A stretch of DNA of 64,000 nt from Bacteroidota bacterium (GTDB taxonomy: Bacteria > Bacteroidota > Bacteroidia > Chitinophagales > Saprospiraceae): assembly GCA_016124585.1 (NCBI GenBank), contig WGNL01000019.1, positions 248,001-312,000 of the forward strand, in the 5' to 3' direction. Below are positions 1-64,000 of the stretch, piece after piece. The notes under the pieces were generated by a model. The model made no database searches, had not been told where the DNA came from, and saw only the letters and a list, made by a program, of their open reading frames with translations. Position numbers and translations under genes: made by a program. How positions within the stretch are numbered: the first letter of the stretch is position 1; each line of letters starts with the position of its first letter.

Positions 1-711
1 AAGTTTAGAACCTGCGAAGAGGCGTTTTTTGCGTCGGGTTTCCTTCATCAAATTGCGCAACTTGCGATCCTTCACGTTGGTATTTCCCGAAAAAGTGATG
101 TCGTCAATTTTAACCTTAGCCCCTTTGTCGATGTTGAAAACCAACTTCACAGAGTTGATGCGGGAAGTATCCGGCAATTCGTCCACTTTCACTTTCACAT
201 CGTAGTAGCCTTTGTCAATGTAATATTGCTCAATCCCAAAAGCCGCACTTGCCTTGATGGCTTCGGTGACAATTCCACCTTTGATGAGGTATTTGTTGAC
301 TTCCTCGTTAAGGTCGTCGTGGTTTCCTTTTTTTACGCCTTTGTAGGAGTGGGTGGTTAGGCGTGGGCGCTCCACTACTGAGATTTCCAAGAAAATCACA
401 TCTCCAATTGTTTTTTCCTTGAAAATTTGGACATCAGTGAAAAGGCTCAATTTGTAGAGCGCTTTGATGGCCCTCGGAATATCGCCACCTGGGATTCTGA
501 TCCGGTCGCCCACTCGAAACCCAGCGATAGAAATGATGGCAGTAGGATCACTAAAATTGGCTCCAGTTACACGTACACCGCCAATTTCATAATCCTTGGC
601 TTTTGAATAGTCCATTACCGGAGGCAAGGTGTCGGTGCTGCTTTGCGCAATAATATTGCCCGTAAAAATGAGTGCAAATAATAGAAGTAGAAAACCTGAT
701 ATTTTTTTCAT
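1..711 (-). CDS. bamA: Outer-membrane assembly factor BamA, N-terminal part (runs off the window start)
   Basis: The reading frame is open from an ATG at 711 to base 1, giving 237 residues without a stop. It starts with a signal peptide (MKKISGFLLLLFALIFTGNIIAQ) and continues with POTRA-type repeats: residues about 40-110 (motifs YEIGGVRVTGA, ALYKLSLFTDVQIF), 110-185 (IEQYYIDKGYYDVKVKV) and 185 onward (VKLVFNIDKGAKVKIDDI, SGNTNVKDRKLR). In the BamA family these domains lie in the periplasm and pass outer-membrane proteins to the beta-barrel, which here lies beyond the window. It lies 191 bp downstream of uppS on the same strand, an order that is common in Bacteroidota, so co-transcription is likely. 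The identification rests on POTRA motifs and synteny; the barrel cannot be seen. Confidence 0.9.
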   Translation of the reverse strand, partial: MKKISGFLLLLFALIFTGNIIAQSSTDTLPPVMDYSKAKDYEIGGVRVTGANFSDPTAIISIAGFRVGDRIRIPGGDIPRAIKALYKLSLFTDVQIFKEKTIGDVIFLEISVVERPRLTTHSYKGVKKGNHDDLNEEVNKYLIKGGIVTEAIKASAAFGIEQYYIDKGYYDVKVKVDELPDTSRINSVKLVFNIDKGAKVKIDDITFSGNTNVKDRKLRNLMKETRRKKRLFAGSKL

Positions 712-840
712 GCAAAAGGGTATGCTTTTTCAAAAGGATTGCAAAGAAACGCAGCTTTGCTTAAACTCTTGTAGTTGGTGCGATAAAATGTCCCATGCGA
801 TAGGAAGGTGCGATTAGAACGGGCGGAGGTTGTATTCATA

Positions 841-860
841 TTGGCAGTTAGTCAGTTGGC
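841..860 (+). repeat. 20-bp dispersed repeat, copy 1
   Basis: TTGGCAGTTAGTCAGTTGGC lies in the short bamA-uppS spacer. Its exact reverse complement occurs at 10859-10878 in another gene junction. Function unknown; it may be a low-complexity spacer element of this genome. Confidence 0.6.
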
Positions 861-902
861 AGGGTGAAGTCAGGGTCTGTTGGTAAGATATTCACTGAAA
901 GC

Positions 903-1643
903 CTACAAAAGCTGTTCACTGGTTTTGCCAAAACGGCGCTCTCTATTCTGGAAATCAATGATGGCTTGGTAAAGATGCTCCCTTCGGAAATCAGGCCAGA
1001 GTGTAGGTGTGAAATACAGCTCTGCGTAAGCAATTTGCCAAAGCAAAAAATTGCTGATCCGATTTTCCCCACTAGTTCGGATGAGCAGTTCTGGATCAGG
1101 TATTCCACTGGTGGAAAGCGCATTAGCGAAAGCGTCTTCGTCAATGGCTGTCGCTTCAATTTCCCCAGACTTTGTGGCCAATGCAAGCTTTCTGGCAGCT
1201 TCTACAATTTCCCATTTGGCACTGTAATTCAAGGCTAAAACCAGTGTCATACGGGTATTCCCGCTGGTATTCTCCATTGCTTGTAGCAAGGTATTCCGGC
1301 TTTTTTCAGGCAATCGGCTGATGTCCCCAATGGCACGAAGGCGCACCCCATTCTCATTCAAGGTATTGATTTCATTCTTGATGGTTTCCACCAAAAGGGT
1401 CATCAAGGCATTGACTTCTGACTCTGGCCGCTTCCAATTTTCTGTGGAGAATGCGTAGAGCGTCAGGTATTCCACACCAAGTTCAGTGCATGCCTCGGTT
1501 GTTTCCCGCACTGCCTTCACGCCATTGCGATGTCCAAAAACCCGTGCCATGCCTTGTTCTTTCGCCCAGCGACCATTACCATCCATGATGACGGCGATGT
1601 GCCTAGGCAGTTTTTCCAAATTTATTTTTGACTTTAAATCCAT
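903..1643 (-). CDS. uppS: Isoprenyl transferase (undecaprenyl diphosphate synthase)
   Basis: 246 residues, the normal length for cis-prenyltransferases. It condenses isopentenyl diphosphate onto farnesyl diphosphate to make the C55 carrier lipid for peptidoglycan and polysaccharide export. Family signatures are clear: the N-terminal HIAVIMDGNGRWA motif with the catalytic Asp, GHRNGVKAVRE, YLTLYAFSTENWKRP, and the C-terminal region DPELLIRTSGENRISNFLLWQIAYAEL followed by LWPDF. The ATG at 1643 sits about 34 bp downstream of a TAATTTTG -7 element. bamA follows on the same strand and a polyprenyl-phosphate sugar transferase is divergent upstream, so the three form an envelope-biogenesis neighbourhood. 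Confidence 0.96.
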   Translation of the reverse strand: MDLKSKINLEKLPRHIAVIMDGNGRWAKEQGMARVFGHRNGVKAVRETTEACTELGVEYLTLYAFSTENWKRPESEVNALMTLLVETIKNEINTLNENGVRLRAIGDISRLPEKSRNTLLQAMENTSGNTRMTLVLALNYSAKWEIVEAARKLALATKSGEIEATAIDEDAFANALSTSGIPDPELLIRTSGENRISNFLLWQIAYAELYFTPTLWPDFRREHLYQAIIDFQNRERRFGKTSEQLL

Positions 1644-1676
1644 GGTTGGATATACCGGCTAACTATTTTTGGAGGG

Positions 1677-1684
1677 CAAAATTA
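1677..1684 (-). promoter_or_regulatory. Bacteroidota -7 element upstream of uppS
   Basis: CAAAATTA on the + strand reads TAATTTTG on the minus strand, matching the Bacteroidota -7 consensus TAnnTTTG. It is 34 bp upstream of the uppS ATG. I see no clear -33 TTTG. Confidence 0.45.
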
Positions 1685-1816
1685 AGAAAAGCTAGCAGTT
1701 GAACGGTTCGATTTTGCCGACAAGGTGACTAGCCGTCTGGCAATTGAAGAAATATAATATTGTTGAACTTACTATTAAATCTACTTATCTTAGATTTTAT
1801 AGGTACGTTTTTATCC

Positions 1817-1824
1817 TATATTTG
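1817..1824 (+). promoter_or_regulatory. Bacteroidota -7 element for the WecA-like gene
   Basis: TATATTTG matches TAnnTTTG and lies 34 bp before the ATG at 1858. It falls inside the longer in-frame reading frame that begins at 1744, so it argues for the shorter start. Confidence 0.5.
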
Positions 1825-1857
1825 CAAAGGTTTCTCACTAAAACCAAAACACCCAAC

Positions 1858-2925
1858 ATGTACGATTACGATGTCATTATCAGTTTCATCACAGCTTTTA
1901 CGCTGACTTACTTTGTGATTCCACCAGTTATTCGAGTGGCAGTCGCAAAAAAATTGTACGATGAGCCGGGTGAGCGGCGAAGTCATGTGATTAGTACTCC
2001 CAGATTAGGCGGCGTCGCCATTTTTGCTGGCGCCATTTTCAGCATCATGCTTTGGACACCGTTTGCACAATATGGAGGCGACCTTCAGTACGTGCTCTGT
2101 GCATTCATCCTGATTTTTCTTGTAGGTGTAAAAGACGACATAACAGAAATTTCCCCCTCAAAGAAATTGATGGTAGAAATTCTAGCAGCTGGAATCCTAT
2201 TCTTCAAGGCTGGCGTGCGCATTTCCAGCCTTCATGGCATCATGGGCATTGAGGAAATTGGGCTATTTTGGAGCGCTGTGCTTACCATTTTCACAATTAT
2301 TGTCATCATCAATGCTTTGAATTTGATGGACGGCATCAACGGTCTTTCTGGTAGTTTGACCATCGTAATTACAGGTACACTTGGAGTATGGTTTTTATTG
2401 GTAAAAAGGTATGACCTTGCAATCATGGCACTATCAGCAGCCGGTGCGACCGCAGCATTTTTGAAATACAATTATTCCCCTGCCCTTATCTTCATGGGTG
2501 ATACTGGAGCCCTCTTGCTAGGGCTGATATGTTCTATTCTGACTATCAATTTTATTGAGTTCAACAGCATGTTGGAAGACCTGCACCCATTCAAAATAAA
2601 TGCAGCACCGGGCGTTGCTATTGGAATTCTAATCTTACCGCTTTTTGATACCCTACGCGTTTTTTCCACTCGAATACTGAAAGGGAAGCACCCACTTCAT
2701 CCAGACCGCACACACATACACCATTTACTTCTTGACGCTGGGCTAGGCCACATGCAGGCCACAGCTGTTCTCGTTGGGGTAAGTGTATTTTTCGTTGTGT
2801 TGGGTTTTCTATTGCAACGATTTACTAATAGCGCCATGTTAATAATCGTGCTTTTGGTGAGTATCGCATCCTTGATGGTGAGTGGGCTAATTTACTCGCT
2901 TTACAAGCGAAGTTTGAGAGCATAA
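1858..2925 (+). CDS. Polyprenyl-phosphate GlcNAc-1-phosphate transferase family (WecA/TagO/MraY-like)
   Basis: 355 residues from the ATG at 1858. The frame could start at 1744, but that extension is not membrane-like and contains a probable promoter. Integral membrane enzyme with about ten hydrophobic segments that moves a sugar-1-phosphate from a UDP-sugar to undecaprenyl phosphate. Diagnostic motifs are the VKDDITEISPSKKL region (catalytic Asp pair), NALNLMDGINGLSGS, FMGDTGALLLG and the HIHHLLL motif typical of the WecA/TagO branch rather than MraY. It would begin O-antigen, capsule or teichoic-like polymer synthesis. Divergent from uppS, which makes its lipid acceptor. No other polysaccharide genes are nearby, so the exact polymer is unknown. 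Confidence 0.9.
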   Translation: MYDYDVIISFITAFTLTYFVIPPVIRVAVAKKLYDEPGERRSHVISTPRLGGVAIFAGAIFSIMLWTPFAQYGGDLQYVLCAFILIFLVGVKDDITEISPSKKLMVEILAAGILFFKAGVRISSLHGIMGIEEIGLFWSAVLTIFTIIVIINALNLMDGINGLSGSLTIVITGTLGVWFLLVKRYDLAIMALSAAGATAAFLKYNYSPALIFMGDTGALLLGLICSILTINFIEFNSMLEDLHPFKINAAPGVAIGILILPLFDTLRVFSTRILKGKHPLHPDRTHIHHLLLDAGLGHMQATAVLVGVSVFFVVLGFLLQRFTNSAMLIIVLLVSIASLMVSGLIYSLYKRSLRA

Positions 2926-2949
2926 AAAAGCCTGCTGAAGCCTAAAACT

Positions 2950-2981
2950 AAAAAAGCCTTTGCACGTGCAAAGGCTTTTTT
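2950..2981. terminator. Bidirectional intrinsic terminator
   Basis: Inverted repeat AAAAAGCCTTTGC / GCAAAGGCTTTTT around ACGT, with A and T tracts on either side. It sits between the + strand WecA-like gene and the minus-strand tRNA-Ala and can serve both. Confidence 0.8.
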
Positions 2982-3058
<77 letters not shown>

Positions 3059-3143
3059 GTTTTGGAATGCTGAACAACCTTTTGTTATCAGCGGGTGCGA
3101 AATTACATGTTTTCTCGAAAAAGAGAATGGTTGGTAAAAAAAA

Positions 3144-3329
3144 TCATGAAGACTCCGTCTGTGGTGGGCGTTCTTCCAAATCCTTTTTCAGCCTGTTTGA
3201 TTCCTTCAACATTACGAAGATAAGCCACTCTAATTGCCCGTTCACACTGCGGAACTCGTCAGCAGCCCATTTCTCCACGGCATCGTAGAGATCCTCCTCT
3301 ATTCGAAGAACGAATTTCTTCTTGGCCAT
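3144..3329 (-). CDS. Arc-like ribbon-helix-helix DNA-binding protein
   Basis: 61 residues. The N-terminus KKKFVLRIEEDLYDAVEKWAADEFRSVNGQLEWLI has the Arc/MetJ pattern: a short beta strand (FVLRI), helix A (EDLYDAVEKWAADE), the turn residues SVNG, and helix B (QLEWLIFVML). The tail is acidic and probably disordered. Such small proteins bind operators as dimers of beta strands; here no antitoxin partner or target is adjacent, so it may be a stand-alone regulator. The ATG at 3329 is the only good start. Similar short Arc-family proteins are common in Bacteroidota. Confidence 0.75.
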   Translation of the reverse strand: MAKKKFVLRIEEDLYDAVEKWAADEFRSVNGQLEWLIFVMLKESNRLKKDLEERPPQTESS

Positions 3330-3626
3330 TTTCTCAGAAAAAAGTACGCGACCCGGTAAGCCGGGTCACGATACAGGATGTAGAATCAGTAAATTAAAAG
3401 GCTCCAAGCGTGTCTTTAAAATTATGAAATCAGTGATTTTGTTTCGACACTAAAATGATATTATTTTGATGTTGCAAACATAGTATTTCAATATCAAAAT
3501 GAATCCAAATATTTTGAAAAAGTTCTCCACAATCGGTCAAAAGGCTTTGTCAAATAAAATTTTACATGGCTTAACATTTTTTGACAGGTGTCGTTAATAA
3601 CTGCCTAACAGCCGATGGGCTTCCAA

Positions 3627-3654
3627 TTTGGATTCATCGAATCATCTATTTTTG
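3627..3654 (+). promoter_or_regulatory. Promoter of the TlpA-like lipoprotein gene
   Basis: TTTG at 3627-3630 and TATTTTTG at 3647-3654 (16-bp spacing, slightly short) match the Bacteroidota -33/-7 pattern. They lie within the longer frame starting at 3615, favouring the ATG at 3672. Confidence 0.5.
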
Positions 3655-3671
3655 CACTTAAAAAAATCGAT

Positions 3672-5165
3672 ATGAGACTGATATTACTATTTGCCATTGC
3701 AGTTTTTTTTGTAGCCTGTGGCCCAAACGAGCCAAATACAAAGCCTAACCAAGCGCCAGAACAAGGCCAACCACAGTACGGCACTACCTACATTGATAAT
3801 AAAAAGAGGAAAGAACAAGCTGAGTCACCGAATATCAACATTCAAATACAGGGGTTGAGTGGAGGTGGGTATGCCAACCTAATCGGTACATTTGAGGACA
3901 ATAACTACCGGGCCGACTCCGCACAAATCAGCCCAACAGGCCAGATTGTATTCAAAAGACAAGAAGCTTATATCCCAGGGATGTTCTATGTGGTACTTCC
4001 AAACAACTTAAACTTCCAACTATTAATTGACTTAGACCAAACCTTCAATATGTCCACCACTATGACAAATTTGGTGGGAAATATGAAAGTGGAAGGCAGT
4101 GTGGACAATCAACTCCTGTACGATGCCATGAAGTTTGAAGATGGCCAGCGCCAGTTGTTTCAAATCAATGCTCAAAAAATGGCTGGACTAAAGCCTGGCG
4201 ATTCCAACTATCTTCAATTAAAAGCAGAACAGGATCGTCTGATTGATGAAAGGCAAGCTTATTTGGACAAAATTTTCAAGGAAAATCCGAACTCACTTTT
4301 TACCTCGTTTAAACGGGCGGGACAGAATCCTGACGTTCGGGACTGTTTCAAGCCGGATGGCACAATGGATACTGCACGATATACCTACAACTATCGGGTG
4401 CGCTTTTGGAATGGTACTGACTTCAACGATGAACGGCTACTTTACACGCCAGTTGTTTCAAAAATGCTCAGCCGTTATATCACAGAGCTTACGCCACAAA
4501 ATCAAGACTCTATTGTGAAATATTCAATTTCATTGGTGGATAGAGTAACCGACAAACCTGAGTTCCTGAAGTATTTTGCCAATTGGATCGTGCTTCATTA
4601 CGACCCAAAGGAGTCGACACTTATGGATCCTCAGGCTGTCTTTGTAAATATGATTGAACGGTATTTCACCTACGACAAAGCATTTTGGTCGGACTCATCG
4701 GAAGTTTTTGCCCTGCAACAACGTGCCTATGAAATGTCTGCAAGCTTGGTCGGAAAAAAAGCGCCAGATGTTAATGCACCCGGCCCTGACGGAACGCTCC
4801 TTTCTCTTTATTCAAAAAAAGCGCCTTATGTCGTGGTCTATATGTGGAACCCCGATTGCGAGCATTGCGCTGAGCAAACCCCAAAGCTTGTACAGCTTTA
4901 TAATCAAATGAAAGACAAAGGGTTTGACGTGTACGGCATTGCAGTGAACACTGAGGATGATAAATGGCGTGCATCCATGAAAAAGTATGGTATGCCATGG
5001 ACAAACGTTTTTGACCCAACCAACAAGTCTATTTACGGTAAATACTATGTGGACAATACACCTGAAATTTACCTACTGGATGCAAACCGAACCATCATCG
5101 CAAAAAATCTAAATGTAGACCAAATTATGACAGTGATTGAGCGTGACAAGGCAAAACATAAGTAA
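3672..5165 (+). CDS. TlpA-like thioredoxin-fold lipoprotein
   Basis: 497 residues from the ATG at 3672. A lipoprotein signal peptide (MRLILLFAIAVFFVAC) ends at the lipobox cysteine followed by a Pro/Asn/Gln-rich linker. Residues about 50-150 resemble the DUF4369-type beta domain found before thioredoxins in Bacteroidota; the middle is helical (DUF5106-like). The C-terminal 140 residues are an AhpC/TSA-type thioredoxin domain with the redox motif NPDCEHCAEQTPK (CEHC in a CxxC) and the cis-Pro region VDNTPEIYLLD. It probably acts as a membrane-anchored thiol oxidoreductase in the periplasm; the substrate is unknown. The frame begins at 3615, but the promoter elements and lipobox favour 3672. 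Confidence 0.88.
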   Translation: MRLILLFAIAVFFVACGPNEPNTKPNQAPEQGQPQYGTTYIDNKKRKEQAESPNINIQIQGLSGGGYANLIGTFEDNNYRADSAQISPTGQIVFKRQEAYIPGMFYVVLPNNLNFQLLIDLDQTFNMSTTMTNLVGNMKVEGSVDNQLLYDAMKFEDGQRQLFQINAQKMAGLKPGDSNYLQLKAEQDRLIDERQAYLDKIFKENPNSLFTSFKRAGQNPDVRDCFKPDGTMDTARYTYNYRVRFWNGTDFNDERLLYTPVVSKMLSRYITELTPQNQDSIVKYSISLVDRVTDKPEFLKYFANWIVLHYDPKESTLMDPQAVFVNMIERYFTYDKAFWSDSSEVFALQQRAYEMSASLVGKKAPDVNAPGPDGTLLSLYSKKAPYVVVYMWNPDCEHCAEQTPKLVQLYNQMKDKGFDVYGIAVNTEDDKWRASMKKYGMPWTNVFDPTNKSIYGKYYVDNTPEIYLLDANRTIIAKNLNVDQIMTVIERDKAKHK

Positions 5166-5187
5166 ACCCGGTTCTTGTAAAAAGATG

Positions 5188-5230
5188 AAAAGGGTTTGAC
5201 CATTATTATGATAGGTCAAACCCTTTTTTA
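5188..5230 (+). terminator. Intrinsic terminator after the TlpA-like gene
   Basis: Stem AAAAGGGTTTGACC (5188-5201) pairs with GGTCAAACCCTTTT (from 5214) across a 12-nt AT-rich loop, followed by a T run. The A-rich 5' arm means it can also work for the converging minus-strand gene. Confidence 0.85.
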
Positions 5231-5254
5231 TTACTGATGTCGCAAATCGAAAAC

Positions 5255-8200
5255 CTATTTTGCCACCATCAACTTCTTCGCAAATGATCGCTTGCCCTCT
5301 GGCGTAACTTGCACGAAGTACATGCCATCCTGCCAACCGTTAATGCGGACTTTGTAAATTGCTTGATTAACTTCAGAAATATCCTCTCTGTGAACCAAAA
5401 GCCCAAAGCGATTAAACACTTCAACAGTAACATGCTTGCCTTTCAATTTTTCCATCTCAATGGAAAATTCGCTGCTTGCTGGGTTCGGGAATAAGCTGAA
5501 CACAGCTACATGTGAAAAGTCTACAGATTTTGGCGCTTGCAAAATAACTTTCCCTTCCCGGTCAAAGATAGTTAGGCGATACTTATTCTCGCCATCAATT
5601 GGTTCACTATCAATTGTTTGCACAAAAAGATGGTCTTCAACATTTGTATCGACATCGCCAGAATTGATGGCTTGGAATGATTGCCCATCAATTGATTTCT
5701 CAAGTACCCATGCACTTGCTTCAAGTGGAAATTCAAGAACTCCGTACAAGGTAATTTCTTCCAAGCCCGAAACCGCATCTAATACAACAGAAGCTTGGCG
5801 GCCACCTGTGCCACCTTCAAAGTTTGTGCTGATGTTCACCGTATAATCCTCAACTTCACCATAGTCAAGTGTTTCGCAAGCAGTAGGGGCAGTGTCGCCA
5901 CGTTTCATCGAAACCCTCATCCTAGTAGGCCCAGCCATCGCTGTCGCAGGTATGCTGATATTCCCCACTTCGTCAAATGTATTGGTGCCATTAGGTGGAG
6001 CATTTACCACTTGCTCAAATGCTACTTCGCCCGATTCATCGAATGTGCCGTCATGGTTATAATCAATCCATATCTTCCAGTATTCATCATAAGTGTACCA
6101 ACTGAACCCTGTTGTCAAGGTTATTGGATAGCTTGAACCTGCTGTGGCACTAGTAGATAGGCTGGTAAAATCGCTGTAGGCAGTCTTGGCAGAAGGATTA
6201 TTAATCGTCCCAAATTGCACGCCAGCAATCCAATCGTGCCAAGGCCAGTCGCTCGTACTGGCACAATAGCTTGGGCCACCGTTACCATTACTGCAAGACG
6301 TCGGTGGTGTCACCGTCATTGTCTTGGTACAACTTGGACTAGCATCATCTTGAATAGTAAAATTGAGTACACCCCCATTGATTGGGTAAGGGCCCATTAA
6401 TGTAGAAATATTGTAGGCGCCACTCTGTGGGGCACCCAAAATATTGGTGGTCCAACCAGAACCTGAGTTCGTACCCGTCACAGTCATGTTAAACATGTAG
6501 GTGTCATCGGCAGGGTCGTTTGGTGTGCCGTTGTTGTTGCAAATCGGCGTTGTGGCTGTAGCATCGATGGAACAAGGTGTCACACTGGAACATGGAGCTG
6601 GCGGAGTTACGCTGCCTGTAGTTGTACAAGTGCCTGTCCCTGAATCAGTTACTGTAAAATTAACGACACCGCCACTAATCAAGAGTGGTCCAATGTTTAT
6701 GGGCGTACCGTAGTTACCTGAGTAGTTGGCACCACCAATGGTGGTTGACCAAGAAGCCCCAGTGCCATTTCCGTTAACATCCAAACTAAAAGTAAAAGTA
6801 TCATCAGTTGGGTCGGTATTGGTACCGTTGTCGTTGCAAGAGATGTTAGTAATATTCGCAGTAATGCTACAAGGTACAGGGCCCCCACTCACTAAGTTGA
6901 TGACATAATCTTCCACTTCACCAGCAGGGATTGTTTCACAGGGCGTTGCATAAGCGCCCCTTTTCAAAGAAACCCTCATGCGGGTGATGCCCAAGTCTGC
7001 CGTAGCTGGCACTAGCACTGTTCCAACCTTCGTTCCACCGGGCGAACCAATAGCAAGTGCGGTAAGGATGCCAGCATAGGCCACTTCAGCCGGATCTTCA
7101 AAAGTGCCGTTGCGGTTATAGTCTATCCACACTTTCCAGTATTCATCATAGGTCTGCCAACTGAAACTATTATCCAAGGTGATGGTGTAGCTGGTACCTG
7201 TGTTTAGTTCTGTACTAATATTATTATAAAAGGTATAGAGTGCTTTGCCAGAGGCATTGTCTATCGTATTTAATTTCACATTGGAAATCCAGTCCACCCA
7301 GGGTGTGCCGCTAGATGCACAATAATTAGTCGGGTTAGACCCTGACACACTGATGACTACACTGCCAGTTGTTGTGCAATTATGCGAGTCAGTGACAGTA
7401 ACAGTATAGGAACCACTGTTAAGGTTATTGATAGTAGCAGTGGTGGCACCAGTGCTCCAAAGGTAGGTGTAAGGTGCAGTGCCTCCTGTAGGGGCAGCAG
7501 TAGCACTGCCGTTGTTGGCAGGTGCGCTGGTCTCATCCATGCCGGTCACGTTGGCGTTCAAAGGTCCAGGTTGACTGATATTGATGATAAGCGTGCCGGT
7601 GTTACCATCAGAATCTGTTGCCGTCACTGTGTAATTTCCAGCGGCAAGGTTAGTAATGCTGGCGCTGGTGGCACCATTTGACCAAGCATAAGTGTACGGT
7701 GCAGTGCCATTGGCAACACTGACGGACGCGCTGCCGTTGGTATCGCCGTTACAGTTTACGTTGGTTTTATTGGCCAGTTGTACATTCAATGTACCGCCTT
7801 GGCCAGTCGGTATGACGAAACTTGCCTTGTAGTTTGCACCGTTGTTGTTGGCTCTTATTTGAATATCAGGTATTCCATTATTGTTAAAACTGACGTCTGA
7901 CTCCATATAGATTTCGATGAAATAGCTACCAGGGTTCAATCCAGCCAAAACATTCAACCCTGGATTCCCGTCCCTAGTTTTGGTGCGGTAAGGACCATTG
8001 GTCACCGTGCTCAATTGCGGAAGCAAAAAAGGCGTAAAAGCACCCGGGCTACCAGATTGCGGATAAATACGGTAGTAGAATTTTGCATTCATCACGTTGT
8101 TATTGCAACTCTCCCACGTGATGGATTTCGCATTGGTGATGTTAAAACTGGTCGGTGAACCAAAATTGTGTCCTTGAAAAACTGTCAAATAGGGGCAACT

Positions 8201-8359
8201 TGACACTTGGTAGGTAGAGGTAACTCCGTTTATCTCGATATCGATTGTAGTGGCACAATCTGATACATAGGCGTATCCACAGGCCATTGTTTTCTGTTGG
8301 ATAAACAGGGACAATATTGCTGCGAAGCCGAAGCTGCACAGCAGTCTGGTTGAGTTCAT
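5255..8359 (-). CDS. Large secreted GEVED/SprB-repeat protein with T9SS sorting domain
   Basis: 1034 residues. A signal peptide (about residues 1-26) precedes an N-terminal beta domain (26-195), then two SprB-type repeats (about 200-335; CNGDTNGSASVSVANGTAPYTYAWSNG style). Next are two GEVED domains (about 345-490 and 715-850), each starting YCAS and ending GEVEDY. Between them lie two copies of an 85-residue module (CSITANITNISCNDNGT.. and CSIDATATTPICNNNGT..). The last 85 residues (SLFPNPASSEFSIEM to KRSFAKKLMVAK) are a type A T9SS sorting domain, so the protein should cross the outer membrane and end on the surface or in the medium. Likely an adhesin or matrix protein; no catalytic motif seen. 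The AT-rich 340 bp upstream lacks a convincing -7 element. Confidence 0.88.
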   Translation of the reverse strand: MNSTRLLCSFGFAAILSLFIQQKTMACGYAYVSDCATTIDIEINGVTSTYQVSSCPYLTVFQGHNFGSPTSFNITNAKSITWESCNNNVMNAKFYYRIYPQSGSPGAFTPFLLPQLSTVTNGPYRTKTRDGNPGLNVLAGLNPGSYFIEIYMESDVSFNNNGIPDIQIRANNNGANYKASFVIPTGQGGTLNVQLANKTNVNCNGDTNGSASVSVANGTAPYTYAWSNGATSASITNLAAGNYTVTATDSDGNTGTLIINISQPGPLNANVTGMDETSAPANNGSATAAPTGGTAPYTYLWSTGATTATINNLNSGSYTVTVTDSHNCTTTGSVVISVSGSNPTNYCASSGTPWVDWISNVKLNTIDNASGKALYTFYNNISTELNTGTSYTITLDNSFSWQTYDEYWKVWIDYNRNGTFEDPAEVAYAGILTALAIGSPGGTKVGTVLVPATADLGITRMRVSLKRGAYATPCETIPAGEVEDYVINLVSGGPVPCSITANITNISCNDNGTNTDPTDDTFTFSLDVNGNGTGASWSTTIGGANYSGNYGTPINIGPLLISGGVVNFTVTDSGTGTCTTTGSVTPPAPCSSVTPCSIDATATTPICNNNGTPNDPADDTYMFNMTVTGTNSGSGWTTNILGAPQSGAYNISTLMGPYPINGGVLNFTIQDDASPSCTKTMTVTPPTSCSNGNGGPSYCASTSDWPWHDWIAGVQFGTINNPSAKTAYSDFTSLSTSATAGSSYPITLTTGFSWYTYDEYWKIWIDYNHDGTFDESGEVAFEQVVNAPPNGTNTFDEVGNISIPATAMAGPTRMRVSMKRGDTAPTACETLDYGEVEDYTVNISTNFEGGTGGRQASVVLDAVSGLEEITLYGVLEFPLEASAWVLEKSIDGQSFQAINSGDVDTNVEDHLFVQTIDSEPIDGENKYRLTIFDREGKVILQAPKSVDFSHVAVFSLFPNPASSEFSIEMEKLKGKHVTVEVFNRFGLLVHREDISEVNQAIYKVRINGWQDGMYFVQVTPEGKRSFAKKLMVAK

Positions 8360-8696
8360 AATGTTAAAAGTTTTGGTAAAAAAATTGCCTAGCCCTTGCT
8401 TCTGATAAATACATCAGGGCAAAAGACTTTTATGAAAAAAAATTGTCAAATACAGTTGAAACTATCGGCTGAGGGAGATATCCGAATGGAGTGAGATGGC
8501 CCAATTGATTGGGAGTACAAAGAAAATCAAAATATAGACGTGAAACTGAGAAGGAGGGGAAAATAGTCGCTGTTAAGCCCCGCAAAAGTAAAAGGCTTTT
8601 TTGGCAAATACAAGACTTGGCCAAATTTTGAGGTAAAATCGTGCTCAAAAGACAACAGCACGGTTCCTTTCGCAAGTTTTCAGAAGCGATTTTTTC
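8360..8696. other. 337-bp intergenic region between metF and the GEVED protein
   Basis: AT-rich, with no credible gene on either strand. It must hold the promoter of the minus-strand secreted-protein gene, but I cannot pick out a good TAnnTTTG. The only structure seen is the hairpin at the metF stop codon, listed separately. Confidence 0.5.
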
Positions 8697-8713
8697 TTAA
8701 AAAACCGCTTCTG
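8681..8713 (-). terminator. Hairpin overlapping the metF stop codon
   Basis: CAGAAGCGATTTTTT (from 8681) pairs with AAAAAACCGCTTCTG (to 8713) with one mismatch. The minus-strand 5' arm is the end of metF itself, including its stop. No T run follows the second arm, so a terminator role is uncertain. Confidence 0.35.
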
Positions 8714-9653
8714 CTACCTGCCTAATGGTGTCAGCATCCCCCATCGTGTAATAATGTAGGCATGGGGCCCCAGCGGCTTTCAGCTCTTTTGACTGTGCTA
8801 TCAGCCACTCAACGCCTATTTCTTGGCGAGCTTTGGCACTGGAAGCTTTTTGCAATTCGTTGACCAAATCGCCGGGAAGGTCAATGTAAAAATGACGAGG
8901 AATAGAGCTAAGTTGGTGGATTTTTGTCAAAGGTTTCAAGCCTGGCACAATGGGTACATTGATGCCTACTTTCCGACATTCATCCATAAAATTGAAGTAA
9001 TATCGGTTATCAAAAAACATTTGTGTCACGATGTAATTGGCGCCAGCAGCCACTTTTGCCTTCGTAAAAGCAAGGTCAGCAGCCAAGTTCGGTGCTTCAA
9101 AATGTTTTTCGGGATAACCTGCCACGCCGATGCAAAACTCTGTCTTCAGGCCATCCTTAATATTGTCATCCAGATACTGGCCCTTGTTCATCCCGTCAAT
9201 CTGCTTCACCAAGTCGAGCGCATATTCATGCCCGTTGGGGTCGGGCACAAAGCGACCATCAAAACTAGCTGCATCGCCACGCAGTGCCAACACATTGTTG
9301 ATATTGAGAAAATTGAGGTCAATTAGGGCATTTTCCGTTTCTTCCTTCGTAAATCCGCCACAGATGAGGTGTGGCACGGCGTCTACACCGTAGCGGTGCA
9401 TGATGGCGGCACAAATGCCAACGGTTCCGGGACGTTTTCGGATGGCAATTTTCTCGTAGTAACCGCTCGGCATTTTTTTATAGACAAAATCTTCCCGATG
9501 GTAAGTAACATCAATGAAAGGAGGCTTGAACTCCATGAGCGGATCCAACGTGTCAAAAATGGCTTTCATGCTCCCTCCTTTCAGTGGTGGCAATACTTCA
9601 AATGAGACGAGCGTCTGGCCTTTGGCATTCGCAAAATATTCGGTTACTTTCAT
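8697..9653 (-). CDS. metF: Methylenetetrahydrofolate reductase
   Basis: 318 residues, normal for the FAD-dependent enzyme that reduces 5,10-methylene-THF to 5-methyl-THF for methionine synthesis. It folds as a TIM barrel. Recognisable segments are SFEVLPPLKGG with the conserved Glu, PPFIDVTYH, PHLICGGFTKEE, NNVLALRGDAASFDG (corresponding to the LRGD motif of MetF), FCIGVAGYPEKHFEAPN, and GANYIVTQMFFDN. The ATG at 9653 is preceded by a good -33/-7 promoter with a leader of about 115 nt. I saw no S-adenosylmethionine or cobalamin riboswitch consensus in that leader. No metH or metE is in the window. Confidence 0.95.
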   Translation of the reverse strand: MKVTEYFANAKGQTLVSFEVLPPLKGGSMKAIFDTLDPLMEFKPPFIDVTYHREDFVYKKMPSGYYEKIAIRKRPGTVGICAAIMHRYGVDAVPHLICGGFTKEETENALIDLNFLNINNVLALRGDAASFDGRFVPDPNGHEYALDLVKQIDGMNKGQYLDDNIKDGLKTEFCIGVAGYPEKHFEAPNLAADLAFTKAKVAAGANYIVTQMFFDNRYYFNFMDECRKVGINVPIVPGLKPLTKIHQLSSIPRHFYIDLPGDLVNELQKASSAKARQEIGVEWLIAQSKELKAAGAPCLHYYTMGDADTIRQVAEAVF

Positions 9654-9775
9654 GTTTCAGTTGAACGGTAAACGGCGGCCAGCTTCCAGTTTTACTTCCT
9701 ATGGCTGAACATACCCATTCAACCGCCGACCATTTTACAATATTATCTAAAAGAAGTTTTACAAGGCAGGGGCTG

Positions 9776-9808
9776 CAAAACTACTGCTATTGATACCGAA
9801 ATTCCAAA
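9776..9808 (-). promoter_or_regulatory. metF promoter
   Basis: On the minus strand TTTG (9808-9805), a 21-bp spacer and TAGTTTTG (9783-9776) fit TTTG-N19-23-TAnnTTTG well. The predicted transcript has a leader of about 115 nt before the metF ATG. Confidence 0.6.
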
Positions 9809-9816
9809 TTCAGCCC

Positions 9817-10812
9817 CTAAACTCCCCGCATCTTGTAGGTTTTGTCATTGATTATCATGGTGCTCACGGTATGGTCACCATTCAAGTAGAGAATGATGTT
9901 TTCCTTTTTGTCATTCACAAATTCCCATTGGTATCGCTCTTCCTGCGCCCCAGCCTGCTTATCCTCTTTTTCTGAAATACGTTTTACCGGGTATTTCCAA
10001 GTCTTGTCCTCCTTCATGCCATCGTCGTACTGTACAATGGAGCGCACCACTACAAAATACTCTTTGATGATTTTCACTTTTTTATCCGGGTTGGTCAACA
10101 TCACACTATCTACAGGTACTGTCGCTTCATCAACGACTAAAGAATCCGTGGCCGTGACGACACTCTCCTTGTCCTTGTCCTTTTTCTTCTTATTCACGTC
10201 CTTCTCTTCAATGGTAATTTCCTCCACGAAGCTGATGCTGGTGCTGTCCTTCATCCGCAAACGTTCTTGCACCCGGTCATCGGTATGAATCCGAAAGAAC
10301 GGATAAAACTTTTTGCCCCAAATCGAGTCCGGCTCTTCAATGACCAATTCGCCCCGGTCTGTGAAATATGCCTTTTCCTCGTCCTTGAGCTTGCTGGGTA
10401 TGGCAGGCAGATAAAAAATCGTCTCCTTATCGGTAGGGGAACGTTTGAAAATCAAGGCTTCCACCATATTGTATTTGTTCAAAATCACTTTCAGGTGTCC
10501 TTGCAAACGAGCATCCCGCGCATTCATCAATGTCAATTTGAAGCCAAAATCCTCTGGCTGCATGTTGTTGATGTTGTAAACCCCCTCTAAGCCCTCGCCT
10601 TTCACGTACAGGTTAGTGTGGGTGATGCCAAAGCTGTACTCACCGGGATCCAATTCTTCTTTTTTCTCATTTGGAACCTCCTTCATGGAGGGTTTAAAAT
10701 CATACCCAATTAGTTCATCGGGCGTAAAAAAACGGCGGTCGGAGAGGTAGCTGTGCTGAGCCTGCGCCCAAGTGGCAACCGCCAGAAAAATGAACATGAG
10801 GTTCGTCTTCAT
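9817..10812 (-). CDS. Exported protein of unknown function
   Basis: 331 residues from the ATG at 10812. The frame opens upstream at 10878, but the shorter start gives a clean signal peptide (MKTNLMFIFLAVATWAQAQ). No catalytic motif or named domain is recognised. The mature part is rich in beta-type segments and charged residues, with a Lys/Asp-rich stretch around residues 215-225 (NKKKKDKDKES). The C-terminus ends with a strand pattern (GDHTVSTMIINDKTYKMRGV). It lies directly downstream of the beta-propeller gene on the same strand (67 bp gap), so the two may be co-transcribed. Function unknown. Confidence 0.7.
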   Translation of the reverse strand: MKTNLMFIFLAVATWAQAQHSYLSDRRFFTPDELIGYDFKPSMKEVPNEKKEELDPGEYSFGITHTNLYVKGEGLEGVYNINNMQPEDFGFKLTLMNARDARLQGHLKVILNKYNMVEALIFKRSPTDKETIFYLPAIPSKLKDEEKAYFTDRGELVIEEPDSIWGKKFYPFFRIHTDDRVQERLRMKDSTSISFVEEITIEEKDVNKKKKDKDKESVVTATDSLVVDEATVPVDSVMLTNPDKKVKIIKEYFVVVRSIVQYDDGMKEDKTWKYPVKRISEKEDKQAGAQEERYQWEFVNDKKENIILYLNGDHTVSTMIINDKTYKMRGV

Positions 10813-10858
10813 AATTTGAAAATGCTTTTTTGATAAAATTATACTTTTTGCAAAGACA

Positions 10859-10878
10859 GCCAACTGACTAACTGCCAA
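10859..10878 (-). repeat. 20-bp dispersed repeat, copy 2
   Basis: Exact reverse complement of the copy at 841-860. It lies between the stop of the beta-propeller gene and the start of the downstream exported protein gene. Confidence 0.6.
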
Positions 10879-13347
10879 CTAATCTCCCACTGTCGCCCAA
10901 TTTAGCATCACCACTTTTCCAGCTTCTTTCCCAAAAAACAAGCCGAGAAAGCCGTTCGTCCCCTCCTCCGTTTCGATGCCACCCCAGGGCCGTCCGCAAA
11001 GGTCGGACAAATGCGCCCCATCGAGCACCAATTTCGCTTCCTTTTCCACCTTTATTTTTTTGCCTTCGGCAATTCGCACCTCACCTCGCAGCGTAAGCGT
11101 CGTTCCGCTTTTAACCACTACATCATTGCGAAGCAAACGAAAATTCCAATCCGTATCTTGTCTCACTACTTCCGTCTCGAACACCGATGGCACTGCAAAC
11201 GGCGAAGCCCAAATGCCTCGTCCAAAAGTCCCGGCCACCAGTTTTCCTTCGCAATAATTTACTTCAAAATCACTGACAAGGCAAACAGGTAGCCCAGCAT
11301 TGAACGGCTGCCACTCAGAATTTGGGTCGGTCGCATGGAAATTTACCCAAACACCTACATCCGTGCCGGCATAAAGCACGTCGTCTGTACCAGCCTGAGC
11401 AGTCAAAGTACTGACAAAAAATGGGGGCAACCCCTTGCTCACATTCTTCCACGTCTCGCCGCCATCGGCAGAAAAGTAAACTTTGTGTGGTTTATCGTAA
11501 TTTTTGAAACTCACCCAAATCCGCATGGCATCTTCAGGGTCGCATTCCACCGCCAAAATGCTGCTGCCTCCATGCTTGAACACTACGGCATCACCCATAT
11601 TTTTGCCCAACGGAATCCATGAGGCTGCGGTATCAGCAGCAGGGTTGTCAGTTCGGTAAAGCTGGTCGCCATAGGCATAAATCACCTTGGCGCCACTCGA
11701 AACAGCCATCGCCGTCACTCGCCACGGGTCTTTTTTAGGTAAGTCAATGTCGCCTATTTGGTGCCAAACCTCCTCCCCGTAGGGCAGGTAGTGCACCTTC
11801 GTAGTACTGGAATAGAGGTTGCCGTTTTCATGAAAAATCATAGGGTGGTAATAGCTATCGCCATTGGAAACCATGTCTTTGTTCCAGCGTGCCCACCTGC
11901 CGCCGCCGTCAGTGCTTTTGAAAATGACTGGCGGCCCCAATGCCCAGGAGATGCTGAAAAGGTTGGCAGGATTGTAGGGGTCAACAGCACAATCCGTTCC
12001 ATCACCGCCGAGGTTGGGCTTGGTGGCAGTGCCATCCGTGCGGATGAGCATGGTGCCGAGGTCCTGTGTGCCGCCGGGCATCACCGAGTAATCTTCGGCC
12101 ACGGCAATCCCATAAAATTGCATGTTGTTGAAACCAGTGCCAGACACATCGCTCCACTTCCATTTTTGCCCTTCAAAAACCGCCCGGTACAATCCGCCAT
12201 CATTGGCCGAATAGATGATATCCCCGCCATCACCATCACTTACCACGCAAATTTCCCGGTGGTCAAGATGGACACCGTTGTTCGTAATTTGTTTACTTGT
12301 GGCCTTGCCAGCAGCATCGATTTTTATCTGGTAAACATACAATCCCCCTACGTACAGCGTGTTGTCATCATTGGGTGAAATGGCAAAAACATGTTTCTCA
12401 TAGCTTCCACTAAGATATTTTTTCAGTAGGAGTTGCCAAGTAGTGCCTCCATCTAGCGAGCGCAAGATGAACTCGTTCCGCTGGGCGGAAACAGCAAGGT
12501 ATATCAAGTCGGGATTGCGTTCCGACACGGCCATATCTATCCGAATAACTGGTTCCGTAACTCCCACTGAGCTGTCGATTGGAATTTCCTCCCAGTTCTC
12601 CCCACTGTCTTTTGACCTAAAAAAATACCCGGCATCTGCGGTTAGGTACAGCGTGCTTGGCTTCCCCGGTTTGTTGAGAAGAGAGCGAAAAGCAGGGTCC
12701 CAGCCAGCCAGGCAAGGGTATGGGTTCGATTTTTTGAGGGTAAAATGGGCACCTGCATCATCAGAGCGATAATAATCCTTGCCACAAACCACATGTACCG
12801 TATCAGGGCTGGTGGGGTGTGTGAGTATTTCGTGGGCAACCTCTTCCATCGTGCCGGGCGGTTCAAATTTCAACCCGGTTTCTTGCCAAGTATTTCCACC
12901 ATCTGTCGTTTTCAGCAATCCAATGCCATAGGTGCGCCGAAAGTCGAGTGGGTAACGGATGCCCGTACCGATGTAGATGGTGTTGGAGTCTATCGGGGAG
13001 AACGCTAAACTTCGGACTCCGAGAACAGGCAGGCGGGTGCTGTCAGTGAGGTTTTCCCAAATGGGGATGGAATCAAGCACATTGCGAGTACGGAAGAGGC
13101 CGCCAGTTGGTGTAGCAGCATAAAGTTCCGAAGGATTAGCAGCCTTGTTGTCAAAAAATTTGACCCTGATTTGAGCACCCGTGCCAGTACTGCCGCTACC
13201 TACTCCTGTGCCCGGGGTTGGTGGGGTGTTGGGGCCGATGTACTCCCAAGCAGAGCCATTGGCTGGCGTATTGGGTATCACTGGAGTTTGTGAATTTGCC
13301 AATGTCACCAATAGCAAGAGAGGAATTAGGAAGGCTAGTTTAAACAT
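10879..13347 (-). CDS. Secreted Asp-box (BNR/sortilin-like) beta-propeller protein
   Basis: 822 residues from the ATG at 13347 (an in-frame ATG at 13374 coincides with the predicted transcription start). Signal peptide MFKLAFLIPLLLLVTLANSQ. At least six Asp-box motifs of the S/T-x-D-x-G-x-x-W kind are visible (KTTDGGNTWQE, RSKDSGENWEE, RSLDGGTTWQL, KSTDGGGRWAR, SADGGETWKN), pointing to one or two propellers of the sortilin/BNR class. The last 100 residues (VVKSGTTLTLRGEVRIAEGK, LVLDGAHLSDLCGRPWGGI) form a beta-solenoid module often seen in T9SS cargo, but no T9SS sorting tail follows. Asp-box propellers occur in sialidases and plant-type glycosidases; no catalytic residues can be assigned here. 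Confidence 0.82.
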   Translation of the reverse strand: MFKLAFLIPLLLLVTLANSQTPVIPNTPANGSAWEYIGPNTPPTPGTGVGSGSTGTGAQIRVKFFDNKAANPSELYAATPTGGLFRTRNVLDSIPIWENLTDSTRLPVLGVRSLAFSPIDSNTIYIGTGIRYPLDFRRTYGIGLLKTTDGGNTWQETGLKFEPPGTMEEVAHEILTHPTSPDTVHVVCGKDYYRSDDAGAHFTLKKSNPYPCLAGWDPAFRSLLNKPGKPSTLYLTADAGYFFRSKDSGENWEEIPIDSSVGVTEPVIRIDMAVSERNPDLIYLAVSAQRNEFILRSLDGGTTWQLLLKKYLSGSYEKHVFAISPNDDNTLYVGGLYVYQIKIDAAGKATSKQITNNGVHLDHREICVVSDGDGGDIIYSANDGGLYRAVFEGQKWKWSDVSGTGFNNMQFYGIAVAEDYSVMPGGTQDLGTMLIRTDGTATKPNLGGDGTDCAVDPYNPANLFSISWALGPPVIFKSTDGGGRWARWNKDMVSNGDSYYHPMIFHENGNLYSSTTKVHYLPYGEEVWHQIGDIDLPKKDPWRVTAMAVSSGAKVIYAYGDQLYRTDNPAADTAASWIPLGKNMGDAVVFKHGGSSILAVECDPEDAMRIWVSFKNYDKPHKVYFSADGGETWKNVSKGLPPFFVSTLTAQAGTDDVLYAGTDVGVWVNFHATDPNSEWQPFNAGLPVCLVSDFEVNYCEGKLVAGTFGRGIWASPFAVPSVFETEVVRQDTDWNFRLLRNDVVVKSGTTLTLRGEVRIAEGKKIKVEKEAKLVLDGAHLSDLCGRPWGGIETEEGTNGFLGLFFGKEAGKVVMLNWATVGD

Positions 13348-13379
13348 GGATTTGGATTTTGATGGTAGCTTCAAAAACC

Positions 13380-13387
13380 CAAATTTA
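13380..13387 (-). promoter_or_regulatory. -7 element of the beta-propeller gene
   Basis: Minus-strand TAAATTTG matches TAnnTTTG. It would place the transcription start near 13373, leaving about 26 nt before the ATG at 13347 and excluding the ATG at 13374. Confidence 0.5.
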
Positions 13388-13411
13388 GGGAAAGGAATCC
13401 TTCTTCCTAGT

Positions 13412-13834
13412 TCAGGATTTGTCTACCACAGCTACCGTTAGGCGGCTGACACAAACCATTTTACCTTTTTCATCCGAGATTTCGATGTTCCAGACGTGCA
13501 TGGAGCGGCCCACCCGAATGGGGGTCACTTTTCCAAAGACAAAACCACGGGTGGCAGGCCGTAAGTGATTGGCATTGATTTCTACACCAACGGCCATTTT
13601 TTTATCTAAATCCTCGATGCAAAGCGTAGATGCAACACTGCCCAGCGTTTCGGCAAGTGCCACGGATGCACCGCCATGCAGCAAACGGTAAGGTTGTACC
13701 GTTCGATTGTCAACAGGCATTTTTGCTACTAAAAAGTCAGCGCCAATTTCTGTAAATTGAATGCCGAGATTTTCGCCTAAAGTATTGGCATTCAGCGAAT
13801 TGAGATAGGAAAGATTGGTGGGTTGTTTCCACAT
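13412..13834 (-). CDS. Hotdog-fold thioesterase (PaaI/MenI-like)
   Basis: 140 residues, the standard length for PaaI-type acyl-CoA thioesterases. Key segments: NLGIQFTEIGADFLVAKMPVDNRTVQPYRLLHGG, where HGG begins the central hotdog helix; ASVALAETLGS with the catalytic-type Glu; and GVEINANHLRPATRGFVFGKVTPIRVGRSMHVWNIEI. This arrangement matches YdiI/MenI (1,4-dihydroxy-2-naphthoyl-CoA hydrolase) and entH-type enzymes, but the substrate cannot be read from the sequence and no men or paa genes are nearby. Same strand as, and just downstream of, the processing protease. Confidence 0.87.
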   Translation of the reverse strand: MWKQPTNLSYLNSLNANTLGENLGIQFTEIGADFLVAKMPVDNRTVQPYRLLHGGASVALAETLGSVASTLCIEDLDKKMAVGVEINANHLRPATRGFVFGKVTPIRVGRSMHVWNIEISDEKGKMVCVSRLTVAVVDKS

Positions 13835-13890
13835 AAATTAACAGATGTAAGTAGTGAGCGGTGTTAGTTTGCCCTCAACGAAATACGCTC

Positions 13891-15555
13891 TTACTTCAGG
13901 GATAAAGGATTTTCTTCCCGTACTACCTGTTTTGCCTTTTTGATGGAGGGGTCATATTCGTTCAGCACATAGTAATAGCCTTGGTCAGACCATAGGTGAC
14001 GGGCAATGCCAGCCATGATGGCCATCTTCAATTTGTTTTTCACTTTGGGCCACTGGCGCTCGTTGCGCTTTTCGCCACGTGTCACTGCGAAGTCAAGGAA
14101 TTCGGCAGCAGTGGCATCGCTCACAGTGAATTTTGAGGCAAAATCTTCCATCGAAAATTTTTCAAGGTCTGGCCGGTGTGCTTCCAAATATCGGAACGCA
14201 AAGGCTGGAACATGTTGGTTAAGCCGAATGTAGTAAGGGTTCAGCAGGGTAGAATCAAGTGGAACGAATACGTCGGGGTCGATACCTCCGCCGCCGTAAA
14301 CAGTTCGCCCGCCGTCCGTGTGATACTTTGTGGTGTCCTCGTGGTGGACGTTGTGATTGTCGTAGAGCTCACCGTTTTCGATTCGCTCCGCTACATCGTC
14401 CTCGTAGTCGTCACGCCCGGCATATGGTTTTTGGATGCAGCGTCCTGATGGGGTATAGTAACGAGCTACCGTGAGCCGGATCGCCGAGCCGTCCCGAAGG
14501 CGATACTGCTCCTGCACCAACCCTTTCCCGAAGCTCCGCCTTCCGATAATGACTCCCCTATCCCAGTCCTGAATGGCGCCTGCAACGATTTCACTAGCGC
14601 TGGCAGAGCCTTCGTCCGTCAATACGGCAATGTTGTCAACGTCATAAAAATTACGGCCTGTGGATTTGTAGTCGTTGCGGGGCACATTTTTCCCTTCGGT
14701 GTAAACCAAAAGTTTGTCCTTTTCCTTGAAAAGCTGGCTGAGAATGTTTGTAGCCTCCTGCATGTATCCGCCTGGGTTTTGCCGAAGGTCAATCACAAGA
14801 TGTTTCATGCCTTTTTCATCCACCAGTTTTTCCAATGATTTCATGAACTCGTCGTAGGTATTGGCGCTGAAACGGTTGATTTTGATATACCCGGTCAAGT
14901 CGTCAAGCATGTAAGCTACCTCAACGCTGTGAACTGAAATCTTGTCCCTAGTCAGGGTGAAATTGCGGAGCGACTTCTCGGCACCCCGCATAATGCCAAG
15001 CTTGATTTTTGAGCCTTTCTCACCTTTCAGTTTAGATAGGATCCCTTCGTAGTCGATGTTTTTGCCAATGGTCAGCGAGTCTTCGATTTGCACAATTTTA
15101 TCACCCGAAATTATACCGGCACCATCTGCGGGCCCCCCAGAAAGGGCAGCCACCACCATCACCGTATCATCCACCACCACGAACTCAATACCGATACCAT
15201 CAAAACTCCCTTCGAGCTGTTCGTTCACTTCTTTGAGTTGGTCGGCGGAAATATAATTGGAATGGGGATCGAGTTGGAAAAGAATATTGTCGATTGCTTC
15301 CTTGACGAGTTCATCTTTGTTCACATCATCCACATAACGAGATTCAATATAACGTATAAGCTCCTCTAGTTTGCCCTGCCCGATAGTGCTGGGCGGGAGT
15401 GCATCGTCACCCTTTGGCATCTCGATGGCCACAGCGGTAGGCGGGTTTGACTGCATCCGAGTTCCAATAAGCATCCCTGCTACCAACATCAGTGAAAACA
15501 GCAGGGGTAGCCAAATATTGAGTTTCTTCGGTGTTGGCGTATTCTCTTGATTCAT
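13891..15555 (-). CDS. C-terminal processing peptidase, S41 family
   Basis: 554 residues. An N-terminal signal anchor (residues about 12-31) targets it to the periplasm. A PDZ domain (about 115-200; EGSFDGIGIEF, GPADGAGIISGDKI) precedes the tail-specific protease core. The catalytic pair is Ser317 in DEGSASASEI and Lys344 in RRSFGKGLVQ; the substrate-binding region HLVIDLRQNPGGYM is present. The extra C-terminal 150 residues, rich in charged helices, are typical of the longer Bacteroidota CtpA/Prc proteins. The family trims or degrades periplasmic proteins at the C-terminus. It is transcribed away from the Lrp-type regulator. Confidence 0.93.
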   Translation of the reverse strand: MNQENTPTPKKLNIWLPLLFSLMLVAGMLIGTRMQSNPPTAVAIEMPKGDDALPPSTIGQGKLEELIRYIESRYVDDVNKDELVKEAIDNILFQLDPHSNYISADQLKEVNEQLEGSFDGIGIEFVVVDDTVMVVAALSGGPADGAGIISGDKIVQIEDSLTIGKNIDYEGILSKLKGEKGSKIKLGIMRGAEKSLRNFTLTRDKISVHSVEVAYMLDDLTGYIKINRFSANTYDEFMKSLEKLVDEKGMKHLVIDLRQNPGGYMQEATNILSQLFKEKDKLLVYTEGKNVPRNDYKSTGRNFYDVDNIAVLTDEGSASASEIVAGAIQDWDRGVIIGRRSFGKGLVQEQYRLRDGSAIRLTVARYYTPSGRCIQKPYAGRDDYEDDVAERIENGELYDNHNVHHEDTTKYHTDGGRTVYGGGGIDPDVFVPLDSTLLNPYYIRLNQHVPAFAFRYLEAHRPDLEKFSMEDFASKFTVSDATAAEFLDFAVTRGEKRNERQWPKVKNKLKMAIMAGIARHLWSDQGYYYVLNEYDPSIKKAKQVVREENPLSLK

Positions 15556-15599
15556 GCCTTAATAAAATTATTGGAAGCTTCGGTCTAAGGTTTATCCCA

Positions 15600-15607
15600 C
15601 AAAATTA
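15600..15607 (-). promoter_or_regulatory. -7 element of the processing protease gene
   Basis: Minus-strand TAATTTTG, 45 bp upstream of the ATG at 15555. The remainder of the 331-bp divergent spacer (15556-15886) shows no gene; no clear -7 element was found for the Lrp-type gene. Confidence 0.5.
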
Positions 15608-15886
15608 CGCCAATCTGACTTATTCAGTTTTGACTTCCGTAATAATGTGTAGGGAGACCCAAAAGTTTGAGATAAAATCGGCTTGCAGCATGGCTATTTT
15701 ACAAATAATCAAAATAACTCAGTTGATTTTTTGTTGAAATATTTGGCGTTTCGGCAAATCCCATGACTATTTGGGTCGTTTTTTTGAAAAATCCCGGCCG
15801 AAAACGCAATTTTGTTGAAATTATTAAAAGGCTTGCTACCTGTAGTTAAGCTTGCCAAATACCTGACTCATCTTAAACTTTCATAA

Positions 15887-16357
15887 ATGAATGCACTTGA
15901 CAAGACCGACAAGCTGATTCTTTCCATGCTCATGAACGATGCGGAGCAGCCATACACCGACATTGCGAAGAAAATTGGCTATGTATCTGGTGGCACGGTG
16001 CATGTTCGCATGAAGAAAATGCGGGAAATGGGAATTGTGCAAGGTGCCAATTTGGTGGTAAACCATGACAAACTAGGCTATGACATTTGTGCTTTCCTGG
16101 GCATCTACCTTGACAAAAGCTCCCTGTACGATGACGTCTCGGAAGAACTCAAAAAAATCCCAGAAGTAGTGGAAGCCTATTACACCACGGGGCTTTACAG
16201 CATTTTCGCAAAAATCTATTGCCGGGACACCGTTCACTTACGGGAGGTTTTGCACGATAAAATCCAGAAAATTTCAGGCATTCAGCGTACAGAAACCTTT
16301 ATATCCTTGCAAGAAAGCATCAACCGACCCGTGGATGTTTTAACGGACGAGGAATAG
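15887..16357 (+). CDS. Lrp/AsnC family transcriptional regulator
   Basis: 156 residues, typical of the family. Residues 1-60 carry the winged helix-turn-helix (LDKTDKLILSMLMNDAEQPYTDIAKKIG, GGTVHVRMKKMREMGIV). Residues 70-150 form the RAM/ligand domain (YDICAFLGIYLDKSSLYDDVSEELKKIPEVVEAYYTTGLYSIFAKIYC). The family responds to amino acids and controls amino-acid metabolism or transport; the effector and targets here are unknown. Monocistronic, divergent from the processing protease. Confidence 0.92.
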   Translation: MNALDKTDKLILSMLMNDAEQPYTDIAKKIGYVSGGTVHVRMKKMREMGIVQGANLVVNHDKLGYDICAFLGIYLDKSSLYDDVSEELKKIPEVVEAYYTTGLYSIFAKIYCRDTVHLREVLHDKIQKISGIQRTETFISLQESINRPVDVLTDEE

Positions 16358-16551
16358 AATTTGGAATTTGCCAGCAGCCCAATCGGCAGGGGTCAATATC
16401 GAAGTATTGAGCTTTCTCACATCCCCTTTCAGTTCTTCCCCTTCAAAAATCAAGGGTTGGCAGCATTTTGGTGTATTGTAAAATGAGCGAACTGGTTTTA
16501 TATGAAAAAAACTGCAAGTTTTACTCCTATTGGCCTGACAGCGAGCGTTAA

Positions 16552-17553
16552 ATGACCATGTTGTTTAAATTTAAAACTACAACATTCTTTTGGGTGCTTT
16601 CCATTGGACTTGGAATAGCAGGGCTTTCTTTTTCGAAAAACAGCTTCTTCCCCCAAGTACATGTCAATTCATCCACTAATGCGCTCGAATTTTCCAACGA
16701 TGACACGATAAAATACCGAGGCTACCGACTTGAACTCATCAATTTTCAAGTGCTGAAAACAACAGACGATTGGGTGAAAGTTCGCTGCGACATTGTCAAC
16801 TCTGGCCGGATGGATGTCAATTTTTCAAAAAAAGGAACGGAGCACTGGGTACAGTTCATGTTTGACCAGTCGCTGTTCAGCAACAAGCTAGGTGGCCTTC
16901 GTGAAAACATCCGCTTCACGCTTTACGATGACAATTTCAAGCTATCCGCTGGCCAAACATTGCGCAGCAAAGAACTTAAAGTGCCAGTGGTGATTGAGAA
17001 AAAACTCCTACAGCCTGAACCCGTTGCTGGAGGTTTTGAGACTAAGGCTGGCACCACAACCACTGCACTACCGGAAGCAGACGACCCTGCCATGCTCAGT
17101 GGGAAAGGTGGTGAAGAAGAGCCTATCAATAGCGCTACTATCCAACCTGGAATAGCAGAAGATTGCCCAGATATTTATTTCTATAAATTACGAATCATTG
17201 AGCAGGACGACAAATGGGCTACTGTGGAATACACCATTGCCAACAAGGGTTTTGGCACCTTCAAACTGTTTGATAAAAACAATAAAACTCAGGAAAAATT
17301 GGTGGTAAAAGCCTTCATCTCTGGGGTTCCCACTTTATCACGAGGAGCACTGCCATCAGGAGGACAAATTGTTAAGCCGCTGCCAGGCCAGTCTGGCGAC
17401 CTTTTACCTGGTGACACCTACACTGGCCAGATGAAGGTAGACGTTCGCAAAAAGACCCGTTACATGAAAAGCCTAATACTTTCACTGGATTCTGACCAGT
17501 TCCGTTTGGAATGCGACAAAACAAATAATACTGATGCGGTGATTTTGGATTGA
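16552..17553 (+). CDS. Exported protein of unknown function
   Basis: 333 residues with an N-terminal hydrophobic segment (TTTFFWVLSIGLGIAGLSF) that is a signal peptide or anchor; the ATG at 16558 is an equally good start. Two similar halves, about residues 55-150 (YRLELINFQVLKTTDDWVKVRCDIVNSGRMDVNF) and 205-330 (YFYKLRIIEQDDKWATVEYTIANKGFGTFKL), look like tandem beta-sandwich (CARDB/Ig-like) domains joined by a Thr/Glu/Gly-rich linker. Each half describes a strand pattern with N-G or N-K-G turns. No catalytic residues seen. Followed by a perfect palindromic terminator. Confidence 0.72.
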   Translation: MTMLFKFKTTTFFWVLSIGLGIAGLSFSKNSFFPQVHVNSSTNALEFSNDDTIKYRGYRLELINFQVLKTTDDWVKVRCDIVNSGRMDVNFSKKGTEHWVQFMFDQSLFSNKLGGLRENIRFTLYDDNFKLSAGQTLRSKELKVPVVIEKKLLQPEPVAGGFETKAGTTTTALPEADDPAMLSGKGGEEEPINSATIQPGIAEDCPDIYFYKLRIIEQDDKWATVEYTIANKGFGTFKLFDKNNKTQEKLVVKAFISGVPTLSRGALPSGGQIVKPLPGQSGDLLPGDTYTGQMKVDVRKKTRYMKSLILSLDSDQFRLECDKTNNTDAVILD

Positions 17554-17564
17554 TGCTTGAAGTT

Positions 17565-17622
17565 TCACCAACAAAAAAACGGGTGTGCCGCAATTGCGGC
17601 ACACCCGTTTTTTTGTTGGTGA
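17565..17622. terminator. Perfect 58-bp palindromic bidirectional terminator
   Basis: Every base from TCACCAAC (17565) to GTTGGTGA (17622) pairs symmetrically around AATT. The GC core CGGGTGTGCCGC/GCGGCACACCCG is flanked by seven A and seven T, so it terminates both the + strand exported protein gene and the minus-strand rpoD. Confidence 0.9.
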
Positions 17623-17678
17623 TTAATGCATGAAAAATTAATAACCTGCATCAATTTAGTATCCAGCGACGATGAGTA

Positions 17679-18548
17679 TCAAGCCCCCAAGTAGTGCTTC
17701 AACAGTTTGCTGCGGTTGGCACTGCGGAGCTTGTTGATGGCCTTGTCTTTGATTTGGCGAACCCGCTCACGAGTCAAGCCGAACTTATCGCCAATATCCT
17801 CAAGCGACATTGGGTGCTCCACTCCAATTCCAAAATACAGCTTGATCACGTCCATTTGGCGATCGGTGAGTGTGCTGAGTGACCGCTCAATTTCCGTGCG
17901 CAGGGATTCCGTATATTCCAAATCCTGGTCGGTCTTCGGTGAGTGGATGTTTTCTAGCACATCAAGCAGCGAATTATCCTCGCCATCCACAAAAGGAGCA
18001 TCCATGCTCACGTGGCGGGCAGCAACACCAAGTGTAGTTTCTACCTCTTCGGTAGGTATTTCCAAAAGGGTAGCCAATTCTTCAGCAGAGGGCTCCCGCT
18101 CATAGTTTTGTTCCAGCTCAGAGAACGCTTTATTGATTTTGTTCAGAGAGCCTACTTTGTTCAAAGGAAGACGGACAATACGGCTCTGCTCCGCCAAAGC
18201 TTGAAGGATACTTTGGCGAATCCACCAAACAGCGTAGGAAATGAACTTAAATCCACGGGTCTCGTCAAAACGCTGGGCAGCTTTGATGAGGCCAAGGTTG
18301 CCCTCATTGATAAGGTCGCTGAGCGAAAGTCCTTGATTTTGATACTGCTTCGCAACGGAAACCACGAAGCGCAGGTTAGCTTTTGTAAGTTTTTCTAGGG
18401 CAGTTTGGTCGCCTTGCTTAATGCGCTTGGCCAAATCCACTTCTTCCTCCGGTGTTAGCAGGTCCACTTTTCCGATTTCCTGCAAGTATTTTTCAAGAGA
18501 TTGGCTCTCCCGGTTCGTAATTGACTTTGTAATTTTTAACTGTCTCAT
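17679..18548 (-). CDS. rpoD: Primary RNA polymerase sigma factor (RpoD/SigA)
   Basis: 289 residues, short as in all Bacteroidota, whose primary sigma almost lacks region 1.1. Region 1.2: [27 protein letters not shown]. Regions 2.1-2.4: [58 protein letters not shown]. Region 3: [20 protein letters not shown]. Region 4.2 helix-turn-helix: [28 protein letters not shown]. It directs recognition of the TTTG/TAnnTTTG promoters found throughout this window. A strong -7 element lies about 200 bp upstream, implying a long leader. Confidence 0.96.
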
Positions 18549-19209
18549 TAATCCGCTAAGATTTTGAAAAGGTTTAGTGTTTTCTTGTCAAGATTGGTTC
18601 AGGATAAAGCCAGAGAATAGTAAATTCTGTGAATCATAGTTTGTTCTTCATTATAAATTGTATAAAATAAAATATTGAACAGCTTGACTTTCAGAATGTT
18701 CTGTGCAAAAAATGCCGCATGGTCTAGGTTTGGGTAAAAACGCTGCAAAAATAACAGAATTGAACGAGCTTATCAACCAAAACAAATAGAAGTTAGTTTA
18801 TATCCCGACTTTCATCATATAGAAGCCGTTGATTTTTAAGCCCATCCAATTAGAAACTTCTATTTTTTTTATTGAAAAAAACTTCCAAAGCGATTATTTG
18901 CTCCTCAATCAGGGATTCAAGATGAATTTGATTCGATTTTTTTGAAAAATCAATATTTTCCTTTTTACTTGCGGCGTTTCTCGGAAAGCGGCAGCCAAAA
19001 GCCAAGACAGGCAACATCAAATTCTGTCAGCAAAGCGGTTCCATTTTCTTATTTTTCAACCAAGTGTTAACGGCAGTTATGGTAAAACCTTCGCTGCCAT
19101 TTACCAAATAACTTGTGAGCGAAATGGCTATACTTTGTCACAAAGCGTTGAACATCAACGATTTGAAACAAAACTATAGCGGACTTTCGCACAAAAACAA
19201 TCCAGCTGT
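18549..19209. other. 661-bp divergent spacer: long rpoD leader and upstream region
   Basis: No credible gene. It holds the rpoD promoter (18746-18776) and a predicted leader of about 190 nt. An 11-bp inverted repeat, AAATAGAAGTT (18784-18794) and AACTTCTATTT (18855-18865), lies just upstream of the promoter; its right arm runs into a T tract and could be a + strand terminator or an sRNA end. The rest is AT-rich with no other structure seen. Confidence 0.45.
18746..18776 (-). promoter_or_regulatory. rpoD promoter
   Basis: Minus strand TTGA (18776-18773), 19-bp spacer and TATTTTTG (18753-18746) match the Bacteroidota promoter pattern with one change in the -33 element. It is about 200 bp from the rpoD ATG. 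Confidence 0.5.
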
Positions 19210-19599
19210 ATGAAGCGAGTAAAGATTACACTGGAATTTATACTCAAGGCATCACCCACCTTGTTGTATCAATTTTTCACCTCACCTTCTGAGCTTATCC
19301 GCTGGTTTTGCGATGATATTGAAGTTACTGGTGAGACGCTTTACGTTTTCAGTTGGGGCGGCTATCCTGAGGCTGCCCGCCTTACCGAAGACATTGAGGA
19401 TGAAGTCGTTCATTTTGAATGGTTGGATGACGACCGGGAAGGAGAATACTTGGAGTACAGAATTTCCCAGTCCCCCGTCACGAGTGAGACCATCTTGGAG
19501 GTCACCGATTTTTGTGATGAAGACGAAGTCAAAGAGCAAAAAGCACTTTGGGAATCTCAAATCAAGGCACTGAAAAAAGAAACTGGAAGCGGGAATTGA
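19210..19599 (+). CDS. START-like (SRPBCC/AHSA1-type) domain protein
   Basis: 129 residues. The pattern KITLEFILKASPTLLYQFFTSPSELIRWFCDDIEV followed by FSWGGYPEAARLTEDIEDEVVHFEWLDDDREGEYLEYRI and a final helix (DEVKEQKALWESQIKALKK) matches the helix-grip fold with a ligand cavity. Very acidic. The family includes Hsp90 co-chaperone-like Aha1 relatives and small-ligand binders; no specific ligand can be proposed. The DNA nuclease gene starts 53 bp downstream on the same strand and may be co-transcribed. Confidence 0.8.
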   Translation: MKRVKITLEFILKASPTLLYQFFTSPSELIRWFCDDIEVTGETLYVFSWGGYPEAARLTEDIEDEVVHFEWLDDDREGEYLEYRISQSPVTSETILEVTDFCDEDEVKEQKALWESQIKALKKETGSGN

Positions 19600-19652
19600 T
19601 TTTCTAGCCTACCATTTTTGATTGCTACCCAAACCCCATTTTCTGCGTACGT

Positions 19653-22439
19653 TTGCCCAAAACAAACCACGCAGTGAAACTCATCTTCGGTCTCCAACTC
19701 GACAACCAGACTCTGCCTGCGCCCCAAACGCTGGCAGGCGAACATTACGTAGGCCCTAATGGCTTGTTGACGCTTTTCGAAACTTGGTACGGGCTTGGTG
19801 GTCACCCAAATGATATTGATTATCTACGTATCGAGCAATATCGACAAGCATTACTGGAAAATCTTGCAAACACCACCACCCCACCTTTTTTCCTTAAATC
19901 GTTTGAGGCTGACCCCTTCACTACTGCCGCCGACGTTTGCGAGCGCCGGGATGAATTGCTACTGGCAGGCTGGGATTTTGAAAAAAATGCTGAAACGCCG
20001 CCGCGTCTGGCCACGATAGCGGATATCGAGGCCAGCTTTCAGCATTCCAACCCCGATGGCTTGCCGCTTACCCCAGGTTTTGCAGATAGGTTCCATGCAA
20101 TTTTATCTGCCGCTGAAAAGCATCCAGCTCCCATCACAGAAATTTGGGTAAATGAACCTTCTAAGTTGATGCCCCGCCATTTCCAGCGTTTTTTTGAAAT
20201 ATTGACCAAAACGAATAGCGTCGAAATCCAAGAATTGGAAATACCAGTCCCAGCGTTTTCGGAAGCGACCGATTTGCAAAAATTTCAACAGCATTTTCTT
20301 TTCCCCGAAAAAAAAACAAAAGAAAAACTCTGCAACGATGGCACTTTGCTCTTGCTGAAAGCCCGACGTGCTAGCGAAGCGGCCGCTTGGCTGGCACAAT
20401 TGGTCAAGCTGAATTTCTCCAATACCCCACCGCCTGAACTCCCCAATTTTTTAATTTCTGAAAAGTCACGAAGCCTCGACATGGCCCTCATTCAGGAAGG
20501 GCAGCCAAGTCTCGGCATCCAAAGCACTTCCTTGGCCAGGCCGACATTGCAAGTGCTAAAGTTGGTAACCGCCTTCCTTTGGGAACCCGTAAACCCCTTT
20601 CATATTCTCGAATTTGTGTCCTTGGCTGTAAAGCCGCTAGCCGACGATTTGGCCACACTCATCGCCAACCAAGTGGCCGCCAAGCCAGGCTTGCAAGGCG
20701 AGGGCTGGTATGCCATGATCAATCGTTATTTTGAAGAACTTGCGGAAAGTCAACCTCCTGCAATGGTGAATGACCAGCGAAAGCAGTATAATTTTTGGTT
20801 CGAACGGCGGCGCTACGACTTGGGGCGCAAAGTACCCAAAGGGGAAGTGACCACTATTTTTGATTACCTACGGCAATGGGCCGTGGAGGCGTTCGAGGAC
20901 GGAGGTGGGCGAAACCACTCGCTCATCGTGCTGAGCCAGCAAGCAAAAAGGGTATCGGAATTGCTGAACGCCCTACCCGAGCAAGAATTGACGCATTTGG
21001 AATTGGAGCGAATCGTTCGGGCAATTTATGAACCATCCCCAGTGGTCTTGCAAGCCCAAGAGGCAGGCAGCTTGCCCTATGTGCAACACCCTGGAGCGTT
21101 CATCGGAGCTGTGAAAGAGGTTTGGTGGTACAATTTTGTGCAACAAGAGCCCCCGCATTTTTTTTCAAAATGGTCAAAAAAGGAGCGTGCTTGGCTTGCG
21201 GAAAGCAGCGTTTTGCTGGACACCCCAACCCAAGAAAATGCCCGACAACTTTGGCAGCAGTCCCGCCCGATACTAGCTGCCACGAACCGGCTACTGTTAG
21301 TACTACCCGAATCGGTGGATGGCACACCAGCTAACCCGCACCCGCTTTTCGGCGACTTGCAAGCCGCATTTTCCAATTTGGAAGTAATTGAACAGCAAGT
21401 AGTCAACGAAGCATCTGCATTTGCGAAGCATTTTACCCTCCCAAAATACGAGGCGGTAACCTGGCGGCAACTTGGTCGGCCAGCACCGTTTTTAAAGATA
21501 AACCCTCGGGGGAACATGCAGCGGGAACAGGAATCGCTGACCAGCCTTGAAACCCTATTTTACTACCCATACCAATGGTTTTTCAAATACAAAATCCGGT
21601 TGAACAAGTCAAGCATTCTGAGTGTGGTGCCTGACAACACGCTGATGGGAAACCTTGCGCACCGAGTTTTTGAAAAGCTTTTGAAGGAAGATATTCAGGT
21701 CATGAGCAAGGCAGAAGTGGAAGGCCGGGTGGAGCAAGAGAGCCACCGATTGTTGGTGCGGGAGGGTGCAGTGCTGCTGATGTACGGCCGTGAACCAGAC
21801 CGTGTGGCTTTTGTAAATAAACTGAAATTTGCAGCTTGGAGCCTAGTGACGCATATCCGTGATAACAACTGGCGGGTTCAGGCGACAGAGCACCAACTTG
21901 ACGGAAAGTTTCCAAATGACACTGAGAATAGCCCGGCTGTGAGGGGCATTGCCGACTTGGTGTTGGAGCGGGTGGACAGTGCAACTGGGGCTATTGAACG
22001 GGCAGTAATTGATATTAAATGGCGAGGCAGCGGCTGGCGGGAATCAGTCATCCGAAATGGTGAAGACCTACAGCTAGTACTGTACGCAAGATTGATTTCA
22101 CCAGAAAATGAATGGGCACACACGGCCTATTTTATTGTAGAAAATGGCAGAATGTTGGCGAGGAATACGGGAGCATTCAAGCATATTTCACCTATTGCCC
22201 CAACTGCCGATCACCGGGAAGTAAACGAGGGCATTTTGACACAGATGCAAGCAACTTGGCATTGGCGCATGGCACAGTTGGAAAAAGGAATTATCGAAGT
22301 ACGCTGCCGGCAAACCCTTTCTGCCATTGAGGAAGTTTATGGCGAAGAACACGGAGCGGAAATGGGCAGCTTGTTGGAAATGAGAGGAGAAGATGCCAAA
22401 TATGATGATTATAGGGTGCTTATTAATTTGATTGATTAA
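19653..22439 (+). CDS. AddB-like PD-(D/E)XK nuclease protein
   Basis: 928 residues. The C-terminal 300 residues form a RecB-type nuclease: GNLAHRVFEKLL (the conserved His), GIADLVLER with Asp768, AVIDIKW with Asp787 and Lys789, and QLVLYARL with Gln807 and Tyr811. Together these are motifs I-III and QxxxY of the AddB/RecB/Cas4 group. The long N-terminal part looks like an inactivated helicase scaffold; no Walker A motif is visible. The four cysteines of the AddB iron-sulfur cluster are not evident. AddAB enzymes process double-strand breaks, but no UvrD-type AddA helicase is in the window. Annotated as nuclease with confidence; a recombination role is inference. Confidence 0.8.
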   Translation: MPKTNHAVKLIFGLQLDNQTLPAPQTLAGEHYVGPNGLLTLFETWYGLGGHPNDIDYLRIEQYRQALLENLANTTTPPFFLKSFEADPFTTAADVCERRDELLLAGWDFEKNAETPPRLATIADIEASFQHSNPDGLPLTPGFADRFHAILSAAEKHPAPITEIWVNEPSKLMPRHFQRFFEILTKTNSVEIQELEIPVPAFSEATDLQKFQQHFLFPEKKTKEKLCNDGTLLLLKARRASEAAAWLAQLVKLNFSNTPPPELPNFLISEKSRSLDMALIQEGQPSLGIQSTSLARPTLQVLKLVTAFLWEPVNPFHILEFVSLAVKPLADDLATLIANQVAAKPGLQGEGWYAMINRYFEELAESQPPAMVNDQRKQYNFWFERRRYDLGRKVPKGEVTTIFDYLRQWAVEAFEDGGGRNHSLIVLSQQAKRVSELLNALPEQELTHLELERIVRAIYEPSPVVLQAQEAGSLPYVQHPGAFIGAVKEVWWYNFVQQEPPHFFSKWSKKERAWLAESSVLLDTPTQENARQLWQQSRPILAATNRLLLVLPESVDGTPANPHPLFGDLQAAFSNLEVIEQQVVNEASAFAKHFTLPKYEAVTWRQLGRPAPFLKINPRGNMQREQESLTSLETLFYYPYQWFFKYKIRLNKSSILSVVPDNTLMGNLAHRVFEKLLKEDIQVMSKAEVEGRVEQESHRLLVREGAVLLMYGREPDRVAFVNKLKFAAWSLVTHIRDNNWRVQATEHQLDGKFPNDTENSPAVRGIADLVLERVDSATGAIERAVIDIKWRGSGWRESVIRNGEDLQLVLYARLISPENEWAHTAYFIVENGRMLARNTGAFKHISPIAPTADHREVNEGILTQMQATWHWRMAQLEKGIIEVRCRQTLSAIEEVYGEEHGAEMGSLLEMRGEDAKYDDYRVLINLID

Positions 22440-22636
22440 ATGGAGTCAAGCCAGACAACTAGCCACTAATGGTCTATGAATTTTGGAGCTTGAAAAAAAT
22501 TGGAGTCAGTTTTTGCCCAAAATGTTTTGAAAAAAATCATCTTTGTTAGGTGTGACCTTGGCATCAAAAAACGTCGGAACCCTTGCTTTAAAACCTTGAT
22601 TCCAGGTAAAATTATTGGCAAGAACACAGACTAAAT

Positions 22637-23368
22637 ATGCAAAATCTCCATATACTTTTAGTAGAAGATGATGCCTCTGCGGCATTGGATGTAGAGATGT
22701 TATTAGACGAATTGGGAATAAAACTCTCTTGTAAAAAGGAGAATGCCGCTGACGCTTTAAACTATATTTATTCCGAGCAGCCTGACTTAATAATCATGGA
22801 CATCGAACTGCAAAGCGATAAATCAGGTCTTGATGTAGCAAAAGAGATTGTCCATCTGCGAATTCCCATTATTTTCACTACTTCTCACGAGGACAAGGCA
22901 CTCTTCGAAGCTTCCAAGTCGGTTAACTCCTTCGGCTATTTAGTCAAACCCTTTAATAAGATAAGCTTGCAAAGCACCTTGGAACAAGCTTTCAGCAAGC
23001 TGTGCCCAGCCGATGAACTGGTTGATTCGAGCCTAGGGGCAGCACTCCAAGACAAAGTGTTGGTAAAGCATGTCAACATCCTTTATCCCGTTAGCTTTGA
23101 TGAAATTCTCTATATCCAAGGTGAAGGAAATTATTGCTCCATACATACGCAAGCTCGTAAATATTTGCTGAAAATTTCCTTGCGAAAAATCCTAGAATCA
23201 ATGCCCTCCAACCAGTTTGCGCCCGTACACAAGAGCTTTATTGTTCATTTGGGCAAAGTGGAATCTGTGGATATTGGCAGCGGAAAGTTAACGGTGGGGA
23301 AAGAAGTGGTGCCATTGGGCCGGAATTTCAAAAATTCGTTTTTGGAAAGATTCAATATTCTTAAATAG
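22637..23368 (+). CDS. LytTR-family response regulator
   Basis: 243 residues. Receiver domain 1-120: acidic residues E10-D12, phospho-acceptor Asp55 in LIIMDIEL, and Lys104 in GYLVKPF. LytTR DNA-binding domain 140-243: VSFDEILYIQGEGNYCSIHT, RKYLLKISLRKILE, FAPVHKSFIVHLGKVESV, PLGRNFKNSFLERF. It is probably phosphorylated by a histidine kinase; the neighbouring Reg_prop kinase, encoded tail-to-tail with an 8-bp overlap of the two genes, is the obvious candidate partner. Targets unknown. Confidence 0.93.
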   Translation: MQNLHILLVEDDASAALDVEMLLDELGIKLSCKKENAADALNYIYSEQPDLIIMDIELQSDKSGLDVAKEIVHLRIPIIFTTSHEDKALFEASKSVNSFGYLVKPFNKISLQSTLEQAFSKLCPADELVDSSLGAALQDKVLVKHVNILYPVSFDEILYIQGEGNYCSIHTQARKYLLKISLRKILESMPSNQFAPVHKSFIVHLGKVESVDIGSGKLTVGKEVVPLGRNFKNSFLERFNILK

Positions 23369-26300
23369 GTGGTTGTTCGGACAAATGGAGCCGAATGCTG
23401 AAGGTGGCTCCACCACTTGTGTTGTTCTCCACATTGATAGTGCCTTGGTTGATTTCCACAAGTTCATGGCAGAGCACTAATCCAATGCCATTTCCCTTTT
23501 CACCGTTCGTGCCTTGCTCCCCAAATGCATTTTTTAGGTCAAAAATATGGGCCAGCATTTCAGGGTAAATACCTACACCCGTATCACAGACCTCTATCAC
23601 GCCAAATCCATTTTCGGCATAAACTGAAATATTTACTCGACCATTTTCAGGCGTGAATTTAATGGCGTTGTCCACCACATTCCGCACAACAGTTTGCACG
23701 CTGTTTTTATCAGCGATAATTACGGGGTTGCATACAATTTCACTAGCAAGTTCAACGCCCTTTGCCTCCGCAACATTTTTATAAAGCCCCACTACTTCCG
23801 TTACAAGTTCCCCAGCGAGCAGTGGTTCGGGGGAATGCGGAAACCTGCCTCCTTGTATCATGGACCATTTGAGCAGGTTGTCCAGGAGGTTCCGAACGTT
23901 GACGACTGAGTTCTCAACGGTTTCTCCCAATTGGTACACCTCTTCCAAACGGTTTTGTCGGATGAGAAATGCAACCTTACGTGCCAGCCCACCCAATGTC
24001 ACCAGTGGCGAGCGAAGGTCGTGGGCGATGATGCTATACATTCTATCTTTTGCTGATTGTGAAGCCGAAAGTTCCGTATTTTTTTTCACCAGCTCTTTGG
24101 TACGTTCTTCCACCAACAAAGCCAAACGCCTTTTCTCACGGCGCAACCACCGGATGCGCCAACGTACACTGAAAAAGGTCAAAAGACTGAAGCCAATAAT
24201 ACACAACAAGGCAAATTTCCAAGTTTTGAAAAACGGCTGAATAACACTGACAGGTATCACCAACTCATTCTCAGACCAATAGTTGCCGGCACCTTGGCCT
24301 CTTATCCTGAGCTTGAAATTACCATGTGGCAATGCGTTGAACCGGATAGTGTTGTCTTCCTGAAAAGTCCATTCGTTATCCAGACCTTCCAATTTCCATG
24401 CATAAAAATGCTTCTTGGCGCAAAAATCGAGCAGGGCAAAATCAAGGGTGAAGAATTTTTCCTCCGGTTGGATTACTATTTTGTTGGCTTCCTTGTAAGC
24501 CGATGTGCGGTCTTCAAGTTGGCCTCCATGCAACACTTGGTACTCAGTCACCATCATAGGGGCACTAAATTGGTTGGTTTTGATTTCGGCTGGATTGAAA
24601 GCAGTTATCCCATCCAATCCCCCTAAATAAAAAGTGCCATCGCTACCACGACAAAAAGAGGTGTTATTGAATTCTTCATGTGTGATGCCATCGGGTGTGA
24701 GAAAATTACTGACGAAACCCGTTTTTTTATTGAAACGCATGAGGCCATAGTTGCTGGGGAGCCAGAGGTAGCCAAGTCCATCATCCATCACGGCATAGAT
24801 GATACTATTTGAAAGTCCGTCAGGGGTGGTGAATTGCCTGGTCAACCCAGTTTTGCTATTCCAGCGGATAATGCCCCCACCTCTTGTTGCAAGCCAAAAC
24901 ACGCCATTTTCATCTTCCGAAAAATGATAAATATAGTTCTCGGGGAAATTGTTAAAGCGCTCAATAATGCCCTTCTCCCTATCCATTTTATAAAGGCCAG
25001 CATTGGTGGCAAGCATAATGTAATCTTGCTTTGGATAGAGATAAGTAAGCTCCAGCTTGGCTAGCTCCGAGAACCCATTTAATCGTTGATATGCCTGGAA
25101 TACTTGTTTTTCTTGGTCAAAAATGAATAGCCCGTGGCTTCGGCTTCCAATATAAATGTCGCCGGTATAAGGGTCCTCGAAAGGCCGTAAAAGCCCTTCT
25201 CCCTTCAGCATATTGGCTGTATGGAAATACTGCTTCTCGTTCCATTTCTCCATTGTGGTGCGTATCACCTCCTCGAAATGTTGACCAAACCAGATTGAGC
25301 GATCTTTGGTTTGCATCACTCCATAATGTATATCATCGGAAATTTTTTTACTGGCGTTTGTTTTGGGGTCAATTTGATAAATGCCATTATAGGTGCAGGC
25401 AAGCAAACTCCCATCCGTAAGTTCTGTTATTCCCCGCACACTGATATTCACGCCTGTTTCATTGTGCAATAGGCTTGTGAAATCATTTTTTTTCAGCTCG
25501 AACACATAAATGCCCATTCTACCAGAGACCCACACCTCGCCCTGTCTGCCAAAAAAAATACTCTTGCTGTTGATTTGAACATCAAAATCCTTAAAACTCG
25601 GTGCCTCCGCAAGTAACTTTCCGTCCTTCCCAAACACGAAGAGCCTATCTTGCAATAATAGCCAAATCCTTCCTTGACTATCTTCATTGATACTGACTGA
25701 CCAAAAATTACTATCTCTTAATTTTACAGTAAATGGCATATTCCCGTGGGTCAATTTCAGCAATTCTGGGCGCCCCCCATTATTAAGCTTCCAAACTTTA
25801 GGCTCGACTTCCAAATGGTTATTGACTACATGGGAATAACTTAAAAATAGGATGGAGGAATCAAGCCGATAACTGGCAGAGTAATGACCAACATCTGGGT
25901 AATCCTTCAACAACTTGCCACGCAGATCATACTCGCCCAAGTGATTTTCAACAGCGTAATACAGGCTGTTCGAGAAAGAAGGTACGGGATCCGCCTGCTG
26001 ATCGCCGTTGGAAAAGTCGGGAGCAATACCGAATGTATGCAAACTTGAATCGTAATGCAGCAAGGAATCTTGACCAAAAATTCCCCACACTTCTCCTTCA
26101 TGGGTGTTCTGTAAAATTTTCACCGGTTGCTTTGCAAAGCGAGGGTACAAATCTTCCAGTTTTACAATTCTTTCTTTGAAGGGATCGATAATATCTACTG
26201 CTCCATTGGTATTGTTTGCCCAGATTCTGCCATTAGAATCCTTGGCTAGATAGATCCTAGATTCAGAGCGCAAACCACTGTTATTGGCATTGAAATTCTT

Positions 26301-26510
26301 GAAGTTGCGACCATCAAAACGAGAAACGCCGAAATCACTTCCCAGCCAGATAAAACCTTGGTTATCTTGTACGACGTTTGTCAAAAACCGGGATGCCAAT
26401 CCATCTTCCACCGAAAAATACCTATACTTAAAGGTGTAGTGTTGTGCCGCTAAACCACTGACTATCAGCAGGGTGAAGAGTATGCTCAAGCTTGGCGGCA
26501 ATAATCGCAT
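23361..26510 (-). CDS. Reg_prop/Y_Y_Y sensor histidine kinase
   Basis: 1049 residues. A signal sequence (about 1-22) leads into two seven-bladed Reg_prop propellers (about 25-640; repeats such as DNQGFIWLGSDFGVSRFDG, DENGVFWLATRGGGIIRW, DDGLGYLWLPSNYGLMRF). A Y_Y_Y domain follows (about 660-745; FLFxWKLEGLDNEW-type segment), then one membrane helix (WKFALLCIIGFSLLTFFSV, about 755-775) and a coiled coil. The kinase core has HisKA with His830 in SIIAHDLRSP, the N box Asn948 (VVDNAIKF) and the G1 box DTGVGI (976-981). Unlike the common hybrid form in Bacteroidota it has no receiver or AraC domain. Periplasmic sensing of a polymer or saccharide is usual for the class; the ligand here is unknown. 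Confidence 0.92.
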   Translation of the reverse strand: MRLLPPSLSILFTLLIVSGLAAQHYTFKYRYFSVEDGLASRFLTNVVQDNQGFIWLGSDFGVSRFDGRNFKNFNANNSGLRSESRIYLAKDSNGRIWANNTNGAVDIIDPFKERIVKLEDLYPRFAKQPVKILQNTHEGEVWGIFGQDSLLHYDSSLHTFGIAPDFSNGDQQADPVPSFSNSLYYAVENHLGEYDLRGKLLKDYPDVGHYSASYRLDSSILFLSYSHVVNNHLEVEPKVWKLNNGGRPELLKLTHGNMPFTVKLRDSNFWSVSINEDSQGRIWLLLQDRLFVFGKDGKLLAEAPSFKDFDVQINSKSIFFGRQGEVWVSGRMGIYVFELKKNDFTSLLHNETGVNISVRGITELTDGSLLACTYNGIYQIDPKTNASKKISDDIHYGVMQTKDRSIWFGQHFEEVIRTTMEKWNEKQYFHTANMLKGEGLLRPFEDPYTGDIYIGSRSHGLFIFDQEKQVFQAYQRLNGFSELAKLELTYLYPKQDYIMLATNAGLYKMDREKGIIERFNNFPENYIYHFSEDENGVFWLATRGGGIIRWNSKTGLTRQFTTPDGLSNSIIYAVMDDGLGYLWLPSNYGLMRFNKKTGFVSNFLTPDGITHEEFNNTSFCRGSDGTFYLGGLDGITAFNPAEIKTNQFSAPMMVTEYQVLHGGQLEDRTSAYKEANKIVIQPEEKFFTLDFALLDFCAKKHFYAWKLEGLDNEWTFQEDNTIRFNALPHGNFKLRIRGQGAGNYWSENELVIPVSVIQPFFKTWKFALLCIIGFSLLTFFSVRWRIRWLRREKRRLALLVEERTKELVKKNTELSASQSAKDRMYSIIAHDLRSPLVTLGGLARKVAFLIRQNRLEEVYQLGETVENSVVNVRNLLDNLLKWSMIQGGRFPHSPEPLLAGELVTEVVGLYKNVAEAKGVELASEIVCNPVIIADKNSVQTVVRNVVDNAIKFTPENGRVNISVYAENGFGVIEVCDTGVGIYPEMLAHIFDLKNAFGEQGTNGEKGNGIGLVLCHELVEINQGTINVENNTSGGATFSIRLHLSEQPPI

Positions 26511-27131
26511 GATAAAATAAGCGCTCTAATTTTAGGAAACCGGGTAAATATAGTCAGCCTTCGAATATGATGGTTGGCAAGTGGAGTCTATCAAATAAAT
26601 ACTATACAAATTCCCCAAAACAAAGAACGCCGACAAGTGTCGGCGCCCAACTCCAATCGAATCGGTCAAAAAAAAGTTTTAAGTGTTTCCGTAAAAATCT
26701 CTTTTATGCTAGTGCTTTACAGTCTATCTCCCCGCTAATATTTGGCAGGAGAACCAAGCTTTTGTAAAAAGCAGGACAAATCTGAACAAAAAAAACAGGG
26801 CAGCTTAATGTAGTTGATAAACTGCAAAATAGAGGTGACAACTCGCAAGAACATAGAACACATGGTTTTCATACCAATCAACATGAATAGCAACAGGCTT
26901 GCTTTTATTACAGGTTAGAAGCGGTTTGGAAGTATTTTGAGCAGCATCCGAATTTGGAGTACCACAAAATTTTCTTCCTCCAAAAACATCTGCTAACTTA
27001 GCGTTACCAATTCGGACATCTTACCTAAAGCCTAGCCACCACACATCCGTTGGGTTTTGGCAATTTACAATTTTACAAATCAAATACAGTCGGGGCTCCC
27101 CCTGCCTTTTTCATCATCAAAAACTCGAACT
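26511..27131. other. 621-bp spacer upstream of the HYR-repeat protein
   Basis: No credible gene. A small GC-rich hairpin CGCCGAC-AAGT-GTCGGCG lies at 26628-26645 without a T run. The region must contain promoters for the minus-strand kinase and the + strand HYR gene, but no strong TAnnTTTG element was found for either. Confidence 0.45.
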
Positions 27132-30100
27132 ATGTACACGTGTACCACTTGTCCAAATTTTACCACAAAAAAACAAAAGACTAGACGGGTTTTGCTCCGT
27201 AAAGCCTGCATGTTTGCCTTGTTGACAGTAGTTGGATTGGCTTTCCAATCTTGGGATTATTACCAACCGTGGAGCAATGCCAGCGCTCCGCCAATGGCAC
27301 TTCAGCCCATCGGAGCTTGGGCCAACTTGAGCCAAGCCCAACGTACCACCCTCCAAAACGGGGGCGTTGTCACCAATTTCAACTCCGGCATTTGCAGTGG
27401 CGTTACGCCCATCCTGCTCAATATCAGTGGCGGGCCAGCGCCAAGTGCTTTTGACAACACGACCATCAATGCACGGCAACCTCGCCGCTGGGGCAACACC
27501 TCCTTCTACCTTGCCAATCAAAACATGGGTGGCGCTGGTGTGCAGTTTTGTTTTGACCTCAGCATAGCCACCTCGTTCAGCATGGACAGCCGGGAGCACG
27601 CCTATTTCGCCAATGGCGAAACCATCGGTGTGACGGCCTCAAACGGTGGTGTCCCTGTAAATCTTGCTGCCAGCTACCAAGGCGGCCCGCTCGGCAACGC
27701 TTCCATCAGTGGCAATGGCACGGGCAGTGTTCAATTTAGCGCCAACGGCAAAACTGGTGGTGGTTTATGGTGGAGTGTGAATTCGAGCGGTCAACCCGTC
27801 ACGCAGGTTTGCATCGAATACTTTAGCACACCGGGTGAGTTGCCGACTACGGAACCTTTCCGCTTCAGCATCGATGGCACAAAATGCGTGGCCGACCCAG
27901 CTTTGGTTTGCAATAGCAGCGCTCCAGTTAGCCGTTGGGGAAGGCTCGGCGCCAACCAAGGTCTCTACCTAGATGACGGCCAGCCAGTTTACAATTTCAA
28001 CAGTGGTTTCTGTGACGAATCGGGCGACCCTATCAATTTCATCGAAATCACGGCCTCCCCTTCCATTGCCTCCGGCAACATTGATTTCCTCAACAACCAA
28101 CCACCACGACCTTACGGTCGCCACAGCTTTGACAACAGCCGGGAATATGTAGGAGGAGGGGGCAATACCTATTGCTTCACCCTGGACGAAGCTCGTCCCA
28201 TCAACCTCAATTCTTTGGAGCATAAATTCTTCGCTGCTGCCGAACGGGTTCGCCTCACTGCCTGGCTAGGTGCTGACCCTGTGGTTTTGGCGGGGTTCAG
28301 CAACGGAAACGCCCCAACCAGCAACGGTAATGGGCTCACATTCAGTGGCTTTGCAGATGGCAAAGGCGTAGCTTGGAGCGCCAGTTCCAATAGCCAGCCC
28401 GTTTCGCAGGTTTGTGTGGAATATTGGCGAGTAGGCGGTGGCCCACTCACAGGCGAACCGTTCACGCTGGAACTTTGTGCCAACCGTTGCCTTTACGACG
28501 ACGATTATGCTTGCGCTCAAAATCCTGGGGGCTGCTCAGCTGGATTTCCAAAAATAGAAATCACAAAAACCGTAACGCCCATCAACGAATATGGCCTGAA
28601 CACCTGTAACAACCCTGGCGGAAACGTCGTGTTCCCGGCTTATAAAGTCAGCCTTACGATGTACAACAGCGTGGGAGCTGCCAAGGAACTTTTCCTCATC
28701 GACGATCTTCTCAACTACCTCGGATCTGCCTATGTGGATACTTTGACCGCTCCACAAATTGTGTCCTCGAACGCTACAACACTGCCCATTTTGAACCCAC
28801 TCTACGATGGCCGAGATTACACCAATCTATTCCTACCCTATACGGGTTGGTTGTCGGCTGGTCAATCCTTTACCGTTGAATTTACGATTGCGCTCGACCC
28901 TAATGCTCCCGGTGCGCTTACAGCTTTGTGCAACTCGGCTTTCGGTGGAGGCACAACCAACGGAGGGTTCATCGTGAGCGACCTCTCAGGTGATTTTGGT
29001 GGAGGATATAGTTTGCCTACCCCCATCAACAACCTGCTACCTCCAGGCGTCGTTGCTACGCCCGCACAGGATGTGACAATGGAAGCAACCTTGATGAATT
29101 ACATGAATGCCATTCCGGCCTGGGTTGATAACCACGGTGGAGCCACTTTCAGTGTTCCCGGTTGTAGCCCTATCACTTGGACGAGTGATTTCGACATGGA
29201 CAACTGGGTATGGAATTGCAGTTATATTGACGGACATATTGACGTCACTTTCACTGCTCACGATAATTGTGGACACACTTTTACCACGTGCGCTACTTTT
29301 ACCCTCGTGGACACACAAGGCCCAAGTTGCGTGAAAGCAACGAACTTGGACCTTGATTGCAGTGACCCCAATGCTGCCGCCGAATTGGACAATTGGCTCA
29401 ACTACGATGGTAACTGGAACGACCTCAGCCAACCCGTCACTTTCACCCATGATTTCATGGGTATTCCTCCCGGCTCATGCAGCGGCGATACTATCACCGT
29501 AACTTGGACAGGCACCGACAACTGCGGCAATACGACCATTTTTGTTGGCTACTTAACTGTCAGCGACAACCAACCGCCTGTTCTTCAAAATGTACCTGCA
29601 GATGTTACCCTCGACCCTTGCACAGCTTTGCCATCTGCGGCTGACGTAACTGCCACTGATGCTTGCGACCCAAGTGTGACCGTGGACTTTGATGAAACGG
29701 TGACTGGTCCATATTGTAACCAAACCATTACCCGAACCTGGACTGCAACGGACGATTGTGGCAACACGGCTTCCGCTTCGCAAACGATTCATGTCGTGGA
29801 CAACCAAGCTCCAGTATTCAGCAACGTACCTGCCGACACCACCGCCGAGTGCCCCAACGTGCCACCCGTTCAAGACCCAACCGTGACGGATTGCTCGCCA
29901 TTCACGGTAGTTTTTTCGGAACAACAAGTCGGTGGTGCTTGCCCACTAGCCAATATCATTACTAGAACCTGGATTGCCACCGATACCTGCGGCCATGCTG
30001 ACACCGTGACACAGACCATCAACATGACGCCGCCGAACGTGCCGTCCACGCTGATTTGGACTTATGTACCACCAGATACCACCACCACCTGCGACCAAAA

Positions 30101-32738
30101 CCCAGGCTTTGGCATTGCGCTAGCGGAAACAACCTGCCCAGCAGGTGGCCTCAGCATCAGTTTCACCGATGTCGTGAATTCGAATGGCGACTGCAGCCAA
30201 CCATTCAGCATTGCCCGGACTTGGATTGCGCATGACGCCTGCGGCAATATGATTGACACTTCGCAAACCATCAGTACTGGGCCGGACACTGAGGGGCCAA
30301 TCTTCGCCAGCGATACTCCTGATACCATCACGGTTGACTGTGGTGGGCCGCTCTACCAGCCCGTGGCATTCGACAATTGCGGAGCAACCTTCCTCGACTA
30401 CATGGACAGCAACGAAACTGGTGATTGCACAACAGGTTTCCATTTTACTCGCACATGGACTGCCACAGATGCCTGCGGCAACAGCACTGATTTTGTTCAG
30501 GACGTGACCACAAACCCAGACACCACCGCACCCGTTTTTATTTTCGTGCCGTACGACCAGTTCTTCGACTGCGACGATACCATCAGTTTCCCCGACCCGA
30601 TAGCCTTTGACAACTGCGGGGACGTGACCATCACTTACACGGACAGCATCATCGGCACTGGTGATTGCCACTTCGTGGACAGCATCGAGTACGGCTACGA
30701 CATCATCCGTACCTGGACGGCCACAGATGAGTGCGGCAACTCCACCACAGCTACCACGAGCGCTTGGGTACTTCCCGGCTTCAACAGCGGTAATTTGATT
30801 GCTTTCAGTTACGTGCCAGAACACCTGAACGTGGATTGCAGCGGCAACGCCGTCTTCGGACAACCCGTTTGCCATTCGGCCTGCGGGGCACTGACTATCA
30901 GTTTTGTCGATGAAATAACCGCAGGGGATTGCACCTCGGCGACCACCATCGTCCGACACTGGACGGCAACGGATGTATGTGGAAATACCACTTTTGCACA
31001 CCAAACCATCGTTATTCAGCCGGACCAGTCGGCGCCCGTTTTCACCTTGGCGTCACAAGACTTGACGATGACTTGCACCTCGGGCAGTACACCGACTTTT
31101 GACGTGCCAACCGTCACTGACAACTGCGCCAACGGAGCCAACCTCACCATCAGCCATCACGACGATTGGAGCACTACCAATACAGCCTGTGCCAACCAAA
31201 GCGTGACACGTACTTGGACGGCAACCGATGCATGCGGCAATGAAGCGACAGTTTCACAAACTATCACTATCATTGACAACGAGGCACCAATCTTCAGTAC
31301 CGTACCAGCCGACGAAACGCTGAACTGTGGCCAACCCGTTGATTTTGGGACGCCCGATGTGAACGACAACTGCTCATCTTCAGGAGTATCCTACTCAGAT
31401 GAAGTGATTGATTTGCCCTGCGGACAGCAACACATCCGGACTTGGACAGCCACCGACGCCTGCGGCAACTCCTCCGTTGCGGAACAAAAAATAACCGTGA
31501 CGGACAGCGAAGCACCAAGTTTCAGCAACGTACCTGCCGACCTGTCCCTGACTTGCGGCCAGCCTGTGGAATTTGGTACACCTGATGCCACGGACGGCTG
31601 CTCCACCGTGAGCCTGACACATTCCGATGAACAAATAGATTTGGCATGCGGTCAACAACACATTAGAACTTGGACGGCAACCGATGCTTGTGGAAACTCG
31701 GTCGTTGCGCAGCAAAAAATAACTGTAACGGACAACGAAGCACCAGCATTCAGCAGCCAACCAGTCGATCAAACCATCGAATGTGGGCAGCCAGTTGTTT
31801 TCGAAAACCTGACCGTCAGCGACGATTGCAGCTCGGCAGCAGTGGCTTTCAGTGATTTGGTGCAGCCCACGAATTGCGGCATGAACCATACACGCACCTG
31901 GACGGCAACGGATGCGTGCGGCAACATTACAACTGCTTCGCAAACCATTTCGGAAGTGGACACACAGGCTCCTGTTTTTGAGCCAATGCCATCAGAATTG
32001 ACCATGACCTTGGCAGAATTTGCAGCATGGACACCGCCTGTCGCCAGCGCCACGGACTGTAACAACGTAACAATCACGACAGAAAGCAGCACGGCGAGCA
32101 ATTGCGAAACGACCTCTCACCTTTTCACCTACACCGCAACGGATGCATGTGGTAATGCCGCCTCGCACACCCTAACGGTGACTTTGTCCGATGCCCTTTT
32201 TGAAGCAAGCGCCGACATTCCAGCCTCATTGGATTGCGGCAACAGCTACGACTTGACAGCCAGCGCCGTGAACGGCAACCCGCCGTACAGCTATGCTTGG
32301 TCGGTTGTGGGCGGGACTGGTTGGGAATTCACCGCTGGTGCAGATGCGGAACTGGCAACATTGTTGGCAGGTGATGGCACTGCCACGCTGAGCCTTCAAG
32401 TGATGGATGCAAGCGGCTGTGCTTGGCTGGAGGCATTTACAGTGAGCTGCACAGAAACTGCCTCAGCAGTGCAGGAAAAAGCAATTTCCGGCCTTGAACT
32501 TCTACCAAACCCTACAAAGGATTTCTTGGCTGTTCGTTATCATTCCTCAACAGGCGGGGAAGCCAATATGCGCATCCTCAACACGTTGGGAGAAGTGGTC
32601 TTGCTCCGCAATGCCCAGACATTTACTGGGGCAAATACTGTGAGCTTTGATGTTTCACAACTAGCCGCTGGCACCTACTTCCTCTCACTGCAAGTCGGCG
32701 ATGGGGTAGTAACGAAGCGGTTCGTTAAAGTCTGGTAA
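27132..32738 (+). CDS. Giant secreted HYR-repeat protein with T9SS sorting domain
   Basis: 1868 residues from the ATG at 27132 (the frame extends to 27057, but the signal sequence VLLRKACMFALLTVVGLAFQ fits the later start). Residues about 60-255 and 265-440 are two copies of the same module (WxxLxxxQ..NFNSGxC .. VCxEY). A beta region follows (about 455-600), then roughly thirteen HYR-like repeats (about 620-1690), each ending in variants of RTWTATDACGN plus a strand. A final PKD/SprB-like domain (ASADIPASLDCGNSYDL..) precedes the T9SS type A tail (LELLPNPTKDFLAVRYHS .. GVVTKRFVKVW). The tail predicts export by T9SS. HYR domains are adhesive beta sandwiches, so a surface adhesin or matrix role is likely. 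Some repeats are close to identical in sequence, suggesting recent internal duplication. Confidence 0.88.
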   Translation: MYTCTTCPNFTTKKQKTRRVLLRKACMFALLTVVGLAFQSWDYYQPWSNASAPPMALQPIGAWANLSQAQRTTLQNGGVVTNFNSGICSGVTPILLNISGGPAPSAFDNTTINARQPRRWGNTSFYLANQNMGGAGVQFCFDLSIATSFSMDSREHAYFANGETIGVTASNGGVPVNLAASYQGGPLGNASISGNGTGSVQFSANGKTGGGLWWSVNSSGQPVTQVCIEYFSTPGELPTTEPFRFSIDGTKCVADPALVCNSSAPVSRWGRLGANQGLYLDDGQPVYNFNSGFCDESGDPINFIEITASPSIASGNIDFLNNQPPRPYGRHSFDNSREYVGGGGNTYCFTLDEARPINLNSLEHKFFAAAERVRLTAWLGADPVVLAGFSNGNAPTSNGNGLTFSGFADGKGVAWSASSNSQPVSQVCVEYWRVGGGPLTGEPFTLELCANRCLYDDDYACAQNPGGCSAGFPKIEITKTVTPINEYGLNTCNNPGGNVVFPAYKVSLTMYNSVGAAKELFLIDDLLNYLGSAYVDTLTAPQIVSSNATTLPILNPLYDGRDYTNLFLPYTGWLSAGQSFTVEFTIALDPNAPGALTALCNSAFGGGTTNGGFIVSDLSGDFGGGYSLPTPINNLLPPGVVATPAQDVTMEATLMNYMNAIPAWVDNHGGATFSVPGCSPITWTSDFDMDNWVWNCSYIDGHIDVTFTAHDNCGHTFTTCATFTLVDTQGPSCVKATNLDLDCSDPNAAAELDNWLNYDGNWNDLSQPVTFTHDFMGIPPGSCSGDTITVTWTGTDNCGNTTIFVGYLTVSDNQPPVLQNVPADVTLDPCTALPSAADVTATDACDPSVTVDFDETVTGPYCNQTITRTWTATDDCGNTASASQTIHVVDNQAPVFSNVPADTTAECPNVPPVQDPTVTDCSPFTVVFSEQQVGGACPLANIITRTWIATDTCGHADTVTQTINMTPPNVPSTLIWTYVPPDTTTTCDQNPGFGIALAETTCPAGGLSISFTDVVNSNGDCSQPFSIARTWIAHDACGNMIDTSQTISTGPDTEGPIFASDTPDTITVDCGGPLYQPVAFDNCGATFLDYMDSNETGDCTTGFHFTRTWTATDACGNSTDFVQDVTTNPDTTAPVFIFVPYDQFFDCDDTISFPDPIAFDNCGDVTITYTDSIIGTGDCHFVDSIEYGYDIIRTWTATDECGNSTTATTSAWVLPGFNSGNLIAFSYVPEHLNVDCSGNAVFGQPVCHSACGALTISFVDEITAGDCTSATTIVRHWTATDVCGNTTFAHQTIVIQPDQSAPVFTLASQDLTMTCTSGSTPTFDVPTVTDNCANGANLTISHHDDWSTTNTACANQSVTRTWTATDACGNEATVSQTITIIDNEAPIFSTVPADETLNCGQPVDFGTPDVNDNCSSSGVSYSDEVIDLPCGQQHIRTWTATDACGNSSVAEQKITVTDSEAPSFSNVPADLSLTCGQPVEFGTPDATDGCSTVSLTHSDEQIDLACGQQHIRTWTATDACGNSVVAQQKITVTDNEAPAFSSQPVDQTIECGQPVVFENLTVSDDCSSAAVAFSDLVQPTNCGMNHTRTWTATDACGNITTASQTISEVDTQAPVFEPMPSELTMTLAEFAAWTPPVASATDCNNVTITTESSTASNCETTSHLFTYTATDACGNAASHTLTVTLSDALFEASADIPASLDCGNSYDLTASAVNGNPPYSYAWSVVGGTGWEFTAGADAELATLLAGDGTATLSLQVMDASGCAWLEAFTVSCTETASAVQEKAISGLELLPNPTKDFLAVRYHSSTGGEANMRILNTLGEVVLLRNAQTFTGANTVSFDVSQLAAGTYFLSLQVGDGVVTKRFVKVW

Positions 32739-32809
32739 GCTTTCCGAATTACAAGGAAGGATTTGCCCCAACTTGTTTTTTCGAAAATTAAATCCAAGTC
32801 TAAAAATAA

Positions 32810-32840
32810 AACACCCGCTAGCCACTGGCTAGCGGGTGTT
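32810..32840. terminator. Intrinsic terminator between the HYR gene and hutH
   Basis: AACACCCGCTAGCC (32810-32823) pairs perfectly with GGCTAGCGGGTGTT (32827-32840) around a 3-nt loop, followed by GCTTTTCT. It sits between convergent genes. Confidence 0.8.
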
Positions 32841-32909
32841 GCTTTTCTAAAGAAAAGCAATCGCTGATCGTTAAACATTTTATTGTGGAGCAGTTTGAGA
32901 GTTTTTATA

Positions 32910-34391
32910 CTAAATATGAACCGTCTTTAAAAAATCCACTGTAGCTGCCATATCACCGCTCAAAATCCGGTCTTCATCAACGACAGGTACATTTTCCCGA
33001 TAATCCAAAAGCACGTGTTCCAATACCTCCGATGAGTGCAACGGCCTCCTAAACTCCATCGCTTGCGCCGCCGTGAAAAATTCAATGGCCAGCACCCGCT
33101 CCACATTTTGCACAACTCGATAACATTTAGTGGCGGCATTGGACCCCATACTCACATGGTCTTCCTGACCGTTGGAGGACACGATGCTGTCTACCGAGGC
33201 TGGGGTACAAAGCTGTTTGGTTTGGCTGACAATACTGGCGGCGGTGTATTGCGGGATCATAAATCCGCTGTTCACGCCACCATTTTTTGTAAGAAAATGC
33301 GGCAAGTTTCGTTGCCCACTGATGAGTTGGAAGGTGCGTCGCTCGCTGATGCTGCCAAGTTCAGCCAAAGCGATTGCGAGAAAATCGAGCGCCAAGGCGA
33401 GCGGCTGGGCGTGAAAATTGCCGCCGGAAAGGATATTATTTTCATCAGGGAAAAGCGTTGGGTTATCCGTCACACTGTTGATTTCAGTGGAAAAAATCCG
33501 CTCCACGTAGGCGATGGTGTCGTAGCTGGCCCCATGTACTTGTGGTACACAGCGAAAGGCGTAGGGGTCTTGCACAGCAGTTTTTTCACAGGCCGCCAAT
33601 TCGCTTGTTCTCAGCAAGTTGCGGATGGATTCAGCGGTTTTCAGCTGCCCTTCGTGTGGTCTGATTTTGTGCAGCAATTCATTGAACGGTGCCATTCGGC
33701 AATCGAAAGCATCAATTGAAATAGCAGCGCAGAGGTTAGCTAAATCGTAAAGCCGCCGAGCTTCCAGCAAACACCAAATGCCGTAGGCTTGGCAAAACTG
33801 GGTACCGTTGAGGAGTGCCAAACCCTCCTTGGATTGCAGGCGGATAGGTTGCCAGCCATATTTTTCCAACACTTCGCTGGCAGGCAATCTTTCACCGTTT
33901 ACCTGAACTTCGCCCATGCCAATGAGTGGCAGACTCAGGTGTGCCAACGGTGCCAAGTCTCCGCTCGCCCCCAGCGAACCCTGTTGGTAAATGACGGGCA
34001 AAATATCATGGTTGAAAAAATCAACGAGGCGTTGCACTGTGGCGAGTTGAACGCCAGAGTATCCTTGCGAAAGTCCTTGAATTTTCAGCAACAGCATGAG
34101 CCGCACCACGTCGGCGGGTACTTCGTCACCCATGCCACAGGCGTGGGACATGACTAGGTTGAGTTGGAGTTGCTCCAATTCATCCGGTTCTATTCGGACA
34201 TTGCAGAGCGAGCCAAAACCTGTGTTGATGCCGTAGAAAGTTTCGCCGGAGGCGACTAATTTCTCGTCAAGGTAGCGACGGCAGCCCTCGATTCGCTCAG
34301 CTGCTTCGGGAGAAAGGGCAATTTTACTTTTTGATGCCAATATATGGCCGACCTGGTCGAGGGTCAGCGGGTCAGGGCTGATATGATGCAT
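32910..34391 (-). CDS. hutH: Histidine ammonia-lyase
   Basis: 493 residues from the ATG at 34391 (the frame extends to 34484, into the promoter). The Ala142-Ser143-Gly144 triplet in GSLGASGDLAPLAHL forms the autocatalytic MIO electrophile; Tyr53 in FYGINTGFG is the conserved active-site tyrosine. Other family blocks are NGTQFCQAYG, DNPTLF, GNFHAQPLALALDFL and QEDHVSMGSNAA. It removes ammonia from L-histidine to give urocanate, the first step of the Hut pathway. hutU, hutI and ftcD are not in the window, so the gene is isolated here. A tyrosine or phenylalanine lyase role cannot be fully excluded, but the conserved segments look like HutH. Confidence 0.92.
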   Translation of the reverse strand: MHHISPDPLTLDQVGHILASKSKIALSPEAAERIEGCRRYLDEKLVASGETFYGINTGFGSLCNVRIEPDELEQLQLNLVMSHACGMGDEVPADVVRLMLLLKIQGLSQGYSGVQLATVQRLVDFFNHDILPVIYQQGSLGASGDLAPLAHLSLPLIGMGEVQVNGERLPASEVLEKYGWQPIRLQSKEGLALLNGTQFCQAYGIWCLLEARRLYDLANLCAAISIDAFDCRMAPFNELLHKIRPHEGQLKTAESIRNLLRTSELAACEKTAVQDPYAFRCVPQVHGASYDTIAYVERIFSTEINSVTDNPTLFPDENNILSGGNFHAQPLALALDFLAIALAELGSISERRTFQLISGQRNLPHFLTKNGGVNSGFMIPQYTAASIVSQTKQLCTPASVDSIVSSNGQEDHVSMGSNAATKCYRVVQNVERVLAIEFFTAAQAMEFRRPLHSSEVLEHVLLDYRENVPVVDEDRILSGDMAATVDFLKTVHI

Positions 34392-34460
34392 ATATATGGT
34401 GTTGCTGAAGGATTTTGTGTTGAAAAACCTTCTGGTTTTATTTGCGTTTTCAAAAGTCCG

Positions 34461-34468
34461 CAAAGGTA
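34461..34468 (-). promoter_or_regulatory. -7 element of hutH
   Basis: Minus-strand TACCTTTG, with a possible TTTG 23 bp further upstream (34495-34492). It overlaps the start region of the divergent hydrolase gene, and it confirms the shorter hutH start. Confidence 0.5.
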
Positions 34469-34478
34469 AAAAACTGCT

Positions 34479-35297
34479 TTGCAAACCAATTCAAACAACA
34501 CGAACTTGGAACTCAACTACAAAACTTTTGGGCAAGGCGACCCAGTCATCATCCTACACGGGCTGTTTGGGACGCTGGACAACTGGCAGACCATCGCCCG
34601 GCAACTGGCCGAGAACTACTCCGTTTTCATCCTTGATCAGCGCAATCACGGACGCTCGCCGCACGCCGAGCCCCACGACTACCCAACCCTTGCCGAAGAC
34701 CTACGTCAGTTCATGGAAGCTCACTGGATGTACGATGGGGCACATGTCATTGGTCATTCGATGGGCGGTAAAACGGCCATGCAGTTTGCCCTCAATTACC
34801 CCGATTTGGTGAAAAAACTGGTGGTCGTGGACATTGCGCCGAAGGCGTACCAAGGCAATCACTACGAGATTTTTGAGGCGCTGAAGGCGATGGATTTGGA
34901 TAAAATCGCCGACCGGAAAGAGGCTGAGGCGTTCCTTGCGGAGCGCATCCAAGAAGAGGATGTGCGGTTGTTTTTGATGAAAAACCTAACCAGAAAGACC
35001 CCATTTTCAGGGGAGCAGGGGGGTAGTGGTGGTTTTGAATTTAAAATGAACCTGCCTGTGCTTTGGGAGCATTACCCCACTATTTTAGCGGAAATCAGCG
35101 GCGAGCCATTCGAAGGGCCGACGCTTTTCATCCGGGGAGGCCGTTCGAAGCATGTGGTATTACCAGAGGACGAGTCGTTGATTAAAAAGCTGTTCCCCAA
35201 TTCTGAAATCAAGACAGTGGAAGGGGCTGGACACTGGGTTCATGCGGAGAAGCCGGGGGAGTTGTTGAAAATGGTTCAGGTTTTTTTGGGAGAGTAG
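34479..35297 (+). CDS. Alpha/beta-hydrolase, YbfF-like esterase
   Basis: 272 residues or fewer. The frame has no ATG near its beginning: TTG codons at 34479 and 34506 are the candidate starts. The second gives a protein beginning MELNYKTFGQG, closer to the usual family start, so 34506 may be the true one. Motifs: oxyanion segment ILHGLFGTLDNW, RNHGRS, nucleophile Ser94 (counting from 34479) in GHSMGGKTA, and the C-terminal GAGHWVHAEKP with the catalytic His. Length and motifs match YbfF-type acyl-CoA/carboxyl esterases. It is divergent from hutH and its 3' end lies 5 bp from the convergent DUF2147 gene. Confidence 0.88.
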   Translation: MQTNSNNTNLELNYKTFGQGDPVIILHGLFGTLDNWQTIARQLAENYSVFILDQRNHGRSPHAEPHDYPTLAEDLRQFMEAHWMYDGAHVIGHSMGGKTAMQFALNYPDLVKKLVVVDIAPKAYQGNHYEIFEALKAMDLDKIADRKEAEAFLAERIQEEDVRLFLMKNLTRKTPFSGEQGGSGGFEFKMNLPVLWEHYPTILAEISGEPFEGPTLFIRGGRSKHVVLPEDESLIKKLFPNSEIKTVEGAGHWVHAEKPGELLKMVQVFLGE

Positions 35298-35302
35298 TTT
35301 GA

Positions 35303-35725
35303 CTACTTCACCCGATGCCAATACTGCGTCCGGTAAAACCCCCAAAGATACCCCCGCACAACCATCACGTTCGGGTCGCCTTCCTTTAGCCACATCTTGC
35401 AGGTGTACCATTTGCCGTTGCCGGGGTCTAGGATTTTGCCATCCTGCAATTCATCGTCGTCAAGCACCATGTTTTCCAGCATGACCATGCCGAGGATGCG
35501 CTGATTGTGGCGGCTGCCAGAGCATTTTGTACATTTGCTGTCTTCTGGGTCTTTGATCATTTTCACCACCTTCCCGAAATAGGCATTGCCATTTTTGTAA
35601 ATCTCGACGTGGCCGCTGGGTTGGTTCGTCTCGTCGTCAATGGTTTTCCAGACGCCTGTGAAGGACTGCTGCGCCGATATTGCGCCTGCGAAAAAAAGGA
35701 GGAGGGCCGTGATGTTGAATCGCAT
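35303..35725 (-). CDS. DUF2147 family exported protein
   Basis: 140 residues with a signal peptide (MRFNITALLLFFAGAISAQ). The mature part shows the DUF2147 pattern: FTGVWKTIDDETNQPSGHVEIYKNGNAYFGKVVKM, a CxxC pair (KCTKCSG), GMVMLENM, DGKILDPGNGKWYTCKMWL and a closing RGYLWGFYRTQYWHRV. The family is a small lipocalin-like beta barrel found in the periplasm; the function is unknown. Convergent with the hydrolase gene, with only 5 bp between the stops. Confidence 0.88.
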   Translation of the reverse strand: MRFNITALLLFFAGAISAQQSFTGVWKTIDDETNQPSGHVEIYKNGNAYFGKVVKMIKDPEDSKCTKCSGSRHNQRILGMVMLENMVLDDDELQDGKILDPGNGKWYTCKMWLKEGDPNVMVVRGYLWGFYRTQYWHRVK

Positions 35726-35809
35726 AGGTTAGATTTTTACGCAAAATAACGAACAGGGACAGAATCTGTTTTGCGAAAGTTAAAAACCCTGTTTAAAGTG
35801 ACACTTCCT

Positions 35810-35817
35810 TACCTTTG
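35810..35817 (+). promoter_or_regulatory. -7 element of the ABC exporter gene
   Basis: TACCTTTG, 24 bp before the ATG at 35842. A TTTG lies at 35780-35783, a rather long 26-bp spacing. Confidence 0.45.
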
Positions 35818-35841
35818 CCCCTCAAATTTTTCAATCACCCG

Positions 35842-37605
35842 ATGGAATCCACCGCCAAGCAAAGCGTTGACTACAAACTCCTCGGCAGGGTCGTTGCACA
35901 GGCCAAGCCCTACCGTGGCACGCTGTTGCTGGCGGCAGTGCTGGCCGTAGTACTGGCACCCATCGCCATCCTGCGGCCGTGGCTGGTGCAGGAGATGGTG
36001 GACAAGCACATCTTCAAGGGCGACATCCCTGGGCTGACGCAGATGGCGCTGCTCTTCATCGGCATCCTGCTTTTCGAGTCGGTATTGCGGTATTTTTTCC
36101 TGTATTCCTCTAGTTGGGTGGGACAAGCCGTGGTACGTGACCTTCGAGTGCGGATTTTCAACCACATCACCTCGCTGCGGCTCACCTATTTCGACCGCAC
36201 GCCCATCGGCATCAGCGTCACCCGCACCATCAGCGATATCGAAAACATCAACGCCGTGTTCTCGCAGGGCCTCATCACCATCATCGCCGATTTCCTGACG
36301 GTCATCGTGGTGCTCGGCGTCATGTTTTGGGTAAGCTGGAAACTGACGCTCGTCTGCCTCATCACCATGCCGTTCCTGATTGCGGCCACGTATATTTTCA
36401 AGGAAGCCATCAAGGTTTCGTTCCAACAGGTGCGGGCACAGGTGGCCAAGATGACCGCCTTCCTCCAAGAGCGGCTCACGGGCATGAAAATCGTGCAGAT
36501 TTTCAACGCCGAAAAACAGGAAATGGAGAAGTTCAAGGCTATCAACCGGGATTACACCAAGGCCAATATTGACTCCATCCTTGCCTATTCGATTTATTAT
36601 CCGGTGGTGGAAATCATCTCGGCGGCATCGCTTGGCCTCATGGTTTGGTACGGCGCAAGGGAGAGCCTCAGTAGTGATGTGACGCTCGGTGCGCTTGTCG
36701 CTTTCCCGCTCTACCTCAACATGATGTTCCGACCGATACGGATGCTCGCTGATAAATTCAATACCCTGCAAATGGGTCTCGTAGCCGCCGAGCGGGTCTT
36801 TGCCCTACTCGACCGGAGCGACCATATCAAAAACGAAGGGAAACTTTTGCCGCAGGCGATGAAAGGCGAGGTGGCGTTCCGCAACGTCTGGTTCGCTTAC
36901 ACGGAGCAGGATTGGGTGCTGCGCAATGTGAGTTTTGATATAAAACCGGGGGAAACACTGGCCATTGTGGGCAGTACGGGCTCTGGTAAAACAAGCACCA
37001 TCAGCATCCTGAACCGCCTCTACGAAATCCAAAAGGGCAGCATCGAAATTGACGGTACGGACATCCGGCAATACGAACTTCACGCCCTGCGCTCGCACAT
37101 GGCCGTTGTCTTGCAGGATGTTTTTCTTTTCAGTGGAACGGTGTTGGAAAATATCACGCTCCGCAATGAGCGCATCAATCGGGAGCAGGTGCTGGAAGCG
37201 GCGAAAATGATTGGGGCGCACGAGTTCATCGAAAAACTGCCCGGTGGCTACGATTACCAAGTGCAGGAACGGGGCGCTACCCTCAGCATGGGCCAGCGGC
37301 AACTGATTTCATTCGTGCGGGCACTCGTTTTCGACCCGGAAATTCTCATCCTCGACGAAGCCACTTCCAGCATTGACCCAGAGTCCGAATCGGTCATCCA
37401 GTACGCCATTGAAAAGCTGATTGCGAAGCGTACCAGCATTATCATCGCTCACCGCTTGAGCACGATTCGTCACGCCAACAAGATTTTAGTCTTAGAAAAA
37501 GGGGAGGTGAGGGAGTTCGGGACGCATGAGGAATTGTTGCAAAATGAGAATGGGCGCTATCGAGAATTGTATGAGATGCAGTTTTTGCATCCGGTTGGGG
37601 AGTGA
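35842..37605 (+). CDS. MsbA-like ABC exporter (fused permease and ATPase)
   Basis: 587 residues from the ATG at 35842. An ABC type-1 membrane domain with six helices (about 20-320) is followed by a nucleotide-binding domain (about 345-580). Walker A is GSTGSGKT (near 376), the Q loop is VVLQDVFLFSGT, the signature is LSMGQRQ (near 481), Walker B is ILILDEATSS (near 500) and the H loop is IIAHRLST. The half-transporter should work as a homodimer in the inner membrane. The layout matches lipid/drug exporters such as MsbA and Sav1866; the substrate is unknown. Monocistronic. Confidence 0.92.
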   Translation: MESTAKQSVDYKLLGRVVAQAKPYRGTLLLAAVLAVVLAPIAILRPWLVQEMVDKHIFKGDIPGLTQMALLFIGILLFESVLRYFFLYSSSWVGQAVVRDLRVRIFNHITSLRLTYFDRTPIGISVTRTISDIENINAVFSQGLITIIADFLTVIVVLGVMFWVSWKLTLVCLITMPFLIAATYIFKEAIKVSFQQVRAQVAKMTAFLQERLTGMKIVQIFNAEKQEMEKFKAINRDYTKANIDSILAYSIYYPVVEIISAASLGLMVWYGARESLSSDVTLGALVAFPLYLNMMFRPIRMLADKFNTLQMGLVAAERVFALLDRSDHIKNEGKLLPQAMKGEVAFRNVWFAYTEQDWVLRNVSFDIKPGETLAIVGSTGSGKTSTISILNRLYEIQKGSIEIDGTDIRQYELHALRSHMAVVLQDVFLFSGTVLENITLRNERINREQVLEAAKMIGAHEFIEKLPGGYDYQVQERGATLSMGQRQLISFVRALVFDPEILILDEATSSIDPESESVIQYAIEKLIAKRTSIIIAHRLSTIRHANKILVLEKGEVREFGTHEELLQNENGRYRELYEMQFLHPVGE

Positions 37606-37642
37606 AGGTATTTAATTAATTCATTGAAATACTTCAAAATTC

Positions 37643-38635
37643 TCAAAACATACCACTCATAAATTGTGTAGAATCAAATCGGAAAAAGAATTTATCTACC
37701 TTCTCTTTATTGTTTTCAAAAAAGTCAAATGCCAAATCAGCCATTATTACTTTTGATTGTTCTTTCACTAAATCATCTTGAAGCGTTTCTCTAAAGCTCC
37801 CTCCGTATATAAAATTCTCACCACGAACTGCACAAACTACGATTAGCCCATTCATTAATTTTTCTTCGGAGATTTTATAATTCGTTAATTTATGTATATC
37901 CACGTATTTTTTACACGCTTCTAAAAATCCTTCTAAAACTCCATCAACTAATGAGCCTCCATTGATATTGTGATTATCGTTAGCATAACTTATTATGTTA
38001 GGTTCAGGAAACCAATCAGTGCGACACGCAAGAGCAATTTGGTAATGGTTAGCACCAATTTTACCATCATAAGTCATCTTAATTTCAGGATGCCCTAATG
38101 TTGCATCAATTGCCCTTTCAAATAAATAAAAAATGCCTTGTGGATAATGAAAATAATTTTGATTGAGATATTTCTGACGCTTGTCAATAGTAATTATCTC
38201 AACACCTCTGTTCAAACAAGCAATTTGAAATACCGCCTCATATAACTTTAAATAATCAATATCCGTATTTAATATCACTGCCTTGTCTAAAGAAAAGTTA
38301 ATTTCTAACGTGGAGTTTTCCCTATTAATCACTTCAAACTTTTCAGAAATAAATTTGAGAAAAATAGGGTGATTAGCTTCATAATTGTTTTCACTACTAT
38401 TTAACTTATGAATGATAGGCGCAATAGTAATATTTGATGTTATTTCAAAAGCAAAACTGTTAATTTCAATTATTCTAATTTTGAATAAAATTTCGTCTGT
38501 TCCGCATAGTTTTATACAATCAAGTATTAATCCTTTAAAAAGTGAAGTAATATCCTTGCCACCGATGTACAAGTAAGGTCGTTTTCTAACATGGTCTTGA
38601 AAAACAGACACTTCTCTTATATTCTCCATCTTCAT
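37643..38635 (-). CDS. Degenerate stand-alone GyrB-like protein (GHKL plus transducer domains)
   Basis: 330 residues (a second ATG at 38629 is equally possible). The N-terminus HVRKRPYLYIGG matches the VRKRPGMYIG motif of GyrB/ParE. The later segments ACLNRGVEIITIDKRQ, FHYPQGIFYL, NIISYANDNHNINGGSLVDGVLEGFLEACKKY and KLMNGLIVVCAVRGENFIYGG follow the GyrB transducer domain in order. The region where GyrB has the catalytic Glu and Mg-binding Asn reads GLILDCIKLC, and the DNGRGIP box is absent. The TKTKLGN loop with its catalytic Lys is FRETLQDD. There is no TOPRIM domain, so it should neither hydrolyse ATP nor cut DNA. Composition is about 25-33% GC in sampled stretches, far below its neighbours, suggesting transfer. 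Role unknown; a gyrase decoy or regulator, or a defence component, are possibilities. Confidence 0.7.
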   Translation of the reverse strand: MKMENIREVSVFQDHVRKRPYLYIGGKDITSLFKGLILDCIKLCGTDEILFKIRIIEINSFAFEITSNITIAPIIHKLNSSENNYEANHPIFLKFISEKFEVINRENSTLEINFSLDKAVILNTDIDYLKLYEAVFQIACLNRGVEIITIDKRQKYLNQNYFHYPQGIFYLFERAIDATLGHPEIKMTYDGKIGANHYQIALACRTDWFPEPNIISYANDNHNINGGSLVDGVLEGFLEACKKYVDIHKLTNYKISEEKLMNGLIVVCAVRGENFIYGGSFRETLQDDLVKEQSKVIMADLAFDFFENNKEKVDKFFFRFDSTQFMSGMF

Positions 38636-38665
38636 GAAAACAAAAAATTAGCCTACTTAAAATCC

Positions 38666-39688
38666 TCACCTTTCCCGCCAAACCCAATCCCCCCAACCAT
38701 TGACATACCCCCATTTCCCACCGACGCTGACCCAAGCCAGCCCATCCCGGTAGGGCAGCACTGCATCGAACATCGGCTGGATGACCAACCTGCCCGTCGT
38801 ATCCATGAAGCCCCACTGGCCGTGGTGGTATTTTACCTGTGCTAGCCCCTCTGAAAATACGCCCGCATCCACAAAGCCGGGCTGTATGGCCTGCTGGCCT
38901 TTTTTATCAATGAAGCCAAATTTTCCTTTTGTTTCCACCAGTGCCAAACCTTCCCCGAAATCGCCTGCAAAATCAAACTGCGGTGAAATCACGACCTCAC
39001 CTGTTTGGTTCACGAAACCATATTTTCCATCTTGTACCGCCACGGCCATGCCATCGAAGAACTCGCCGTTGGCGTAGTCGTCCAGCAGGTCGAATTGCGG
39101 CTTGAGCAGCAACTTACCCGTTTTATCCACTAAGCCCCAGCGGCCTTGGCGCACAACCACTGCCACCTCGCCTTGGAACGGCTGACATTCATCAAAAAGT
39201 GGATCAATCACCCAGTCTCCGTTGCGATCAACGTAGCCGGAAACATCGCCTTCCGTGACTGGTGCAAGGCCGCTCTTGAACTCCCCGGCCCAATCAAATT
39301 CAGGCTGGATGACGAATACCCCGGCCTTATCAATAAACCCGAACATGCCATCAATGGAAACTGGTGCCAAACCTTCGCTGAAATCCCCTGCCTCACTGAA
39401 CTGAATGGGGATGGCCACCCGACCTCTTTCATCCATGTAGCCCCATTTCTGCACCAATTGCACCTTCGCCAATCCTTCCTCGAACAGTCCCACATGCCCG
39501 AAAACATTGCGCAGTAACAATCTGCCCTGACTATCGAGCGGCACCATACGGTCATTCAGCCGCACCCGGGAGAAGCCGTTGTAAAAGTCCTCGGCCTCCA
39601 CGTACTGTGGCTCGATGACCACCTCGCCGATGGCATCGATAAAGCCGAATTTTCCGTCTTCCCTAATTTTAAAAAGTGGTTTCTTCAT
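38666..39688 (-). CDS. WG-repeat protein
   Basis: 340 residues from the ATG at 39688, with no signal peptide. It consists almost entirely of about ten WG (KWG) beta repeats of 30-35 residues, for example FGFIDAIGEVVIEPQYVEA, WGYMDERGRVAIPIQF, WGLVDKTGKLLLKPQFD and WGFMDTTGRLVIQPMFD. The repeats probably form a beta-propeller or solenoid for protein binding. Such proteins are common and mostly uncharacterised in Bacteroidota. The gene ends 30 bp before the GyrB-like gene on the same strand; the strong base-composition difference makes a functional pairing uncertain. Confidence 0.85.
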   Translation of the reverse strand: MKKPLFKIREDGKFGFIDAIGEVVIEPQYVEAEDFYNGFSRVRLNDRMVPLDSQGRLLLRNVFGHVGLFEEGLAKVQLVQKWGYMDERGRVAIPIQFSEAGDFSEGLAPVSIDGMFGFIDKAGVFVIQPEFDWAGEFKSGLAPVTEGDVSGYVDRNGDWVIDPLFDECQPFQGEVAVVVRQGRWGLVDKTGKLLLKPQFDLLDDYANGEFFDGMAVAVQDGKYGFVNQTGEVVISPQFDFAGDFGEGLALVETKGKFGFIDKKGQQAIQPGFVDAGVFSEGLAQVKYHHGQWGFMDTTGRLVIQPMFDAVLPYRDGLAWVSVGGKWGYVNGWGDWVWRER

Positions 39689-39796
39689 GCACGTTCTGGT
39701 CGTAAAGCGGGCAAGATACAAAGGATTGAAAGATTGAGGGCAGGAAGGATTGAAGGAGCTAATATCAATCCATCAACCACCTATTCATCAACCCTT

Positions 39797-41803
39797 TCAG
39801 TCAAGGCTGTCGATAAATTCCTTACCGAACATCACCTCAAATTTTCCTGCTTCGATGTCATTACCCCGCCCTTCCTTACGGCCACCGAGATTTTTGTGCA
39901 AAAATGCCTCTGCAATGGCCCAAAACGACACCCATGATTCGGGCTTGCGGTAGTCGTGGCCTTCTTCTGGGTAGAAAAAGTAGACCACGTCCTTTTTGGC
40001 GGCATTGAGTTCCGAAGCAAACTTATCAGACTGCTCGATGGGCACTCGGTCGTCAAGGCTGCCGTGCGTGAGGAGGATTGGGTTTGCTACGTCTTTGAGG
40101 TAGGTAGTGGGAGAAGCTTTTTTCAGCAAGGCCAAGCCTTCCTCTGTGTTCGGGTCACCAACACGGGGCAGCCAGACGAGACTGTCGTGGGCTATTTCCG
40201 GTATTTGACAAAAAGCTGGCAAGTCGCCGATACCGTACATCGAAACGCCGCATTTGAAAAGGTCGGGTGAAGCGGCCATCGCAAAATTGGTAGCATAGCC
40301 GCCGTATGACCAGCCCCAGATACCTAGACGGCTACGGTTGGTGATACCCTGTTTGATAGCCCAAGTGGCCACATCCACGATGTCGTTGTGCATGGCCTCG
40401 CCCCATTGTTTGTCACCCGCATCCGTCATGGCTTTGCCCAGCCCAGTCGTGCCACGGAATTCCATGTTGATGACGACATAGCCCCGGTTGGCCAAGAGCT
40501 GAAAATTGCGGTCGTGGAACCAGCTGTTCCAATGCGTGACGCCCGCCCAAGGGCCACCGTGGACATAAACAATCGTTGGTAGCGGCGTTTTCGGCGTGCC
40601 ATCTCCCCGGCTCATTCCGTAAGGGATATACACATGGACGGGCAGTTTCATCCCGTCACGGGTGGTCACGGTGTATGCCTTCCGAGTGGCAAGGTCGTAG
40701 CCATCCAGCAGTTCGAAATCGTTGAAAAGTTGGGTCAGTTTTTTGGTTTTGCGGTTGTAGGTATAATAGTAAACGGGGCCACCGTCAAGTTTGCGAACCA
40801 GCCAGGTACTGTCGTTCTGGCTAGCACTCACATAGCTCGTGCTGCGCTTCAGTTCTTTGTCCAAAAACTCGAAATCCGCTTTCACATTTTCATCCAAAAT
40901 ATAGCGGCGGGTATCTGCGTAGAGCGCAACTACGGAGGTGGGCTTCCCATCCAAATCGAGGGAAAAAGCGGCGGGAAAAATATCGGCATCGGGGTCGCTG
41001 ACCAGCTCTTTGAGGTCGCCCGTTTCCACATCAATTGAAACAAGGCTAGACTTGTCCTTGCCCGAATTGTCCGTTGCATAAATGGTCTTCCCATCCTTGC
41101 TTACGGAGATAATTCTGGACACGCCACCAATGAAATTATCAGGTGAAAATGGGTAGCTAACGACCGTTTTCCACTGGCCGTTGTGGCGCCGAAGCAGGGT
41201 ACGCACCTCGTTGGAATCATTGCGAAGCGCCGCCACCAAACCAAAGTTCTCATCCACGAAAACCTGTTCAAAATTGTCCATGAGTGTGAGGCGCTTGGTG
41301 CTACCGCTTAAAATATCGAGGATATAAAGGCCACTCAGTGCAGGGTCAACTGCCACAATATTGGCTGCAATTTTATTGGGAAACCGAGCACTGAGGCTTA
41401 CCAGCTTTAGCTTTTTGAAGGGAAAAAACTTCACCTGCCGCAGTTTGCTGGAAGTGAGCGAGGTGCTGTATAAATTAAAACTGGTATCCTGCTGTACTAC
41501 TGCCAGCAGCCCACCGTCGTAGAGCATGTCCCAGTTGACGAGTTTTCCTTCGAAGTGGCGCTTTTTTTCGTGCAGCGGGAAATTCACCTGTAAATAATAC
41601 AAAGTGCTGTCCGAGCCATCTGACTTTCTTTGGTAAAAAACGGAGCTGCCGTCCAGCGACATCCGCACATTGTTTCTGGTTTTATCCTTGAAAAAAAGCG
41701 TTCTGGGAATGAGATTATCAGGGCTGGGTGTTTGGGCAAAAATCAGCTTAGGGACTAAGCCCAAAAGGAACAGCAGCAACCAGGACGTCGAAGTATATTT
41801 CAT
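39797..41803 (-). CDS. S9 family prolyl oligopeptidase-type peptidase
   Basis: 668 residues with a signal peptide (SWLLLFLLGLVPKLIFAQ). An N-terminal beta-propeller (about 35-385) caps a C-terminal alpha/beta-hydrolase domain (about 395-645). The catalytic triad is visible: Ser499 in GWSYGGYA, Asp584 in HGSLDDRV and His616 in EEGHDY. The YVHGGPWAG oxyanion segment is present. It belongs with acylaminoacyl/dipeptidyl peptidases that release dipeptides or cleave short peptides in the periplasm; specificity cannot be assigned. A TAATTTTG element lies 32 bp upstream. Confidence 0.92.
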   Translation of the reverse strand: MKYTSTSWLLLFLLGLVPKLIFAQTPSPDNLIPRTLFFKDKTRNNVRMSLDGSSVFYQRKSDGSDSTLYYLQVNFPLHEKKRHFEGKLVNWDMLYDGGLLAVVQQDTSFNLYSTSLTSSKLRQVKFFPFKKLKLVSLSARFPNKIAANIVAVDPALSGLYILDILSGSTKRLTLMDNFEQVFVDENFGLVAALRNDSNEVRTLLRRHNGQWKTVVSYPFSPDNFIGGVSRIISVSKDGKTIYATDNSGKDKSSLVSIDVETGDLKELVSDPDADIFPAAFSLDLDGKPTSVVALYADTRRYILDENVKADFEFLDKELKRSTSYVSASQNDSTWLVRKLDGGPVYYYTYNRKTKKLTQLFNDFELLDGYDLATRKAYTVTTRDGMKLPVHVYIPYGMSRGDGTPKTPLPTIVYVHGGPWAGVTHWNSWFHDRNFQLLANRGYVVINMEFRGTTGLGKAMTDAGDKQWGEAMHNDIVDVATWAIKQGITNRSRLGIWGWSYGGYATNFAMAASPDLFKCGVSMYGIGDLPAFCQIPEIAHDSLVWLPRVGDPNTEEGLALLKKASPTTYLKDVANPILLTHGSLDDRVPIEQSDKFASELNAAKKDVVYFFYPEEGHDYRKPESWVSFWAIAEAFLHKNLGGRKEGRGNDIEAGKFEVMFGKEFIDSLD

Positions 41804-41834
41804 GTTTGAGATTTCAATTTTAAAAATTGCGGCG

Positions 41835-41842
41835 CAAAATTA
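41835..41842 (-). promoter_or_regulatory. -7 element of the S9 peptidase gene
   Basis: Minus-strand TAATTTTG, matching TAnnTTTG, 32 bp upstream of the ATG at 41803. No clear -33 element. Confidence 0.5.
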
Positions 41843-41896
41843 AGGTTTTGTGCCGTGGAACGTAGGAAAACGTTCTATCACAATTTTTTGTATAAA

Positions 41897-43351
41897 TCAC
41901 CCCAACTTCTTTGTCACCAGTGCATTCGTCGCTTTCGGCTCAGCTTTTCCCTGCGATTTTTTCATCACCTCGCCCATGAAAAATCCGATGAGGCCCTTCT
42001 TGCCCTTGCGGTACTCCGCCACCTTGTCGGGGTTGGCGGCCAGTACCTCGTCCACGATTTTTTCGAGGAAATTCGAGTCTGAGCTTTGTAGTAGGTTCAG
42101 CTGTTGTGCCAGCTCCAACGGTGGCCTTTCAGGCGACTCCACTAGTGCTGGGAAGAGCCGCTGATTGGCGATGGATGCACTCACTTTTCCTTCCTCGATG
42201 AGTTGCAAATACGCCGAAAGTTGCGCTGCCGACACGGGGAAGGCGTCAATTTCAGTACCCGTTTCCGCCAACCAAGGACTTATTTTATTGATGAAAAGAT
42301 TGGCGACAGACTTGCCGGACACGTTTTGCGAAGCGCAAACTTTTATTGTTTTTTCAAAAAACACAGCCATCTCCCGCTCCTGCGTCAGCAGCTTGGCGTC
42401 GTATTCCGGTAGGCCGAATTCGTTTACGAAGCGCTCAAAATACGCCTTCGGCAAGGTCGGCAATTGCGCCAGCACCTCATCCACCCAAGGCTGCGTGATC
42501 ACCACGGGCGGCAGGTCGGGGTCGGGGAAGTAGCGGTAGTCGTGGGCGCTTTCCTTGTCCCGCATGGGGGAGGTTTCGCCCGTCGTGGGGTTGAAGCTGA
42601 GCGAGGCCCGCTGCACCTGCCCGCCGCTTTCCAGCAGGTCAATCTGTCGTTTCACCTCAAACTCGATGGCCTGCCTTGCGAAGCGCATCGAGTTCATGTT
42701 CTTGATTTCGCAGCGCTCACCGAAGCCCGTGTCGCCCTTCTTCCGCACACTCACATTCACGTCGCAGCGCATGGAGCCTTCCTGCATATTGCCGTCGGAG
42801 ATGCCGAGGTAGCGGGCCAATTGGCGCATGGCGGTCATGAAGGCGTCCACCTCCTCGCCGCTGCGCAGGTCGGGTTCTGTCACGATTTCGAGCAGTGGCA
42901 CACCCGCCCGGTTCAGGTCAATCATACTGTGGCGGGGGCTGAGGTCGTGGATGCTCTTCCCGGCGTCCTCCTCCATGTGGATGTGGTGCAGGCGCACGGT
43001 GCGTCGGTAGCCATCCATCTCCAGTTCCAGCGAGCCACCGACGCAGACCGGCAGTCGGTCCTGCGTGATTTGGTAGCCCTTCGGCAAATCGGTGTAGAAA
43101 TAGTTCTTGCGGTCAAAGCAGTTGCGCAGGTTGATGCGGCTGCTCAGCGCCAGGCCGAGCCGCACAGCATACTCCATCTGCCGCTTGTTCAGGCGGGGCA
43201 GCGTACCGGGATGCCCCAGCGAGATGGCGCTGACGTGCGTGTTCGGCTCACCGCCAAAACTGGCATCGTCGCCGCAGAAGGCTTTGCTCTGCGTGGCCAG
43301 TTGCAGGTGGATTTCGAGGCCGATGACGGGTTCGTATGTGGCGTAATTCAT
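41897..43351 (-). CDS. gatB: Aspartyl/glutamyl-tRNA amidotransferase subunit B
   Basis: 484 residues from the ATG at 43351; the in-frame ATG at 43378 overlaps the -7 element and is unlikely. GatB is the kinase/transferase subunit of GatCAB, which amidates Glu-tRNA(Gln) or Asp-tRNA(Asn). Conserved blocks: EPVIGLEIHLQL, SLGHPGTLPRLN, DRKNYFYTDLPKGYQITQ, RLHHIHMEEDAGKS, LNRAGVPLLEIVTEPD, EGSMRCDVNVSVR and EIKNMNS. The C-terminal YqeY-like tRNA-binding tail ends with KGLIGFFMGEVMKKSQGKAEP. gatA and gatC are not in the window. Confidence 0.96.
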   Translation of the reverse strand: MNYATYEPVIGLEIHLQLATQSKAFCGDDASFGGEPNTHVSAISLGHPGTLPRLNKRQMEYAVRLGLALSSRINLRNCFDRKNYFYTDLPKGYQITQDRLPVCVGGSLELEMDGYRRTVRLHHIHMEEDAGKSIHDLSPRHSMIDLNRAGVPLLEIVTEPDLRSGEEVDAFMTAMRQLARYLGISDGNMQEGSMRCDVNVSVRKKGDTGFGERCEIKNMNSMRFARQAIEFEVKRQIDLLESGGQVQRASLSFNPTTGETSPMRDKESAHDYRYFPDPDLPPVVITQPWVDEVLAQLPTLPKAYFERFVNEFGLPEYDAKLLTQEREMAVFFEKTIKVCASQNVSGKSVANLFINKISPWLAETGTEIDAFPVSAAQLSAYLQLIEEGKVSASIANQRLFPALVESPERPPLELAQQLNLLQSSDSNFLEKIVDEVLAANPDKVAEYRKGKKGLIGFFMGEVMKKSQGKAEPKATNALVTKKLG

Positions 43352-43375
43352 AATTGCGTTGGTGAAATGGTCTGG

Positions 43376-43383
43376 CAAAGGTA
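43376..43383 (-). promoter_or_regulatory. -7 element of gatB
   Basis: Minus-strand TACCTTTG, 24 bp upstream of the ATG at 43351. It overlaps the alternative upstream ATG and so decides the start. Confidence 0.5.
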
Positions 43384-43975
43384 GGGTTTACGAAAAATAC
43401 CATAATTCCTTAACGAAGCACTAGATAGTTGGTTGCCGACCCGAATGGTAATAAGCCCTATTTAAAATCAGCGTGTATTGTGAGCAGACTAACAGGTTAT
43501 TTGGTGTTAAAACCGAATTTCAAGAGCGATATGACACTAGGCAGGGCAGCTACTTCCTAATTCACGGTATTCACAAGAACACGATTTTTTGAATATCAAA
43601 TTTCCTTAAAATTTCTCAAAGCGTACTTTTTTCAAAATTTTGAATTGCCTAGAATTTGTAGCACGCAATATTTCAACCTCCCCCTATGGACTATTTTAAA
43701 ACATTTACATACCTTTGACATTCGAAATATTAAAACTTCTTATTAGCTTTCCATTTTTGGCATTCCTTGGAAAGCGCTTTTCCCTCAATCCGATTAAAAT
43801 TTGGGTATTCCAGATGTGGCAAACAGGAGATTTGCAAAATTTGGATTTTTGCAAGTCTTGCCGCCAGCCAATGTTATTGGCACCCCATAATGAAGAGATG
43901 ATGGTAAAATATACTATTTATTTATCGTCGTAAGTATTTTTAAATCTACTTCTAACAAATTTTAATCTTTTGAAA
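43384..43975 (+). promoter_or_regulatory. 592-bp region with probable promoter and structured leader of the exosortase locus
   Basis: A + strand -7 element TACCTTTG lies at 43710-43717, about 260 bp before the substrate gene. Within the predicted leader are two inverted repeats: CTTTCCA...TGGAAAG near 43748-43775, and TTGCAAAA (43832-43839) with TTTTGCAA (43847-43854). A 72-codon frame at 43715-43933 starts at a TTG inside the -7 element and is not considered a gene. Nothing else was recognised. Confidence 0.4.
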
Positions 43976-44001
43976 ATGAAAAAAAGTTAATACCTTCAAT
44001 C

Positions 44002-44979
44002 TTGACCATTTTTTTGGCCATGTTGACAATCCAAGCTGGCTATGCACAGTGCTATCAATTGGGCACTGTTGGACAGATGACACCAGTACTGAAGACAATT
44101 TTGGCGGGTGTTTGTACCAATCCTGCTCAGCCTAGCAGTGTTTGTGATTGCCCTCCTGGTTATGTGGCTGTGGGCTATGAGGGTGAGGAGGGTAACGCTT
44201 GGGGCGGCATGGTGCTAAGCCAGTTCAAACTACGCTGCAAGCAATTGAATTCAAATGGCACATTAGGAGCCACTGTAGTAGTTACCTGCTCCAATGGAAC
44301 TGCGACTGGAGCAACCGTGGATGGCCCAATTGACGCAGCTGCCGGTCAAGCATTGGTTGGAGCTCAGATTCGGATAGGTTGCGCCACAGATGCTGTTTAC
44401 GGTTATTCTAAACCTATAACAGATATCATAGCAGGAGGTGCGAACACCACCAACACTGCCATGGTCAATATCGGAGGAACAGGTGGTAGTGCCCAACCTC
44501 CTATGTATGCCCCCAATGGCAATGTAATCGTGGGCATGCAAACATATATTGATGCAGGCACTGGGGTTACCAACGTCCCTAACGGTACGGTTGGGGTAGC
44601 TTGGAGATATGCACCTATTGTGGCTTGTGCTTCTGCGGTTCCGACCATGTCAGAGTGGGGTTTGATTTTGTTCGCTTTGATCATCTTCACTTTTACCGTG
44701 GTATTTGCGACGCAACAACAACGTGCACGGTCGCTGGCCTTGGCCGGTGAAGGCGCTGTGTCAAATACCCGCCGCCAACGGATTCCTTTCAACAAAGCAG
44801 TTTACCTAAAGGTACTACCGCTGGTTTACTTGGGCTTTGTTTCCTTCTTCGCCATTGCAACCGCCTTTTTTGGCTATGAGATTACTTCCGCTGATATTCC
44901 CGGAAGTTTGCTTTCAGGTGCAGTGATTGCGTATCTCGTACATTTCGTAATTTCTTCTAATAATACGGATAACCACTAA
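44002..44979 (+). CDS. Exosortase substrate with internal VPTMSEWG (IPTL-CTERM-like) signal; start region frameshifted
   Basis: 325 residues if read from the TTG at 44002. A natural start appears to be the ATG at 43976, but its frame hits a stop after four codons (ATG, seven A, GTTAA). Adding one A or removing two joins it to KLIPSILTIFLAMLTIQAGYAQ, a perfect signal peptide. The exported part (about 17-210) is Gly/Thr/Cys-rich with six to eight cysteines and no known domain. VPTMSEWG at 213-220, a hydrophobic helix (LILFALIIFTFTVVFA) and a basic patch (RAR) make the tripartite signal recognised by exosortase H. Unusually, 80 further residues with two more hydrophobic helices follow. The exosortase gene lies 172 bp downstream. 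Confidence 0.72.
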   Translation: MTIFLAMLTIQAGYAQCYQLGTVGQMTPVLKTILAGVCTNPAQPSSVCDCPPGYVAVGYEGEEGNAWGGMVLSQFKLRCKQLNSNGTLGATVVVTCSNGTATGATVDGPIDAAAGQALVGAQIRIGCATDAVYGYSKPITDIIAGGANTTNTAMVNIGGTGGSAQPPMYAPNGNVIVGMQTYIDAGTGVTNVPNGTVGVAWRYAPIVACASAVPTMSEWGLILFALIIFTFTVVFATQQQRARSLALAGEGAVSNTRRQRIPFNKAVYLKVLPLVYLGFVSFFAIATAFFGYEITSADIPGSLLSGAVIAYLVHFVISSNNTDNH

Positions 44980-45151
44980 TTTCTTCGAAGATTTGAAGCG
45001 CAGCAATTATAGTATTGCTGCGCTTCAATTTTCTTGACCACCAAACCACTGTTTTTAATAATCGAGTTTTTAAACTTACTGCGAATAAATACCTCCCCTC
45101 CTACTTTCCACTGCCAAGCCATAAATTGGACATGCAAAGAAATTTCATGTA

Positions 45152-45730
45152 ATGAAAAAGAAATCCAAGCACCCATCAAAGAATATTGCAGCTAATCCGA
45201 TTCAAGTATCACCATCTTCCCTGAAACAAAAACTGTCCTTCCTGAAATTTCTTGCTGCCTTCGTTATCAGCATGGGTTTGTTCTATTTTTTCTATTATTC
45301 TGATTTTTATACGAATACCATCGAAGTGTCATTCATGAATGCACAAGCTAGTCTGGGTAATTTTCTATTGCACCTGATAAGACAGGACACGGTCGTAAAT
45401 GGCTATACCATTAGTGGCAATGGTTTTTCAATTGATATTAAAAAAGGCTGCGACGGTTTGGAGGCAATGGCCATCTTGGCAAGTGGCATCATCATATTCC
45501 CGACCAGCGTGAGATTGAAAGTTCCGGGTTTAGTCTTCGGAATAATCGCTTTGTTCCTCCTGAACTTGCTCCGAATTGCGGGGCTTTACATGATTGGGAA
45601 AAACTGCTCCAATGATTTTTTTGAAATAATGCATTTCCAAGGAGGTTTCATCATATTTACAGCCATTGGTGTTTTGTTTTTATTATCGTGGATGAATTGG
45701 ACAACCACGAAAAGCTTGAAAGCGGCTTGA
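45152..45730 (+). CDS. Exosortase, XrtH-like
   Basis: 192 residues with an N-terminal Lys-rich tail and about five to six membrane helices. The three exosortase/archaeosortase catalytic positions are present in order: Cys100 in KKGCDGLEA, Arg141 in NLLRIAGLY and His161 in EIMHFQGG. These inner-membrane transpeptidase-like enzymes cleave at PEP-CTERM-type signals. The short form and the upstream protein with VPTMSEWG point to the exosortase H branch (IPTLxxWG-CTERM specific); that assignment is from memory of the family and not a search. The next gene overlaps it by one base (TGATG), so the two are translationally coupled. Confidence 0.85.
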   Translation: MKKKSKHPSKNIAANPIQVSPSSLKQKLSFLKFLAAFVISMGLFYFFYYSDFYTNTIEVSFMNAQASLGNFLLHLIRQDTVVNGYTISGNGFSIDIKKGCDGLEAMAILASGIIIFPTSVRLKVPGLVFGIIALFLLNLLRIAGLYMIGKNCSNDFFEIMHFQGGFIIFTAIGVLFLLSWMNWTTTKSLKAA

Positions 45731-46410
45731 TGGCCAAGCCCAAGGCGCCACCAACTGAAATTCATTGGCTTATGAAACCTATCCTCAGATTTGCTACCCG
45801 ATATTTGCTGTTATTTTTAGTGTTGTTCATCTCTCTAAATGGCATTAGTCTGATACCCAAGGTCGGCGCCATTTGCAACCAAATCTACCTGAAACCCACG
45901 GAATCCATTTTAAAAACCATGCTCCCCAAAGCATATCTGCAGCTGAAACCCTCCCCTGAATCGCCCGATGTAATCCGCATCGAATATGCCTCCAAAAAAC
46001 AGGTGGATGAACAAGTTAATGCAGCAAGGACTGCCAAACAAGCGACCACGCCCATTAATGGCATGGAACTAACCATTAAATTCTATAATACCTTCTTGGT
46101 TCTCTATATTTTCTTAATAACACTGACGCTTATATCTCCGGTCTCTTGGAAAGATAAAGCATATAATCTCATTATTGGCTCCGTATTATTCTATTTATAT
46201 AAAACCCTTAAATTATACCTGCTTTGTTTGGTCACATTTGCGCACCCAAATATAGGTATATACCATTTATCGGATTTCTGGTACAAGGCATTTCAAGCGA
46301 TACTTTCCTTTCTTGCCGTGGGGACAGACATGGTCGTCGTCCTCGTGCTTTGGGCAATGTTGACATTTCGAAATAAGAAATGGGGTGAGTTACTGAAGCC
46401 CAAAGGATGA
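45730..46410 (+). CDS. Exosortase-associated membrane protein
   Basis: 226 residues from the ATG at 45730, whose A is the last base of the exosortase stop codon (TGATG); a longer frame from 45688 is less likely. About four membrane helices: residues about 25-45 (LLLFLVLFISLNGISLI), 115-135 (TFLVLYIFLITLTLI), 145-165 and 190-215. An extracytoplasmic segment lies between the first two (about 50-110). No catalytic motif is visible. The coupling implies it acts with the exosortase, as a processing or recognition partner. It is not a family I can name with confidence. Confidence 0.75.
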   Translation: MAKPKAPPTEIHWLMKPILRFATRYLLLFLVLFISLNGISLIPKVGAICNQIYLKPTESILKTMLPKAYLQLKPSPESPDVIRIEYASKKQVDEQVNAARTAKQATTPINGMELTIKFYNTFLVLYIFLITLTLISPVSWKDKAYNLIIGSVLFYLYKTLKLYLLCLVTFAHPNIGIYHLSDFWYKAFQAILSFLAVGTDMVVVLVLWAMLTFRNKKWGELLKPKG

Positions 46411-46550
46411 ATTGTTGGAGCTGTATTTAAGGGCGATGGAGGGTTTGCGTGTAGTGTAAATCATGATTACGGTGGTGAGTGGTTTGGCAAAGGTAGGGGG
46501 TAATTGGGACGGGTGCAACCACATGGGTGAGATTTGTAAAATTTATGTAG

Positions 46551-46587
46551 ACAAATTTGTAGATATACAATTTTGTATTTAAATTTG
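46551..46587 (+). promoter_or_regulatory. Promoter with palindromic operator candidate for the NTPase pair
   Basis: TTTG (46556-46559), 20-bp spacer and TAAATTTG (46580-46587) make the best promoter match in the window. The -33 element is embedded in the perfect 10-bp palindrome ACAAATTTGT (46551-46560), which could be a repressor site. Confidence 0.65.
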
Positions 46588-46606
46588 CAGCCAAAATCAA
46601 AACACC

Positions 46607-47770
46607 ATGATAAAAAACAAATACGGCCCACCTGTTGAAGGAGAAGACTTTTTCGGAAGAGAGAGGGAGACAGAATATGCCTGGCAACGCCTTTTGGACG
46701 GAAACAATGTCATGTTCCCGGCACCCCGGAGGGTAGGGAAATCATCTTTTGCCAAAAAGCTGCTCGCTGTCGCAAAGAAGGAAGGCTGGGACACGCTGGA
46801 AATCAACCTTGAAAAAGTACACACTGAGGAAGCGTTTCTGGAACTTTTTCTCGAAAAACTCAAGGGCATGAGTTGGTGGGAACGGGCAAAGGAAAAAGCG
46901 TCAAACCTTTTGGACGAGGTAAAAAGTCTAAAGCCCAAGTTCAAATACGAGGGTGTCGAAGTTGAACTGGAATGGCAGCAAAACCGGGCTGATATTTACA
47001 AAGCCATCAGCGACCTGCTTGACCACGACAAGCCCACGCTTATTTTTTTCGATGAATTGACCGTGCTGCTGAACAGCATCGTGACGACGAACAGCCGGAA
47101 AAACGAAGCTGAAAACTTCCTGCACTGGCTCCGTGGCATACGACAGACAAGTGGCACCAAGATTCGCTGGATTTTTTGTAGTTCCATTGGCATTAGCAAT
47201 TTCACTTTTTCCCACCAAATCACAGATGCCATCAACGACGTACCAGAATATAAACTGCTGGCATTCGACCCCGATACAAGTCTTCGCTTGATAAAAGCCC
47301 TGGAAGAAAGCACCAGTATTGAACTGACCGACGAAATCCGGCAGGCCATGCTAGACAAGATTGGTTACCTCTTACCGTTTTTCATACAAATCCTCTTTGA
47401 AAGAATCAATTCGTCAATCAAGGTGGAACAGGCCAAAGTGGACGAAAACTTGGTGGCCAATGCCTACCAAGACCTCCTTGACGACGCCCACCTGAACACT
47501 TGGATTGAGCGTCTTCAAAAGCAGTATGGCGATAAAATTGACGATGCCTTTGCCCTACTCCGACACGTTTGCCAAGAAAAGAAAGGCACTAAGCGAGACA
47601 ATCTGCTCAACTTAATGCAGAAGCGACATGACGCTGACAAAGCCGAACAACACTTGAGCGCCCTCCTGCACATGCTCCGCAACGACGGCTACCTCATCGA
47701 AGAAGGTGGCCTGCATTTCTTCCGTTCACCACTCATCCGTGATTTCTGGTACAAACGCCACGTATTATGA
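46607..47770 (+). CDS. STAND-like P-loop NTPase (first gene of the pair)
   Basis: 387 residues. The N-terminal EGEDFFGRERETEYAWQRLLDG is the usual lead-in of AAA/STAND ATPases. The P-loop is APRRVGKSSF (Lys45) and Walker B is KPTLIFFDELTVLL (Asp149-Glu150). A sensor segment KIRWIFCSSIGISNF follows. The C-terminal 140 residues are helical and end in a winged-helix-like region (HLSALLHMLRNDGYLIEEGGLHFFRSPLIRDFWYKRHV). No effector domain is visible. Its stop overlaps the start of the next NTPase (ATGA), so the two are translated together. Function unknown; signalling or defence is inferred from the family. Confidence 0.8.
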   Translation: MIKNKYGPPVEGEDFFGRERETEYAWQRLLDGNNVMFPAPRRVGKSSFAKKLLAVAKKEGWDTLEINLEKVHTEEAFLELFLEKLKGMSWWERAKEKASNLLDEVKSLKPKFKYEGVEVELEWQQNRADIYKAISDLLDHDKPTLIFFDELTVLLNSIVTTNSRKNEAENFLHWLRGIRQTSGTKIRWIFCSSIGISNFTFSHQITDAINDVPEYKLLAFDPDTSLRLIKALEESTSIELTDEIRQAMLDKIGYLLPFFIQILFERINSSIKVEQAKVDENLVANAYQDLLDDAHLNTWIERLQKQYGDKIDDAFALLRHVCQEKKGTKRDNLLNLMQKRHDADKAEQHLSALLHMLRNDGYLIEEGGLHFFRSPLIRDFWYKRHVL

Positions 47771-50268
47771 ACCTACCCACTTCCAATCCACGACCCATCA
47801 TTCCTTTATCGTTCAATATCGGTTTCAGCAAGGACGAGGACATCGAGCGCATTTTCGTGACCCGATTGGGCATCTTCCAATACCTGTTTGAACAGATTGT
47901 TGCGGAGCAACCCAATAGCATCCCGCAGCATCACCTCGTCATTGGGGAGCGGGGCATGGGCAAGTCCACACTGCTGCAGCGCATTGCTGTAGAGCTTCGC
48001 AAACCGGAATACAGCGACGCCTTCCTGCCGCTCACATTTCCCGAAGAGCAGTACAATGTAGACCGGCTCTCCAAGTTTTGGCTCAACTGCCTAGATGCCC
48101 TCGGCGACGCTCTAGATCGCCGGGAGGACAAAAATGGGCTGGATGAACTGGACGCCAATATCAACCAATGGGAAAAACATGGTCGGAACATCACGGCCTT
48201 GGAAATGTACGGCCATTTTGAGGTGTGGAGCAAGCGGTTCAACCAGCGGATAGTGTTGCTGGTGGACAACCTGAACCTAATTTTTGGTAAAATCAGCAAG
48301 GAGGAACAGCACCAGTTGCGCTCCATCCTCATGCAGAACGGTGCGCCAATACTGGTCGGGGCCAGCGCCCATTCCATTGAGGAGGTGGTGGACTATGGCG
48401 CCCCGTTTTACGATGCCTTCAAAGTACATACGTTGAAAAAACTCAGCTTTGAAGAAGTATTGGACACCCTAAAAAACCTCGCCAACATTACTGGCAACCC
48501 TTCGCTCATAAATAAAATATACGCCAACCGAGGGCGGCTAAGGGCCTTGTACACGCTCACAGGCGGCACGCCCCGTACCCTGACCATGCTCTTCCCGCTC
48601 ATTCAAAATGACTTCTCCATCAATATCCAAACTGACTTGGAAGCGATGGTGGATACCGCCACTGCGCTCTACAAGGCCCGCTTCGAGGAGCTATCGGAGC
48701 AGATGCAGGTCATCGTGGATGCCATAGCCCTGCACTGGGATCCCGTTCATCTGGAAACCCTTCGGGAAATCACCCACTACGAAAACTCGACCCTTTCTCC
48801 CCAAATCAAACGCCTCTACGACACGGGCTGGCTCAACCGCCTCGATGCTTACAAGGCCAAGGGCAGCTCCTACGAAATCAGCGAGCGATTCTTCAATATC
48901 TGGTACCTGATGCGCCGCAGTAGCCGCCGCCGGAAGCGGGAACTCGTCTGCCTCACCCGTTTTCTGAATATGCTCTATGCCGAGGAACTGCCACAGATGG
49001 CCCGCAAAATGCTGAAAGGTAGCATGGAACACGCTGACCATGCAGCGCTGCATTTGGCGATGGCGGATGCGGTGAAGTCGAAGAAACTTTCAAAGGATTT
49101 AAAAGAAAGGGCTTATGGGTATTTGATGGATAGGGCGGTGGAGGATGATAGCGTTTTGAGGGATTTTGAGATACCGGAAAAAGTAGTGAATAGAAAAGTG
49201 GATGAACTGACAAGCCTTGCTATAAATGCACATGATGAAATGGATTATGAAAAAGGAATACTTTTTTTGAATCAAGCACTCAAATTAAACGCTGGTGATA
49301 AGTATGTTTGGTATTTAAGGGGCATTATGAATACAGGAATTGGCGATTATTATTTAGCAGAAAAAGATTACCGAAAATCCATTGACCTTGACAGCAAATA
49401 TAGCTCACCATGGAATGGTCTTGGCAATCTTTTAAGAGATAAAATGAATCGTTTTGATGATGCTCAACAAGCATATTCTAAAGCCATCGAATTGAAACCA
49501 AGTGATGCTCTGCATTGGTATAATTTAGGAAAGCTCTTGCATTTTGATTTGCATCGCTATAATGAAGCTGAGGCTGCTTACCAAAAGGCAATAAAATCCG
49601 ATTTAGATGATCCATTTATTTGGGTATTATTTGGTGATTTGAATGCTTTAAAATTGAAACAGTATGATAAGGCGGAAATGGCTTACAAAAAAGCAATCGA
49701 ACTTAATATTGAGACACCATACACTTGGAATGCTCTTGGTAACTTGTGCCAAGATGGTCTAAAAAATTATCAAAATGCTGAAAACGCATATAAAAACTGT
49801 TTAAAAATATTAGAAGATAAAACAATTCCTATCCACAACCTCGTCTTCCTCTACCGTGACAAAATGTCCCTCATGGCCGAGGCCAAAGCCCTTTTTGAAA
49901 CCCTAAAACCCGAAGAAGGCATAGCAGATAGCTACTATTTAAACGCCGCCCTCTTCGCCTACTACGACAAAAACCTCGGCATCGCCGCAGAAGCAATCAA
50001 GAAGGCATTGGAAGGAATAGACGGCGAACTGCCAGACCAAACCGAAGACGACTGGTGGCGCTTCGCCGCTGTGGCGCATAACTTGGGCGTCGGGCAGGAG
50101 GTGCTGCGGGTGTTCGAGGAGACAGGGCATCATGAGCAGTTGCGGCCCTTCTATGTAGCCATTCGGGCGCTCATGGAGCCAGATGCACAGTATTACCTGA
50201 ACAGCGTAGCCTTGGAAGTGCGGGAAGCAGCAGCCATTGTGATGGAAAATATTAAACGATATTTGTGA
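47767..50268 (+). CDS. STAND NTPase with TPR repeats (second gene of the pair)
   Basis: 833 residues. P-loop GERGMGKST (60-68), Walker B RIVLLVDNLNLIF (Asp167), sensor region APILVGASAHSIEEV, then a helical/winged-helix part (about 260-400; GGTPRTLTMLF, YDTGWLNRL, YEISERFFNIWYLMRR). From about 480 to 690 there are five TPR repeats (AWxxLGNL..AEAAYQKAIK pattern), and the C-terminus (690-833) is helical. In STAND proteins TPRs sense a ligand and the NTPase oligomerises. The TPR-coding stretch 49200-49850 is only about 33-37% GC in sampled lines while both flanks are 50-67%, so the sensor appears to have been exchanged. No nuclease or other effector seen. Confidence 0.8.
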   Translation: MNLPTSNPRPIIPLSFNIGFSKDEDIERIFVTRLGIFQYLFEQIVAEQPNSIPQHHLVIGERGMGKSTLLQRIAVELRKPEYSDAFLPLTFPEEQYNVDRLSKFWLNCLDALGDALDRREDKNGLDELDANINQWEKHGRNITALEMYGHFEVWSKRFNQRIVLLVDNLNLIFGKISKEEQHQLRSILMQNGAPILVGASAHSIEEVVDYGAPFYDAFKVHTLKKLSFEEVLDTLKNLANITGNPSLINKIYANRGRLRALYTLTGGTPRTLTMLFPLIQNDFSINIQTDLEAMVDTATALYKARFEELSEQMQVIVDAIALHWDPVHLETLREITHYENSTLSPQIKRLYDTGWLNRLDAYKAKGSSYEISERFFNIWYLMRRSSRRRKRELVCLTRFLNMLYAEELPQMARKMLKGSMEHADHAALHLAMADAVKSKKLSKDLKERAYGYLMDRAVEDDSVLRDFEIPEKVVNRKVDELTSLAINAHDEMDYEKGILFLNQALKLNAGDKYVWYLRGIMNTGIGDYYLAEKDYRKSIDLDSKYSSPWNGLGNLLRDKMNRFDDAQQAYSKAIELKPSDALHWYNLGKLLHFDLHRYNEAEAAYQKAIKSDLDDPFIWVLFGDLNALKLKQYDKAEMAYKKAIELNIETPYTWNALGNLCQDGLKNYQNAENAYKNCLKILEDKTIPIHNLVFLYRDKMSLMAEAKALFETLKPEEGIADSYYLNAALFAYYDKNLGIAAEAIKKALEGIDGELPDQTEDDWWRFAAVAHNLGVGQEVLRVFEETGHHEQLRPFYVAIRALMEPDAQYYLNSVALEVREAAAIVMENIKRYL

Positions 50269-50275
50269 GCAAAGT

Positions 50276-50308
50276 TTTGAACTTGAAATTATTGTTCAAC
50301 TAAATTTC
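50276..50308 (+). promoter_or_regulatory. Weak promoter upstream of the serine hydrolase gene
   Basis: TTTG (50276-50279), 21-bp spacer and TAAATTTC (50301-50308), one mismatch from TAnnTTTG. It lies immediately after the NTPase gene and would give a near-leaderless transcript for the ATG at 50316. Confidence 0.35.
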
Positions 50309-50315
50309 ATTCCAC

Positions 50316-51860
50316 ATGAAAAACAGATTTCTGCTTGTTGCATCGCTGCTGTTGTTTTTTGGTATTCAAATTCACGCCCAGAACGCCACCCTCCCCCCTT
50401 TCCTCCGTGACAGCCTTGACACCTACGTCAACCGGGCCTTGGTGCAGTGGAAAATCCCCGGCATGGCCGTGGCCGTGGTGAAGGACGGCCAACTGGTGCT
50501 GGCCAAGGGCTACGGGGTGCGGGAAATGGGCAAGCCGGAGAAGGTGGACGCCAATACGCTCTTCGCCATTGGCTCGAACACCAAGGCGTTCACGGGCACG
50601 GCGCTGGCCATGCTCGAAAACGACGGTCTTTGTCAACTCGAAGACCCGGTGGTGAAGTACCTGCCCAATTTCAAGATGAAGGACGACTGGGTGGCGCAGC
50701 ACCTGAACCTGCAGGACATCGTCAGCCACCGCATCGGCATGGAGACTTTTCAGGGCGATTTTATGTACTGGACGAGCGACCTGACGCAGGACCAGGTCAT
50801 CGAGAAGTTCGGGAAACTGACGCCCATGTACCCCTTCCGCACCAAATGGGGCTACACCAATGCGGGCTTCCTGCTGGCGGGCAAGTGCATCGAGCGCATC
50901 AGCGGCAAAAGCTGGGAGGACAATTTGTGCCAGCGGATTTTCCAGCCGCTGAAGATGAACCGCACCCTGGCACTCAGCGCTGAAATCGGAAAGGCGACGA
51001 ACGCTGCCCGTGCCCATACCATCCATCCCGCCACGGGCGAACTGATGGAGATTCCCTATGGTAAAATCGACAACCTCGCCCCGGCTGGCAGCATTTTCAG
51101 CAGTGCGGAGGACATGAGCCACTGGCTGCTGGCACAACTCGACAGCGGCCGCTACGAGGGCCGGACCGTGCTGCCGATGAAGGTTTTGCAGCGCACCCGC
51201 CAGCCGCTGAGCATCGAGGGTCGCCGCTCGACGACCAAGTACGCCATCCGGCGGCACTACGCCCTCTACGGTATGGGCTGGGAACTCAGCGATTACAACG
51301 GTTTTGAAGAGGTGTCTCATACGGGCGGCGTCAACGGCTTTGTGACCAGCGTGACGCTGTACCCGGAGCAAAACCTCGGCATCGTCGTGCTGACGAACAC
51401 GGACGCCAATGCTTTTTACGTGGCACTGAAACGGGAAATCCTGGATGCTTACCTCGGCCTGCCTTACCGAAATTACAACCAGATTTTTTACGAAGACAAT
51501 GTGGCCAACCAGAAGAATCTCCTACAGGAATACCGGTTGATGCGGGACACCATTGCGCAGCACCCAAAAACGGAACTGGCCTTGGAGAAATACGCCGGGC
51601 ATTATGAAAATGAGGTGTACGGCAGCCTTGACATGAAAAAGGATGGGAATTCGCTAAAACTCATCTTCCAGCACCACCCGAACTTGATCGGCAAACTGGA
51701 GCCGATGGGTGGGAGCCGATTTTTGTTGTCGTTCAACGACCCGCTGTTCGGTATCAAGCCCGTACATTTCGATGTGGAGAATGGGATGGTGAAGAATTTT
51801 ATTCTGCAACTGGCTGATTTTGTGGAGTTTACGACGTATGAGTTTGTGAAGAAAGGCTGA
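50316..51860 (+). CDS. Class C beta-lactamase-like serine hydrolase
   Basis: 514 residues with a signal peptide (FLLVASLLLFFGIQIHAQ). The catalytic SxxK is Ser87-Asn-Thr-Lys90 in AIGSNTKAFTG. YTN in KWGYTNAGFLLAG gives the YxN motif, and SHTGGVNG gives the third motif (HTG instead of KTG). Residues about 420-514 form a DUF3471-type lipocalin-like tail (LALEKYAGHYENEVYGSLDMKKDG). Such proteins are usually periplasmic esterases or D-amino-acid/peptide hydrolases rather than true beta-lactamases. Its substrate is unknown. High GC compared with the upstream TPR region. Confidence 0.92.
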   Translation: MKNRFLLVASLLLFFGIQIHAQNATLPPFLRDSLDTYVNRALVQWKIPGMAVAVVKDGQLVLAKGYGVREMGKPEKVDANTLFAIGSNTKAFTGTALAMLENDGLCQLEDPVVKYLPNFKMKDDWVAQHLNLQDIVSHRIGMETFQGDFMYWTSDLTQDQVIEKFGKLTPMYPFRTKWGYTNAGFLLAGKCIERISGKSWEDNLCQRIFQPLKMNRTLALSAEIGKATNAARAHTIHPATGELMEIPYGKIDNLAPAGSIFSSAEDMSHWLLAQLDSGRYEGRTVLPMKVLQRTRQPLSIEGRRSTTKYAIRRHYALYGMGWELSDYNGFEEVSHTGGVNGFVTSVTLYPEQNLGIVVLTNTDANAFYVALKREILDAYLGLPYRNYNQIFYEDNVANQKNLLQEYRLMRDTIAQHPKTELALEKYAGHYENEVYGSLDMKKDGNSLKLIFQHHPNLIGKLEPMGGSRFLLSFNDPLFGIKPVHFDVENGMVKNFILQLADFVEFTTYEFVKKG

Positions 51861-51867
51861 GCAAATG

Positions 51868-51900
51868 AGATTTCCGAAGTCTTAAAGACTTCGGAAATCT
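51868..51900. terminator. Perfect hairpin between convergent genes
   Basis: AGATTTCCGAAGTCT (51868-51882) and AGACTTCGGAAATCT (51886-51900) pair over 15 bp around TAA. No T run follows on either strand, so it is either a weak bidirectional terminator or a mobile mini-repeat. Confidence 0.55.
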
Positions 51901-51911
51901 GCTATCCCTGT

Positions 51912-52916
51912 TCAATTCAGCCGCTCCTTCAGCAATTTCATGTAACCCGTCCAAGCACCCGAACAACTACCATAGCAAGCCATCTGCGGCGTCAAACCCT
52001 CATGGGTGAAGGCCAGTTGGGTCTTGTCGCCGACTTGCGAAATATCGAAGGATATCTTCGTTCCCGTCCACTCCTGAGCGTCGTCGAAGGAGGTCAGATT
52101 GCTGTCCGTCACGAGCCAGACGACCCGTTTATTGGGTACCAATTCCACCAGTTTTTGCTTGGAATTGTGCACGCCGCTAGCGACTGTGAAACTAAACTCA
52201 TCTCCTAATTGGTGGCTTTCGCCCGTGATAGTTTCGTTGAATTGGCCCGACCACCATTTGTCAATATCAAGCAGCAAGTTGTACACCTCCGCTGGCGATT
52301 TCGAGGTCTGCATTTGGTAGTTGAAATTCTGTTGGGCGGCCTTCTCGTTCAAGTTCCATTTTTCAATCAGTTCCTCATTGAAACCCCATTCCGTATCCTT
52401 CGGCGTGGGTTCGCCCTTGCCCGTGCTGATGAGTTTTCGGAGGCTGTTCGTCACAAAACCCGTCCAAGCATCTTGGCAAACATCATAGCATTCCTCCGCA
52501 GGCGTAAGGCCAATTTGCGTGAGTTTTACCTGCGTCTGGTCGCCCTTAGGTTGGATGTCGAACACCAGTTCGTCGCCCACCCATTCGTTAGGGTTTTGGG
52601 TGAAACTGAAATGGTTCTCCAGCACTTTCCAGACTATTTTTTCATTCGGAACAAGTGCTTCCACTTTGATTTTACAAGCATGCACATCCTTGTAATGGTA
52701 GAGAAATTCGGCATTCGCCTCATCTGTCGCCCCCTCAATATTTTCCGACCACCAACCCCGTACGTTGTTGATGGCTTTAAATACTTCGGCGGGTGATTGG
52801 TCCACCTGCATGGTGATTTCAAAATTTTGTGATTTCATATTCATTGCGTTTTTGATTTTGGTAAATGCTAAAGCTGCTATGGCTGCCAGCACGGTTGTGA
52901 TTAAAAGCTTTTTCAT
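51912..52916 (-). CDS. Double AHSA1/SRPBCC-domain protein
   Basis: 334 residues from the ATG at 52916. A short hydrophobic N-terminus (LLITTVLAAIAALAF) may anchor or export it. Two consecutive AHSA1-like domains follow, about 30-175 (FEITMQVDQSPAEVFKAINNVRGWWSENIEG .. AEECYDVCQDAWTGFVTNSLRKLI) and 200-334 (FNYQMQTSKSPAEVYNLLLDIDKWWSGQFNE .. QMACYGSCSGAWTGYMKLLKERL). Each shows WW after the second strand, VVWxV/L and a final helix with a Cys-x(3)-Cys pair. These folds bind hydrophobic ligands. Single-domain versions are often encoded beside AraC or ArsR regulators, as here. The tandem fusion is unusual. Confidence 0.82.
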   Translation of the reverse strand: MKKLLITTVLAAIAALAFTKIKNAMNMKSQNFEITMQVDQSPAEVFKAINNVRGWWSENIEGATDEANAEFLYHYKDVHACKIKVEALVPNEKIVWKVLENHFSFTQNPNEWVGDELVFDIQPKGDQTQVKLTQIGLTPAEECYDVCQDAWTGFVTNSLRKLISTGKGEPTPKDTEWGFNEELIEKWNLNEKAAQQNFNYQMQTSKSPAEVYNLLLDIDKWWSGQFNETITGESHQLGDEFSFTVASGVHNSKQKLVELVPNKRVVWLVTDSNLTSFDDAQEWTGTKISFDISQVGDKTQLAFTHEGLTPQMACYGSCSGAWTGYMKLLKERLN

Positions 52917-52939
52917 ATCAGGTGAATTATTTTCAGGGA

Positions 52940-52947
52940 CAAAGGTA
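52940..52947 (-). promoter_or_regulatory. -7 element of the double AHSA1 gene
   Basis: Minus-strand TACCTTTG, 24 bp upstream of the ATG at 52916, which supports that start over the in-frame ATG at 53015. Confidence 0.5.
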
Positions 52948-52996
52948 TTGTCCGAAAAGCCACCTTTGCAGGGTGCGAAATAGACATTCCTACGGG

Positions 52997-53027
52997 TTGA
53001 TTTGGACAAAATCAATTACTAGTTTTG
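52997..53027 (+). promoter_or_regulatory. Promoter of the GlxA-type regulator gene
   Basis: TTGA (52997-53000), 19-bp spacer and TAGTTTTG (53020-53027), 15 bp before the ATG at 53042. Divergent from the AHSA1 promoter, with about 50 bp between the -7 elements, so one regulator could act on both. Confidence 0.5.
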
Positions 53028-53041
53028 CAATAAAAAAAGCG

Positions 53042-54025
53042 ATGAAGCATCTGTCCATCCTAGTCCTCGACGACCAATGCAGTGCTAGCACCATGTCCTG
53101 CATCATTGGTGCTTATGAGATTTTCACGAAGGCAAACAGCCTGTGGAAACAAGCGGGGAAAGGCCAAAAATTCAAGGTGGAACTGGTCAGTGCCGAGCGG
53201 AATGATGCAGTGGCAGAGGGCTTGTTTTCGGTTAAAACACACGCCAGCATCGCCGATATTCGGAAAAGTGATTTGGTCATTATTCCTTCCAATTTAATCC
53301 GCACCTATGAGTCAGCCACGAAGAATAACAGGGCGTTGATTAATTGGATTCGGGAGCAATATAAACTGGGTGCAGCCATTGCCAGCATGTGCTCTGGGGC
53401 GTTCATGTTGGCGGCCACTGGCTTATTGGATGGGCGGACTTGTTCCACACATTGGAGCATGGCAACACAGTTCCAGCAGTTATATCCCAAAATAAAAATG
53501 GAATCCGAGAAATTAATTACGGATGAAAATGGCATCTATACCAATGGTGGGGCATTTTCTTTTTTAAACCTCGTCATATACTTGGTGGAGAAATATTATG
53601 ACCGTGAAACGGCCATCCATTGCGCAAAGGTTTTTCAAATAGATATGGACCGGAATATGCAGTCGGAATTCAGTATATTCTCCGGTAATAAAAAACATAA
53701 TGATGAGGCGGTGCAGGAGGCGCAGGAATTAATTGAACAACATTATACGGATAAATTATCCATGGAAACCTTATCAGATAAACTGAACGTGGGCCGCCGC
53801 AATTTTGACCGCCGATTCATCAAAGCCACGGGCATGACACCGCTGGATTATTTACAGCGAGTACGCATTGAGTCTGCCAAAAAGTCCTTTGAAAACACCC
53901 GAAAGACTGTGAATGAGGTCATGTATGATGTCGGATATAGCGACACCAAAGCATTTCGCACGGTGTTTTATCGGGTCACGGGCATGTCACCTATTGAATA
54001 TAAGACGAAGTATAATAAGGAATAA
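53042..54025 (+). CDS. GlxA-family AraC-type transcriptional regulator
   Basis: 327 residues from the ATG at 53042. Residues 1-200 are a DJ-1/PfpI-like (class I amidotransferase-like) domain: LSILVLDDQCSASTMSC, VELVSAERNDAV, SDLVIIPSN, and ASMCSGAFMLAATGLLDGR with the nucleophile-elbow Cys, THW following. Residues about 225-327 are the two AraC helix-turn-helices (LIEQHYTDKLSMETLSDKLNVGRRNFDRRFIKATGMTPLDYLQRVRIESAKKSF .. VMYDVGYSDTKAFRTVFYRVTGMSPIEYKTKY). It may control the divergent AHSA1 gene; the inducer is unknown. Confidence 0.92.
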   Translation: MKHLSILVLDDQCSASTMSCIIGAYEIFTKANSLWKQAGKGQKFKVELVSAERNDAVAEGLFSVKTHASIADIRKSDLVIIPSNLIRTYESATKNNRALINWIREQYKLGAAIASMCSGAFMLAATGLLDGRTCSTHWSMATQFQQLYPKIKMESEKLITDENGIYTNGGAFSFLNLVIYLVEKYYDRETAIHCAKVFQIDMDRNMQSEFSIFSGNKKHNDEAVQEAQELIEQHYTDKLSMETLSDKLNVGRRNFDRRFIKATGMTPLDYLQRVRIESAKKSFENTRKTVNEVMYDVGYSDTKAFRTVFYRVTGMSPIEYKTKYNKE

Positions 54026-54096
54026 AAACCTCCTTACATAAGACACAGCAGGTTTTCAAATTTAGCTAGTCCCTTCAGTCGGCCTTATTTCTTTTA

Positions 54097-54187
54097 GCTG
54101 AAGGATAGTTCAAAACCCGTTAAAAACTAAACCCTATTTGAGCGCAGCGAGTTTGGTTTAGTTTAGGGTTTTGGACTATCCTCCAGC
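54097..54187. repeat. Nested inverted repeat (22-bp outer arms)
   Basis: The outer arms 54097-54118 and 54166-54187 pair at 20 of 22 positions (GCTGAAGGATAGTTC.. against ..GGACTATCCTCCAGC). Inside, ACTAAACC and GGTTTAGT form a second arm pair around a GC-richer loop (GAGCGCAGCGAG). It lies in a 266-bp spacer between convergent genes with no gene in it; it could be a structured RNA, a double terminator or a non-autonomous mobile repeat. Confidence 0.6.
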
Positions 54188-54291
54188 GTTAAAAAAGAAA
54201 TACAGCCTTGATTTTTGGTTCTTTTCCTTGATGAAAAGAACAAGAGTATGATTAACGAGTAATATATAGCGTGAAGCCATAAAAGGTTACC

Positions 54292-55884
54292 CTACTCCAC
54301 CGTCACAATCACCCGCTGATACCTCGTGAGTGCGGGCGAACCATGGTCGGTCGCTTCCAGAACGAAGTGAACGGTTTGGCCGGGCTTTGCATCGGCGGGT
54401 ACGATGAACGCCGCTTTGGTGGAATTGGGATCCACCAAATCCACTTCATTCGGATAGCTCCCCACCCGAAATTGCCACCATTTCACCGAAACCTTGTCGC
54501 CATCGGGGTCTTTTACGTTTCCAGACAAACTCACCTTTACCCCAACATGGACTTTGAGGTTCAAAGGCCCGTCAATACTGACTTTTGGCTCATGGTTGGC
54601 GTCTTTAAAATTCGGCGTCACCGACCATTTGAAACGGGTGGCGAGGTCGTTTTCGGCGGCTGGGAAAAAGTCAGGGAAAGTCTTTTCCTCGCTTTTTTGG
54701 GGAGAACCCAGCACGGCGGAGGTCAGCGCTTGAAGCGTAGTATCCGTGTTCGAAGCGTCACCGACACTGAATCGCATCACCTCACCTTGGGCATAGCCGC
54801 CCCAACCGCCATATTCAGCGGATTCATATGCCCGTAGGCCGTTTGCCAGCATCCCCATAAAAGTCGGCGTATCGCCCTCGCTAATCCACGAACCTGTCGC
54901 CTGCAAAGGCATCCAGACGATATAGCCCATCTTTTTTAGTTCGTCGAGCGAATATTGACCCGCTGGCCCGAAAAAGTCCATGATGTCACCTTTTACCATC
55001 TGCTTGCCATCGCCCCAGACCCGATAGAGCGCCCCCATCGGGCCTTGGGTGAGGATGTTTTTCCCCAACCAGTCAGCAGTGTAGTAAACACTGTCCACTG
55101 GGCTGGCGCCGATTTGCGCAGCAAAACCGTATTTCGGCCCGTCCTTGTACTGCCAGTTTGCCATCTCCGGCCAATTGGGTCGGATGTAATTTGCAAAGGT
55201 ATCGTCCTGGTCGCCTGATGGCAGCAAAATAATCTTTTTGGAAATCTTCGTCTTGAGACTGGCCCATTCCGGCTTACCTTCATATTCTTCTTCGATGGAT
55301 TTCAAGGCTCGTGCGATGGTACTGCCACCGCCCCAAGCTGTGATGTAGAGTGGTCCCGGTTTGTCATCTAGTACCAGCGATTTAATCAAATCAGAGCCTG
55401 GGGTATCTGTCGAAAAATCACCGTCAAACTCGACATTACCGTAGCGGATTTTTGACTTCAAATCGGAGGGGGTTGGGTAGTCGGGGTTGTGGATTTTCAA
55501 GTTTGGATAAACCTTTTCGTACGCCTCCACCGCATCGTGGATAAAGCGCTCGTCCGGTGCCCATCGCCACGATTCGCAGGGGCAGATGTCCAGGCCAAAG
55601 CGGGTGTATTCCCGCCCCGGCACAAGGCGTTTTGTGCCTTTGCCATCGCCCTTCCAATGGAACTGGCTGCTGGTGTAAATGAGCCCTTCGACCTGCACAT
55701 CGGTGCTGTAGAGCAGGAACCGCAGCAGGGAGTTGTTGTCGTCCAACTCGGGGTCGGCGGTGACGACGATACGGGGGCGGACTTTTTCTTGTGCAATGGC
55801 AGAATAGTTAAGAATACAGAGGATGGAGATAATTGTGATGATGTGCCAATATTTGCCAATTGTGAGTTTCGCTCCTTGTTTCAT
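54292..55884 (-). CDS. DUF1593 (nucleoside-hydrolase-like) secreted protein
   Basis: 530 residues with a signal peptide (IITIISILCILNYSAIAQ). The N-terminal part (about 35-330) is DUF1593: RPRIVVTADPELDDNNSLLRFLLYSTDVQVEGLIYTSS is a nucleoside-hydrolase-type metal-binding start (DPxxDDxxS), followed by PLYITAWGGGSTIARAL. The C-terminal part (about 410-530) is an immunoglobulin-like domain that closes on a strand (RYQRVIVTVE). Family members are often found in polysaccharide-degrading bacteria and annotated as cellulose-binding or nucleoside hydrolase-like; no activity has been firmly assigned to this type, to my knowledge. No T9SS tail. Confidence 0.87.
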   Translation of the reverse strand: MKQGAKLTIGKYWHIITIISILCILNYSAIAQEKVRPRIVVTADPELDDNNSLLRFLLYSTDVQVEGLIYTSSQFHWKGDGKGTKRLVPGREYTRFGLDICPCESWRWAPDERFIHDAVEAYEKVYPNLKIHNPDYPTPSDLKSKIRYGNVEFDGDFSTDTPGSDLIKSLVLDDKPGPLYITAWGGGSTIARALKSIEEEYEGKPEWASLKTKISKKIILLPSGDQDDTFANYIRPNWPEMANWQYKDGPKYGFAAQIGASPVDSVYYTADWLGKNILTQGPMGALYRVWGDGKQMVKGDIMDFFGPAGQYSLDELKKMGYIVWMPLQATGSWISEGDTPTFMGMLANGLRAYESAEYGGWGGYAQGEVMRFSVGDASNTDTTLQALTSAVLGSPQKSEEKTFPDFFPAAENDLATRFKWSVTPNFKDANHEPKVSIDGPLNLKVHVGVKVSLSGNVKDPDGDKVSVKWWQFRVGSYPNEVDLVDPNSTKAAFIVPADAKPGQTVHFVLEATDHGSPALTRYQRVIVTVE

Positions 55885-55923
55885 GTTGCTGCTAATTTTG
55901 GAATTCCCCCAATTATTATAAAC

Positions 55924-56670
55924 CTAATAATCCGCTGTTTCTTCTATTATCTCATCAATCAATTCTTTAAGCTCATTGATACGAGACTGTTTTCGCTGTA
56001 AAAAATATGCCCTATTGACCATTACGTTTTCAAATTCTAAGTCATTAAATATGAACGAATAATCCTTGCCAAGGACACTTCGCTCTTGTGCGGGACGTTT
56101 TCCTTCCGCGATATCCCAGTTCTTATAAGGCACCCTGTTGATAAGATAAGGATGGATTCGGAATTTCGTCCAATCAAGTATCATCTCGTCGTCCAGGTTC
56201 AAATAATCCAATTTTGATAACCACTCAGATAAATGGCTTTTTAATTGATCGTCGTGTATCAGATATAGCCTCCCAGAGCTGTTCAATTCCTGCAAAACGG
56301 GCTGAGGCGATTTGAATGGAGGCACCTCAAACGATTTAAGGATTAAAGTATCGATATTTTGCGGGGTAATTGATTGGTTATTTTGACCGCAGAGCTTTAC
56401 AAGTTGATTAGTGATATCAATTGTTTTCTGAATTTTGGGGGCATGTTTCGTCCATACTTCCTGATGTCTCAAAAATTCTTCGTGCAGGTTATGCAATATC
56501 ACTCGCTCTTCTTTTCTGTTGAGGCGCCCTTGGTTCCAGGCATTTATCTGTAAGGCGATAAGAATGCCTAAGACAACGAGTATGATTTCGCCAAAAGCAT
56601 AAACCAGGTACTTTCTCAAACTACCTGAATCAAGCAGGCGGCGGCGGATGTTGCGAAAAAAATTTATCAT
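55924..56670 (-). CDS. DUF6090 family membrane protein
   Basis: 248 residues. The N-terminus IRRRLLDSGSLRKYLVYAFGEIILVVLGILIALQINAWNQ is the hallmark of DUF6090: a basic amphipathic stretch, one membrane helix, then QINAWN. The rest is a soluble helical domain (EERVILHNLHEEFLRHQEVW.. to INELKELIDEIIEE). This family is very abundant and multicopy in Bacteroidota; the function is unknown. Same strand as the DUF1593 gene, 39 bp upstream of it, so possibly co-transcribed. Confidence 0.88.
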   Translation of the reverse strand: MINFFRNIRRRLLDSGSLRKYLVYAFGEIILVVLGILIALQINAWNQGRLNRKEERVILHNLHEEFLRHQEVWTKHAPKIQKTIDITNQLVKLCGQNNQSITPQNIDTLILKSFEVPPFKSPQPVLQELNSSGRLYLIHDDQLKSHLSEWLSKLDYLNLDDEMILDWTKFRIHPYLINRVPYKNWDIAEGKRPAQERSVLGKDYSFIFNDLEFENVMVNRAYFLQRKQSRINELKELIDEIIEETADY

Positions 56671-56742
56671 TTGCTTCTATTCATTTTGGTTAACGGTAAT
56701 TTTTTAGGGACGTGGTGGAACATGGTGTTCGTACTTGCGAGT

Positions 56743-59700
56743 CTAATTTTGTACCACCCACCTCATCACCTTGGTTCTTCCGTCAGCATCTTGAACCATC
56801 ACCCAATACACACCAGCAGCTAAGCCTAGCGGCAATGTAAAACTGTTTATCCCTGCTCGGAATAGCGTTTTTTCATTCAACAAATTGCGGCCAAGAACAT
56901 CGGCCACCGTGACCGTCATGGCTTGCCCTTGAGGCAAATCCAAAAGCAGAGCGGCATGGCTGTAAGATGGGTTCGGCGCAATGAGCGCTTTAATATTTAA
57001 TTGCGGATTGAAAGTAGCCGATACATCAAACCCCACCGTGAAAGCATAGACCCATTCACATCCAACTCCATCCGTGATGGTCAAGGTATAATCGCCGGGA
57101 AGGAGGTTCACCAAGTTTAGTTCTGTGTCACCATTGCTCCATAAGAAAGTGAAAGGTGGTGCCCCACCCAAAAAATCAATTGAGATGGCGCCATCGGCAG
57201 TGGTAGCAGTGCTTGCTGGAGTCACATCAGCAGCAGTTAGCAGCACTGGCGCTGCTTCCTGAACTAGGACAGGTTGGAATTGGGTGCAGCCATTTGCATC
57301 CGACACCAGCAGGGTGTAAGCACCTGCAATGGCGACCAGTACCGAATCCATTTCCCCTGTGTTCCATTGATAACTGAAGGGCGAAGTGCCACCTATGACC
57401 ATGGCCGTTATCTCACCCGTTGCGTTCGGGCAAAGTACAGCAGGGGCTTCAAAAACCAGTTCCAAAGCGCTCGGTGAAGTCACTGGAAAACCCGCCGTTT
57501 CGGTGCAGCCATTGGCGTCCATGATAGTTACGGTATAACTTCCTACCACTAAATTGGCGATTGTAGAATCTGTCATGCCATTGCTCCAAGTATAAGTATA
57601 GCTGGGTGTACCGCCATTGGCAATTGCAGTAGCAACACCATCACCTACGCCGAAGCAGGAAGCATTTTGCAATAAGGTTTCCACCGTTAAAATAGGCGGC
57701 GAGGTAATGGTCGTCATAGCAGTGGCAGAACAACCATGGGCATCACTGACCGTCACGGCATAGTCGCCCGCAACAAGGCTGTCTGCTTCTGGTGAGGTAC
57801 TACCATTGGCCCATAAATAAATATAGTCTGGCGTGCCACCACTAATAGCTACACTGGCACCACCATCCGAACCACCAAAACAAGCGGTATTTGCTTGCGC
57901 AATTTGGAGGGAAAGTGAATCGGGTTCCGTCAGCGTAAATTGTAGGCTGCCAACACAGCCCGAAGCATCACTGACGGTGACGGCATAATCACCAGCAATG
58001 AGGTTTATTCGAAGGCTATCCATTTGGCCATCTTCCCAAAGCCAAATAAATGGCGCTGTACCGCCTTGCGGTGAAACGGTTGCCGAACCATCTGCATTGC
58101 CGAAACATGAGACCGGATTGGTGCTGAGATTCAAGCCAAGTTGGCCGGAAACTTCCACATCCGTTGAGCCAGTGAAACTGCACCCGAATGTATCGGTGAC
58201 GGTTACGAAATAGGTATCGGCGGTTAGGTCGTTCACGACAGCAGTGGTCGCCCCATTGCTCCATTCAAATTCAAATGGGGCCGTGCCGCTGTTAACAGAG
58301 ACTGATACAGCGCCACCTGTGCTGGCATTGCAGGAGATAAGCGTCGCAGTCAGGGTGGCATTCAGTTGGCCGGAAATTCCCACTTCTGCCAACCCCATGA
58401 AACTGCAACCGAATGCATCAGTGGCCGTGATGGAATAAGTTCCGGGGAGTAGGTCGTTCACAGTGGCAGTGGTTGCCCCGTTGCTCCATTCAATTTCAAA
58501 TGGAGCGGTGCCACCGTTCAAGGCAACGCTCAGCGAACCACCGGTGTTGTCGCCGCAGGAAGCAGGCGTAGAGGCGAAAGAAGGAAGAAGCTCCCCTACC
58601 AAGTCTACCGTTTCGCAAAGCGTCAGGGTGCAGCCAATGTCATCGGTCACGGTGACACAGTAATCGCCGGGGGGCAATAATATCAGGTCTTCGGTAGGTG
58701 CTCCATTGTCCCACTCATAATCGAACGGGAAAGTGCCATTGGACACGGTCAGGTTCAAACTGCCGCCAAACGGGTCGTTGCAAAGCGCTGGCGTGCCGAC
58801 GATGTTTCCTATCAATTGACCTACTAGACCAATGTCCGAAGAGGCAGTGAACGTGCAGCCAAGACCATCCGTAACCGTGACCGAGTAACTGCCGGGCAAG
58901 ACGTTGGTAAAAGCCGCAACTGTTTGCCCACTACTCCAAGCGTAGCTAAAAGGTAAAGTGCCTCCCACAATGTTCACACCGATAGAACCTCCAAGTGTGC
59001 TGACGCAATTGTAAGGCAAGGCCGTGATTGCCCCCGTCAAAGTAGGCGGGCTTGGAATCATAACTGAAACCACACCTTCCCTGTCCAGTGCATCCGTGAT
59101 GGTGAACGAATAGTTGCCGGGACTGAGGCCATCGAGGTTGGTACCCGTTTCATTGCCATTGTTCCAAGCGTAAGTGAACGGCCCACAACTGCTGCTGATA
59201 TGAAACTGCACGCCACCACTCGACAGATTGGTGCATGTTGGCTTCGCAATGTCCATCGAATCCACCACCACTTCGTCCACGCCTGCACATTGGCATTGCG
59301 GCTCCATTTCCGCATTGTTGAAAGCATTGTAGGTATTGTTCACATCAGAATTGGCGGGATGGCTGGCAGTGCGGCCATCACATTCGAGGAGTTTATTGTC
59401 GTAATAGTTCGTGAGGCGGTAATAGACACCGTTGTTGCAGTTGCCTTGGTCATTGTAAACCACCACATCGCCGCCTACTTCAATGGTGCCAGAAAGATTG
59501 TAGTTGTCCACCCGTGCCCGCATTCCCACCAATGCGCTGCCAGACATGGTCGCATTGACCACAAAAGCGTTGCCCTGCACCTTGGCATTCTGACTATAAT
59601 TGCCACCATCCACCACCGCATTTCCAAGTATCCGGACATTGCCGCTCATGGTCGCATTCCGCACGATGGAAGTGCCTTCGATGCGCACCGTACCGGAGAT

Positions 59701-61182
59701 ATTGGCATTGCCGAGCACCATTGCCGTAGGCCCAACATACACAGAACTGGCCACCGTTGCGCTATTTTTTACCCAACCGCCGCCGTTGCTGTGCAGGTGG
59801 CCATTCGTTCGGAAAGGGGTGCGGAAATTGGCCGCAGGCTGATAACCCTCCGGCACCGCACCGCTGATATTTACTTCGTAAGGAAAACGGAAATGCTTGG
59901 GGTAGCCGTGCCAGGTATCGTTGGAGGTATTGGTGGTGATGCCGTCGTTGGGAGCACCCATCACCACGAGGAACATTTTGGTTTCGTTGCCCTGCAAATG
60001 GAAGGCTATTTCGTCGGTGTTGGCACTGTAGGTCGGGCTGTAGCGGCTGACCGTGCCATTTGCATTGGCCACCACGAAGCCGTAGCGCCAACCCGTGTGG
60101 GTATTGGCCTCGGTATGCCCTTTGAATTTCACAATGACCGAACAGCTGTCGGCATTGGGGTAAAGCGGGATGATATTGTAGGCAAACTCCTCCGGTGCCT
60201 GCTCGATGGGAATCTCGTAGCGGCCGGGGTCACCACCGGGTACTTGACGCAGGATGCTGTAGCAATTTTGCACCGTGGGCAACCAGTTGTTCAGGTCGGC
60301 ATTGCGGTATTGCCGGAAGAAGCTGCCGACATTATTGTAGCTGAAATCATAGGTGGCCATGCGGCGGGCATAGTGAAAAAGGCTGTCGTTGAATTGCGCC
60401 TGCGAGTAGCCAGCCAGCCGCTTGTAGGCTTGCAAGGGGTATTCATTGGAGTAGGATTCCCGCCAGAGTCGGTTCACCATGTCGATGCCTTCCATCTCCA
60501 TGATGGCAAAGAGCATTGCATAGTTCTCGTAAGTGTTCTTCCAATCGCCCCAGGTTTCGAGGTGGTAAACATCCATGCCCCACGCCGTCACCGCCTGCGG
60601 GTAGAGGAGGTTTCGCATGAAATTGGCGTGGCATTCCCAGAAGATGCCAGCATTCTGCCAAGAATATCCGAGCCCGTTGGTTGCCCGATAGTCAATATTG
60701 TTCTGCGCCTGCATGCTGTGTGCAAACTCGTGCGCCGCCACGCCTCCGTCGTGCATGGCGTTCGGGTGTACCCAAAATGCACCGATAACACCGTCCGCAT
60801 CACCGCCATTGGCCCAGCCCTGCGCACCGTTCGGCCCCCACGTGCCGTAGATGACGATGGGTATTTTGTACTGCGCCAGATTGGTACCCGGCGAATCATC
60901 CAGAAACTCCAATTCCTTGAACTCACTGTAGATGTACTCCATCGTGTCGAGGATTTTGGCGGGGTCAAAGGCTAGGTTGGGGTCGGGGTAGTTGGCGGGG
61001 TTGGTACCAACGGTGTTTCCCCAAATGAGAATAAAATTGGTGGACTGGGCGGTCTTGCTCCAAGTGAACTGCGCCCCGTTCACATCGTTGGGGTTTTGTA
61101 GATAGAGCGGGATATGCACCATTTTTTGAGCGGAGAGTTGGGTGGCCAAGGCAAGCAATAGCAAGTATAAAATTCGCACCAT
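56743..61182 (-). CDS. Giant secreted HExxH metallopeptidase-like protein with beta-helix, SprB repeats and T9SS tail
   Basis: 1479 residues from the ATG at 61182; the frame continues upstream only to a TTG inside the -7 element. Signal peptide MVRILYLLLLALATQLSAQ. Residues about 20-460 resemble DUF6055-type zinc peptidases, with H151-E-F-A-H155 and a downstream Glu in FWECHANF as zinc-ligand candidates. Residues about 470-580 are a hexapeptide-like left-handed beta-helix (TAMVLGNANISGTVRIEG.., NATMSGNVRILGNAVV). About ten SprB repeats occupy 630-1370, with pairs of near-identical units (APFEIEWSNGATTATVNDL / APFEFEWSNGATTAVVNDL). The last 80 residues (IKALIAPNPSYSHAALLLDL .. GRTKVMRWVVQN) are the T9SS sorting domain. 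Probably a cell-surface or released protease; the target is unknown. Confidence 0.88.
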   Translation of the reverse strand: MVRILYLLLLALATQLSAQKMVHIPLYLQNPNDVNGAQFTWSKTAQSTNFILIWGNTVGTNPANYPDPNLAFDPAKILDTMEYIYSEFKELEFLDDSPGTNLAQYKIPIVIYGTWGPNGAQGWANGGDADGVIGAFWVHPNAMHDGGVAAHEFAHSMQAQNNIDYRATNGLGYSWQNAGIFWECHANFMRNLLYPQAVTAWGMDVYHLETWGDWKNTYENYAMLFAIMEMEGIDMVNRLWRESYSNEYPLQAYKRLAGYSQAQFNDSLFHYARRMATYDFSYNNVGSFFRQYRNADLNNWLPTVQNCYSILRQVPGGDPGRYEIPIEQAPEEFAYNIIPLYPNADSCSVIVKFKGHTEANTHTGWRYGFVVANANGTVSRYSPTYSANTDEIAFHLQGNETKMFLVVMGAPNDGITTNTSNDTWHGYPKHFRFPYEVNISGAVPEGYQPAANFRTPFRTNGHLHSNGGGWVKNSATVASSVYVGPTAMVLGNANISGTVRIEGTSIVRNATMSGNVRILGNAVVDGGNYSQNAKVQGNAFVVNATMSGSALVGMRARVDNYNLSGTIEVGGDVVVYNDQGNCNNGVYYRLTNYYDNKLLECDGRTASHPANSDVNNTYNAFNNAEMEPQCQCAGVDEVVVDSMDIAKPTCTNLSSGGVQFHISSSCGPFTYAWNNGNETGTNLDGLSPGNYSFTITDALDREGVVSVMIPSPPTLTGAITALPYNCVSTLGGSIGVNIVGGTLPFSYAWSSGQTVAAFTNVLPGSYSVTVTDGLGCTFTASSDIGLVGQLIGNIVGTPALCNDPFGGSLNLTVSNGTFPFDYEWDNGAPTEDLILLPPGDYCVTVTDDIGCTLTLCETVDLVGELLPSFASTPASCGDNTGGSLSVALNGGTAPFEIEWSNGATTATVNDLLPGTYSITATDAFGCSFMGLAEVGISGQLNATLTATLISCNASTGGAVSVSVNSGTAPFEFEWSNGATTAVVNDLTADTYFVTVTDTFGCSFTGSTDVEVSGQLGLNLSTNPVSCFGNADGSATVSPQGGTAPFIWLWEDGQMDSLRINLIAGDYAVTVSDASGCVGSLQFTLTEPDSLSLQIAQANTACFGGSDGGASVAISGGTPDYIYLWANGSTSPEADSLVAGDYAVTVSDAHGCSATAMTTITSPPILTVETLLQNASCFGVGDGVATAIANGGTPSYTYTWSNGMTDSTIANLVVGSYTVTIMDANGCTETAGFPVTSPSALELVFEAPAVLCPNATGEITAMVIGGTSPFSYQWNTGEMDSVLVAIAGAYTLLVSDANGCTQFQPVLVQEAAPVLLTAADVTPASTATTADGAISIDFLGGAPPFTFLWSNGDTELNLVNLLPGDYTLTITDGVGCEWVYAFTVGFDVSATFNPQLNIKALIAPNPSYSHAALLLDLPQGQAMTVTVADVLGRNLLNEKTLFRAGINSFTLPLGLAAGVYWVMVQDADGRTKVMRWVVQN

Positions 61183-61206
61183 AATGGCAATGATAGTTTT
61201 GGATGG

Positions 61207-61214
61207 CAAATCTA
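61207..61214 (-). promoter_or_regulatory. -7 element of the metallopeptidase-like gene
   Basis: Minus-strand TAGATTTG, 24 bp upstream of the ATG at 61182, which fixes the start. Confidence 0.5.
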
Positions 61215-61301
61215 TGGTTTATGCCTTGAAAAGTGGATGTGTTGACAGATAGTTATCCGCTGCCATACAAAGCAGCAGGCCAGTTGGGTGCTTAAGACAA
61301 C

Positions 61302-61337
61302 AACGCCCGATGAAGTCCGCAGACCGCACCGGGCGTT
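61302..61337 (-). terminator. Probable terminator of the helical protein gene
   Basis: AACGCCCG (61302-61309) and CGGGCGTT (61330-61337) form an 8-bp GC-rich stem over a 20-nt loop, 20 bp after the stop at 61358. On the minus strand it is followed by GTTGTCTT. Confidence 0.6.
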
Positions 61338-61357
61338 TATATTCCTTATATCTTTAT

Positions 61358-62272
61358 TTATGCCGCCTTTAGCAGCTTCACTTCCACTTTGTTCACACGG
61401 CCACGCACCACCTTATAGCCCTTGAGCAGGTAAGGCATATAGCCCGGCACCTCGCAGCGTAGGTCATACAAACCATAGGGAAGCGGCTTGAACTGCGCCT
61501 CTCCCAAAGCATTCGTTTGGGTGCTATAAGTCTTGCCGTTCACGGCAAAGAAAGGCACATCGGTCATTGGCAGCATTGCCTCGCCCTCCTCCGTGCTCAC
61601 GGTGACCAGTAGTTGCGTCGTCGTGCTGATAGGGTTCTTGATATGGCGGGCTGCCTTCCAAAGCTCCACGGCAGTGAAGTCCGAGTCCAGCAGGGTGCTC
61701 ACCATTGGGTCGAGTTGGCCACGCAGTATCTCCATCGCCTCGTCCTGCAATTGGTCAATATCCCGCTTGCTGGTATTGATTTCGCCTTGGAGCTTGCCCA
61801 CATCCGTAGATTTCGACTTATAGAGGGTGAGCAGTTCATCCAGTTTGTCCAGCTTGGCCTGTGTCAAGTTGTAGGGCAGCGCCTCCGTCTTCAGTTCCGT
61901 GGCCTTGTCGAATATATTCTTGCAGGTGGCTTGCAGCACGATAGGCCCCTTGCCTTTCAAGCCAGAAACATTGACCTTCATCTGGCCGAGCAGCAGAAGG
62001 TCTTTCAGTTTATTGGCGAGGGCCTTCATCGGGATGGCCACCGCCACGGTCGCTTTGGCCAAATCCGTCTTAATTTTCAATACATTTTTCGTGTCATCAT
62101 TTGTTTTACGAACCGCCATAGTTTGCAGGTTCTCCATTTCAGTGAGCAGGTCGGTTACTTCGGTAAAGGTCGCAGTAAAAGCAGGGATAACGGTGTACTT
62201 GGCCAGGTTGGCGTTCACGACGGCCTTCAATGTCTGAAGCATCTGGATGATAGCGAGATGGATTGCGTTCAT
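61358..62272 (-). CDS. Helical protein with carboxypeptidase-regulatory-like C-terminal domain
   Basis: 304 residues from the ATG at 62272 (an upstream in-frame extension to 62473 is Pro-rich and low in coding character). Residues 1-210 are almost entirely alpha-helical with heptad-like patterns (AIIQMLQTLKAVVNANL, KIKTDLAKATVAVAIPMKALANKLKDLL, LDELLTLYKSKSTDVGKLQGEI). Residues about 230-304 form a beta sandwich like the CarboxypepD_reg fold (FAVNGKTYSTQTNALGEAQFKPLPYGLYDLRCEVPGY). No signal peptide. The helical part resembles structural or pore-forming scaffolds only in a general way; the function is unknown. Confidence 0.68.
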   Translation of the reverse strand: MNAIHLAIIQMLQTLKAVVNANLAKYTVIPAFTATFTEVTDLLTEMENLQTMAVRKTNDDTKNVLKIKTDLAKATVAVAIPMKALANKLKDLLLLGQMKVNVSGLKGKGPIVLQATCKNIFDKATELKTEALPYNLTQAKLDKLDELLTLYKSKSTDVGKLQGEINTSKRDIDQLQDEAMEILRGQLDPMVSTLLDSDFTAVELWKAARHIKNPISTTTQLLVTVSTEEGEAMLPMTDVPFFAVNGKTYSTQTNALGEAQFKPLPYGLYDLRCEVPGYMPYLLKGYKVVRGRVNKVEVKLLKAA

Positions 62273-62469
62273 AAAAAATGAATTTAAAGAGTTAATGAAT
62301 ATAATATTTCTTGCAACTAAAGGCGTGCCAAGTTTTGTCAAGATGCAATAAATATTTGGCGAAATGGAAAAAATGCGAAAGGTAGGTGGGCGAGGGTAAG
62401 GGATGGCCTGATTATGTTGGAGGGGGCTGGGTTGCTTTTTGGTTGGTGATTGGGTCGGTGAACCGGCCC

Positions 62470-62527
62470 GCATACCTGACGTAGCCAGCTTTTGCTGGCT
62501 ATGGGCAGGTATGCATTGTTGGCTGCC
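62470..62527 (-). repeat. attC-like imperfect hairpin, site A
   Basis: GCATACCTG (62470-62478) pairs with the end of GGCAGGTATGC (62504-62514), and the inner GTAGCCAGC pairs with GCTGGCTAT around TTTT, leaving unpaired bases as in attC sites. ATTGTT and GTTGGCTGCC (62518-62527) follow. A 17-bp block here (62504-62520) recurs with one change at 63575-63591. The site lies just after the 3' end of the AT-rich gene pair. Confidence 0.55.
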
Positions 62528-62552
62528 GTGTTTTTTTCATTCTTCTATTTTT

Positions 62553-62912
62553 TTAATTAAGCAAGGGGTGTATTTGACTCAAAACAGTCAATGGCTCATT
62601 TCCGTCTTCAATTAGATTGAAAGCAATTTGAGCTGCAAAAATTTCTCCTTTGAGCAATTCTTTCTTGCCTACTAAGAAGGTTTTTATATCCTCAATATCC
62701 CACATAAAACCTGTTAATATCATTTGATTAAATAGGTCTTGAACAATAAACTCTTCTGTTTTGTCTCCAGCAAAACTTGCAATTACCCTAAATAGAATAT
62801 TTTCCGCAATACTTTCATCTATCTCGTTAAAGGTATTTGCAAATGCTTCAAAGTCAAATTTTCTTTTTGCATTATTTGTAATTGCATTCCAGACAATGTC
62901 TTCTTGTTCCAT
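62553..62912 (-). CDS. Small acidic helical protein encoded with the HNH-type gene
   Basis: 119 residues, no recognised domain. Mostly helical and acidic (WNAITNNAKRKFDFEAFANTFNEIDESIAENILFRVIASF .. LLKGEIFAAQIAFNLIEDGNEPLTVLSQIHPLLN). It starts 1 base after the stop of the HNH-type gene, so it is co-translated or coupled. AT-rich like its partner and unlike the genes upstream. It could be an immunity or antitoxin partner, or a regulator; this is inferred only from position and size. Confidence 0.65.
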   Translation of the reverse strand: MEQEDIVWNAITNNAKRKFDFEAFANTFNEIDESIAENILFRVIASFAGDKTEEFIVQDLFNQMILTGFMWDIEDIKTFLVGKKELLKGEIFAAQIAFNLIEDGNEPLTVLSQIHPLLN

Positions 62913-62913
62913 T

Positions 62914-63516
62914 TTATTCTTTATTTTTTAATCTATTCTTTAGAGCTATTCCTATTTCTCTTCCGATAGCCCTAAATTCATTTTCGTTAAATTCATCCGT
63001 TTTTGCATTATTGCACCAGTAGCAACTCATGACGCAATTCTCTTTTGAATATTCTTTGTTTGGTTCTAATCTATCAATTTCTAAACTCCAACCTCTTAAA
63101 TTCTTTTTCCTCAATTTCCCCTTGATTCCCAGTTCTTCGATTTCACTTTTAGTTATTCCGCAGTAACCGCAAACGTCTTTTTTTGTTAGTTCCTCAAAGT
63201 CCGATTGCGGAAAAATTCTCGGAAACATTCCTTTGGTGTATTCACTTTCAAATTCTTGTATCTTGAGTAAACTGATTTCTTCGTAATTGCTAATGATTTC
63301 CTCAATTTCTGATATTTTAATTCCGTTTATTTTGTGGCTCTTGAATTCTTGCCAATATTCATTTGCATATTTTTTTATTGGTTCGTTGCTTAAATCGTAT
63401 CTCTCAAAATCAATTTGATTGATTTCTTCCAATTTGGAATTGATAACCTTATCAAAAAGATAGATTCTCCATTTTGATTTAAAACTCCGTTTCGCTATCT
63501 CATTGTAATTGCTCAT
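62914..63516 (-). CDS. HNH-type (treble-clef) nuclease-like protein
   Basis: 200 residues. Residues 1-105 are helical. Residues 116-178 form a zinc-bound treble-clef module: Cys116-x-x-Cys119 (VCGYCG), LEIDRLEP (Glu146, Asp148, Arg149), Asn160 and Cys165-x-x-Cys168 in SCYWCNNAKTDEF. In classical HNH enzymes the Asp is followed by His; here Arg149 takes that position, as in a Bacteroidota group with IDR motifs. Catalysis is therefore plausible but unproven. AT-rich and bracketed by hairpin repeats together with the 119-residue gene, which suggests a transferred cassette. Confidence 0.75.
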   Translation of the reverse strand: MSNYNEIAKRSFKSKWRIYLFDKVINSKLEEINQIDFERYDLSNEPIKKYANEYWQEFKSHKINGIKISEIEEIISNYEEISLLKIQEFESEYTKGMFPRIFPQSDFEELTKKDVCGYCGITKSEIEELGIKGKLRKKNLRGWSLEIDRLEPNKEYSKENCVMSCYWCNNAKTDEFNENEFRAIGREIGIALKNRLKNKE

Positions 63517-63526
63517 TTTTTATTCA

Positions 63527-63592
63527 TGGCAGCCAACGGCTGCATCCCTCTCAACCGCCATGTATAATGGCGGTTGGCAGGTATGCTTTGTT
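63527..63592 (-). repeat. attC-like imperfect hairpin, site B
   Basis: GGCAGCCAAC (63527-63536) is the reverse complement of the 10 bp at 62518-62527. The hairpin 63541-63585 pairs GCATCCCTCTCAACCGCCAT with ATGGCGGTTGGCAGGTATGC at 17 of 20 positions around GTATA. TTTGTTAT follows. Together with site A it encloses the HNH-type gene pair. Confidence 0.55.
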
Positions 63593-63664
63593 ATCTTTTC
63601 GCCTTCTTTCATTTATTTTTTTGATTTTCTATCCCAAAACATGACTTCAAATACGATTTCTTGA

Positions 63665-64000
63665 TTAAAGAATTGCCATGTGAATTTTATAATTTGGTGT
63701 ACCAGAATAATGTACGGTTCTTTCTATTGACATCGTATAAGTTTTTCCATTTATAGTTTTGGAATAAATGTCATCACTTAATTTTCTGAATCCGTAGTTG
63801 ATTAATTTATTCTTATATGCAAGAAAATTTTCATTAGAATTGGTCATATAAGTAAAATTTGACACTTCATTTGTAATCATAAAATAGTCAAAATAATAGT
63901 TACCTGTGTTTCTGTTTAACGTATGGTCAATTCGGTAGTCATAATATGTTACTTGTCCACCTTTACTTTTTGAAGTTCCCTTGAAACAGAAATCCCATGC
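63665..64000 (-). CDS. Unknown protein, C-terminal part (runs off the window end)
   Basis: The frame is open from base 64000 down to the TAA at 63665, giving 111 residues with no start inside the window needed; an internal ATG at 63880 is not the likely start. It reads from AWDFCFKGTSKSKGG through VTYYDYRIDHTLNRNTG to TVHYSGTPNYKIHMAIL, a Tyr/Asn-rich beta-type sequence. No domain recognised. AT-rich and on the same strand as the HNH cassette; the site B hairpin separates the two, as between integron-like cassettes. Confidence 0.6.
   Translation of the reverse strand, partial: AWDFCFKGTSKSKGGQVTYYDYRIDHTLNRNTGNYYFDYFMITNEVSNFTYMTNSNENFLAYKNKLINYGFRKLSDDIYSKTINGKTYTMSIERTVHYSGTPNYKIHMAIL

Follow-up and report, generated by a model that had tools for sequence, protein, structure and literature searches.

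Exosortase Locus and Its Organization

The question raised by this locus is whether an exosortase that lies beside a single substrate gene forms a dedicated sorting system next to T9SS, and of which parts such a system consists. The window (the whole stretch of 64,000 nucleotides that was analyzed) belongs to a genome of 6.63 Mb in 45 contigs with a completeness rating of 100%. The genes and motifs described for the locus in an earlier note were all present, including the coupling of the exosortase and the membrane partner, where the partner ATG at 45730 shares one base with the exosortase TGA (TGATG); meanwhile, a tail domain of the substrate and the exosortase-like nature of the partner had been missed. 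The features are as follows.

43979..43985, + strand: run of seven A directly after ATG 43976 (sequence)
44002..44979, + strand: substrate ORF, 325 aa from TTG 44002 (sequence and translation)
44002..44046, + strand: signal-peptide core, residues 1–15, ending in GYA before Q (predicted, by eye)
44047..44637, + strand: exported domain, residues 16–212 (own family match: none)
44638..44661, + strand: sorting signal VPTMSEWG, residues 213–220 (TIGR04174, 22.7 bits, cut-off 20.5)
44656..44712, + strand: first membrane helix after the signal, residues ~219–237 (hydropathy)
44722..44781, + strand: basic linker, residues 241–260 (sequence)
44779..44967, + strand: two-helix tail domain, residues 260–322 (homology to stand-alone small proteins in relatives)
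45152..45730, + strand: exosortase, 192 aa (profile matches, aligned residues)
45449–45451, 45572–45574 and 45632–45634, + strand: exosortase catalytic codons for Cys100, Arg141 and His161, respectively
45730..46410, + strand: partner membrane protein, 226 aa, 3–4 membrane helices (hydropathy, predicted structure, profile comparison)

The ATG at 43976, previously taken as the substrate start, runs into a stop at the fifth codon, just past the A7 run, and the long substrate frame is in another phase; its first usual in-frame starts are TTG 44002, TTG 44014, and ATG 44020. An error in the assembly, phase variation, or the use of another start codon may each account for the out-of-phase ATG and the A7 run.

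Exosortase and Sorting Signal

The enzyme exceeded the cut-offs of both the exosortase superfamily model TIGR04178 (55.1 bits, cut-off 23) and PF09721 (47.0 bits, cut-off 25.7), and its identity as an exosortase was thus borne out by the profile searches that had been proposed for it. The residues Cys100, Arg141, and His161, pointed out earlier in the enzyme, were present and unchanged in all 43 aligned exosortases; Cys, Arg, and His are what we take to be the catalytic residues of the exosortase/archaeosortase superfamily. The top-scoring NCBIfam subfamily was the exosortase H (XrtH) model TIGR04177, for which the window enzyme scored 59.4 of the 86 bits required; as it falls short of this cut-off, it is not filed as XrtH, and the reading of the enzyme as exosortase H was not upheld. 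Ten relatives scored singly against the same model reached 57.1–80.2 bits (0/10 at 86), while the best match among all 43 enzymes had E = 1.1e-26 and, judging by this value, may pass the XrtH cut-off. On these profile scores, the window enzyme is placed as an exosortase superfamily member closest to exosortase H. No PDB sequence matched the enzyme profile at E ≤ 0.1.

VPTMSEWG, the helix, and the basic patch were all found in the substrate as had been described; they are not the end of the protein, since ~65 residues follow. The distance from the start of VPTMSEWG to the stop is 113 residues, which comprise the helix, the basic linker, and the remaining ~65 residues, where two additional hydrophobic helices lie, so that the sorting signal sits in mid-protein and not at the C-terminus. 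The IPTL-CTERM model TIGR04174 was exceeded by the window signal (22.7 bits, cut-off 20.5), and the corresponding Pfam model PF18203 was missed by the window protein (18.6 versus 20.8 bits). The arrangement that defines IPTL-CTERM proteins is a C-terminal motif, helix, and basic patch; here two further helices come after it. The exported domain (residues 16–212) had no family match of its own in NCBIfam or Pfam. Its residues 46–193 were 37% identical to a module within an open frame of 2267 aa in genome G064, which is outside the 47 genomes with an enzyme match (see below), and its AlphaFold2 model, based on an alignment of two rows, had a pLDDT of 37.

Two-Helix Tail Domain

The neighborhoods of 42 further enzymes (41 neighborhoods, namely those of 40 stronger enzyme places and of the MAG locus L034) were searched by BLAST, and the last ~60 residues of the substrate were found to match small stand-alone ORFs. 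In relatives, these stand-alone tail genes encode 63–125 aa, and 21 fused and 11 separate tails aligned as one family (the 161-aa fused fragment L066 was left out of alignment A3). The family follows the pattern PFxKxxFxKA, helix, YGxxTxxDIxG, and a helix with AYLxHLL. The Asp was found in 49 of the 52 tails (Asn in the other 3), the Tyr in 49/52, and the His in 41/52. The net charge of the inter-helix loop was zero or negative in 52/52 tails (mean −1.33), the N-terminal flank was positive in 37/52, and the C-terminal flank was neutral or positive in 39/52; these flank charges fit the positive-inside rule and the topology proposed below only in part. Comparison of the tail with NCBIfam and Pfam yielded scattered single-member matches (best E = 0.0082 and 0.0019, respectively) and comparison with PDB sequences yielded one match (E = 0.23), that is, no convincing model for this domain in any of the three. 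A relationship of the tail to the enzyme or to the partner was also considered and rejected, as profile comparison gave no match.

The separate tail gene was located immediately before the enzyme gene at L035, L036, L038, L049, L053, and L068, between substrate and enzyme and overlapping the substrate stop at L045 and L073, and adjoining the substrate at L037, L040, and L072. At L054, it was next to the enzyme on the opposite strand, and in G041 and for L117, it was on a different contig.

Distribution of Enzyme, Tail, and Partner

The enzyme query matched 47 of the 198 genomes of the order, 27 of them at E ≤ 9e-15 and 20 at E ≥ 8e-8; the latter presumably hold other exosortase types. The tail profile matched 27/198 genomes, which were the same 27 as the strong enzyme matches, and the partner profile matched 28/198, namely, the same 27 and, weakly, G155 (E = 7.5e-4). 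It should be noted that the tail profile rows were drawn from 22 of the 27 genomes (all except G041, G093, G122, G146, and G154) and the partner profile rows from 26 (all except G146); since the profile rows come from the same genomes, the 27 positives arise partly by construction, and the 171 negatives, in each of which at most 31 (tail) or 15 (partner) candidates were scored, are the informative part. Across the phylum, with up to 15 candidates scored per genome, the tail was found in 3/395 genomes, each of which belongs to the same family as the window genome. Genome G190 of the same genus had no enzyme, substrate, tail, or partner match, which indicates a patchy distribution.

Single Target Beside T9SS

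A search of the genome for this exosortase type, with the window enzyme as the query, returned one enzyme match. The genome-wide search for further signals, as suggested by the earlier note, likewise returned one signal over the TIGR04174 cut-off; C19:146866 was considered as a second signal and rejected, being under the cut-off (13.0 bits, E = 1.44). A degenerate DNA pattern of the signal matched once in the 6.63-Mb genome, and the backward pattern did not match. At least 150 T9SS signals (Por_Secre_tail, TIGR04183), all of those listed being above the cut-off, were present in the same genome; this number is a lower bound because only 150 of the 448 candidates found were scored, and all 150 matched. 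From these many T9SS signals and from the named relative L034, the genome is taken to be that of a Bacteroidota. The proposed coexistence of two sorting routes was thus corroborated, a lone exosortase signal occurring next to 150 or more for T9SS, and with one enzyme and one signal the description "dedicated beside T9SS" holds in this genome.

The dedicated one-substrate system claimed for the locus did not extend to the enzyme family. The 27 genomes of the enzyme branch had 0 to 36 TIGR04174 matches each (E ≤ 0.05), the zero counts including genomes with VPTMTQWG signals missed by the model at this threshold (G093, G123, G143, and G167). Consequently, with up to 36 matches in relatives, dedication is a state of the genome and not a trait of the family.

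Tail in cis and in trans

A total of 150 listed signal places (of 176 counted) were compared with 89 tail places. An in-frame tail was found 40–60 aa downstream of 55/56 listed signals in 13 genomes (G000, G022, G065, G076, G085, G098, G099, G110, G116, G128, G138, G142, and G154) versus 1/87 listed signals in seven genomes (G001, G031, G041, G044, G158, G179, and G192), six of which have a stand-alone tail. In the mixed genomes G122, G139, and G146, three of the seven listed signals had a tail. Twenty-six tail-less signal proteins, chosen within the fetched loci by a motif and hydrophobicity filter, stop 32–41 aa from the signal start, close to the point at which the fused tails begin (41–57 aa). 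Both fused and separate tails occurred in G099 and in G041. In G076, three of the six tail places had no listed upstream signal, two of them at contig ends. Genome G001 had 24 listed tail-less signals, one fused tail (L074), and no clean stand-alone tail; a further tail protein of this genome (L115, 188 aa) carries VPTKFQW, a degenerate form of the signal. A rule pairing fused tails with one substrate and stand-alone tails with many was ruled out by the fused-tail genome G138, with 16 signals and 16 tails.

In the tail tree, which was built from 63 columns and had weak deep forks and a bootstrap that had not settled (L058, L115, and L122 being unlabelled), the fused or separate state required 6 changes, of which the starred branches force 4. 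In the exosortase tree, the cis/trans label required 5 changes (rows L050, L051, and L070 were labelled unclear), and the window enzyme and L034, both with fused tails, formed a group (98/87) that joined six loci with separate tails (100/99). The fused and separate forms thus interchange on the tree. Parts that have been joined and split more than once are, by a classical rule, taken to function together. From this we infer that these parts touch, and the tail is probably an adaptor subunit, provided either within the substrate chain (in cis) or as a protein of its own (in trans).

These data bear on two other explanations of the fused tail. According to the first, the substrate gene would be decaying or mis-assembled: its frame would have shifted at the A7 run, and the substrate and tail genes would have become joined by chance. 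The out-of-frame ATG at 43976 agrees with this, as do L045 and L073, where the separate tail ORF overlaps the substrate stop, so that fusion needs little; however, the frame is open over 325 codons, the signal and tail motifs are intact, and fusion is the norm in 13 genomes, which makes this explanation very improbable. According to the second, the system would be an ordinary dedicated one of the exosortase H type, and the extra helices would be no more than a membrane anchor that retains either the stub left by cleavage or the intact protein, with no role in recognition. The exosortase models do match, the genome has one enzyme match and one signal, and dedicated systems are known, as the accessible part of PMC3237569 describes. 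Moreover, relatives have tail-less substrates with the same signal, which means that the tail is not required on the substrate itself. Nevertheless, a mere anchor is not expected as a conserved separate gene near the enzyme or the substrate, nor would it be expected to be confined to the 27 genomes in which the enzyme query matched strongly or to retain both Asp and Tyr in 49/52 tails each; we therefore regard a plain anchor as unlikely and an adaptor tail as the preferred reading.

Partner Protein

A partner-type ORF, for which hydropathy indicates 2 to 4 helices, adjoined the enzyme gene in 40/43 cases; the enzymes without such a neighbor (L041, L050, and L055) are absent from the partner alignment A2. 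Comparison of the partner profile with exosortases by hhalign gave a probability of 95.9 (E = 5.2e-9, 127 columns). The similarity exceeded that of the controls, the score being 59.7 versus a mean of 25.6 in 60 block shuffles (sd 7.0, maximum 48.7) and 19.9 with a reversed profile. In the column of the catalytic Cys, only 1 of the 40 partners had Cys. The column of Arg141 contained Lys in 24/40 and Arg in 4/40, and that of His161 was not conserved, the window partner having His; in the column of Lys123, Lys or Arg was found in 39/40. The predicted structure of the partner (pLDDT 92.5) opens with two helices and two strands, continues with one helix and one strand, and ends in four longer helices plus a short one; this order is compatible with an exosortase that carries a helical insertion. 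A Foldseek search of the PDB with the model returned 259 matches, none with E ≤ 0.001. The partner is probably a remote, catalytically dead exosortase homologue, a remote link that rests on profile comparison, and such a homologue most likely acts as a subunit.

Comparison with Known Systems

The system resembles exosortase H (TIGR04177) and IPTL-CTERM (TIGR04174) in its signal of the form [IV]PT[LM]xxWG, which is over the cut-off, and in the Cys/Arg/His residues, whereas the enzyme score (59.4 versus 86 bits) and the position of the signal away from the C-terminus set it apart. The NCBIfam family midcut-by-XrtH (NF033207), compared here by name and model score, is similar in name, as it implies an XrtH signal in mid-protein. 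All 21 fused substrates had matches to this model (E ≤ 0.1; lowest E = 2.8e-7), whereas the window protein scored 25.1 against a cut-off of 45 bits and covered positions 22–70 of 175. In the phylum sample, a place with E ≤ 0.001 was found in 8/296 genomes, and none of the 296 was over the cut-off. The exosortase H-associated membrane protein (NF041730) is likewise similar by name, being a membrane protein that accompanies XrtH. The profile search of the partner that had been proposed gave no match of the window partner to this model (cut-off 35); 3/40 partners matched it weakly (best E = 0.0014), and none of the 296 sampled genomes was over the cut-off, a weak negative because few of them hold the exosortase/tail/partner system.

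Sorting enzymes with a single target are a described category, as exemplified by rhombosortase/GlyGly-CTERM pairs, in which one target gene lies beside its sorting enzyme; these differ in their rhomboid-type enzyme, and neither a tail nor a pseudo-enzyme is mentioned in the accessible part of that paper (PMC3237569). Archaeosortase A belongs to the same enzyme superfamily as the window exosortase and has a tripartite signal, and its cleavage is reported to be coupled to lipid anchoring; its signal is C-terminal, whereas that of the window protein is in mid-protein (PMC7157517, accessible part). A plasmid search for named XrtH members returned three Methylomonas plasmids at 27–30% identity, two annotated as XrtM and one unannotated, and a plasmid search with the L044 enzyme returned no match. 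Nothing relevant was found in the openly accessible literature on midcut, XrtH, IPTL-CTERM, or IPTLxxWG, in which PMC8671808 mentions IPTL-CTERM once, and the openly accessible literature yielded no entry for exosortase H or an inactive exosortase paralog. The two candidate subunits, namely, the tail and the partner, are without description in the literature searched, which was mainly openly accessible.

Proposed Mechanism and Significance

Taken on the sequence evidence, the locus is rather more plausibly than otherwise an exosortase-H-like sorting system of four parts: the enzyme, the pseudo-enzyme partner, the signal, and a docking two-helix tail. The substrate would be exported by its signal peptide, and the helix after VPTMSEWG would arrest it in the inner membrane. 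The tail would insert as a hairpin with the loop exposed on the outer face of the inner membrane, the side on which the active site of the exosortase should lie, and would dock the signal helix to a complex of the enzyme and the catalytically dead partner, which probably pair with each other. As in its family, the exosortase would cut at the signal by means of Cys100, Arg141, and His161, and the exported domain would be freed or passed to an acceptor. In the window protein, the tail is built into the substrate and would remain in the membrane with the helix after the cut; in several relatives, it is encoded on its own, alongside numerous substrates that lack it.

The same conserved loop facing, by the proposed topology, the expected active-site side would also suit a tail that is not a docking adaptor but a regulator or inhibitor keeping the enzyme inactive until the substrate is placed, or a factor loading the acceptor, and the co-occurrence and cis/trans data suit any obligate subunit. 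In our judgement, one would sooner expect a docking part than an inhibitor to be fused to each substrate, and we consider these other roles improbable. With the docking reading retained, it may tentatively be suggested, at somewhat less than even confidence, that the exosortases of this branch do not act as lone enzymes but form membrane complexes of an active enzyme, a dead homologue, and a two-helix adaptor that has shifted repeatedly between a subunit shared by many substrates and a disposable piece attached to each of them and remaining in the membrane whenever one is cut.

Exosortase sorting and midcut-by-XrtH proteins are already known; what this locus adds is a mid-protein signal with a tail that is separable elsewhere, together with the probable pseudo-enzyme partner. 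For the organism, the locus represents an additional sorting route that is little used in comparison with the abundant T9SS signals. For the family, how exosortases recognize their signals and whether they act alone found no description in the literature consulted, as far as its accessible parts extend, and the tail, in cis and in trans, and the Cys-less exosortase-like neighbor, encoded in operons whose small size allows transfer into a laboratory host, are concrete and testable candidates for missing subunits.

Flanking sequences of the exosortase locus

Near the start of the substrate gene, which encodes an exported protein with the sorting signal VPTMSEWG, a run of seven A residues was found at positions 43979-43985 of the window; the ATG preceding this run is not in the reading frame of the substrate. 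Downstream of the locus, two ORFs sharing a four-base overlap occupy positions 46607-50268:

within 46607-50268, AAA-like ATPase ORF, 387 aa, all Pfam matches below the cut-off
within 46607-50268, 833-aa ORF, TPR repeats scoring above the Pfam cut-off, STAND/AAA-like NTPase part scoring below it

Related sequences within and outside the order

Weaker matches to the exosortase were found in 20 genomes of the order (E-values from 8e-8 to 1e-3), in which searches with the profiles of the two-helix tail and of the membrane partner revealed no tail and no strong partner match; these matches presumably represent other exosortase types. Outside the order, matches to NF033207, the NCBIfam model "midcut-by-XrtH", were found in genomes G218, G300, G377, G381 and G397, all below the cut-off, while the phylum-wide search for the tail, the sample of which may not include these five genomes, revealed none beyond the family of the window.

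The following features were identified in other genomes:

L037 6316-9669, large protein adjoining a relative's locus
L035 1-3708, large protein adjoining a relative's locus
L047 1313-5110, large protein adjoining a relative's locus
L123 5738-12538, 2267-aa open frame of genome G064
L071 4304-10071, double system of genome G139
L115 2094-2660, 188-aa tail protein of genome G001

Matches among the three large proteins included FG-GAP/UnbV repeats, a subtilase domain and PKD/SprB/TPR. The G064 frame, which is incomplete and continues past the contig end, contains a module with 37% identity to part of the exported domain of the substrate. In the double system, a single neighbourhood contains two oppositely oriented exosortases together with a pair of partner-type ORFs and a pair of fused substrates. 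The G001 tail protein carries a degenerate signal, VPTKFQW, and might serve as a trans-acting tail in this genome, where numerous signals without a tail were found.
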